Shown: positions 1 through 40,099 of the stretch, piece by piece
Position numbering within the stretch: position 1 is the stretch's first letter
Layout: each line of letters opens with the position of its first letter
Assembly (NCBI GenBank): GCA_016208585.1
Contig: JACQXR010000118.1
Coordinates: forward strand, 1-40,099
Direction of reading: 5' to 3'
From: a candidate division TA06 bacterium
Lineage (GTDB): Bacteria > Edwardsbacteria > AC1 > EtOH8
Length of the DNA stretch: 40,099 nt
Notes under the pieces: model-generated
What the model saw: the letters and a program-made list of their open reading frames with translations, nothing else
Told to the model about the DNA's origin: nothing
The model's database searches: none
Program-made: the position numbers and the translations under genes

Positions 1-1149
<1,149 letters not shown>

Positions 1150-1179
1150 TCTAAAATTCGACACGAAAAAATATATTGA

Positions 1180-1962
1180 ATGGGTTGTATGAAAGTTGTT
1201 ATTTTAGCAGGGGGGCAGGGAACAAGGATCAGCGAAGAAACCGCGGTCCGTCCCAAACCGATGGTGGAGATCGCCGGCAAGCCGATCTTATGGCATATCA
1301 TGAAAAGCTATTCCCAGCACGGCTTCAATGAGTTTGTCATCTGCCTTGGATTCAAAGGGTACATGATCAAAGAATATTTTTCCAATTACTTTCTGCACAC
1401 CAGCGATGTAACGTTTGACATTATGAACAATGCCATGGAGGTTCACCAAAAGTACGCCGAGCCATGGAAGGTCACTTTGGTGGACACCGGAACGGAAACC
1501 ATGACCGGGGGCCGCATCAAACGGGTCTCTCCCTATATTGGCGGCGAGCGATTCATGCTGACCTACGGCGATGGTTTGGCGGATGTCAACCTGTCAGAAT
1601 TATACCGTTACCATCAGCAGCAAGGTTGTGCCGCGACGGTCACCACGGTGCAAACCGTTGGGCGTTTTGGGGCATTATCATTGGGTGCGGATAACCGGGT
1701 GATGAGTTTCCGGGAAAAGCCGGCCCAGGACGACGGCTGGATAAACGGGGGTTTTTTTGTGTTGGAGCCAGAGATCCTGGAACGGATTGCCGGTGACGGC
1801 ACGGTATTTGAAAAGGACCCTTTGGAGAGCTTATCCGCTGAAGGGCAACTGGCGGCATACAAGCATTATGGTTTCTGGCATCCGATGGATACCTTGAGGG
1901 ATAAAAATTACCTAGAGGAGCTTTGGAACCGGGGGAAGGCTCCTTGGAAAACCTGGAAGTGA
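1180..1962 (+). CDS. rfbF: Glucose-1-phosphate cytidylyltransferase
   Basis: Makes CDP-glucose from CTP and glucose 1-phosphate, the entry step to CDP-3,6-dideoxyhexoses. The nucleotidyltransferase signature LAGGQGTR is at residues 9-16 and RPKPMVEI at 24-31. A GDG motif at about 130-132 fits the metal-binding Asp of the family. The length of 260 residues (or 257) matches RfbF/DdhA. The start is uncertain: ATG 1180 gives M-G-C-M, while ATG 1189 starts directly at the conserved MKVVILAGG. Neither has a convincing ribosome binding site, and 1189 fits the family better. The stop is 11 bases before the CDP-glucose dehydratase gene, so the two are very likely cotranscribed. Confidence 0.93.
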   Translation: MGCMKVVILAGGQGTRISEETAVRPKPMVEIAGKPILWHIMKSYSQHGFNEFVICLGFKGYMIKEYFSNYFLHTSDVTFDIMNNAMEVHQKYAEPWKVTLVDTGTETMTGGRIKRVSPYIGGERFMLTYGDGLADVNLSELYRYHQQQGCAATVTTVQTVGRFGALSLGADNRVMSFREKPAQDDGWINGGFFVLEPEILERIAGDGTVFEKDPLESLSAEGQLAAYKHYGFWHPMDTLRDKNYLEELWNRGKAPWKTWK

Positions 1963-1973
1963 AAGGCTGGTAA

Positions 1974-3038
1974 ATGAATCCATCTTTTTGGAATGGGCGG
2001 AAAGTATTGTTGACCGGTCATACCGGTTTTAAGGGATCGTGGCTGTCACTGTGGCTGCATCAGATGGGAGCCAAGGTCTCCGGCTATTCCCTGGAGCCGC
2101 CGACCAAACCAAGTTTGTTTGAGCTGTGCCATCTAGGCCAACTAGTTGATTCAACCATCGGCGATATTCGCAATGCCGAGCTGCTGGCCCAGAAAATGTC
2201 AGCAGCGGGACCAGAGATTGTCATTCATATGGCGGCCCAGTCTCTGGTGCGTAGATCATACCAGGAGCCGGTGGAAACATTTTCGGTGAATGTTATGGGA
2301 ACTGTCAATTTGCTGGAGGCCGTCCGAACCACCGGATCGGTACGGGCGGTCATCAATGTCACCACCGACAAGTGCTACGAGAACAAGGAATGGCTGTGGG
2401 GGTATCGCGAAAACGAACCGCTGGGGGGCCATGATCCATATTCCGGCAGCAAGGCCTGCTCTGAGCTGGTTACCGCAAGCTATCGCACTTCTTTTTTTGG
2501 CCAGGATGGCAACAGCCCCGGGGTTTCGGTAGCTACTGTCCGGGCCGGTAATGTGATCGGCGGGGGGGACTGGTCGGAAGACCGCCTCATCCCCGATTGC
2601 ATCCGGGCCATGGTGAAGGGGGAAAAAATAATTGTCCGGAACCCCGGCGCACAACGTCCCTGGCAGCATGTGTTGGAGCCTCTTTCCGGGTACCTGACCC
2701 TGGCGGAAGCAATGTTTCATGGAGATTCGGCATATGCCGGAGCCTGGAACTTTGGTCCGGATGACCGAGACATGAAACCGGTGGAATGGATCGTTAAATA
2801 CATGTGCCGGGAATGGGGGAATGAGGCCGGTTATACGATTGCGGAAGAGAAAGGCCCGCATGAAGCGGGGATTCTGAAATTGGACAGCACCAAGGCCCGG
2901 AGCCGTCTGGGGTGGCATCCCCGATGGAATCTGGAAGCTGCCCTATCTAGGATCATTGATTGGACCAAAGCCTATGTTCGCCAGGACGACCTAAATGAGG
3001 TTTGCCATAAACAGATAACCGAATACTTAAACAGCTGA
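1974..3038 (+). CDS. rfbG: CDP-glucose 4,6-dehydratase
   Basis: Converts CDP-glucose to CDP-4-keto-6-deoxyglucose with tightly bound NAD+. It is an extended SDR of 354 residues, typical for RfbG/DdhB. The NAD-binding motif TGHTGFKG is at residues 14-21; the TGHTGFKG form rather than TGxxGFxG is characteristic of this family. The catalytic triad region shows T131-D132-K133 and Y156xxxK160 in PYSGSK. Start ATG 1974 follows an AAAGG at suitable spacing. It lies between the cytidylyltransferase and the 3-dehydratase in the same order as in enteric ddhABC clusters, so pathway assignment is strong. Confidence 0.95.
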   Translation: MNPSFWNGRKVLLTGHTGFKGSWLSLWLHQMGAKVSGYSLEPPTKPSLFELCHLGQLVDSTIGDIRNAELLAQKMSAAGPEIVIHMAAQSLVRRSYQEPVETFSVNVMGTVNLLEAVRTTGSVRAVINVTTDKCYENKEWLWGYRENEPLGGHDPYSGSKACSELVTASYRTSFFGQDGNSPGVSVATVRAGNVIGGGDWSEDRLIPDCIRAMVKGEKIIVRNPGAQRPWQHVLEPLSGYLTLAEAMFHGDSAYAGAWNFGPDDRDMKPVEWIVKYMCREWGNEAGYTIAEEKGPHEAGILKLDSTKARSRLGWHPRWNLEAALSRIIDWTKAYVRQDDLNEVCHKQITEYLNS

Positions 3039-3051
3039 CGGCAGGAGGATC

Positions 3052-4440
3052 ATGCCAGCAAAAACAAACACGGCGGCAGCCGTGCGCAAGAGGATATTAC
3101 ACGAAGTTGCTGCTTATTACCGGTTGGCGCATAAAAAACACGGTTTATTTGTCCCCGGAGAGCGGATAGCCTATGCCGGCAGGATGTATGATCATCATGA
3201 AATGACGGCCTTGGTGGATTCCGCCCTTGAATTCTGGCTGACCACGGGGCGCTTTGCCGGTGATTTTGAAAATAAGTTTGCTGCCTTTTTGAACAGCAAA
3301 CATTGCAGTCTGGTCAATTCCGGTTCGTCGGCCAATCTGCTGGCGTTTGCGGCGCTGGCTTCACCGCTGCTCGGGAAAAAGAGGATACGGCCGGGAGATG
3401 AGGTCATTACCGTGGCCGCCGCTTTTCCAACCACGGTGGCCCCCATTCTGCAATTCGGCGCCACGCCGGTCTTTGTGGATGTCTCACTGCCGTCATACAA
3501 CATTGACTGCGATCTGCTCGAAACCGCCCTGACCAGGAAAACCCGGGCAGTCTTTTTGGCCCATACCCTGGGCAATCCGTTCAATATTAAGATCATAAAG
3601 AGGTTTTGCGAGACCCACAACCTGTGGTTGATCGAAGACAATTGCGATGCGTTGGGGTCGAAATATTGTCTGAACGGGGCGTGGCGGTATACCGGGACGT
3701 TTGGCGATCTGGGCACGTCAAGTTTTTATCCGCCGCATCATATGACCATGGGAGAAGGGGGGGCGGTGTATACCGACAACCTGCTGCTGAAAAGGATCGT
3801 GGAATCGCTCCGCGATTGGGGGCGCGACTGTTGGTGCCCGTCGGGAAAGGATGACACCTGCGGAAAACGGTTCAGCCGGGCCTATGGAGAACTGCCGCTG
3901 GGTTACGACCACAAATACGTTTATTCGCACTTTGGGTATAATCTGAAAGCCACCGAGATGCAGGCTGCCGTGGGTTGCGCTCAATTAAAAAAGCTGCCCC
4001 GATTCGTAGAATCAAGAAAAAGGAACTGGGATATTCTGCGGCAGGGCTTGTCGGATCTGGCAGAATATTTTATTTTGCCGGAACCGACACCAGGATCGGA
4101 TCCCAGCTGGTTCGGTTTTCTTCTGACGGTACGGACCGGGGCCGGCTTTACCAGGGAGCAGATCGTGCGTCATTTGGAATCTCACAACATTCAGACCAGA
4201 ATGCTGTTTGCCGGCAATATTCTCCGGCAACCCTGTTTTGACGAATTCAGGAAAGCGGGTAAGGGATACCGGGTTGTTTCTGCGATTTGCGGCGGAAAGT
4301 CATCGGGGAAAATCAAAAATGTTCTGCCGGTCACCGACCAGATAATGAGGGATACATTTTGGATCGGAGTGTATCCGGGAATGACCCGGGGAATGCTGGC
4401 GCACATGATCGACACCATCAGGGAGTTTGTAAACCAATGA
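3052..4440 (+). CDS. rfbH: CDP-4-keto-6-deoxy-D-glucose 3-dehydratase (E1)
   Basis: A PLP- and [2Fe-2S]-dependent enzyme that removes the C3 hydroxyl of CDP-4-keto-6-deoxyglucose, the committed step to 3,6-dideoxyhexoses. Its 462 residues are longer than common sugar aminotransferases. The diagnostic feature is His230 in SFYPPHHMTMGEGG, where aminotransferases of the fold have the PLP lysine. The iron-sulfur ligands are visible as C198 and the cluster C260-x-C262-x7-C270. Start ATG 3052 follows GGCAGGAGG. The stop overlaps the next start (ATGA at 4437-4440), implying translational coupling. The NADH-dependent [2Fe-2S] partner reductase (E3, ascD/ddhD) is not in the window, so electrons must come from an enzyme encoded elsewhere. 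Confidence 0.95.
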   Translation: MPAKTNTAAAVRKRILHEVAAYYRLAHKKHGLFVPGERIAYAGRMYDHHEMTALVDSALEFWLTTGRFAGDFENKFAAFLNSKHCSLVNSGSSANLLAFAALASPLLGKKRIRPGDEVITVAAAFPTTVAPILQFGATPVFVDVSLPSYNIDCDLLETALTRKTRAVFLAHTLGNPFNIKIIKRFCETHNLWLIEDNCDALGSKYCLNGAWRYTGTFGDLGTSSFYPPHHMTMGEGGAVYTDNLLLKRIVESLRDWGRDCWCPSGKDDTCGKRFSRAYGELPLGYDHKYVYSHFGYNLKATEMQAAVGCAQLKKLPRFVESRKRNWDILRQGLSDLAEYFILPEPTPGSDPSWFGFLLTVRTGAGFTREQIVRHLESHNIQTRMLFAGNILRQPCFDEFRKAGKGYRVVSAICGGKSSGKIKNVLPVTDQIMRDTFWIGVYPGMTRGMLAHMIDTIREFVNQ

Positions 4441-5366
4441 AAGTGCTGGTAACCGGGGCAACAGGATTTGTCGGAGCCTGCCTTACCCGGCGCCTGGTGG
4501 CCATTGGCCATGATGTCCATATCTGCCTCCGGCCCCGGTCGGACAGATGGCGGATCAAGGACCTGAAGCCTGACATCAAGGAACACCTGGCCGATCTGCG
4601 GGACGCCGATGTGATTATGAATGCGGTCAGCCAAATACAACCGGAAGTGGTCTTTCACTTGGCGACCCATGGTGGATTTGCCGGTCAATCGGAATCGGCG
4701 GATATCCTGGAAACAAATATTCTGGGAACCGTAAATCTCCTGAGAGCCTGCGAAAAGACAGGCTTCAACTGTTTCATCAATACCGGCAGCTCCTCCGAAT
4801 ACGGCCCAAAAACTGAGCCGATGAACGAAAATGACCCGTTGTATCCTGTGGGAGATTACGGGGTCTCCAAAGCGGCGGCCACCTTGTATTGCCGGTCCGA
4901 GGCGGTCCGGAAGAAACTGCCGATCCTGACCCTGCGGCTGTTCTCCCCCTACGGACAATGGGACGATCCCCGCCGGTTCATCCCCTACGTCATCAAATCG
5001 CTGCTGCGGGGCGAATCCCCGGAGCTGGCCTCGCCCAACTCAGTCCGGGATTATATCTTTATTGATGATGTAATTGACCTGTTCTTGAAAGCCGCCGCGA
5101 TCCCCCGGCCGGGCGGGATATTCAATGTAGGAAGCGGGCAACAGCATACGACAGGCGATGTCGTTGGGATGATAGCGGAGAACATCGGCCAGGGGGCAGT
5201 GCTGCTTTGGGGGAAACTCGACCCGCCGCGGCTGGAGCCGCTCCGCTGGGAAGCGGATACGGCCAGCGTCAAAAAATCATACGATTGGGATCCCGCCACC
5301 CCGCTGGCCAAAGGCCTGGTGAAAACCGTAGAATGGTTCCGGACGCACCTGGAATTGTATCCCTGA
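4437..5366 (+). CDS. NAD-dependent SDR, CDP-dideoxyhexose reductase/epimerase-like
   Basis: An extended SDR of 309 residues when started at ATG 4437, which overlaps the preceding stop by four bases. The upstream in-frame extension inside rfbH is not needed, because residue 1 already precedes the Rossmann strand. The NAD(P) motif TGATGFVG is at residues 6-13, the Ser triad SSS at 118-120 and Y141xxxK145 in YGVSKAA. By position it should act on CDP-4-keto-3,6-dideoxyglucose or on the product of the following ThDP enzyme. Candidates are a CDP-paratose/abequose synthase-like 4-ketoreductase or a YerF-like reductase that completes a branched sugar. Sequence alone does not separate these roles. Confidence 0.85.
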   Translation: MKVLVTGATGFVGACLTRRLVAIGHDVHICLRPRSDRWRIKDLKPDIKEHLADLRDADVIMNAVSQIQPEVVFHLATHGGFAGQSESADILETNILGTVNLLRACEKTGFNCFINTGSSSEYGPKTEPMNENDPLYPVGDYGVSKAAATLYCRSEAVRKKLPILTLRLFSPYGQWDDPRRFIPYVIKSLLRGESPELASPNSVRDYIFIDDVIDLFLKAAAIPRPGGIFNVGSGQQHTTGDVVGMIAENIGQGAVLLWGKLDPPRLEPLRWEADTASVKKSYDWDPATPLAKGLVKTVEWFRTHLELYP

Positions 5367-5404
5367 CCCAAAACCGCAATACTGACGACGGGTGAAAAGC
5401 GCAT

Positions 5405-7177
5405 ATGAAGCTTTCTGATTATGTAATTGATTTCATAGCCGGCCAGGGCGTGGCCCATATCTTTGAATTGGTCGGCGGCGCGATCACGCACTTGGTTGAC
5501 TCGACGGTCGACCGGAAAGATATTACCTGCGTGTCCGTGCATCACGAGCAGGCGGCGGCCTTCGCCGCCGAGGGCTATGCCCGGATCAACGGAAAACTGG
5601 GGGTGGCCATGGCCACCAGCGGCCCCGGCGCGCTAAACCTGCTGACCGGAATCGGCAGTTGTTATTTTGACTCTGTGCCCTGCCTGTTCATCACCGGACA
5701 GGTTAATACCTATGAATACAAATTCGACCGGCCGGTCCGGCAGGTCGGTTTTCAGGAAACGGATATTGTGAGCGTGGCCAGGCCCTTGACCAAGTATGCG
5801 GAGATGGTCACTGACGCGGGTAAAATCAGGTATCACTTGGAAAAGGCGGTATATTACGCCCAGTCCGGCCGGCCCGGCCCGGTATTGCTTGACATCCCCA
5901 TGGATATTCAGCGGGCCCAGATTGAACCGGAAAAATTGGAAAGTTTTTTCACCAGTGGCGAATTTCTGACGATGCAAAATGAAACCGTTCTTTGCCAGGA
6001 ATCAGATATTGAGGAAGTGGTCCGGCTCATTTCAGAAGCCCGGCGCCCGGTCATCCTGGCCGGAGGAGGGGTAAGAGCCGGGGATGCGGTAAGGGAGCTT
6101 GGTCTGCTGACGGAAAAAACCGGCATTCCCGTAGTGACATCCCTGATGGGAATTGACGCCGTTCCCGGGGACAATCCCCGCTGCTTTGGAATGATCGGGG
6201 TGTACGGAAACCGGTTCAGCAATCTTGCCGTGGCCAACTGCGACCTGCTGCTGGTGCTCGGTTCCCGTCTGGACACCCGCCAGACCGGAACCCGTCCGGA
6301 AACCTTTGCCCGGGCCGCTAAAATAGTCCATGTCGATGTCGACAAACATGAACTGGATTCGAAAGTTAGGACCCACCTGGCAATTCAATGCCAGGTCAAG
6401 GAATTTCTGGAGTCGATCAATGACAGATTGAAGGCTTATATTAAGCCCGACCTGGCTCCGTGGTATTCTGTCGTCAGTAGATACCGGAAAAAATACCCCA
6501 CTAGATCGCCGGAACCAGAGGGCAGCGCCCTTGACCCGAACCATTTCCTGGAGATCCTTTCCGGGCACTGCGGGATTGGCGACATAGTTTGCATCGATGT
6601 GGGCCAGAACCAGATGTGGGCGGCCCAGTCTTTCCGGCTTAAGGATGATCAGCGGATGCTTATTTCCGGCGGGATGGGCTCGATGGGTTTTGCCCTTCCG
6701 GCAGCGCTGGGAGCCGCCAAAGCAGCTCCCGGTAAACGGGTGGTGGTGATATCGGGCGACGGCGGGATACAGTTGAACATCCAGGACCTGGATACCATCG
6801 TCAGCCATCATTTGCCGGTCAAGTTAGTCGTTTTGAACAACGGCTGTCTGGGCATGGTGCGGCAGTTTCAGGACATGTATTTTGACGGGCGCCAGCAATC
6901 GACAGTTGTAGGGTACCACTGCCCCGACCTGATGAAAATTGCCGAAGCTTATGGTCTGCCGGTCAGTACTATATCCTCGTTGGAGAGGGTTGAGGAAGCC
7001 GTAGGCCGGTTTTTCGATTCCGAAAAGCCGGCGTTCCTTGAGGTGAAGATCGCCCAGGATAGCTGTGTCAACCCAAAATTACTGGTGAACTGTCCAATTG
7101 AGGACATGTCCCCGCCGTTGGAACGGGATCAACTGGAAAAAGAGATGGTAATAAATTGTAAGGGGCAGGAGAAGTGA
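5405..7177 (+). CDS. ThDP-dependent acetolactate-synthase-like enzyme, YerE-like candidate
   Basis: A full-length (590 residues) member of the acetohydroxyacid-synthase family of thiamine-diphosphate enzymes. The catalytic Glu48 sits in VHHEQAAAFAAEGYAR. The ThDP/Mg motif is GDG (451-453) followed by NN (478-479), and the AHAS-type LGMVRQFQ follows it. In a normal cell this family makes acetolactate. Here it sits directly after ddhABC-type genes and an SDR, as in Yersinia yersiniose clusters, where the flavoprotein YerE transfers a two-carbon acetyl unit from pyruvate to C4 of CDP-4-keto-3,6-dideoxyglucose. I infer that role from context. A small AHAS regulatory subunit (ilvN) is absent nearby, which argues against a simple branched-chain amino-acid role. 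The ribosome binding site is weak (GGTGAAAAG). Confidence 0.85.
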   Translation: MKLSDYVIDFIAGQGVAHIFELVGGAITHLVDSTVDRKDITCVSVHHEQAAAFAAEGYARINGKLGVAMATSGPGALNLLTGIGSCYFDSVPCLFITGQVNTYEYKFDRPVRQVGFQETDIVSVARPLTKYAEMVTDAGKIRYHLEKAVYYAQSGRPGPVLLDIPMDIQRAQIEPEKLESFFTSGEFLTMQNETVLCQESDIEEVVRLISEARRPVILAGGGVRAGDAVRELGLLTEKTGIPVVTSLMGIDAVPGDNPRCFGMIGVYGNRFSNLAVANCDLLLVLGSRLDTRQTGTRPETFARAAKIVHVDVDKHELDSKVRTHLAIQCQVKEFLESINDRLKAYIKPDLAPWYSVVSRYRKKYPTRSPEPEGSALDPNHFLEILSGHCGIGDIVCIDVGQNQMWAAQSFRLKDDQRMLISGGMGSMGFALPAALGAAKAAPGKRVVVISGDGGIQLNIQDLDTIVSHHLPVKLVVLNNGCLGMVRQFQDMYFDGRQQSTVVGYHCPDLMKIAEAYGLPVSTISSLERVEEAVGRFFDSEKPAFLEVKIAQDSCVNPKLLVNCPIEDMSPPLERDQLEKEMVINCKGQEK

Positions 7178-7279
7178 CAAATACCAGGCTTGCCGCAATA
7201 TTAATCAGATGGGGTGCAACAACTCGAATAAAATCACAAATCCGGGTAAGGGTATAAATTGGTTGAGGAAGCGTAAAGA

Positions 7280-8296
7280 ATGAATGCAAAGAATAAGTGG
7301 AATAAGAAAATACTGGCGGTGCTCCTGGAGTGGGATTATGGAGACCGGAGACGGGGCCCATCCCTGGAGCGCGAGTTTTTTTATAAGAATTTGTCAGCCC
7401 TGGCGGCCCAGGTCGAGCCCTTTTGGTATGATGACCATCTCAACGATCCTCCCGGTCTGCAAAAACAATTGATCAACAAAGCCACCGATTTTAACCCAGA
7501 CCTAATATTTTTTGTCCCCTATCAGGACCAGTTCAGCCCCCAGACATTGGATTATCTCAAAAGTCGTTGGCCGACTATGGCCTGGTTCGGAGACGACAGC
7601 TGGCGTTTCGAGACCTATACCGCAAAAAATGCGCCGCACTACTCATATTCAGCCACCACAGATATTTTCAGCGTCACCAAATACCAGAAACTTGGGATCA
7701 ATCCTATCGCCACCCAATGGGCCGGACAAGGCGGCGACATGAATCTGGGGCCGGTCCCGCCGGTATCATATGATCACCAGGTTTCATTCGTGGGCGGGAA
7801 CAACTTGTTCCGGTCATGGTACATAAAGAGGCTGGAGACCCTGGGAGTAAAAGTTGACTGTTTTGGCGCCGGGTGGCCGGCGGGCAAGGTTTCTTTTGAC
7901 CAGATGAACAGGATATTCTACAAATCCAGGATCAACCTCAACCTCTCCAACAGCGTTAACCAAGACATTCGCTTCATACTAAGCGGTCCCGGCCCCCTGG
8001 TCAACTACCTTAGGTCCGGCAAAAGGTATGAGCAGATGAAAGCCCGCAATTTCGAAATTCCCTTAGCCGGGGGTTTTCAGTTGACCAATTATGTGGCCGG
8101 TCTTGAAAACTATCTTAAAGTTGGGGATGAAGTTGCGGTGTATGCCACTCCGGAAGAGTGTGCCCAGCAGATAAAATATTATCTGGCAAATGAAGAGAAG
8201 CGCCTGAACATTGCGATCAACGGGCAACGCAGGGCCCAGGGGGAACATACGTATTACCACCGCCTGGAAGCCCTATTGAAAGCAATATGGAAATGA
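7280..8296 (+). CDS. CgeB-like glycosyltransferase
   Basis: A 338-residue soluble protein with the architecture of the CgeB/YkvP glycosyltransferase-like family. Its N-terminal half is Rossmann-like, with WFGDDSWRF at about residue 100. The C-terminal half ends in the family's characteristic KARNFEIPLAGGFQL segment, followed by a stretch leading to the GLENYLKVGDEVAVY motif. Start ATG 7280 has GAGGAA nine bases upstream. The role is presumably transfer of one sugar of the repeat unit, possibly the dideoxy or branched sugar made just upstream, but donor and acceptor cannot be read from sequence. It is separated from the ThDP gene by about 100 bases and overlaps the following gene. Confidence 0.8.
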   Translation: MNAKNKWNKKILAVLLEWDYGDRRRGPSLEREFFYKNLSALAAQVEPFWYDDHLNDPPGLQKQLINKATDFNPDLIFFVPYQDQFSPQTLDYLKSRWPTMAWFGDDSWRFETYTAKNAPHYSYSATTDIFSVTKYQKLGINPIATQWAGQGGDMNLGPVPPVSYDHQVSFVGGNNLFRSWYIKRLETLGVKVDCFGAGWPAGKVSFDQMNRIFYKSRINLNLSNSVNQDIRFILSGPGPLVNYLRSGKRYEQMKARNFEIPLAGGFQLTNYVAGLENYLKVGDEVAVYATPEECAQQIKYYLANEEKRLNIAINGQRRAQGEHTYYHRLEALLKAIWK

Positions 8297-9327
8297 AAAA
8301 ATTTGCTGTTTGGACCGGCCCACTTTACAGCAATAATGAGATCTTTAATCCTTCCAGCGCAGTAAACAGGGATGACTGCCTGGCGGGGTTCAGGTTGCTG
8401 AGCGCCGAGCTGTTGGCCAAGGGCTGGGAATGCTCCACCCAGGATGTTTTTAGGGCCCGGGGCGCTGTCCCCGAGGTGATCCTTTTCCTGGATATTCCCA
8501 GGGAACCAATAGCACGGCTGACAGGTGACTGGGCTGGGAAATCAAAATGCTGGCTTCTGCTGCAGGAACCGGCCACCATAGTGCCCCAAAATTGGGATTT
8601 TCAGCGGCATGAGCAATTTGAAAAAATTTTCACCTGGGACGACAAATTGGTGGATGAAGACAAATATTTCAAGATCAACTATGCCGTGAATCATGCCTTA
8701 GCCATTACCCCTGACACCTCCAGCAAGGAGAAGCTTTGCACCCTCATCGCTGGACAGCACAAATCGCAACATCCGGATGAACTTTACTCCGAGCGGGTGA
8801 AGGCGGTGAGGTGGTTTGAACGGAACCACCCGGAAGATTTTGACCTCTACGGCCGCGGCTGGGAGGAATACCTTTTCCCGGGGCCGGGAGTGCTGAAAAT
8901 CCTGAATCGGCAGAGCCTGCTGCGCCCCATGCGCCGGCTGCTGGCCCCCCGCTTTACCTCCTACCGTGGGCCGGCGGAGACAAAGACGGAGGTGCTTAAA
9001 AGGTATAAGTTCTGCATCTGCTATGAAAACATCCGGGGCCTTGAGGGGTACATCACAGAAAAAATATTCGATTGCTTTGCCGCCGGATGCGTGCCGGTCT
9101 ACTGGGGGGCGGAGAATATCATCCGGCACATCCCCGGTGATTGCTTTATCGACAAACGCCTTTTCCCCAATTACGCGGAACTGTACCGCCATCTTGCTGG
9201 CCTAAGTGGCCAATCCTATGTGGAATACCTGACAAACATAACGCACTTTTTAAGAAGCGAACAGGGATATATGTTCACCCCCCAGAAATTTGCGGCCACT
9301 ATCGCCGGCGGCACCACCGATGGATAG
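8293..9327 (+). CDS. GT10-family (alpha-1,3-fucosyltransferase-like) protein
   Basis: The C-terminal half carries the GT10 fucosyltransferase signature: FCICYEN, then GYITEKIFDCFAAGCVPVYW, at roughly residues 239-272. In this family the motif binds GDP-fucose. ATG 8293 overlaps the preceding stop (ATGA) and gives 344 residues; ATG 8287, two codons earlier, is also possible. No membrane anchor is evident. Bacterial members fucosylate LPS or capsule glycans, as in Helicobacter Lewis antigens. The GDP-fucose-synthase-like gene at 196 agrees with GDP-fucose use. It overlaps the flippase start by eight bases. Assignment to GT10 is firm, but the exact linkage and acceptor are unknown. Confidence 0.88.
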   Translation: MKKFAVWTGPLYSNNEIFNPSSAVNRDDCLAGFRLLSAELLAKGWECSTQDVFRARGAVPEVILFLDIPREPIARLTGDWAGKSKCWLLLQEPATIVPQNWDFQRHEQFEKIFTWDDKLVDEDKYFKINYAVNHALAITPDTSSKEKLCTLIAGQHKSQHPDELYSERVKAVRWFERNHPEDFDLYGRGWEEYLFPGPGVLKILNRQSLLRPMRRLLAPRFTSYRGPAETKTEVLKRYKFCICYENIRGLEGYITEKIFDCFAAGCVPVYWGAENIIRHIPGDCFIDKRLFPNYAELYRHLAGLSGQSYVEYLTNITHFLRSEQGYMFTPQKFAATIAGGTTDG

Positions 9328-10765
9328 GAATATTATCGTAATTGGCACAGGCCGGGTGATGCAGATTGTCCTTAGCCTGGTCTCGGTGCGTTTGTTCACC
9401 ATGCTGCTTAGCCCCAGCCAGGTGGGAAATCTGTTTTTGATAAATTCCATCATAGCATTTTTTGGCCTGGTGTTGATAAATCCTGTTGGCATGTATCTGA
9501 ACCGGAGGCTTCACCATTGGTTTTCCCGCGGCCGGATGCCGGACGTGTTCTTTGTATTCAATCTGTATCTGATGGGCGTGTCCTTAGTATCGTTGCCCAT
9601 CGTATTGTTTTTGACCAAAGTATTGCATGTCGGAAGCGGCTTGAATGTAATGGTTTTGATGACATTTGTCATGATGAACATCTATGTCAGCAGCTGGAAC
9701 CAGACCATTATCCCCGCTCTGAATATGCTGCAGCATCGCAAAAGTTTTGTGGCGTTCAGCTTGCTGACGACGATAATCGGTCTCGCTTGTTCCGTGATAT
9801 TTGTTAGCCTGATTGAAAGGGGAGCCCTATGGTGGCTGCTGGGGCAGGTCTCCGCCCAATCAGTCGTGACCATAGCAGCTTTTGTCTATTTTCACAAAAT
9901 TACCCGGGCCAAGATATCCCGGGGGATTGCCAGGAGAAACTATAGTCCCGGCAACATCAAGTATGCCTTCAACTTCGTTTTGCCGCTGGCAGTTACCACG
10001 CTGTTCTGGTGGTTGCAGAACCAGTCGTACCGTATGATCGTCGAACACATCGTCGGACTGGAGTATCTGGCCATGATAGGACTGGGGTTGTCGATTGCCG
10101 CCAATATTTCAGCCGCGGTGGAATCACTGGTCCAGCAATTTTACTACCCAATATACTATGGCCAGATAAACACCGATGATAAGGCGACCCGTCAGACCGC
10201 CTGGGAAAAGATGGCCGGTTTCACCTTGCCCATATATGTCAGCACGGCAATTTTTGCGGCGCTTCTTTCTCCGTTTATAGTAAGCGTGCTGGCTGGTCCC
10301 AGGTACCAGGGCGTCACGATCTATGTGGTGATAGGCGCTTTGATAGAGTTGTTCCGGGCATCATCGGGTCTGCTGGCCAGCGTGGCCCATGCCGAATTGA
10401 AGACCAGATATTTGGTCAAACCGTACTTTATCGGCGCCCTGTGCGCAGTGGCGGGCGTGTATTTCGGGGCCCGCCAATTGCATTCTCAAGTATTTATACC
10501 CTTAGCGTTGGTCCTAAGCGGCTTTATGGTGATGATTGTGATGTTTTTTGAAATGAACAGGGTTATGCCCATTCAATTTAACTGGCCGGCGCTGGCCCGT
10601 TCATTTCTGATGTCCCTCCCGCTGGTGGCTGTCTTGGCGGCATATCACCTGTCCCAAAGCCTGGTGGTATCCGTTGCCGTCTGTGCCGTGTCTGGAATAT
10701 ATTTCATCGGATCTCAATACCTGATGCTTAAAGGCTCATTTGGCGGGGGAAAAGCCCATGGGTAA
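9320..10765 (+). CDS. Polysaccharide flippase, Wzx/MATE-like
   Basis: A polytopic membrane protein of 481 residues from ATG 9320. It has about twelve to fourteen hydrophobic segments spread over the whole length, as in Wzx-type oligosaccharide flippases of the MOP superfamily. The N-terminus IGTGRVMQIVLSLVSVRLFT is typical of Wzx helix 1, with a charged residue followed by a polymerisation-cluster-type motif. ATG 9320 is preferred over the upstream in-frame ATG 9290, which lies deeper in the GT10 gene and adds a non-hydrophobic tail. The predicted role is flipping undecaprenyl-linked repeat units across the inner membrane for the Wzy-like polymerase downstream. Confidence 0.85.
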   Translation: MDRNIIVIGTGRVMQIVLSLVSVRLFTMLLSPSQVGNLFLINSIIAFFGLVLINPVGMYLNRRLHHWFSRGRMPDVFFVFNLYLMGVSLVSLPIVLFLTKVLHVGSGLNVMVLMTFVMMNIYVSSWNQTIIPALNMLQHRKSFVAFSLLTTIIGLACSVIFVSLIERGALWWLLGQVSAQSVVTIAAFVYFHKITRAKISRGIARRNYSPGNIKYAFNFVLPLAVTTLFWWLQNQSYRMIVEHIVGLEYLAMIGLGLSIAANISAAVESLVQQFYYPIYYGQINTDDKATRQTAWEKMAGFTLPIYVSTAIFAALLSPFIVSVLAGPRYQGVTIYVVIGALIELFRASSGLLASVAHAELKTRYLVKPYFIGALCAVAGVYFGARQLHSQVFIPLALVLSGFMVMIVMFFEMNRVMPIQFNWPALARSFLMSLPLVAVLAAYHLSQSLVVSVAVCAVSGIYFIGSQYLMLKGSFGGGKAHG

Positions 10766-11792
10766 TGTTTCCCAAGCCCCTTTGGTTTGCATCTGCCTGC
10801 CGACCTATAATGCCGGGTCAACCATAGCAGAAACCCTGGAATCACTGGTTTCACAGCGCTACCATCCGTTTAATATATTTGTGGTTGACAACGTGTCAAC
10901 CGACGATACCGTTTTGATCGTTAGGAAATATGCCTCCCGGTACCAGAACATCCAGGTGCATTGCTTCGATGAAAATATCGGAGCCGAGGGAAATTTTAAC
11001 CGTTGCATCCGGCTGACCAAAGGCAAATACACCGCCATCTATCACTCCGATGATTTATATGACCCCTGGATCATTGAAAAAGAAGTGGCTTTTCTCGAAA
11101 CTTATCAGTCAGCCGGGGCGGTGTTCACCACGGCTGTGATCATTGACGGCGTTGGGAGGCAAATCGGAGTCCGCAAAATACCCGGGGCCCTGGCTAAAAA
11201 ACATCCGCCGGTCTACGGATTCGAAGAGATATTCAAATCCATGCTGATGGCAGGTAATTTTCTGATAACACCTTCGGCCATGGTGCGAACCAGCATGTAC
11301 CGGGAGACTATCCGGCAGTGGGGCGGAAAACAGTATGCGTCATCGGCTGATCTGGATGTCTGGCTCAGAATAGCCCTGGCCGGTCAAATCGGCATCATTA
11401 ATGAACAACTGCTGAAGTACCGGATGAGTCCGGTCAGTTTTACTTATAGATCGTCCCGATCGGAGACCAAACGCGACGACCTGTTTTTGGTGCTGGATCA
11501 ATACGCAGCCCGTTATCCCCAGGTGCTTTCCCGGGACGATCTGAACAACTATCGTTTGTTAAACATTCACCGGGATGTGGTGCGTTCAGTGAACTTGATC
11601 ATCGATAACGATCCTCGCCAGGTTCGGGCCCGGTTGAAAGGCCTTTTTTCTTGGCAGGATTTACGAGCCTCATTCGTTTCCCTGAGGCGCATGAAAATAT
11701 TAACCACGGGTCTTATTCTTTACATGATGTCATTATTTACGCTTAGCCCGGGCCTGCGTCGTTTCATTTACCAGTTGCGGTTTCGACAATGA
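10758..11792 (+). CDS. Family 2 glycosyltransferase
   Basis: A GT-A fold glycosyltransferase with the GT2 N-terminal pattern CLPTYNAGSTIAETLESL (from residue 13), VVDNVSTDDT, and the acidic nucleotide-sugar/metal motif HSDDLYDPW near residues 96-104. A C-terminal hydrophobic stretch (ILYMMSLFTLSP) may associate with the membrane. ATG 10758 is preferred because GGCGGGGGA lies just upstream; the TTG at 10740 would extend it by six residues inside the flippase gene. Its stop overlaps the next start by four bases. It probably adds one sugar of the repeat unit, with specificity unknown. Confidence 0.88.
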   Translation: MGNVSQAPLVCICLPTYNAGSTIAETLESLVSQRYHPFNIFVVDNVSTDDTVLIVRKYASRYQNIQVHCFDENIGAEGNFNRCIRLTKGKYTAIYHSDDLYDPWIIEKEVAFLETYQSAGAVFTTAVIIDGVGRQIGVRKIPGALAKKHPPVYGFEEIFKSMLMAGNFLITPSAMVRTSMYRETIRQWGGKQYASSADLDVWLRIALAGQIGIINEQLLKYRMSPVSFTYRSSRSETKRDDLFLVLDQYAARYPQVLSRDDLNNYRLLNIHRDVVRSVNLIIDNDPRQVRARLKGLFSWQDLRASFVSLRRMKILTTGLILYMMSLFTLSPGLRRFIYQLRFRQ

Positions 11793-13108
11793 TACTGGCC
11801 GGGAAAGACAGCTCGATTCCGGTATCGCAGGATGTCGAGCGGGAGTTATTGCCACCAGCCACAATGGCGGTAAAGAAAAGGCCATTGCTGCTGCTGCTGC
11901 TGTGGTTGATCACCACGGTATTGCTTTTTATTTTCGGACCCTACAGTTACAGCTTTGGGAACAAAATCCAACTGTACACATATCTGGCTGCGGTTCACAT
12001 TGCGTTGTATGCCGGGTACTGTCTGGGGCTGCGGACCAAACCGCAGCGGCCCAAAGTAATCCTGAAAGGGCTGGCCCTGGCAAAAATAAGCCTGCTGTTT
12101 TCAGGGGTGCTGCTGATGGTCAACCTGCTCTGCACCGGCGGCGGAGACATTGGAAGGCTGGCTCTGGCAATAAAGGACCCTGGTGCCGCTTATGCGGCGG
12201 GGAGCACCAAAGGAGGGGTCTCGATCTTCAACTATATCGGAATATTCTCAGCCCCGGTATCAATGATGTCCTTCGTGCTGGGAACCTATTATTGGGCCCG
12301 ATTGCGGGTGGTGTATAAAATATTACTGGCAAGTTTATTTGCAACGGCCATATTATCGAGCATCGGAGCTTCGGTTCGGAGCACGATAATCATCACCGGG
12401 CTTTACGCGGCGGCGGCATTTGGGGCAGCCTATCAAAATAAAATCATCCATGTTACTTCCAGGGCAAAACTGATGCTGGTTGTTGTACTGGTGTGTGCCA
12501 CGGTGGTGTTTTTCAAATATTTTGCCTTTTTAACGGAAAATCGGCAGCAGGGCGACAACCGGCTGCGCAACCCCTTGACGAACGAAATGCCGGCGCAGGA
12601 TCATCCGATGTATAAAATATTACCCGAGGCCTGGCATAACACCTATACCATAGCGGCATTTTACATTTCACATTCCTACTACCGGCTGGCCCAGGCGTTG
12701 AATATGCCGTTCATAGGCATCGGATGGGGCGCAAGCAATTCAGCTTTTTTGGTCCGCAATATTGTCCGGCTGACCGGCTGGACCGAGTTTGAAAATTATT
12801 CCTACGGCATGCGTTTGGACCGGATGACCGGATACGGCGATTTTGGACTGGCCTGGTCAACCATCTACACCTGGATCGCCTCCGATGTCACCTTTCCCGG
12901 GAGCGTGTTGATCATATTTATGATCGGCTATTTCTTTGCCCGGGCCTGGACAGGCGTTCTGGAGCAACGGGGCCCATTATCAGTCATGGCCTTCGCCTGT
13001 TTCGTGATCATTGTTTTTTCTTTTCCGATGAATAACCCGCTGCAAGACGGTCCGGGAATCAGCACTTATTTTGGGATACCATTTTTATGGTGGCTGAACA
13101 GGGGATGA
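11789..13108 (+). CDS. O-antigen polymerase-like membrane protein (Wzy candidate)
   Basis: A 439-residue polytopic membrane protein with about ten to twelve hydrophobic segments and a large hydrophilic segment at roughly residues 245-330. This layout is typical of oligosaccharide repeat-unit polymerases. Recognisable family features are the polar run after the central helices (FLTENRQQGDNRLRNPL) and the late motif DRMTGYGDFGLAW followed by a final helix pair. It follows the flippase and GT2 with a four-base overlap. Wzy proteins diverge strongly, so the call rests on topology and context. The other candidate for polymerase or ligase is the gene at 16114. Confidence 0.72.
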   Translation: MILAGKDSSIPVSQDVERELLPPATMAVKKRPLLLLLLWLITTVLLFIFGPYSYSFGNKIQLYTYLAAVHIALYAGYCLGLRTKPQRPKVILKGLALAKISLLFSGVLLMVNLLCTGGGDIGRLALAIKDPGAAYAAGSTKGGVSIFNYIGIFSAPVSMMSFVLGTYYWARLRVVYKILLASLFATAILSSIGASVRSTIIITGLYAAAAFGAAYQNKIIHVTSRAKLMLVVVLVCATVVFFKYFAFLTENRQQGDNRLRNPLTNEMPAQDHPMYKILPEAWHNTYTIAAFYISHSYYRLAQALNMPFIGIGWGASNSAFLVRNIVRLTGWTEFENYSYGMRLDRMTGYGDFGLAWSTIYTWIASDVTFPGSVLIIFMIGYFFARAWTGVLEQRGPLSVMAFACFVIIVFSFPMNNPLQDGPGISTYFGIPFLWWLNRG

Positions 13109-13109
13109 T

Positions 13110-14297
13110 GTGAATAAAACTAATTCGACAAAACGGATACTCATCAACGCTGTCAACCTGACCGGAGCCGGCGCCCGGTCGATAGGCCTCAGTTTGATCC
13201 CCAATCTGGTCAGATTGCATCCGCAATGGCATTTTTGCATACTTGTTCCGGATGAAGAAGAGTTCCGTTCCCTGCCATTGTTTGACAATGCGGAAATATT
13301 GTTTGAAAAACGGCGGCGGGTGGTGAACAATGACATTCTCCGGTTATGGGAAATATTCTGGCAAATCCCTCGTTTGGCGGAAAAAAAGAAGGCCAAGGTG
13401 TGTCTGACCCTTGGCGACATCAATCCGGCCGGCCTTCCCTGCCCGGGGGTGGTGTTTGTGCAGCAGGCCCTGCTGGCCTATGAACAGAAGGAACATCCAG
13501 GGGTCCAAACCTGGCCTTGGGGGAAACGATTATGTATGCAAAAGCTGTTTTCATATACTGTTAGATCATCGGAGGCAGTCATTGTGCAGTCGGCCGTCAT
13601 GGCCCAGCGGCTCCACCAAAAATATAAGATCCCGCTTCGAAAGATTCAGATAATACGCCAGCCGGTTCCCCAGGCCCTCCGGGAGGCGGCGCTGGCGGCG
13701 GCTCCGAACCAAGTAATGGCTGGCCACAAGAATAACATCAAATTACTTTTTCTGGCGAAAGCATATCCCCATAAAAATCATGCGATTTTAGCAGCAGTGG
13801 CCCAGGAATTACGGAGGCGGGACCTGGCCGGCCAGGTCCGAATTTATACGACGATTGAGGGCGAGGCGGAAGCCCGACTGGCAAAAGAAGTTTTACAGAA
13901 CCACGGAGATGTGATCACGAATTTGGGAGCCTTAAAGGCGACAGAGGTGGCTGGGGCATTCAAGGCGGCATCCGCGCTTTTTTTGCCGACCTTGATAGAA
14001 AGTTACGGCCTGATCTATCTGGAGGCCATGACCTTTGGGCTGCCGATTTTGACCTCGGACCGCGATTTTGCCAGGGAGATGTGCCGCGATCAGGCCATTT
14101 ATTTTGACCCCCACGATCCCTTGTCCATTGTTGATGCAATTCAAAACCTTCCGGCCTTTAGGAAAGGACACCAGGTTAAAAACAATGCCACTGCCGGGGC
14201 CGGGCGGTTTCCATCGGACTGGAAACAGGTGGCCCGCGGGTTTATGAATGTCGTCCAGCAGGCCCTGGCGGAAAAGGAACGCGGTTTGACCCCATGA
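13110..14297 (+). CDS. Family 4 glycosyltransferase
   Basis: A GT-B fold enzyme of 395 residues. The N-terminus ILINAVNLTGAGARSIG resembles the glycine-rich acceptor loop of GT4 enzymes. The C-terminal donor site shows the E-x7-E motif in ESYGLIYLE within LPTLIESYGLIYLEAMTFG. KAYPHKNHAIL is the usual linker that starts the C-terminal domain. The start codon is GTG 13110, two bases past the preceding stop. The nearby ATG at 13108 runs straight into TGA, so GTG is the only workable start. The stop overlaps the next gene by four bases. Sugar specificity is unknown. Confidence 0.87.
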   Translation: MNKTNSTKRILINAVNLTGAGARSIGLSLIPNLVRLHPQWHFCILVPDEEEFRSLPLFDNAEILFEKRRRVVNNDILRLWEIFWQIPRLAEKKKAKVCLTLGDINPAGLPCPGVVFVQQALLAYEQKEHPGVQTWPWGKRLCMQKLFSYTVRSSEAVIVQSAVMAQRLHQKYKIPLRKIQIIRQPVPQALREAALAAAPNQVMAGHKNNIKLLFLAKAYPHKNHAILAAVAQELRRRDLAGQVRIYTTIEGEAEARLAKEVLQNHGDVITNLGALKATEVAGAFKAASALFLPTLIESYGLIYLEAMTFGLPILTSDRDFAREMCRDQAIYFDPHDPLSIVDAIQNLPAFRKGHQVKNNATAGAGRFPSDWKQVARGFMNVVQQALAEKERGLTP

Positions 14298-15520
14298 AAA
14301 CTGTGTTAATCTGCCAGTATTATCCGCCGGAGCAGGCGCCCATCGGGGTGATGCTCCGTGAACTGGCCGGGGATATGGTGAAAAACGGCCACCAGGTGAC
14401 CGTGGTGACAGGTTTTCCCAACCATCCGGCAGGGATAATCTTTCCCGGTTACAGCCGAAGACTGTTCAGCGTATCTTGGGATGGCGGGGTCAAGGTGATC
14501 CGGTGCTTTCTTCATATCTCGCCCCGCAAAACCATCTTCGGACGGCTGTTGAACTTCGCCAGCTTCGGGATCACCTCCTTTCTGGCGGTGCTGTTCTTGG
14601 AAAAACCTGACCTGATGCTGGTTGTGTCCCCCCCCCTGTCCAACGGCCTTACGGCCATGATGCTCAAGGGACTTAAAGGGTGCCGCTATATCTTCAACGT
14701 CCAGGACATCTATCCCGACGCCGCCGTGAATGCGGGGGTGGTAAATAATTCACGGCTGATAGGCCTGCTGCAAAAGCTGGAAATGACCATTTACCGCAAG
14801 GCCCACAAGGTGACGGTGATCTCCGAGGGTTTCCGGGATAACCTGGTAAAAAAGGGCGTGCCGTCCGGAAAGGTCGAGATCATCTACAACTGGATAGACG
14901 CCTCCGAGATCGCTCCCCAACCCAGGGAAAATGATTTTTCCCTGAAGCAGGGGCTGAATGACAAATTCGTGGTGCTGTACTCGGGGACCATCGGGATAGT
15001 ATCGGGGGCGGAGATAATGCTGGAGTGCGCCCAAAGCCTGAAAGGCAACCGGGACATCGTTTTCCTGATGGTGGGGGAGGGGGTGGTCAAGGACCGGATC
15101 AGGGACGCCGCCTTAAAAAGGGGCCTGGACAACATCAGGCTGCTGCCATTCCAGCCCCGGGAGATGTTATCCGGGGTGATCTCCAGCGCCGGCATCGCCA
15201 TAGTGACACTGGGAAAAAACAAGGGAAAAAGCTCGGTTCCCAGCAAATTATTGGGATACATGGCGGCGGCCAAACCGGTGGCGGCCAGCCTGGACCCGGA
15301 CAGCGACACGGCCAGGTTCATCGCCCGGGCCGGGTGCGGTCTCTGCGTTCCGGCCGGGGACGCCCGGGGCCTGACCGAAGCGATCCTGGCCCTGTACCGC
15401 GATCCGGCCCGAAGGCTGAAGCTGGGCCAGAACGGCAGGCACTTCCTGCTGAAACACGGCGAGCGGAAGGCCGCCACGCTGAGATACCAGAAACTGATGG
15501 AAGAATGCGCCGTCCGGTAG
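14294..15520 (+). CDS. Family 4 glycosyltransferase, WbuB/WcaI-like
   Basis: A 408-residue GT-B glycosyltransferase. The N-terminus CQYYPPEQAPIGVMLRELA and the GFPNHPAG segment are hallmarks of the WbuB/WcaI subgroup of GT4. VQDIYPDAAVNAG and the linker YSGTIGIVSGAEIML support the same assignment. Known members transfer an N-acetylated amino sugar such as FucNAc during O-antigen or colanic-acid assembly. The donor here cannot be fixed. It overlaps the preceding gene by four bases and is followed three bases later by a GNAT gene. From this gene to 19.7 kb the sequence looks more G+C-rich than the first 14 kb, so the locus may have been assembled from two parts. Confidence 0.88.
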   Translation: MKTVLICQYYPPEQAPIGVMLRELAGDMVKNGHQVTVVTGFPNHPAGIIFPGYSRRLFSVSWDGGVKVIRCFLHISPRKTIFGRLLNFASFGITSFLAVLFLEKPDLMLVVSPPLSNGLTAMMLKGLKGCRYIFNVQDIYPDAAVNAGVVNNSRLIGLLQKLEMTIYRKAHKVTVISEGFRDNLVKKGVPSGKVEIIYNWIDASEIAPQPRENDFSLKQGLNDKFVVLYSGTIGIVSGAEIMLECAQSLKGNRDIVFLMVGEGVVKDRIRDAALKRGLDNIRLLPFQPREMLSGVISSAGIAIVTLGKNKGKSSVPSKLLGYMAAAKPVAASLDPDSDTARFIARAGCGLCVPAGDARGLTEAILALYRDPARRLKLGQNGRHFLLKHGERKAATLRYQKLMEECAVR

Positions 15521-15523
15521 GAT

Positions 15524-16117
15524 ATGATACGAAAAATGACGCCAAACGATGTGGACCAGGTGGTCCAGACCCACCTGCAAAGCTTTCCCGGATTTTTCCT
15601 GAGCGAGCTGGGTCCCAAATTCCTGTCCCGGTACTACCGGGCGGTGTGCTCCGATCCCAGCGGCATTGCGCTGGTGGGGCTTGATCAAACCGGACGGGTG
15701 GCCGGGTTCGTGGCCGGGACCGCCAACCCCAGAGGTTTCTACTCCAGGCTCTTGAAAAAACAGTGGGTGATGTTCGGCTGGGCCTCCCTTCCGGCCGTGA
15801 CGAGAAACCCCTCAATCATCGTGCGGTTGCTGGGGGCCCTGAACCATCCTGGTGAAAACCCGGCGGGCAATGAGATGGCCGGACTGTACTCGATCGGGAC
15901 ATCTCCCGAAGCCCAGGGCCTGGGCTGGGGCGGGAAACTGGTGGCGGAATTCCTGAAAACGGCCAGGGACAAAGGGTGCCGGAAGGTTTTTTTGACCACC
16001 GACCGCGACGGCAACGACGGGGTCAACCGGTTCTACCAGAAAAATGGATTCACCATAAAACGGCAGTTTGCAACACCCCAGGGACGCCGGATGAACGAGT
16101 ACTGGACAGACCTATGA
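15524..16117 (+). CDS. GNAT-family N-acetyltransferase
   Basis: A 197-residue acetyl-CoA-dependent acyltransferase. The start MIRKMTPNDVDQVVQTH is the usual beta1-alpha1 region of GNAT enzymes. The pyrophosphate-binding motif is QGLGWGGKL near residue 135, and VNRFYQKNGF is the final strand signature. The gene lies between a GT4 and a ligase-type gene, with three-base and four-base junctions. A role in acetylating an amino sugar (as WecD does) or the glycan itself is likely, but no sugar aminotransferase other than the RfbH-type dehydratase is present in the window. The ribosome binding site TAGGA lies immediately upstream. Confidence 0.85.
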   Translation: MIRKMTPNDVDQVVQTHLQSFPGFFLSELGPKFLSRYYRAVCSDPSGIALVGLDQTGRVAGFVAGTANPRGFYSRLLKKQWVMFGWASLPAVTRNPSIIVRLLGALNHPGENPAGNEMAGLYSIGTSPEAQGLGWGGKLVAEFLKTARDKGCRKVFLTTDRDGNDGVNRFYQKNGFTIKRQFATPQGRRMNEYWTDL

Positions 16118-17346
16118 TGAATAAAAACATGGCGGCAAATTTTCTGGATCAGACAACCCAGCTGGCCATGGTAGGGTTCGTGGCCTCGCTTCCGGTGTCC
16201 ATCGCCTTCACTCAAAGTTCACTGTTCGCGGGCTGGGTGGCCTGGCTCTTGAAATGCTTGGTGGAAAAACGGTGGAACGGTTTCAAGACCCCGCTGGACT
16301 TGGGCATCGGGCTGTTTCTGGCCTCGGCGTTGCTTTCCACCGTCTTCTCGCTTTCCCCCTGGGAGAGCTTCATCAGCCTTAAAAAATTCTACCTGCTGTC
16401 GGCAGTGTATTTCACAGGGTTCAATGTAAAGAGCCCGGCCCGGCTGCTGGAACTGGTCAAGCTGTTCCTGGGGATGACGGCCCTGACCGGGGTCTACGGC
16501 CTGGTGATGTTCTGGTTTGGATACCAGCCGAGGCTTTTGGCCGCCCAGGGAATGGCCATGACCTCAGGCGGAATATTCATGATGGCCGGTCTGCTGTCTT
16601 TGGCCTGGATACAATACCAGCTTGGGTCGCCCGGCCGGCGGCAGCGGCTGCACTCCCTGGCCGCTGCGGCCCTGCTGGCGGCCAGCCTGATCCTTACCCG
16701 AACGGTCAGCTCCTGGTTCGGTTTTGTGATGGGTTTTCCGGCCCTGATCAGGTCATGGAAAAGGAGGACGGCGGTATTTTTGTTGGCCGCGTTGCTTTTG
16801 GCCGGGGTTTTTTACAGCGCCAACAATTACCAGATGTCATTTAAGTTATATTCCGGGAACAAGGCCACCTCCTGGAACATGAGGTTGGGTTTTTGGCGGA
16901 TGGGATGGCAGCTGATCAAGGAACGGCCGGTGCTGGGAACGGGATCGATAGACCTGGGCCAGATACTGAAGGGGATGCGGACCGCCGAAGACGAAAAACT
17001 CTGGCAGGGGATACCCATGGGCGGACACCTGCACAACAATTTCATCCAGATCGCCGCCACCCGGGGGTTTGTAGGCCTGGCCGCTTTCCTGTTCATGTGG
17101 TTCTCTATTTTTGCGCTGGCGGCGAAACTGATGGGATCCAGATCCCGCCTGACCGGCATATTTGCCGGGGGGATCATGGCGGCGCTGACAGGTTTTCAGA
17201 TTAACGGACTGGCGGAATGGAATTTCAGCGACTCGGAGGTGGTGACCATCGTCTGGGTGATGGCGGGACTGCTGCTGGCGCTGCACCGCTTTAATATTGA
17301 CGGAATTTTGAAGGACGAGCCAAAGAAACATGAAGCGGTTATTTGA
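16114..17346 (+). CDS. O-antigen ligase/polymerase family membrane protein
   Basis: A 410-residue polytopic protein from ATG 16114, which overlaps the GNAT stop (ATGATGA; ATG 16117 is equally possible). The in-frame region upstream lies inside the GNAT gene and is not used. It has the Wzy_C/WaaL-type signature: the segment GTGSIDLG, then GGHLHNNFIQIAATRGFVG, before the last helices. The H-x-N-N-F-I-Q pattern and the following helix are the hallmark of the family. About ten hydrophobic segments are visible. It may ligate the finished polymer to a lipid A core or act as polymerase, with the 11789 protein taking the other job. Confidence 0.82.
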   Translation: MMNKNMAANFLDQTTQLAMVGFVASLPVSIAFTQSSLFAGWVAWLLKCLVEKRWNGFKTPLDLGIGLFLASALLSTVFSLSPWESFISLKKFYLLSAVYFTGFNVKSPARLLELVKLFLGMTALTGVYGLVMFWFGYQPRLLAAQGMAMTSGGIFMMAGLLSLAWIQYQLGSPGRRQRLHSLAAAALLAASLILTRTVSSWFGFVMGFPALIRSWKRRTAVFLLAALLLAGVFYSANNYQMSFKLYSGNKATSWNMRLGFWRMGWQLIKERPVLGTGSIDLGQILKGMRTAEDEKLWQGIPMGGHLHNNFIQIAATRGFVGLAAFLFMWFSIFALAAKLMGSRSRLTGIFAGGIMAALTGFQINGLAEWNFSDSEVVTIVWVMAGLLLALHRFNIDGILKDEPKKHEAVI

Positions 17347-17884
17347 CATAATGGCATCCTGCGGGGCCCTGATCTTCCTGCTGCCCCTGATGGCCCTGGT
17401 GGCGCTGGCCATAATCATTGATTCCCGGGGCGGGGCGCTTTTCCTGCAGGAGCGGACGGGATTGAACGGAAAACCCTTCAAAATATTCAAGTTCCGGACC
17501 ATGGTCCCCAATGTCGAAAACAAGGGGCCCCTGCTGGCCGTCCGTAACGATCTTCGGGTGACCAGGGTGGGGAAATTTTTAAGACGCTGGAGCCTGGACG
17601 AGCTCCCCCAGCTGTTCAACATCATCAAGGGGGACATGAGTTTGATCGGACCCCGGCCCGAGATCCCGGCACTGGAGGCGGAATGGTCGCTCTGGCAACG
17701 CAAGGTGCTTCAGGTCCGCCCCGGCCTGTCCGGTTTTGCCCAGATTATGGGCCGCGACGACCTGCCGATAGACACCAAGCTGAGGTTGGACAGTTATTAT
17801 ATCCGCCATATGAGTTTTTGTTTTGATCTTTGGATAATCTGGAGAACCTTAGTGATAGTATTAACCGGAAGGGGAGCATTTTAA
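17330..17884 (+). CDS. Polyprenyl-phosphate phosphoglycosyl transferase, PglC-like
   Basis: A small monotopic phosphoglycosyl transferase of 184 residues, the size of PglC rather than of full-length WbaP/WcaJ. It starts lipid-linked glycan assembly by moving a sugar-1-phosphate from a UDP sugar to undecaprenyl phosphate at the inner membrane. Visible are the N-terminal re-entrant hydrophobic helix (MKRLFDIMASCGALIFLLPL), FKFRTMV, the catalytic Asp-Glu in SLDELPQLFN, the SLIGPRPE motif and RPGLSGFAQ. It overlaps the previous gene by 17 bases and the next by one base (TAATG). With the adjacent PglF/WbpM-like dehydratase it suggests a 2,4-diamino or 6-deoxy-HexNAc first sugar. Confidence 0.93.
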   Translation: MKRLFDIMASCGALIFLLPLMALVALAIIIDSRGGALFLQERTGLNGKPFKIFKFRTMVPNVENKGPLLAVRNDLRVTRVGKFLRRWSLDELPQLFNIIKGDMSLIGPRPEIPALEAEWSLWQRKVLQVRPGLSGFAQIMGRDDLPIDTKLRLDSYYIRHMSFCFDLWIIWRTLVIVLTGRGAF

Positions 17885-19722
17885 TGAATCTGCTGGAAAG
17901 AAAATTATGGCGACTGGTGCTGATAGATGCGTTGCTCTTGACACTATCCCTGTGGGGGGCCTTTGCCCTGCGCTTTGAAGGGAACATTCCGGACATCTTT
18001 AAGTCCAATTTAATTTTGATAGCCGCTTGCGTCACCCTGGTCAGGATGGCCATCTTCTGGTATCTGGGGGTCTACAAGGGGGTGTGGCGCTACACCGGGA
18101 TGACCGACTTGCTGACCATCCTCAAAGCCATCTCGCTGGGTTCGATCATCATTTTAGCCGTCACCTGGGCCGTAGTGCCCGGCCTGGGCTACCCCCGCAG
18201 CGTGATCATCATAGAATGGCTGGGGGACGTGATGTTGATCGGGGGGATTAGAATGGTATTCAGGCTGTGGTCCCAAGGACGGCTGAAAGCCGCGGCCAAA
18301 GACAAGGCCTGCAGCCGGGTGCTGATCGTGGGGGCCGGGGACGCCGGCGAGATGGTGGCCCGGCAAATGCTGGCCCACCCGGAATACGGCTATCAGCCGG
18401 TGGGGTTCGTGGACGACGATCCCCTAAAGCAGGGCAAAAAGATCCATGGCATAACCATCGGCGGGGGGCGGAAAGACATCTACAAACTGGTGGAGCAGAA
18501 GGAGGCCGACGCCATAGTGATCGCCATCCCCTCGGCCCCGGGGCCGGTGGTCAAGGAAGTGGTGGAGCAGTGCCAAAAGGCCAAGCTTAAATTCAAGATA
18601 ATCCCGGGCATCAAGGAGATCATCTCGGGCGAGGTCGGCATCAACCAGATAAGGGACATCGAGCTAGAGGATCTTTTGCGCCGGCCGGCCATCAACGTCA
18701 ACCTGGAGGAGATAGCCGGGTATCTGTCCGGCAAGAGCGTCTTAGTAAGCGGGGCCGGCGGCTCCATCGGCTCCGAGCTCTGCCGCCAAATCGCCTCCTT
18801 TAAACCGGGCAGACTGCTATTGGCCGGCAAGGGCGAGAACAGTCTCTATCACATCGCCTTTGAGCTGGCCCAGAGATCGAAGACAGTGAAACTGGAGACC
18901 CTGATCTGCGACGTGGGCGATGCCCCAAGGGTGAACTGCATCTTCAGCCAATATAAGCCGGAGGTGGTCTTTCACGCCGCCGCCCACAAGCACGTTCCGA
19001 TGATGGAGCAGAATCCTGGCGAGGCCGTCAAGAACAATATCTTCGGCACCAAGACCCTGGCCGAGGCGGCTCTGGCCCACGGGGCCGAGCGGTTCGTGCT
19101 GGTCTCCACCGACAAGGCGGTCAACCCCACCAGCGTGATGGGGGCCACCAAGAGGATCTCGGAAAAGGTGATCATGGGCTTCAACGGCCAGAAGAAGACC
19201 AAGTTTCTGGCGGTGCGCTTCGGCAACGTGCTGGGCTCAAGCGGCAGCGTGGTGCCCCTGTTCAAGAAGCAAATCGCGGCCGGGGGGCCGGTAACGGTCA
19301 CCCATCCCGACATGAAGCGCTACTTCATGACCATCCCCGAGGCGGTGCAATTGGTGATCCAGGCCGGGGCCATGGGCCAGGGCGGGGAGGTGTTCGTGCT
19401 GGACATGGGCCAGCCGGTGAAGATCGTGGACCTGGCCCGCGACATGATTAAGCTCTCGGGGCTGGAGCCGGAGACAGACATCGGGATAGAGTTCACCGGG
19501 TTGCGCCAGGGGGAAAAATTGTACGAAGAACTGTTGACTGCCGAGGAGGGGATCAACACCACCAAACACGCCCAGATCTTCGTGGTCAAAGGCAAACATG
19601 CCAGACTGAAGGACCTGCCAAAACTTTTGCCCCAGTTGTATAAGGCCGCGGTGACGGGGCAAGAAGACAAGGTGGTGGCCGCCATCCAAAAAGTGATACC
19701 AACCTTCAGGAAAGACGCCTGA
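17884..19722 (+). CDS. UDP-N-acetylhexosamine 4,6-dehydratase, PglF/WbpM-like
   Basis: A membrane-anchored nucleotide-sugar dehydratase of 612 residues from ATG 17884, preceded by AAGGGGAG. The N-terminus holds about four transmembrane helices. A CoA-binding-like Rossmann domain follows (VGAGDAGEM, near residue 150), then the catalytic SDR domain (SGAGGSIGSEL, near residue 288). As in PglF/WbpM, the usual catalytic Tyr is replaced by Met: M419-G-A-T-K423, with T409-D410-K411 upstream. The family turns UDP-GlcNAc into UDP-4-keto-6-deoxy-GlcNAc, the precursor of bacillosamine, QuiNAc and FucNAc. It is the last gene of the polysaccharide locus. A matching aminotransferase (PglE) or reductase is not seen here, so the final sugar is undetermined. 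Confidence 0.93.
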   Translation: MNLLERKLWRLVLIDALLLTLSLWGAFALRFEGNIPDIFKSNLILIAACVTLVRMAIFWYLGVYKGVWRYTGMTDLLTILKAISLGSIIILAVTWAVVPGLGYPRSVIIIEWLGDVMLIGGIRMVFRLWSQGRLKAAAKDKACSRVLIVGAGDAGEMVARQMLAHPEYGYQPVGFVDDDPLKQGKKIHGITIGGGRKDIYKLVEQKEADAIVIAIPSAPGPVVKEVVEQCQKAKLKFKIIPGIKEIISGEVGINQIRDIELEDLLRRPAINVNLEEIAGYLSGKSVLVSGAGGSIGSELCRQIASFKPGRLLLAGKGENSLYHIAFELAQRSKTVKLETLICDVGDAPRVNCIFSQYKPEVVFHAAAHKHVPMMEQNPGEAVKNNIFGTKTLAEAALAHGAERFVLVSTDKAVNPTSVMGATKRISEKVIMGFNGQKKTKFLAVRFGNVLGSSGSVVPLFKKQIAAGGPVTVTHPDMKRYFMTIPEAVQLVIQAGAMGQGGEVFVLDMGQPVKIVDLARDMIKLSGLEPETDIGIEFTGLRQGEKLYEELLTAEEGINTTKHAQIFVVKGKHARLKDLPKLLPQLYKAAVTGQEDKVVAAIQKVIPTFRKDA

Positions 19723-19875
19723 CCTTCTGTCCGCGGACCACGCGAAAAATTCTCAAACGGGGCACAGGCCTTATTTTCACATGGAGCCACCAAGACTAAG
19801 GCACACCCAGCATTACCGTATTAACGGAAAATCAACATTTGTAAAGTGTAAGCCTGTTATCCGAAAGCGGAAGAA

Positions 19876-19904
19876 TTGCTTTTCTTGGAAAATTAAATTA
19901 TTTT
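19876..19904 (+). promoter_or_regulatory. Possible sigma70-type promoter before rseP
   Basis: TTGCTT (19876-19881), a 17-base spacer and TATTTT (19899-19904) lie in the AT-rich 207-base gap between the dehydratase and rseP. Both hexamers are imperfect. The GGAG of the rseP ribosome binding site follows at about 19917. Confidence 0.35.
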
Positions 19905-19929
19905 GGGAATCAATACGGAGAAAAATTAA

Positions 19930-21288
19930 ATGATCATCACCATTCTGGCAACGCTGTTCGTGCTGGGCGTTCTGGTCTTCGTTCACGAACTTGGCCATTA
20001 CTGGGCGGCCCGGAAAGTCGGGATCAAGGTCCTGAAATTCTCGCTGGGGTTCGGCCCCAAACTCATAGGCTTCAAAAAGGGCGACACGGAATATCTGATC
20101 TCGGCCCTGCCACTGGGCGGTTATGTCAAGCTGGCCGGGGAGGACGCTTTCGAGGACAATTATCAGGTAAAGCCCGGCGACTATATGGCCGCCTCCTGGT
20201 GGGGCCGGGCCCTGATGTCCTTGGCCGGCCCGGGGGTCAACCTGATATTCGCGTTTCTGCTGTTCATCCTGATCGGTTTCGCCGGGATCCGCGTACCGGA
20301 CTTTGCTCCGGTGGTTTCCAAAGTTCAGGACGGCACGGCGGCCCAGCGGATGGGGATCCGGCCGGGCGATGTCATCGCCTCTATCCAGGGCCGGGAGATA
20401 AGCTCTTGGCACCAGATTCAGACCGTCACCGACAGCCTGGTAAAATCCAAATCCGCCGACAGCCTGATCGTGTCGGTGAACAGGGAAGGAAAGGTCAGCG
20501 TGCTCCGAGCCTCTTCTTCCCCCGGAAAACCGTGGCATTTGGGCCTGGAGCCCAGCGCCCAGCCCCAACTGGGCGAAGTTTCTTCGGGCGGGCCGGCCTA
20601 TCAGGCCGGGCTTTCCCAGGGAGACCTGATATTGGCGCTCAACGGCCAGCCGGTCAAAAGCTGGGATGAGATGCGCTCCATCATCTACAAAAACGCCGAC
20701 AAGGAAGTCGGCCTAAAAGTCCTGCGCCAGAGCGATACCTTGAACTTAAAAGTTGTTCCCCTGGAGCAGGATTTGCCCGGCTACGGCAAGGTAGGAATGA
20801 TAGGCGTTGCGCCGGTGGAATTCGGCAGTTATAAGATCAGGTTAGGCCCGGGAGAAGCCGTGGCGGCGGGCTTTTTGAATACCGTCAGCCTGGTGGGCCG
20901 CATCTATGGCTGGTTGGCCAAGATCGTAAGCAAGCCCCAAAATGCCAAGCAGCTGGGCGGCGTACTGATGATGGGTCAGATGGCCGGCCCGGCCGCCAAG
21001 AAAGGCTTTTCCGACCTGTTGTTCCTGATGGCAATGTTTTCCATCAGCCTGATGGTGGTCAATCTTCTTCCTTTGCCGGTGTTGGACGGCGGAGTGATTT
21101 TCTTCTGCCTGCTGGAGGGCTTGCGCAAAAAGCCTTTGTCTAACAAAGTGCAGATGGTGATCCAGCAGATCGGGTTCGGGGTGATCATCGCCCTTTTTTC
21201 ATGGACCATATTCAACGACAGCATGAGGATATTCAACCGCCAGGCGGCGCTGAAGGGCCAGGGGCAGCAGATCGAACAGGAGAAGTGA
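19930..21288 (+). CDS. rseP: Site-2 intramembrane zinc metalloprotease RseP
   Basis: An M50-family protease that cuts anti-sigma factors or signal remnants within the inner membrane. The zinc motif H19-E20-L21-G22-H23 lies in the first helix. A GPGVNLIFAFLLF segment matches the second conserved motif. The third zinc ligand is in NLLPLPVLDGG, with N378 and D386. Between these are two tandem PDZ domains (roughly residues 125-280), as in Gram-negative RseP rather than single-PDZ forms. Length is 452 residues, normal for the family. Start ATG 19930 follows ACGGAG. The common neighbours of rseP (dxr, uppS, cdsA, bamA) are absent, so the gene is outside its usual operon. Confidence 0.95.
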   Translation: MIITILATLFVLGVLVFVHELGHYWAARKVGIKVLKFSLGFGPKLIGFKKGDTEYLISALPLGGYVKLAGEDAFEDNYQVKPGDYMAASWWGRALMSLAGPGVNLIFAFLLFILIGFAGIRVPDFAPVVSKVQDGTAAQRMGIRPGDVIASIQGREISSWHQIQTVTDSLVKSKSADSLIVSVNREGKVSVLRASSSPGKPWHLGLEPSAQPQLGEVSSGGPAYQAGLSQGDLILALNGQPVKSWDEMRSIIYKNADKEVGLKVLRQSDTLNLKVVPLEQDLPGYGKVGMIGVAPVEFGSYKIRLGPGEAVAAGFLNTVSLVGRIYGWLAKIVSKPQNAKQLGGVLMMGQMAGPAAKKGFSDLLFLMAMFSISLMVVNLLPLPVLDGGVIFFCLLEGLRKKPLSNKVQMVIQQIGFGVIIALFSWTIFNDSMRIFNRQAALKGQGQQIEQEK

Positions 21289-21373
21289 AGCAATTAGCAG
21301 TGAACAATTAACAATTATAGAATTGAAGTCAAGAACAAGTTTCCCATTTATTTTGGCACTTCCCATTTGATTA

Positions 21374-21403
21374 TTGACTTTTATGCGGCAAGCTTGTTAT
21401 AAT
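21374..21403 (+). promoter_or_regulatory. Sigma70-type promoter of the EF-G-like gene
   Basis: TTGACT (21374-21379), an 18-base spacer and a perfect TATAAT (21398-21403). Transcription would start near 21410, giving a leader of about 50 bases that ends with the strong ribosome binding site GGGGAGGA before TTG 21463. Confidence 0.7.
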
Positions 21404-21462
21404 CAATTTTCTTTAGCCAAAATAAATATTTCACATATTTTACATTAGGGGAGGAACTTTTT

Positions 21463-23547
21463 TTGAAAACCTACACTGCCGAAAAGATCCACAACTTAGC
21501 GCTGGCCGGTCATGGCGGCTGCGGAAAAACAACTTTGGCCGAGGCTTTGATGCATCTGGCCCGGCCGGCCGAGCGGCTGGGGCGGGTGGACGACGGCAAC
21601 ACCATGTTCGATTTTGATCCCGATGAGGTGGCCCGCAAGATCTCCATCTCCTCCAGCCTGGCGGCCTGCGAATACGGGGACCACAAGATAAACATCATCG
21701 ACACCCCGGGCTATGCCGACTTCGCCGGCGAGGTCAAGGCCGGCATCAGGGTGGCCGACTGCGCCGTGATCGTGGTCCAGGCGGTTTCGGGCATCGAAGT
21801 GGGCACCGACAAGACCTGGAAATACGCCGACGAGCTGAACCTGCCCCGGGCCCTGTTCATTACCCGGATCAAAAAGGAGCACTCCGACTTTTACCGAACA
21901 CTGGAACAGGCCCAGGACATGTTCGGCAATCACCTGACCGCCCTGACCCTGCCCTTGGGCGAGCAGGTAAATCTCAAAGGAGTGATAGACCTGACCCGGA
22001 TGAAGGCCTGCTCCGAGGAGAACGGCAAATACGCCGAGGCCGAGCTCCCGGCCGAGCTGGCTGACACGGCCAAGAAATTCCGGGAACGGCTGGTGGAAGC
22101 CGCGGCCGAGACCGACGACGCCCTGATGGAGAAATACCTGGGAGGCGAGGCCCTGACCGAGGCCGAGATAGCCAATGGTTTAAGGTCCGGCATCGCCAAC
22201 CAGAAGATAGTGCCGGTGTTCGCCGGCGACGGTTATTTTGAAATAGGCATCAAATCATTTGCCTCCATAGTCAATGCTTCCTTCCCGACGGCCGCTAACC
22301 TTCAAACGGTCAGCGCGGTCAAGGCCAGCAGCGACGAGGAGGTCACGGTCAAGTGCGACCCGGCCGGGCAGCCGTTGGCCTTCATATTCAAGACCTCCAT
22401 CGAGCCCCATGCCGGTAACCTGAATTTCTTCCGGGTCTATTCCGGGTCGGTGGAAACCGGCATCGAGCTTTACAACTGCTCCCGGGGCAAGGCCGAGAAA
22501 TTCGGCCAATTATTCTATCCCCTGGGCAAGGAGCGGAGCGAAGCCTCAAAGATCGTCACCGGCGACATCGGGATCGCGGTCAAATTAAAAGATTCCGGCA
22601 CCGGAGACACCATCGGCCAGAAAGCACATCCCTACTTGCTGCCGGCCATCATCCAGCCCAAGGCCTCCATCTCCATCGCGGTGGAGCCAAAATCCAAGGA
22701 CGACGAAGGCAAGCTGACCACCGGCCTTTCCAAGATCCGGGACGAGGATCCCACCTTCGGCTACGGCTACGTGCCGGAGATCCGCCAGACCCTGATCTAC
22801 GGCCTGGGCGAGCTTCACCTGGACCTGATGGTGGGCCGCCTGAAGCGGAAGTATAATGTGGAGGTCACCCTGTTCAAGCCCCGCATTCCCTACCGCGAGA
22901 CCATCACCAAGAAGGTGGAGCATTCCGAATACAAGCATAAAAAGCAGACCGGCGGTCACGGCCAGTACGGTCACGTGGTGCTACGGTTGGAGCCGCTGCC
23001 CCGGGGCTCGGGATTTGAGTTTGAGGACGCCATCGTGGGCGGGGTCATCCCCAATAACTTCATTCCCTCGGTGGAAAAGGGGGTGCGGGCGGCCATGAAC
23101 GAGGGGGCGGTGGCCGGTTATCATATAGTGGATGTCAAGGCCACCCTGCATTTCGGCTCCTACCATCCGGTGGATTCGGCCGGCACCAGTTTTGAGATTG
23201 CGGCGGTCCATGCCCTTAAGAAAGGCGTGCTGGACGCCAGCCCGGTGCTGTTGGAACCGGTGATGAAAATAGAAGTGATGGCTCCCGAAGAGTTCGCCGG
23301 CCAGGTGATGGGCGACCTCAACTCCCGGCGGGGCCGGATCCAGGGGATGGAATCGGCCAAGGGGATGCAGGTGGTCAAGGCCACCGTGCCCCAGGGCGAG
23401 ATGTACAAGTATTCCATCGCGCTGCGCTCCATGACCCAGGGTCGGGGCAGCTTTGAGATGGAGTTCTCGCATTACGAGGACGTGCCTTTCGAAACCACCC
23501 AGAAGATCATAGCCGAGGCCCAGAAGGAAAAAGGGGAGAAGAAATAA
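21463..23547 (+). CDS. EF-G paralogue (FusA2-like translational GTPase)
   Basis: A 694-residue protein with the five-domain EF-G layout, collinear with EF-G to the end. The start is TTG 21463, supported by GGGGAGGA just upstream and by the promoter at 21374. The P-loop GHGGCGKT is at residues 16-23, and switch II reads D80-TPGYADF, with Tyr84 in place of the catalytic His of canonical EF-G (TPGHVDF). The TPGYADF form is known from EF-G2-type paralogues. The guanine-specificity motif NKxD reads T134-R-I-K137, so the Asp that contacts guanine is replaced by Lys. The C-terminal part is well kept (GHGQYGHV, FGSYHPVDS, MGDLNSRRGRIQGM). It is probably not the main EF-G; no rpsL, rpsG or tuf lie nearby. 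Confidence 0.9.
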   Translation: MKTYTAEKIHNLALAGHGGCGKTTLAEALMHLARPAERLGRVDDGNTMFDFDPDEVARKISISSSLAACEYGDHKINIIDTPGYADFAGEVKAGIRVADCAVIVVQAVSGIEVGTDKTWKYADELNLPRALFITRIKKEHSDFYRTLEQAQDMFGNHLTALTLPLGEQVNLKGVIDLTRMKACSEENGKYAEAELPAELADTAKKFRERLVEAAAETDDALMEKYLGGEALTEAEIANGLRSGIANQKIVPVFAGDGYFEIGIKSFASIVNASFPTAANLQTVSAVKASSDEEVTVKCDPAGQPLAFIFKTSIEPHAGNLNFFRVYSGSVETGIELYNCSRGKAEKFGQLFYPLGKERSEASKIVTGDIGIAVKLKDSGTGDTIGQKAHPYLLPAIIQPKASISIAVEPKSKDDEGKLTTGLSKIRDEDPTFGYGYVPEIRQTLIYGLGELHLDLMVGRLKRKYNVEVTLFKPRIPYRETITKKVEHSEYKHKKQTGGHGQYGHVVLRLEPLPRGSGFEFEDAIVGGVIPNNFIPSVEKGVRAAMNEGAVAGYHIVDVKATLHFGSYHPVDSAGTSFEIAAVHALKKGVLDASPVLLEPVMKIEVMAPEEFAGQVMGDLNSRRGRIQGMESAKGMQVVKATVPQGEMYKYSIALRSMTQGRGSFEMEFSHYEDVPFETTQKIIAEAQKEKGEKK

Positions 23548-23773
23548 CCCACCCTCTTAACCACAAAGGCACCAAGACAAAAAGAGCTTATCCTCAAATA
23601 ACAATTTGGGCATAAACGGCTGCAAAACCGCCATACTGCGTCACGCTCATTCACCGTATCGCTGTGGATACGCTTCACTCGCGTTCCTGGTCTGGCATGG
23701 TTCGACAGGCTCACCACATGCCTGATGCCGTCGCCCAAAGCCGTCATTATGCAAGCAGGCTATGGCGTCGGGC

Positions 23774-23985
23774 GAAGCTTCGGCACTCAAGGAAGCCAAA
23801 TATTGGAGCGTAAGCGGATGGCGCTTTCAGCCAACCTGCCTGCGGGCTATAGCCTGCCTTCGCCGAGTGCCTCCGCTAAGGCCTTCGCTGAAGCTACGGC
23901 CTTCAAGGGTAGACAAGCATGCAGCGTAAGCGAAAGCTACGGCACTTGAAGAAGGCAAGCATGGTAGCGACAGCGGAAGCGGATG
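23774..23985 (+). repeat. Three degenerate direct repeats of about 47-54 bases
   Basis: Copies begin at 23774, 23890 and 23932. Each reads approximately GAAGCTwCGGCmCTTsAAG, a purine-rich middle with CAAGCATG in copies two and three, then AGCGTAAGCGrAwG. The copies are not evenly spaced and the second and third abut. Partial copies in reverse orientation occur between 23829 and 23890. This pattern is unlike a CRISPR array and looks like a decayed dispersed intergenic repeat family. Confidence 0.5.
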
Positions 23986-24049
23986 TTCGGCTCCAGGCAG
24001 GCCCTTCGGCGGGCGTAGGCCTGTCCGCCGACTTGCTTGCCCCGCCCCG

Positions 24050-24222
24050 CCCCGCCAAAGGCGAGGCTCTGGCTTGCAGCGGGGCCATGGGTTGTGGCGG
24101 TGGTCCGCCATAGTAGCAACGAAGGAGGAAGCGTGAACGAAGGAGAAAGGCTGATCCGCCGTGCTTGCGCCCCGCCGTTGGCGGGGCGCAAGCACGCCAT
24201 GCCCCGCCTAAAGGCGAGGCTC
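24050..24222. repeat. Pair of CCCCGCC-AAAGGCGAGGCTC direct repeats
   Basis: Two near-identical 21-base copies at 24050-24070 and 24202-24222 differ mainly by one extra T before the A-run. Each contains a small CGCC/GGCG hairpin. The perfect hairpin at 24161-24195 lies between them. Confidence 0.55.
24161..24195. repeat. Perfect 16-bp inverted repeat with 3-base loop
   Basis: The left arm 24161-24176 and right arm 24180-24195 are exact complements (GTGCTTGCGCCCCGCC and its reverse complement) around the loop GTT. It is very G+C-rich, but no T-run follows on either strand, so it is not a standard intrinsic terminator. It could be a mobile-repeat palindrome or a stable RNA hairpin. Confidence 0.85.
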
Positions 24223-24443
24223 CCCCGCCTTACTTCGGGGTAAACGCTATTGCGGGGCCGTGGGCAGGCGTGGAGGAGAAGAAGACGTACAGGTTAACGT
24301 AAGCGAATTAACAGGATTTTTTCTTGGGAGCGAATCACGGAATAACGGAATATCAGGAAACACGGGAATTAAATCTTGGGCAATATATTCACAGGGTTTC
24401 CAGTCACATATTCTTAGCACAGCACAGGAGGTCTACTTAAGGA

Positions 24444-24896
24444 ATGAAACACAAAATTCTTTTGGCTGTGGCCCTGCCCCTGCTTTTAGCAGGATGTTTC
24501 GGCAACAAGCAGGAAGTTCAAAAGCCTTTGGGCGAACCGGTGGCCGAGGCTCCGGCCAAGACCCCCTTCCCGGAACAACCGCCCGTTCCCGCCCCGGCCC
24601 CGCAGGATAACTCGGGCATGACAGTGCTTTCCGGCAGCAAGGGCCCAGTGCAGCAGGTCTACGGATGGAGGGTGCAGTTGTTCGTCTCCGGCTCCATCGA
24701 GAATGCCCGCCGGGTGGCCGAGGAAGCCCGCTGGAAATTCGAGGACCAGCAGATTTACATCTCCGAATCCCTGCCTTATTACAAGGTCCAGGCCGGCAAC
24801 TGCCTGACCCGCCAGGATGCCGACAATCTTAAAACCCGGGCCAAAGTCCTGGGCTATCAGGGATCGTTTGTGGTGGAGATGGATCTTACCCGCTGA
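24444..24896 (+). CDS. SPOR-domain lipoprotein
   Basis: A 150-residue putative lipoprotein. The signal peptide MKHKILLAVALPLLLAGC ends in the lipobox L-A-G-C18, so Cys18 would be lipidated. Residues 20-70 are a Pro/Ala-rich linker that could span the periplasm. Residues 73-148 form a SPOR domain (WRVQLFVSGSIENARRVAEE, then YYKVQAGNCLTRQDADNL), which binds denuded peptidoglycan glycan strands at septa. Retention in the outer or inner membrane cannot be settled by sequence alone. Two possible ribosome binding sites are present: AGGAGG at 24426-24431 and AAGGA right at the start. A tiny ORF overlaps its stop as TGATG. Confidence 0.88.
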   Translation: MKHKILLAVALPLLLAGCFGNKQEVQKPLGEPVAEAPAKTPFPEQPPVPAPAPQDNSGMTVLSGSKGPVQQVYGWRVQLFVSGSIENARRVAEEARWKFEDQQIYISESLPYYKVQAGNCLTRQDADNLKTRAKVLGYQGSFVVEMDLTR

Positions 24897-24964
24897 TGCC
24901 GGGCAAGCTAAAGAATGAAAAACACCCGGACCGGCTCCCGAAGGAATTGAAAGTCCAGAATTAA
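24896..24964 (+). CDS. Possible 22-residue peptide coupled to the SPOR gene
   Basis: ATG 24896 overlaps the preceding TGA (TGATG), which would allow translational coupling. The product is a very basic peptide of 22 residues rich in Lys, Glu and Pro. It has no recognisable family and no ribosome binding site of its own, and chance is the simplest explanation. Confidence 0.18.
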   Translation: MPGKLKNEKHPDRLPKELKVQN

Positions 24965-25022
24965 AAAACATTTTCGATTCAAACTGGACCTTTAGAAATC
25001 AAATCCACTCAATGGAGGGATT

Positions 25023-25325
25023 ATGCCCAAACTCACCAACTACATGGAACGGATAGTCAAGGATGAGCTTTCCCGGGTGATGCTGTCCCGGCCCGGGATC
25101 TGTTGCTGCCGGGTCTGCCAGCTGGACGTGACGGCCCTGGCCCTGAATCAGCTCCCGTCGCAATACGTGGTCAGCGAGGGAGGCCACATCCACACCATGG
25201 TCAACATGGCCCACGACCAGTTGAAAACCCAGGTGCTGGTGGCCATCGTCAACGCCATCAATTCGGTCAGCACCCATCCCCGGCACAAGCAGAAAAGAGG
25301 GCTTAACATCCTCACCCGGCGCTGA
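25023..25325 (+). CDS. ComFB-family protein
   Basis: A 100-residue protein matching the late-competence ComFB family over its full length. It has an N-terminal NYMERIVKDEL helix, a Cys cluster GICCCRVCQLDVTALALNQL with C27, C28, C29 and C32, then LPSQYVV and a C-terminal helix ending at the conserved HPRH. The Cys cluster fits zinc binding as described for Bacillus ComFB. Related ComFB-domain proteins in cyanobacteria have been reported as c-di-GMP receptors. Start ATG 25023 has GGAGGG upstream. A GTCCAG...CTGGAC inverted repeat (24953-24958 and 24984-24989) lies in its leader and might be an operator. No other competence gene is nearby. Confidence 0.88.
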   Translation: MPKLTNYMERIVKDELSRVMLSRPGICCCRVCQLDVTALALNQLPSQYVVSEGGHIHTMVNMAHDQLKTQVLVAIVNAINSVSTHPRHKQKRGLNILTRR

Positions 25326-25387
25326 GTCCATGCCAATCGATCAGAATTGGGTTCAGTCCCAAAAGTGACGATTCTTTCTTAAAACTG

Positions 25388-25416
25388 TTGACAAACCGTG
25401 AAAATTAAAGTATTAT
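25388..25416 (+). promoter_or_regulatory. Strong sigma70-type promoter before the 25500 gene
   Basis: Consensus TTGACA (25388-25393), the optimal 17-base spacer and TATTAT (25411-25416), one base from consensus. Transcription would start near 25423. This excludes the in-frame GTG at 25398, which lies in the spacer, and points to ATG 25500, leaving a leader of about 77 bases. Confidence 0.8.
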
Positions 25417-25499
25417 GTTTTTCGGATGGTGTTCCCGCCGGGCGCCGATCTGCCGGGGGCCTTCGAAAGCAAGGACAAAAATATTTACGGAAGAGGCTC

Positions 25500-25838
25500 A
25501 TGACTTATTTCAAAAGCTACATCAAGAATAAGATCGTGCCCCAAAAGTGCTGGGACGATATCTTTGAACTGCTGGCCAGCGTCAACAGCCCGGAGGTGGA
25601 GGACTGGCTGGAGGAGCGGGGGCAAAGCGGCTTTACCATCGAGGAGTTCATTTATTTCCTGAATTCACTGGACGAGGACGAGATACGGGACTGGCTGTGG
25701 GAACACCGGGAGGATTTCTCGGCGGTGCTCTCCCGGCCCTCTTTCAATTTTGACGACAGCCGGATGGTGGGCTCCAACAACCGCTGGTGCAACGTGCTGT
25801 TTCTGTCGGCCAACAAAAGATCAGATATAAAGGAGTAA
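25500..25838 (+). CDS. Small acidic protein of unknown function
   Basis: A 112-residue protein from ATG 25500, which follows GGAAGAGG at good spacing and lies downstream of the promoter at 25388. I do not recognise the family. The N-terminus is basic (MTYFKSYIKNKIVPQKCWDD). The middle is strongly acidic and helical, with several Trp residues (VEDWLEERG, DEDEIRDWLWEHRED). The tail is polar and ends NNRWCNVLFLSANKRSD. There is no signal peptide or membrane segment, so it should be cytoplasmic. It ends four bases before the PorV-like gene, which carries its own AGGAG ribosome binding site, so the two probably share the promoter and might be functionally connected. Confidence 0.72.
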   Translation: MTYFKSYIKNKIVPQKCWDDIFELLASVNSPEVEDWLEERGQSGFTIEEFIYFLNSLDEDEIRDWLWEHREDFSAVLSRPSFNFDDSRMVGSNNRWCNVLFLSANKRSDIKE

Positions 25839-25842
25839 ATTT

Positions 25843-26814
25843 ATGAAGAAGACCATCCTGTTACTGGCGGTATTCTCCGCAGCTGCGGCGGTGGCCCCGG
25901 CCCAGGATTGCGGCTTCTCGTTTTTGCGCCTGCCCTTAAAAGCCAAGGCCGTGGCCATGGGCGAGGCCCTGGCCGGCGCCTCCGACGACCCGGCCGGCCT
26001 GCCCTATAACCCAGCCGGACTGTCGCTGATAAAATCCCGGCAGGGCTCGGCCGGCTACACCAATTATGCCGCCGATATCCAGGCCGGCAGTTTAAACTAT
26101 GTCCAGCCCTGGGATCAATGGGGAACCTACAGCGCCGGGATCTCCTACCTCAACAGCGGCTCCATCAAAGAGACCACCATGGACATGCCCACCGGCACCG
26201 GAAACACCTTCAGCTACAATACCCTGGCCCTGTCGCTGGGATACGGTCGGGTCATCAGTTCCCAGCTTTTTGCCGGGGCCGCGCTGAAAGGGATTTACGA
26301 CAAGGTGCAGGAATATTCGGCCGCCGCGGTGGCGGTGGATCTGGGCGTTCTATATGAAATTGACATGGAACAGGCGGCTAAAATTCTATTAAAAGCCAAG
26401 GGCCGCCACAATTACGGCAGCAGCCTGACCGCCGGATTCTCGGCGCTGAACCTGGGAGTGGCCGCCAAGGCCTTCGTCAACGAAAAGGAGAAACTGCCCC
26501 TGACCTTCCGGGGCGGACTGGCCTACCGTCCGGTCCTGAACCGCCTGACCGTGGCCCTGGCACTCTCCAAGGCCATAGATGCCGGGGTCAAGGGCCAGCT
26601 GGGTCTGGAATATTTTGTGAAGGATGCGTTGGCCCTGCGGCTGGGATACAACGGCACCATGGGAGGCATCAAGACCGGCTCCGATCTGGACGACTTTACC
26701 GGGCTGGCCTGCGGACTGGGGATCTGCATCAAAAAATACCGGTTAGATGTGGCTTACGCCCCGATGGGCGGGCTGGGTAATCCCTTGCGGGCAGATATCT
26801 CAGTTGAGTTTTAA
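25843..26814 (+). CDS. PorV/PorQ-like outer-membrane beta-barrel protein
   Basis: A 323-residue exported protein. The signal peptide MKKTILLLAVFSAAAAVAPAQ probably ends at the AxAQ site near residue 21. The segment LPLKAKAVAMGEALAGASDD, followed by LPYNPAGLSL, is the signature of the PorV/PorQ (UPF0164) family. Alternating aromatic strands then suggest a FadL-like barrel, ending in an aromatic residue (ISVEF), as outer-membrane barrels do. In Bacteroidota PorV shuttles type IX secretion cargo at the cell surface. The protein at 28001 has a T9SS-type C-terminal domain. It probably belongs to one transcription unit with the 25500 gene, closed by the terminator at 26830. Confidence 0.85.
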   Translation: MKKTILLLAVFSAAAAVAPAQDCGFSFLRLPLKAKAVAMGEALAGASDDPAGLPYNPAGLSLIKSRQGSAGYTNYAADIQAGSLNYVQPWDQWGTYSAGISYLNSGSIKETTMDMPTGTGNTFSYNTLALSLGYGRVISSQLFAGAALKGIYDKVQEYSAAAVAVDLGVLYEIDMEQAAKILLKAKGRHNYGSSLTAGFSALNLGVAAKAFVNEKEKLPLTFRGGLAYRPVLNRLTVALALSKAIDAGVKGQLGLEYFVKDALALRLGYNGTMGGIKTGSDLDDFTGLACGLGICIKKYRLDVAYAPMGGLGNPLRADISVEF

Positions 26815-26829
26815 ATCCAAGGATTATTT

Positions 26830-26858
26830 AATGGGCGGACTGAAACCGCCCATTTTTT
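26830..26858 (+). terminator. Intrinsic terminator after the PorV-like gene
   Basis: A nine-base-pair stem AATGGGCGG (26830-26838) / CCGCCCATT (26846-26854) with loop ACTGAAA, followed by a run of T up to 26858. It lies 15 bases after the stop codon. Confidence 0.85.
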
Positions 26859-26884
26859 GATTAACAGAATCCGGAACTTCACGC

Positions 26885-27933
26885 ATGAATAATTCCGATC
26901 ATATTGAGATAATCAACGACCAGCCGGAATACAGCGGAACCGGGGTTTACGCCTGGAACCTCTACCGGAACATCAAAGACCTGGTGCCGGTGAAAATGGC
27001 GGATTGGAATCCTCCCTGGAAATAAAGGGTAAAGGACCCAAACCGTTCTTTTGGTGGCGGTGCAGCCGGGCTTATCGGCATCAGGAGAACGTCCACCTGG
27101 TCAGCCAGAATCTCTCGTTCCTCAAAGCAGGCAACAAAAGGATCGTCACCTGCCTGGATCTGATACCGCTTTTCATGCCGTCATCCCTGTTGGAGAAATG
27201 CTGGAGAGGTTTTCTTTACTCGGGGATAAAGAAGGCCGACCACGTTATTTCCATCTCCCAAGCCACCAAAAAGGACCTGGTGAGGATCTACAAACTGGAT
27301 CCCCGGAGGGTCACTCCGGTATTGCTGGGCGTCACCCCGGAATTCAAGCCATACAACAAGCGGGCCAGCCGGGAGCTGCTGGGGCTGCCCCGGGAGGAGA
27401 AGATAATTTTACAGGTGGGAACCGCCGCCCCCCGGAAAAATTTCATCACCACGCTGAAGGCCTTTGACCGCATAGCCCGGGGAAATGGCAACATCAGGCT
27501 GGTAAAAGTCAATCCGGCAGGGATAAAGGACAAGGAATTCATTGCCCGGTCTGGCCTGTCATCAAAGGTCCTGGTCAGGGAATCGGCGGCCAAGGAGCAT
27601 ATGCCGCATTACTACGCGGCCGCTGATGTCTTCGTTTTCCCCTCGCTCTACGAAGGTTTCGGCTTGCCGGTGCTGGAGGCCATGGCCTGCGGCTGCCCGG
27701 TCATTGCTTCCAACAATTCCTCAATTCCCGAAGTGGTGGGGGAGGCGGGGATAATGATAGATCCCCTCAATGAAGTCTTGTGGAAGGAAATGATCCTTTC
27801 GGTATTATCGGACCAGGGTTTATCCCAGAAACTATCCGCCGAAGGCTTGGAGCGGGCCAGGCTTTTTACCTGGCAGAAGACTGCCGGGGAAACGCTGCAG
27901 GTCTATCAAAAAATATTTAAAAATAGTTCTTGA
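26885..27933 (+). pseudogene. Family 4 glycosyltransferase with an apparent frameshift
   Basis: Two overlapping frames together make one GT4 enzyme. Frame one starts at ATG 26885 and reads MNNSDHIEIINDQPEYSGTG-VYAWNLYRNI, the usual GT4 N-terminal strand and glycine loop, but stops at 27023-27025. Frame two, open to TGA at 27933, carries the rest: TCLDLIPLFMP, ISQATKKDLVRIYKL, VGTAAPRKNF and the donor motif SLYEGFGLPVLEAMACG. Joining them needs a -1 shift somewhere between about 26960 and 27020 and gives about 350 residues, normal for the family. The only start for frame two alone is a TTG at 27004 without a ribosome binding site, and it would lack the acceptor loop. This could be a genuine mutation, a sequencing indel or, less likely, programmed frameshifting. 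A terminator lies just upstream; no promoter is obvious. Confidence 0.8.
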
Positions 27934-27958
27934 CAAAAGGCTTTTATCGGTGTATAAT
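27930..27958 (+). promoter_or_regulatory. Perfect-consensus sigma70-type promoter
   Basis: TTGACA (27930-27935), a 17-base spacer and TATAAT (27953-27958): every conserved base is present. The -35 box overlaps the stop of the frameshifted gene. Transcription would start near 27965, so ATG 28001 rather than any upstream in-frame codon begins the next gene. Confidence 0.88.
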
Positions 27959-28000
27959 GTGCTACAAAGGATAATGGTAATCATAAAAAAGGAGCCGGTC

Positions 28001-29908
28001 ATGAAAAAGTTATCTTTTCCTCTGGCAGTTTTGGCTTGTTTAAGTATCTCCACGGCAGTTTCCTTTGCCGGAACCTGGGTGGAATCTTCGCAGGCCGATT
28101 TTGCTGATGGCGATTTCAACGCCAACGTTTTCACCTCCAAGGAAGGCAGCGACAGCGGTTGCGTTAAATCTGCGCCGGGAGCGTTCTATGACCTGAACAA
28201 GGATGGCCGGCCGGACATTATCATATGTAATTTGGAAGGCTCATACACATACATCTATTGGGGAAAGCACGATTGGACATATTCTGCAGACAGTTCACAA
28301 TCCCTGCCTTCCAGCGGATCAACCGGTAACTCGGTAGATGATATTGATAAGGACGGTAATTTGGACATTCTCATCAGTAATTATTATGGGAATGCTGTGA
28401 TTTATTGGGGCAGTAAAGCCGGATATTCTGCAGATAATTCTACAACTTTAACTGCATATGCCGGCCACGGCAATAGTATTGTTGACCTTAACCATGACGG
28501 TGCCTTGGATATCCTTGTATCTCGCATGAATGGAACAGAGATATATATTTTTTGGGGAAATAAAAAGGATAGAAGGAGCTTTATCCGAACAACTCTTAGC
28601 GGATTTAGTTCTTCCGATGTTGCCGTGTCCGATCTTAACAAAGACGGCGTATTGGACATTGTGGTCCCCAACAAACAGGGAAATTATCCTCCGGCCGGCG
28701 GATTCACTTTCAGCATCCCTTCGTACATCTACTATGGGCAAAAAAGCCAGGACTCGGTGTTTTACAACGACAACGCCAAGGATTCCTTGGAAACCTATGG
28801 AGCTTACTGCGTCTCAATCGGTGATGTGGATAAGGACGGCTGGCTGGACATAGTGTTCAGCAATCACCGTAACGATGCGACGTATAATGTTAATTCCTAT
28901 ATTTATTGGGGCAGCGCCACAGGTTTCAAAACAAAACCACGCCAAGAACTTGAAACGCATTCTGCCATTGGAAACACAATCGTCGATCTGGATCGTGATG
29001 GCAATAACGATATTATTTTTGCCAATTGGTATAATGATCTATCCTATAAAATAAATTCTTTCGTGTACTGGGGGCCAGACTTTAGTGCCAGAACAGAATT
29101 GCCGACCAACGGTGCGCATGGCGCATTGGTAGGCAAGTTATCAAATAACAGCATCAATGATGTTCTCATAACCAATAGTTACGGGGGGTGGAGCTATATC
29201 TTTCACGGGGTCTCAAAAACGGGATACATTAGTTATGATTCTCTCCCGTCATCTTACGGTCACATTTCCACCAAAGATAATGGGAACATCCATAATCGGG
29301 GCAAAACCGAGACATATAATTCTTCTGTTTTCGGCAACGGCACCGATACTTACTCCTGGGGTACTTGCTCCTGGAACGCCACCCTGCCAGTCGGGACTTC
29401 CTTGCAGGTTCAATTAAGATCGGGCAACACTGCCAATCCCGATGATGGAGCATGGAGCACCTGGTCGCCGGTGGTCAAATCGGGAGGCAAAGCCGGGCTG
29501 GCAAACTCCAAATATACGCAATATCAGGTGATATTCACTACCAATGATTATTTTGGAACCCCGACCGTAGACGGTTTCTCACTGGACTATCAGATAATCA
29601 CCGGGATTGCCGGCGGGGCGGGGGAGGAATCGGGACGGAAATATTTCAAGATTAGTAATCTGCCGAAATTGGGGGGAGCGGATATCGTCTATCAACTCAG
29701 TGTCCCAGAAAGAGTAAGGATTAATATTTATAACATTGAAGGACGCTTGGTGGCGAACCTAGCGAATACTGTGCAATCTTCCGGGCAACATCAGCTTAAG
29801 TGGGAGGCAAAGAACGCATCAGGTTCCATGGTTTCATCGGGTATCTATATCTGCCGGGCCGAGATCGGCAGGGATATTTATTTTGGCAAGATAGTGCTGG
29901 TAAAATAG
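28001..29908 (+). CDS. Secreted FG-GAP/VCBS-repeat protein with T9SS-type C-terminal domain
   Basis: A 635-residue exported protein. The signal peptide MKKLSFPLAVLACLSISTAV ends near SFAG. At least six FG-GAP/VCBS-type repeats follow, each with a calcium-loop pattern: DLNKDGRPDI, DIDKDGNLDI, DLNHDGALDI, DLNKDGVLDI, DVDKDGWLDI and DLDRDGNNDI. They are followed by an aromatic YIYWG strand and suggest a beta-propeller. A beta-sandwich-like segment comes next. The last ~75 residues (RINIYNIEGRLVANL, then SSGIYICRAEIG, ending GKIVLVK) look like the Por/T9SS type-A sorting domain or a FlgD-Ig-like domain. ATG 28001 follows AAAAAGGAG and lies after the consensus promoter. The likely role is surface display, with binding partner unknown. 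Confidence 0.88.
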   Translation: MKKLSFPLAVLACLSISTAVSFAGTWVESSQADFADGDFNANVFTSKEGSDSGCVKSAPGAFYDLNKDGRPDIIICNLEGSYTYIYWGKHDWTYSADSSQSLPSSGSTGNSVDDIDKDGNLDILISNYYGNAVIYWGSKAGYSADNSTTLTAYAGHGNSIVDLNHDGALDILVSRMNGTEIYIFWGNKKDRRSFIRTTLSGFSSSDVAVSDLNKDGVLDIVVPNKQGNYPPAGGFTFSIPSYIYYGQKSQDSVFYNDNAKDSLETYGAYCVSIGDVDKDGWLDIVFSNHRNDATYNVNSYIYWGSATGFKTKPRQELETHSAIGNTIVDLDRDGNNDIIFANWYNDLSYKINSFVYWGPDFSARTELPTNGAHGALVGKLSNNSINDVLITNSYGGWSYIFHGVSKTGYISYDSLPSSYGHISTKDNGNIHNRGKTETYNSSVFGNGTDTYSWGTCSWNATLPVGTSLQVQLRSGNTANPDDGAWSTWSPVVKSGGKAGLANSKYTQYQVIFTTNDYFGTPTVDGFSLDYQIITGIAGGAGEESGRKYFKISNLPKLGGADIVYQLSVPERVRINIYNIEGRLVANLANTVQSSGQHQLKWEAKNASGSMVSSGIYICRAEIGRDIYFGKIVLVK

Positions 29909-29927
29909 TCAATTTCTGATAATCCCC

Positions 29928-29962
29928 AAAAATGGCATGTCTTTAAGACATGCCATTTTTTA
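29928..29962. terminator. Intrinsic terminator after the VCBS gene
   Basis: A 14-bp perfect stem AAAAATGGCATGTC (29928-29941) / GACATGCCATTTTT (29947-29960) with loop TTTAA. A T-run follows on the + strand and an A-run precedes, so it could also work in the opposite direction. Confidence 0.9.
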
Positions 29963-29992
29963 TTGACCTGGTTTCAGTAATTGTGGTATAGT
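29963..29992 (+). promoter_or_regulatory. Sigma70-type promoter of the methyltransferase gene
   Basis: TTGACC (29963-29968), an 18-base spacer and TATAGT (29987-29992) directly follow the terminator. Transcription would begin near 29999, which excludes in-frame starts before it and favours ATG 30047. Confidence 0.6.
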
Positions 29993-30046
29993 TACAATAT
30001 ATTTTATCGAATAACCAGCCATAATAAATTCAGGCTTTCCGTTAAA

Positions 30047-30703
30047 ATGAAAGACAGCAGTTACTACAAACAACGGGTGGAGGCGGAAGTCCAAAAAAGG
30101 ACTTACCGCTCTTCCAAATATTCCGACTGGCATCAGGAGATATTAAGTTATGTCCGGGGGGTAGTGCTGGACCTGGGCGCCGGCGACGGGGCTTTCACCG
30201 TCCCGCTGACCCGGCAGGGTCTCAGAGTAGTAGCCTGCGACCTTTCCCGCACCCGCCTGCAAAATCTAAAGGCTTGCACTTCCGAATTAGTAGAGTTGAA
30301 TGCAATGGCAATACCATTCAAGCCATCTGTCTTTGATACTATTTTATTTATAGAAGTTCTAGAGCATCTGCCTGACAGGTCCGCTCAGCAAAGACTTTTG
30401 ACGGAACTGGGGCGGGTCCTAAAGCCCGGCGGCGTAGTAGTTTTGACCACCCCCAACCGCCCGGTTTACCGGATCATGACCATGTTATGGAAATGGCTGG
30501 GAAGCCAGGAACCGGATCCCACCCATTATGCCGAACTAAGCTGGCCGGAATTGGAAGAACTCTGCCGGGAGAAGTTTGACATAGCCTATGTCCGGGGCAA
30601 AGCCGGCTTGATCCCGCTCTGCTTGGTGCAGAGATTGCTTTCAAAAAAATTATATCTATGTTACGACATCATGGTGGCGCTTAAACATAAGGGAAAGGCA
30701 TAA
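30047..30703 (+). CDS. Class I SAM-dependent methyltransferase
   Basis: A 218-residue methyltransferase of the UbiE/Methyltransf_11 type. The SAM-binding motif I VLDLGAGDG is at residues 40-48. An acidic loop follows strand 2 (VVACDLSRTRL), and motif post-II is IEVLEHLPD. The segment VLKPGGVVVLTTPNRP is the usual strand 5 region. ATG 30047 is chosen because the promoter at 29963 places the transcript start after the earlier in-frame codons, and the protein begins sensibly there (MKDSSYYKQRVEAEV). The stop overlaps the next start by one base (TAATG). With a UPF0104-type membrane protein and a YfhO-like protein downstream, a role in modifying a lipid- or glycan-linked substrate is possible but unproven. 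Confidence 0.85.
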   Translation: MKDSSYYKQRVEAEVQKRTYRSSKYSDWHQEILSYVRGVVLDLGAGDGAFTVPLTRQGLRVVACDLSRTRLQNLKACTSELVELNAMAIPFKPSVFDTILFIEVLEHLPDRSAQQRLLTELGRVLKPGGVVVLTTPNRPVYRIMTMLWKWLGSQEPDPTHYAELSWPELEELCREKFDIAYVRGKAGLIPLCLVQRLLSKKLYLCYDIMVALKHKGKA

Positions 30704-31617
30704 TGAAGCGTTTTATATCCGGTCCGGTCTTCAAAAAAACTGTCGCCACGGTTGTGATCCTTGTCATCGCCTTTTTCATGGGAAACCAGTTATACCGAAG
30801 CTGGCAGGATATTCCTTTTTCCAGCCTTCATATTAATTATCTCTGGCTGTTGGCTTCTTATCTGGGTTTGTTTGCCTCTTTCGGCTGCTCCATCAAAGCC
30901 TGGCAGATTATTTTGGACGGGCTGGGATCCCGAATGAATTTTACCCGGTCATGGTGGGTGATCACCGCTTCCCTCCTGGCCAAATACATCCCCGGGCACG
31001 TCTGGGCGGTGGGCGGCCGGATACTCCTGTGCAAAGCGGAGGGCGTCTCCGAAAAGATAAGCGGCACGGCCATGATCATAGAAATGATGGGGCTTCTGCT
31101 GGGCTCGCTTTTGGCGGGCATAGCCTGCATTCCATTTCTGCTGGCCCAGGGCGTACCTTCCTGGATCTGGCTGATGACCCTGCCGGCTGCGATACTGCTG
31201 TTGCTATTATTCTCCCCTTTGCTCATCATCATTTTACGCTGGATAGCCAGAGTATTATTAAAACGGGAGGTGGCTCTGACCGCTAATCCCGCCAGGTTTG
31301 GGGCGGCGGCGGCCTTATACTTTGCTTCCGCCCTGATTCAGGGTGCGGCATTTTTCCTTTTGATCAGGACGATATATCCCATAAGCCCGACCTATCTGCC
31401 GGGAGCAATAGGCTTATATAACGGAGCCTGGGCAGTAGGTTTTTTAAGCTTGATTACCCCAGGTGGTTTGGGGGTGCGGGAAGGGGCCATGGCTTTTTTG
31501 CTTAAATACTATATTCCGGTGCCGCTGGCGGTAATTATTTCGATCATGGGCCGGTTGTGGATTACGATATTCGAGGTAATGGTCGCTTTGATAGGGTTGA
31601 GATTCAGGAAACAATAA
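30703..31617 (+). CDS. UPF0104/LPG-synthase-TM-type membrane protein
   Basis: A 304-residue integral membrane protein with about seven to eight helices. It belongs to the flippase-like/lysylphosphatidylglycerol synthase transmembrane family (UPF0104, AglD-like). Recognisable features are the polar SLLAKYIPGHVWAVGGR segment after helix 3 and the late TPGGLGVREGAM motif before the final helices. No LPG synthetase catalytic domain is attached, so phospholipid aminoacylation is not expected. Family members often sit with glycan-lipid genes. It begins on the last base of the methyltransferase stop and is followed 13 bases later by the YfhO-like gene, so the three form an operon. Confidence 0.87.
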   Translation: MKRFISGPVFKKTVATVVILVIAFFMGNQLYRSWQDIPFSSLHINYLWLLASYLGLFASFGCSIKAWQIILDGLGSRMNFTRSWWVITASLLAKYIPGHVWAVGGRILLCKAEGVSEKISGTAMIIEMMGLLLGSLLAGIACIPFLLAQGVPSWIWLMTLPAAILLLLLFSPLLIIILRWIARVLLKREVALTANPARFGAAAALYFASALIQGAAFFLLIRTIYPISPTYLPGAIGLYNGAWAVGFLSLITPGGLGVREGAMAFLLKYYIPVPLAVIISIMGRLWITIFEVMVALIGLRFRKQ

Positions 31618-31630
31618 ATATGCATGGAAT

Positions 31631-34060
31631 ATGAAAAAAAATCGAAATCCCAAACCAAACCCGGTCCAGCAGATACCAGAACTACCCGGCAGGGACTACC
31701 TCAATAATCCCTGGCTGGCCTCGGGTTTTCTGTTCGCCTTAGCCCTAGTGATGTTTAACCGGGCGTTGTTGTCCAAGTTCATGATCTTTGGCACAGATTT
31801 TGTCACCGGGGCCTACATGAGCCGGGCCTTTGCCGCCGATGTCATTACCCGTCTGCACCAGATACCTATGTGGTATTCCAATGTTTACGGAGGTGTGCCT
31901 TACGTGGATGCGGTGGCCGGAGATTTATTTTATCCCACCTCGCTGCTTTTGCGGCTGTTTATGCCGGCCCATCAATTCACCGCCTGGAATTATTTTCTTC
32001 ACATCGCGCTGGCCGGAATAGGCGCCTATCTGTTCCTGCGGAACCTCAAATTCGGCGGAACCGCCTCGCTGCTGGCCGGAATAACCTATATGTTCACCGG
32101 CTCCACGGCCAGCCTGATGTACGCCGGCCATGACGCCAAAATCATGGTCGGGGCGCTGCTGCCCTGGCTGCTGCTTTTCATAGACAAGGCCGTGGCCGGC
32201 AAAAAGCTTTTATGGACTCTGTGCGCCGGCCTGGCAATCGGCCTGGCCCTGCTTACTCCGCATGTTCAGATGTCGTATTACCTGCTTTTGGCAGGATTCT
32301 TTTTTGCCCTGGCCCGGATGTATCAAAATTTCAAAGCAGATAAAAGCCGGCTCAATGTTATCAAAACATTGGGGCTGGGCTTGGCGATGCTGGCGGTCGG
32401 CTTTTCCCTTTACGCCGTTCAGGCCCTGCCCCTGCAGTCCTATCTAAAATTCTCTCCCCGGGGCCAGGACAAGGGCTACCAGTTTGCCACCTCGTATTCC
32501 ATGCCGCCGGAGGAGATAGTCAACATAGTCTGGCCGGAGTTCTCCGGCCTGATCGACAAGGATTCCGGCGAACGTCCCACCCATTGGTACTGGGGCCGGC
32601 GCGACCTGAAACTGCACACCGAATATATCGGGGTGATCCCGGTTCTGCTGGCCCTGGTCGGATTGATTTACAGCAAACGGAAAAAACTGAAGCTGTTTTT
32701 CATATTTTTCGGGGCCTTTGCTCTGATCGTAGCCTTCGGCGGTTTCACCCCGCTGTATTACCTGGTCTATTATCTGATCCCCGGGATGTCCAAGTTCCGC
32801 AGCCCGGCCATGATCTTCAGCCTGTTTTCCTTCGCCGCTGCCGTATTGGCGGCCGCCGGAGTTCAAGCCCTGATGGACGGTCATTTTAATAAAAAACTTT
32901 TCAATGGATTGCTGATAGGCCTGGGCGCGGCGCTGGCGCTGGGGTTTGTTTTTACCGGAGCCAAGGACGGAATGACCTCAATGCTTTCCGGTTTTGCGGC
33001 TCAGGGCTGGGGCGCCCAGGCCTTGTGGAACAGCTACCCTGAGATGGCCAGGGGATTCTGGATAGCCTTTGTGATCCTGCTGCTGGGGGCTCTGCTGGTT
33101 TGGCTGCTGGCCAAACGCAGAATGCCCTTAATCTGGTGGGCGGCGATTGCCGGCCTGCTGATATTTGCCGAGTTGTGGCGGGTGGACGCCAAATTCATGA
33201 AGGTGGTATCCCCCGATGATTATTTTTCCAAGGACGAGGTGGTCCAGAAACTAGAACGCGACAAATCGCTTTACCGGGTGATGCCACTGCAGGTCCACCA
33301 GCAGGGGAATTATTTGACCCTGTTCGGTTTCCAGACAGTGGGGGGAGAGCATCCCAACCCCCTGCGGCGGTATAACGAATTCGTGGGGGTAAGCGCCCAA
33401 AGGCTGCTGCCCGATTTCCACAATGTCCTTGACTTCAACGGGCTGAATTTCATGTCCATCCTGGGTGCAAAATACCTGCTGATGCGGCAACCGTTGAACC
33501 ATCCCGATTTCGCGCTTTACGATTCCTGTTACGGCGGCCAGGTCAGGATCTACCAGTATAAAAAAGCCCTGCCCCGGGCCTGGCTGGCAGGTAATTACGA
33601 AGTAATTGCCGAGGAAACGAAGATCCTGGAACGCATCAAACAGGCCGGCTTTGATCCCGCCCGGACGGTCATATTGGAAGAATCGCCGGAAGGAGTCGTT
33701 CCGGCCAACCAAGCGCAAGGAAGCGTTGTCATTGATGAATACCAGCCCAATCAAATAAAAATATCGGTCGAAGCCTTGGCCACGGCCATAATGGTATTCA
33801 GCGAAAACCATTACCCGGCCTGGCAGGCGTATCTCGACGGACAGCCCGCTAAAATCTATCGGGCGGATTACACTTTCCGGGCGGTGGTTGTTCCGGCGGG
33901 ACGGCATAAAATAGAGTTTAAATATTATTCCAAAACATTCAACACGGGTCTGACCGTCAGCCTGATATCCGCGCTGTTGGTAATACTGGGAATAATCGGT
34001 TTGGGGATAAGGGAGATGGCCGTAGCGAAAAGATCTAAGACGGAAAAAACCGTATCATAG
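31631..34060 (+). CDS. YfhO-like multi-pass membrane protein (putative GT-C)
   Basis: An 809-residue protein with about twelve hydrophobic segments in the first 540 residues and a soluble C-terminal domain before a last helix. This matches the YfhO family of GT-C-like membrane proteins. Visible features include a loop after helix 1 with an acidic residue (FGTDFVTGAYMSRAFAADV), AGHDAKIMVGALLPWLLLFID, and LLTPHVQMSYYLLLAG. The extracytoplasmic tail contains ENHYPAWQAYLDGQPAKIYR, typical of the family. In Gram-positives YfhO is linked to lipoteichoic-acid glycosylation, but in uncultured Gram-negatives the substrate is unknown. A terminator (34074-34105) closes the operon. Confidence 0.85.
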   Translation: MKKNRNPKPNPVQQIPELPGRDYLNNPWLASGFLFALALVMFNRALLSKFMIFGTDFVTGAYMSRAFAADVITRLHQIPMWYSNVYGGVPYVDAVAGDLFYPTSLLLRLFMPAHQFTAWNYFLHIALAGIGAYLFLRNLKFGGTASLLAGITYMFTGSTASLMYAGHDAKIMVGALLPWLLLFIDKAVAGKKLLWTLCAGLAIGLALLTPHVQMSYYLLLAGFFFALARMYQNFKADKSRLNVIKTLGLGLAMLAVGFSLYAVQALPLQSYLKFSPRGQDKGYQFATSYSMPPEEIVNIVWPEFSGLIDKDSGERPTHWYWGRRDLKLHTEYIGVIPVLLALVGLIYSKRKKLKLFFIFFGAFALIVAFGGFTPLYYLVYYLIPGMSKFRSPAMIFSLFSFAAAVLAAAGVQALMDGHFNKKLFNGLLIGLGAALALGFVFTGAKDGMTSMLSGFAAQGWGAQALWNSYPEMARGFWIAFVILLLGALLVWLLAKRRMPLIWWAAIAGLLIFAELWRVDAKFMKVVSPDDYFSKDEVVQKLERDKSLYRVMPLQVHQQGNYLTLFGFQTVGGEHPNPLRRYNEFVGVSAQRLLPDFHNVLDFNGLNFMSILGAKYLLMRQPLNHPDFALYDSCYGGQVRIYQYKKALPRAWLAGNYEVIAEETKILERIKQAGFDPARTVILEESPEGVVPANQAQGSVVIDEYQPNQIKISVEALATAIMVFSENHYPAWQAYLDGQPAKIYRADYTFRAVVVPAGRHKIEFKYYSKTFNTGLTVSLISALLVILGIIGLGIREMAVAKRSKTEKTVS

Positions 34061-34073
34061 ACCAGGGGTGCAA

Positions 34074-34105
34074 AAAGCCCCCGCCTGCGGCGGGGGGCTT
34101 TATTT
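34074..34105 (+). terminator. Intrinsic terminator after the YfhO-like gene
   Basis: A G+C-rich stem AAGCCCCCGCC (34075-34085) / GGCGGGGGGCTT (34089-34100) with a three-base loop and one bulged G, followed by TATTTATT. It lies 14 bases after the stop. Confidence 0.85.
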
Positions 34106-34228
34106 ATTAATTTAATTTTTACAATGAACTCATTCATATTTGCCCAAAATATTTTGTCATAGGTTTCAGAAAAAATAGCGGTTCTGAATTCATCCAACTG
34201 CCCACCATAAATATAAGTTCGTGAAAAC

Positions 34229-34256
34229 CCGATAGAAAAATTCTATCGGTTTTTTG
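34229..34256 (+). terminator. Second intrinsic terminator, not preceded by a gene
   Basis: The stem CCGATAGAA (34229-34237) / TTCTATCGG (34241-34249) with loop AAA is followed by TTTTTTG. No coding gene lies between it and the terminator at 34074, so it may back that one up or end a small RNA. Confidence 0.75.
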
Positions 34257-34350
34257 TTTTAGTAAAAAAAATATCCGATAAATGGCAGTTTTTGCCGGGC
34301 ATTAAAATAAATGCGATTAAATTCGTTGCATAGCAATAAGTTACAATATA

Positions 34351-34380
34351 AAAAATCTATAAAAATCTATAAAAAATCTT
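34351..34380 (+). repeat. Three 10-base AT-rich direct repeats
   Basis: AAAAATCTAT at 34351-34360 and 34361-34370, then AAAAAATCTT at 34371-34380. They lie immediately upstream of the recF promoter and could affect DNA bending or melting. Confidence 0.7.
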
Positions 34381-34409
34381 TGCATTTTTACCATATATTG
34401 TGGTATAAT
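34380..34409 (+). promoter_or_regulatory. Extended -10 promoter of recF
   Basis: TTGCAT (34380-34385), an 18-base spacer and TATAAT (34404-34409) preceded by TG-G, an extended -10 element. The leader to ATG 34468 is about 50 bases. The flanking ACCA...TGGT and GGTA...TACC arms could be operator half-sites. Confidence 0.68.
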
Positions 34410-34467
34410 TACCATTCTAATACACCCAATAGTGTTTAACATTAAAATTTAACAAAACGGACATTTT

Positions 34468-35568
34468 ATGTATCTTAAGTCTTTTAAAGGCAGTGGATTC
34501 AGAAATTTACAGACTTTTGCCGTAGAGTTCTCGGAAAATAAAAATATATTTTACGGTTCAAACGGCGCTGGTAAAACCAACCTGCTGGAAGCAATCTATT
34601 ATTTGTGCATCGGGCGCTCGATGCGGGAATCGGCTGAGGATGAAGATTTGATCCGCTTCTCCGACGACATGTTCCGGCTGGAAGGGCAGATGCAGACCCA
34701 AGAGGGCGAGTTGCTGGTGGAATCGGCTTTCAACAAGGTGGAAAAGCGCTGTAAGATCAACAATGAACTACAACTCAAGCTATCCGAGCTTATCGGCCGG
34801 CTGCCGGTGGTCAGCCTTTCGCCCGAGGACGATGAACTGTGCAAGGACGGCCCCGGGGTGCGCCGGCGCTTCATGGACCTGGCCATCTCCCAGCTGTCCC
34901 GCAATTATCTGGCCGATCTCCAGGAATACCGCCGGGTGCTGCACCAGCGCAACCGGCTACTGTTCGATATCCGCGAGGAACGGGGCCAGGTCGGTTCGCT
35001 GGATGCCTGGAACCAGCAATTAGTGGCCTGCGGTTCCAGAATAATCAACAAAAGGATTCAGGTGATAGACGACCTCAAAGAATCTGCCGGCAGCAGGTAC
35101 CTGGGCATCGCCGGTGGTCGGGAAAGGCTGGGGTTGCGTTATCATCTTTCGTTCAAGACCGAGCCCGATGAGCCGGTGGAGCGGACCTTTGCCAAGGCGT
35201 TGATCGCCAACTACGAGTTTGAAAGGCGGCGGGGCATTACCATGTTCGGTCCCCACCGCGACGACCTGGAGATATCCATCGGCGGCAGCCGCATCCGCAG
35301 CTTCGGCTCCCAGGGGCAGCAGCGCACCGCCGCCATCAGCCTAAAGCTCGCCGAGGCCGAGATGCTGGCCCAGCAGCTCAAAGAAAAGCCAATCTTATTG
35401 CTGGACGAGATCTTTGCCGAGCTGGACCGGGAACGGGGCGGGCTTTTGGTGGACCAGCTGGATACGGGATATCAGGTTTTCATCGCCACCGCCAAGAACC
35501 AGGAGGTTCCCAAGCAGGAAGGCTTTAAAAAGTTCAGGTTTGAAGCCGGCCGGATAGTGGCGGAGTAA
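34468..35568 (+). CDS. recF: DNA replication/repair protein RecF
   Basis: An SMC/ABC-like ATPase of 366 residues that helps load RecA at single-strand gaps. Walker A G30-SNGAGKT37 follows the RecF-typical GFRNL motif. The ABC signature F279-GSQGQQR lies at about 279-286. Walker B ILLLDEIFAELD has D313 and E314. Length and motif order are normal for RecF, with no truncation. The start at ATG 34468 is the first after the promoter; the ribosome binding site is weak (AACGGA). It is followed by DUF721/dciA and gyrB, a known order near bacterial origins, but dnaA and dnaN are not upstream here. Confidence 0.97.
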   Translation: MYLKSFKGSGFRNLQTFAVEFSENKNIFYGSNGAGKTNLLEAIYYLCIGRSMRESAEDEDLIRFSDDMFRLEGQMQTQEGELLVESAFNKVEKRCKINNELQLKLSELIGRLPVVSLSPEDDELCKDGPGVRRRFMDLAISQLSRNYLADLQEYRRVLHQRNRLLFDIREERGQVGSLDAWNQQLVACGSRIINKRIQVIDDLKESAGSRYLGIAGGRERLGLRYHLSFKTEPDEPVERTFAKALIANYEFERRRGITMFGPHRDDLEISIGGSRIRSFGSQGQQRTAAISLKLAEAEMLAQQLKEKPILLLDEIFAELDRERGGLLVDQLDTGYQVFIATAKNQEVPKQEGFKKFRFEAGRIVAE

Positions 35569-35695
35569 TCTGAAAACACACCACCTACGCCTGCGCCTCG
35601 CCACGAAAAATACGAAACCCATTCAGAAACCTGGCAAAAGCTATTCCTGTCAGTCATTGTTTATTATCGATTTTATTTTATAACGGCGGTGTTTA

Positions 35696-36019
35696 ATGGC
35701 CCATCCAAATAAACCGGAATCGGTAGGCCCCATCCTGGACCGGCTCTTGAAGAACCTGGAGATCGACAAAAAGGTGGGCGAGGGCCAGGCCCTGCTGATC
35801 TGGCCGGAGGCGGCCGGCCCCAAGATGGCGGCCAAGACCCGGCCGGAATCGGTCTTCCGGGGCCGGATGACGGTGCTGGCCCAGAACCCGGCCTGGGGCC
35901 AGGAATGCATGTTTATGAGAATCCAGATCAGGGACAAACTGAACAAGATGCTGGGGCGGGAGATCATCAAGGAGATCGTCTTCAAGGTGGGAGAGGTGGA
36001 TAATTCTGGCAAACAATGA
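35696..36019 (+). CDS. dciA: DUF721 protein, DciA-like helicase loader candidate
   Basis: A 107-residue protein with the DUF721 core: LDRLLKNLEIDKK, then LLIWPEAAGPKMAAKTRPE, VLAQNPAWGQECMFMRIQIR and LNKMLGREIIKEIVFKVG. The W-P-E-A-A-G motif and the late W-x-Q-E segment are diagnostic. DciA-type members act with the replicative helicase DnaB in bacteria that lack DnaC/DnaI, which suits its place between recF and gyrB. The gap from recF is 127 bases and the ribosome binding site is poor. The gene symbol follows family membership, and helicase loading here is inferred. Confidence 0.88.
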   Translation: MAHPNKPESVGPILDRLLKNLEIDKKVGEGQALLIWPEAAGPKMAAKTRPESVFRGRMTVLAQNPAWGQECMFMRIQIRDKLNKMLGREIIKEIVFKVGEVDNSGKQ

Positions 36020-36129
36020 CTGTTAGGGGCTGCAGATAGTATCCGGCATCCAGTAGTCAGTAGCTACTATTTGAGAGCAGGGTTTTTGTCCTGGGTTGGC
36101 GGTAAAATGGCTGATCAAGAAACTTATAA

Positions 36130-38052
<1,923 letters not shown>

Positions 38053-38101
38053 AGTTAAAAAGAGATTTATTTGCTTTTAGTTAAACAACATAAAGATATG
38101 A

Positions 38102-39274
38102 ATGAGTATTATGAATAGGGCGTCAACCATACATTTTAATTATTTGCAACAGGAATTAATGCCTAGTAATACTGTTGTGGAAAGTCCACAGTATTTGGAG
38201 GAGCAAATAATAACTTACATTGGGAATAAACGTTCATTGCTTACGTTAATTGATAAAGCGGTAAATATTGTAAAAGGTAAGTTAGGTTGTAATAAAATTA
38301 GTGCTTTGGATCTGTTCTCTGGTTCTGGCATTGTTGCTCGTAACCTAAAGAAACATACTCATACATTATATGTTAACGATATCGAATACTATAGTCAGAT
38401 ATTGAACAAGTGTTATTTGACCAACAAAAGTTTTGTAAATATAAAAGAAATAGAAGAAAAGTTGTTGTATATAACAGATAAAATAAGAAAGGTTTGGGAA
38501 CCGGGTTTTATTACAGATTTATATGCGCCTAAAGACGAAACTATAATATCAAATGAAGATCGTGTTTTCTATACAAAAAGGAATGCAATTTATATTGATA
38601 CCGCCAGGCAACTGATTGCAGAGTTACCAGAGAAGGAACAACATTTCTTTCTTGCACCGTTATTGGTAGAAGCTTCTATACACGCAAATACGTCTGGTGT
38701 TTTTAAAGGATTTTATAAAAATGCTAATGGTATTGGCCAATATGGTGGACATAAGAAAGATGCATTAAAAAGGATATTAAATGATATTAACATTAATACC
38801 CCAATATTCTCTTTTAATGAAAATAAATATTATATATACCGTAGTGATGCAAATGATTTGGTTCGTAAAATACCACACGTTGATTTAGCTTATTTTGACC
38901 CACCTTACAATCAGCATCCTTACGGCTCTAATTATTTTATGTTAAATTTGATAGCAAGATATGAAAAACCTGATAACATAAGCAAAGTATCAGGTATACC
39001 AACTGATTGGAATAGATCAAAATATAATGCTAAAAAAGTGGCCTGTGCAACATTGTTTGATGCTCTTGAAAATTGTAATGCTAAGTATATTTTACTATCA
39101 TATAATTCAGAGGGTTTTGTACCGCATTGTGATCTTTTAAAAGAAATAAAAAAAATAGGCAATGTAGAAGTGCTGGAAACGCCTTATAATACTTACCGTG
39201 GCAGTAGAAATTTATGGCGTAGACCAATACACGTAACAGAATACCTTTATTTACTGGAGAAAAACAATGTCTAA
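38102..39274 (+). CDS. D12-class N6-adenine DNA methyltransferase
   Basis: The protective methyltransferase of a type II restriction-modification pair, 390 residues from ATG 38102. The alpha-class motif order is visible: the motif X-like segment ITYIGNKRSLLTLID at 37-51, motif I D70-LFSGSGIV, then motif IV D266-PPY within DPPYNQHPYGSNYF. It would methylate adenine N6 in the site cut by the downstream nuclease. ATG 38159 (MPSNTVVESP) has a better ribosome binding site (CAGGAA) and still precedes motif X, so the true start may be there. The gene is very AT-rich (one row counted by eye at 30% G+C), unlike gyrB next to it, and overlaps the nuclease gene by eight bases. Lateral transfer is likely. 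Confidence 0.92.
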   Translation: MSIMNRASTIHFNYLQQELMPSNTVVESPQYLEEQIITYIGNKRSLLTLIDKAVNIVKGKLGCNKISALDLFSGSGIVARNLKKHTHTLYVNDIEYYSQILNKCYLTNKSFVNIKEIEEKLLYITDKIRKVWEPGFITDLYAPKDETIISNEDRVFYTKRNAIYIDTARQLIAELPEKEQHFFLAPLLVEASIHANTSGVFKGFYKNANGIGQYGGHKKDALKRILNDININTPIFSFNENKYYIYRSDANDLVRKIPHVDLAYFDPPYNQHPYGSNYFMLNLIARYEKPDNISKVSGIPTDWNRSKYNAKKVACATLFDALENCNAKYILLSYNSEGFVPHCDLLKEIKKIGNVEVLETPYNTYRGSRNLWRRPIHVTEYLYLLEKNNV

Positions 39275-39998
39275 TAAAAAAGAGTTAAGGCAACAACGTA
39301 ATGGAACAGTAATTAATCTGACATCAAAAGGTCAAGAAAAAATGGTTTTAAAGGCATTAGACGTTGTCGTAAAACGTTTGCAAAAGCGTTTCAAAAATAT
39401 ACAGTTAGTGCATGAGCCATTATGGTTATTAAAGGATATAATAAATAGGCTTAAAGTACAATATCCAGATGTTGATTTTAAATGTTACCATGAAAAATCT
39501 TCCATGAAGCCAGACGGAGGTATATTATCAATAGTTAGTAAAAGTGGTTATCAATATCCAATTTTAATAATTGAAAAGAAAAACCAGGGGACAAATGATT
39601 TAAGAGCCAGTGAGGGGAAAAAGCGCCAAGCTCAAGGTAACGCTATTGAAAGATTAGGGAAAAATGTTATCGGTTTTCGCGTTGCTATGATGCAAGAGGC
39701 CATATTCCCATTTGTATGTTTTGGTGATGGTTGTGATTTCTGTAATGGCTCTAGTATATTAGATAGAGTGGTGACTATTGCAATGTTCGGGCAATTGAAC
39801 AAAGAATATTTGCATAATATTGGACCCAGCGGTGTTTTTAACAGAGGGACTTTTTATTTTAGAGATAGAGTATGGAAAAAACCAGAAATAGAAGAAATAG
39901 CATATTCGATTGCAGAGAAAAGTGTGTATTATTATTTTTCAAAATATAGCGATAAAGAGTTTGGGTCTTCTCCAATGAGTGTGGGTGATTTTAGGTGA
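39267..39998 (+). CDS. EcoRI-family type II restriction endonuclease
   Basis: A 243-residue nuclease with EcoRI/RsrI/MunI family motifs. The catalytic site is P82-D83-G-G and E103-x-K105 in IEKKNQG. The spacing of D to E (20) and E to K (2) equals that of D91, E111 and K113 in EcoRI. The segment GNAIER (124-129) matches the EcoRI stretch whose Asn141, Ala142, Glu144 and Arg145 contact DNA; it is shared by EcoRI, RsrI and MunI, whose sites all contain AATT. A site with central AATT is therefore predicted; the outer bases are unknown. It has AT-rich codons and overlaps the methyltransferase by eight bases, with GGAG inside the methyltransferase end. It is slightly shorter than EcoRI (277 residues). 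Confidence 0.9.
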   Translation: MSNKKELRQQRNGTVINLTSKGQEKMVLKALDVVVKRLQKRFKNIQLVHEPLWLLKDIINRLKVQYPDVDFKCYHEKSSMKPDGGILSIVSKSGYQYPILIIEKKNQGTNDLRASEGKKRQAQGNAIERLGKNVIGFRVAMMQEAIFPFVCFGDGCDFCNGSSILDRVVTIAMFGQLNKEYLHNIGPSGVFNRGTFYFRDRVWKKPEIEEIAYSIAEKSVYYYFSKYSDKEFGSSPMSVGDFR

Positions 39999-40099
39999 TT
40001 TTGGGCTACTTACAGGGGAGGAAGCGTGCAGGTCAGTACCTTCAACCGTAAGTATTCCTCGTCTCTCAAACCATACGCCCTGCGCTGAATAACCCTGAT
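39994..40099 (+). ncRNA. Possible 5' part of tmRNA (ssrA), cut by the window edge
   Basis: The segment GGCTACTTACAGGGG resembles the GGCTTCGACAGGGG start of tmRNA. It is followed by AAGCGTGCAGGTC, close to a conserved 5' stretch, and by a short reading frame ending Y-A-L-R-stop with TAA soon after, which recalls a tag ending YALAA. The match is imperfect and the tag end would need a small indel. The 3' half lies outside the window. A weak lead, not a firm call. Confidence 0.22.

Follow-up and report, generated by a model that had tools for sequence, protein, structure and literature searches.

In Bacteroidota, cargo and carrier are ejected from SprA with energy supplied by a chain of several proteins, as stated in the available part of one account (PMC12635249). 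How cargo is matched to carriers has been described for F. johnsoniae, where, according to the available text, all type A tails use PorV and type B tails use specific shuttles that are often encoded adjacent (PMC12618676). The available part of a survey of SprA describes this protein as FCB-specific and spread over the FCB phyla, with Chlorobiota, the sole FCB phylum in which BamG and BamH are missing, being without SprA as well (PMC12611786). Because this spread is already on record in that part of the survey, SprA outside Bacteroidota is not new. Por-type tails have also been reported in Fibrobacteres, in the available portions of two papers (PMC6851124, PMC4814513).

Here, we describe a locus from Candidatus Edwardsbacteria that encodes a PorV/PorQ-family protein and a VCBS protein with a sorting-type tail. 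Comparison of sequences and profiles suggests that Edwardsbacteria quite probably has a type IX-like route for export and anchoring at the outer membrane.

Results

The locus

The window, i.e., the whole stretch of 40,099 nucleotides that was analyzed, is contig C118 of the Candidatus Edwardsbacteria genome G000 (assembly of 2.51 Mb, 95.8% complete). The phylum sample consisted of 10 Edwardsbacteria genomes, G000 included. All genomes are metagenome assemblies, and the completeness is listed as 100% for G001 and G007. The features of the window that are needed below are as follows:

24444–24896, + strand: SPOR-domain lipoprotein-like protein, syntenic neighbor (SPOR 36.9 bits, cut-off 21; conserved in 7 fetched loci)
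25503–25838, + strand: conserved small protein of 111–112 aa, encoded immediately before the barrel gene (identity of 45–96% in 8 other genomes)
25843–26814, + strand: PorV/PorQ-family outer-membrane protein of carrier group D (323 aa; NF033709 151.2 bits; PDB 6h3i_F, E 9.8e-7)
26885–27933, + strand: GT4 glycosyltransferase gene between the barrel and VCBS genes (Glycos_transf_1 104.1 bits)
28001–29908, + strand: FG-GAP/VCBS protein, probable surface cargo (635 aa; FG-GAP_3 100.3 bits, calcium loops, C-terminal tail)
28190–29002, + strand: six calcium loops of the motif D-x-[DN]-x-D-G, whose first residues are 64, 114, 162, 211, 275, and 329 of the VCBS protein
29660–29905, + strand: C-terminal type IX-like sorting domain, residues 554–635 of the VCBS protein (own-genome tail profile, TIGR04183, FlgD_ig)

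The locus further contains a flippase-like gene (labeled by eye) and a YfhO-like gene. The GT4 glycosyltransferase gene was absent from a preliminary description of this DNA. Reading of the frames placed its first 46 codons out of frame with the rest (27004–27933); its relatives are 362–373 aa long, and the window copy looks frame-shifted.

The preliminary description had noticed a PorV/PorQ signature in the protein at 25843 and, in the protein at 28001, a signal peptide and six DxDxDG loops. The first was confirmed by the NCBIfam PorV/PorQ family model NF033709, whose cut-off of 90 bits was passed. The protein scored below the cut-offs of the equivalog models for PorQ (NF033711, 142.1 bits, cut-off 220), PorV (NF033710, 58.2 bits, cut-off 250), and PorV2 (36.8 bits, cut-off 325), and also below that of Pfam PorV (22.4 bits, cut-off 27). 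Among solved chains, only the PorV chain 6h3i_F matched it at E ≤ 1. On the basis of this family membership, the protein is a predicted barrel, and it is referred to below as the window barrel. The single-sequence AlphaFold model of it had a mean pLDDT of 32 and was not used. The two features of the VCBS protein were borne out as well: its N-terminus was signal-like when read by eye, and it has six calcium loops, whereas 2000 shuffled versions of it had 0.11 on average and never more than 2.

SprA, PorU, and the tails

In G000, the SprA model TIGR04189 detected a protein of 1895 aa on contig C136 (335 bits, cut-off 200), and SprA was found in 10 of the 10 Edwardsbacteria genomes. The profile made from seven of the Edwardsbacteria SprAs matched the solved SprA 6h3i_A with an E-value of 3.5e-42. 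The PorU model NF033707 detected a protein on contig C34 with 597.8 bits (cut-off 420), and the solved PorU 6za2 aligned with it over nearly the entire chain (E 8.9e-42). In this alignment, H844 (in GHG) and C878 of the C34 PorU correspond to the His and Cys of the solved PorU, which we take to be the catalytic pair. Downstream of this porU come genes for an 850-aa PorV-family protein and then for an M6-like tail protein. A second PorU-like protein, encoded on C111, scored 321.4 bits on PorU (cut-off 420) and 196.7 bits on PorU2 (cut-off 450); the gene for this sortase adjoins that of a PorV2-scoring protein (115.5 bits, cut-off 325).

Tails over the TIGR04183 cut-off numbered 78 in G000, and in G001, 78 of the 79 matches were over the cut-off; both counts take in the tail of PorU itself. 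Among the 14 named control genomes, any tail match was found in two, and in one of them over the cut-off. Taken together, SprA, PorU with its aligned His and Cys, the PorV-family proteins, and the 78 tails support the type IX-like export route that the preliminary description had proposed for this lineage. The opposite outcome that it had named, a genome with no core T9SS genes and a tail of the FlgD-Ig kind only, is not what was found.

PorV-family proteins and their neighbors

PorV-family matches numbered 15 in G000, 18 in G001, and 3 in the Bacteroidota-like control G212, with 5, 6, and 1 of them, respectively, over the cut-off. None of the Edwardsbacteria proteins examined reached the PorV equivalog cut-off of 250. 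The carrier tree, which comprised 34 entries from fetched loci, without weaker members of the family such as L147 and L148, resolved seven groups in the phylum, each fully supported; the deeper order of the groups was uncertain. As judged from these sequences, the putative PorV-family carriers of the phylum form at least seven orthologous groups.

For most of the examined groups, tail genes were close by. Members of groups A, B, C, and F, of which A belongs to the porU operon and F is PorV2-like, were same-strand direct neighbors of a tail gene in 15 of 15 loci (2, 5, 6, and 2 loci examined, respectively). For group E, the nearest tail-bearing gene was 0.9–1.1 kb away in all five loci, and no tail-bearing gene was found nearby in the three loci of group G. 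The linkage was also tested over whole genomes, with the 15 (G000) and 18 (G001) matches condensed into 13 loci per genome; an approximate genome fraction, rather than a shuffle, served as the null, and the counts take in the tails of PorU-type sortases as well as the window pair. Carriers with at least 40 bits had a tail no more than 3 kb away in six of seven cases in G000 (P = 1.9e-4) and in seven of nine cases in G001 (P = 1.8e-4). When all merged loci were counted, the values were 6 of 13 (P = 0.018) for G000 and 7 of 13 (P = 0.0042) for G001.

The window barrel belongs to group D, with orthologues in nine of the 10 genomes, the window's included; in G009, the group was not found among the four loci examined. 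The VCBS gene lies ~1.2 kb downstream of the group D barrel gene in the window, G001, G003, and G004, i.e., in four of the nine genomes, and the G002 locus holds only an N-terminal VCBS piece, near the contig end. Since the VCBS cargo is present at the locus in only these four genomes, group D is not clearly dedicated to it, and the cargo appears to be a changeable part of this locus. Between G000 and G001, the identity was 73% for the VCBS body, 42% for the VCBS tail, and 49% for the barrel.

A dedication of the window barrel to the VCBS protein was rejected, as the barrel occurs without a VCBS gene at the locus in G005, G006, G007, and G008. The pairing of barrel and cargo that the preliminary description had implied is therefore weak: the cargo is missing at the locus in both congeners, G007 and G008.

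These observations bear on a second reading of the locus, in which the window barrel is a PorQ-like protein of the attachment complex, or serves some other purpose, with the VCBS cargo left to the PorV of the porU operon. We regard this reading as a serious possibility. PorQ is the best function-specific model of the window barrel (142.1 bits), and the barrel is kept while the VCBS gene comes and goes. The barrel of the porU operon has the highest PorV-model score among the G000 proteins examined (114.7 bits; the others 21–85), and a role for it as the carrier would agree with the use of PorV by all F. johnsoniae type A tails, as reported in the available part of PMC12618676. On the other hand, the window barrel remains under the PorQ cut-off of 220, and the PorQ-like protein may instead be the barrel of group C. 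In G000, the latter (103.9 bits on the PorQ model) is encoded beside a tail protein whose best match is PorZ, in the tail region only.

Motor and ring proteins

Of the core genes that the preliminary description had pointed to, sprA and porU were thus found, but porL, porM, and porN were not found over the cut-off. GldL/PorL reached its cut-off (68.3 bits) in none of the 10 Edwardsbacteria genomes, and neither GldM/PorM nor GldN/PorN was detected in any of the 10, even at E ≤ 1. In the same runs, the positive controls G071 (GldL 195.1, GldM 362.3, and GldN 106.5 bits) and G212 (190.3, 394.4, and 179.3 bits, respectively), both taken as Bacteroidota from their scores, were detected over the cut-off. 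Absence of the motor genes merely through missing sequence was rejected, given the listed completeness of G001 and G007 and the positive controls.

The profiles used for GldL, GldM, and GldN are Bacteroidota-built and may miss diverged forms. We consider a complete canonical T9SS, with GldL, GldM, GldN, and GldK diverged beyond the reach of such profiles, less likely than not. In its favor, sub-cut-off GldL matches (E ≤ 1) occurred in 5 of the 10 Edwardsbacteria genomes (best 18.3 bits, E 0.002), and four of these five pieces share nearly the same stretch of the profile, 163–242. However, two of the four contain stops, and the same search at E ≤ 1 also gave matches in 9 of the 14 control genomes. 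Moreover, the SprA and PorU matches in G000 lie far over their cut-offs, and the complete lack of GldM and GldN matches in the 10 genomes stands against the detection of all three proteins in G071 and G212. Edwardsbacteria SprA retains ~12% of the score of the control (2705 bits for SprA of G212; G071 does not occur among the 120 SprA-matching genomes described below and may have lain outside that sample), and GldM, if it had decayed at an equal rate, would be expected at ~49 bits, a value that can serve as a rough guide since scores need not decay alike.

A similar picture emerged beyond Edwardsbacteria. Of 290 genomes sampled, 120 had a SprA match, and in 73 of these the match was over the cut-off. 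These 73 genomes, i.e., the 10 Edwardsbacteria and 63 others from 48 families, were carried forward, and the other 47 were dropped. GldL, GldM, and GldN were over the cut-off in none of 62 of the 63 non-Edwardsbacteria genomes (47 families); G212 was the sole one with any of the three. Two genomes lend the diverged-motor reading some further support, as their GldL matches had E-values of <0.001 (G135, 19.6 bits, with an internal stop; G153, 20.5 bits), although both scores are far under the cut-off of 68.3.

The tail of the VCBS protein

The preliminary description had assigned the C-terminal domain of the VCBS protein to the Por sorting or FlgD-Ig type. With standard models, FlgD_ig was passed (33.6 bits, cut-off 27), Pfam Por_Secre_tail was failed (18.9 bits, cut-off 27), and TIGR04183 (cut-off 23), the comparison that this description had called for, was borderline, with 21.8 bits by hmmscan (below) and 25.3 bits in the six-frame search (above). 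A tail profile was made from the ten best other tails of G000, with that of the window excluded and the E-value search size set to 2500. This profile matched the VCBS tail through its last residue with 59.4 bits (E 4.2e-17), and because of this match the VCBS tail is grouped by sequence with the other tails of its genome.

The AlphaFold model of the tail was of low confidence (pLDDT 64). In a Foldseek search with this model, PorZ came first (E 0.010), FlgD was near (E 0.015), and other Ig folds were also matched, with no E-value of <0.001. The predicted fold therefore leaves an export tail and a FlgD-type Ig domain unseparated. That the tail is just a common Ig domain of the FlgD type carrying no export signal, and that the barrel and the VCBS protein are unrelated, is nevertheless very unlikely: it agrees with the FlgD_ig and Por_Secre_tail results and with FlgD being close behind PorZ in the Foldseek search, but it is opposed by the match to the lineage tail profile up to the last residue and by the abundance of tail matches in a genome that also encodes SprA and PorU.

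Discussion

The Edwardsbacteria system most likely works like a T9SS at the outer membrane, as far as homology can tell. In the proposed route, cargo of the VCBS type would use Sec to pass the inner membrane and would then thread the SprA channel. Its C-terminal tail would be caught by a PorV-family carrier, and PorU would cut the cargo and fix it on the cell surface. Within this scheme, the VCBS protein may be a substrate and the window barrel a carrier, be it of this or of other cargo. The term "type IX-like" is apt, rather than full T9SS, because GldL, GldM, and GldN were searched for and not found. With neither the GldL/GldM motor nor the GldN ring protein detected, the drive would come either from a very diverged motor or from a different one.

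Tentatively, we suggest that the SprA–PorV–PorU core could be older and more widespread than the GldL/GldM motor, that in Edwardsbacteria and many further lineages SprA could work without this canonical motor on another energy source, and that type A cargo might be assigned to dedicated PorV-family carriers encoded adjacent to it, rather than to a single general PorV. Where SprA and a sortase occur along with carriers and dozens of tails but no recognizable motor, either the motor is unknown or very diverged, or export proceeds in another mode, and either answer would alter the view of type IX evolution. The carrier–cargo gene pairs offer a direct way to test how a tail selects its carrier.

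In the literature covered, from which most subscription journals are absent, no report on type IX secretion in Edwardsbacteria was found, and among the matches listed for Edwardsbacteria and secretion, the only subject was the origin of phospholipid genes. Within the same coverage, and as judged by title and the start of the abstract, none of the matches listed described SprA lineages without the motor. Relative to this literature, the new element appears to be that no motor is detectable while type A cargo genes are paired with carrier genes, a combination not seen among the matches listed.

With the T9SS of Bacteroidota, the Edwardsbacteria system shares SprA, PorU with the aligned His and Cys, PorV-family proteins, and many type A-like tails. 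It differs in that GldL, GldM, and GldN were not detected, and in its larger number of PorV-family proteins, most examined groups of which are linked to tail genes. In the available part of the survey of SprA in FCB phyla (PMC12611786), the motor and Edwardsbacteria lie outside the treatment. The arrangement of a carrier gene next to the cargo gene is shared with the type B tails and PorP/SprF shuttles of F. johnsoniae, as they are described in the available text of PMC12618676. Unlike in that pairing, however, the Edwardsbacteria tails fit the type A model and the putative carriers are of the PorV family.

Genes flanking the barrel gene and variation of the VCBS locus

Two neighbors of the PorV/PorQ-family barrel gene of the window are considered here.
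25503–25838: small protein, immediately upstream of the barrel gene
26885–27933: glycosyltransferase gene, between the barrel gene and the VCBS gene (probable cargo)

The small protein was better conserved than the barrel between this genome and G001, another genome of the phylum (57% and 49% identity, respectively). Compared with G005 and G006, it was not better conserved (45%–48%, with 53% for the barrel). Reading of the frames indicated what looks like a frame shift close to the 5′ start of the glycosyltransferase gene, which may be an assembly error. Comparison of loci showed that the relatives of this glycosyltransferase are encoded in a single frame (362–373 aa).

In G004 (L150), the VCBS and flippase-like genes were far more diverged from those of G001, a genome of the same genus, than the barrel (57%, 38%, and 79%, respectively), as if the VCBS/flippase-like part of the locus had been swapped out by exchange. 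In G002, the VCBS gene is truncated and lies near the contig start, adjoining an ORF that, judged by eye, resembles a transposase.
L156:39–1198: truncated VCBS gene, N-terminal part only

PorV-, PorU-, and PorQ-like proteins at other loci

L023:3826–6375 (−) and L141:7262–9733 (−): porU-operon PorV protein with insertion
L024:11227–17139: second PorU-like sortase (1637 aa) and adjoining PorV2-scoring protein
L135:2423–4880 (−): barrel and tail-protein gene pair, with a PorQ-model score and a PorZ-model match

Behind its initial ~70 residues, the PorV protein of the porU operon contains an inserted stretch of ~500 residues, in which no Pfam match was found. Proteins of 834–867 aa are shared by several genera. 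The second PorU-like sortase and its PorV2-scoring neighbor both scored below the curated cut-offs. Motif searches of this sortase detected GHG but no match to the Cys pattern.

The L135-type gene pair was present in all six fetched genomes. At L135, the two genes are spaced by 13 bp; the barrel scored 103.9 on the PorQ model, and the tail protein matched the PorZ model in a stretch confined to its tail. The two proteins could possibly form an attachment complex.
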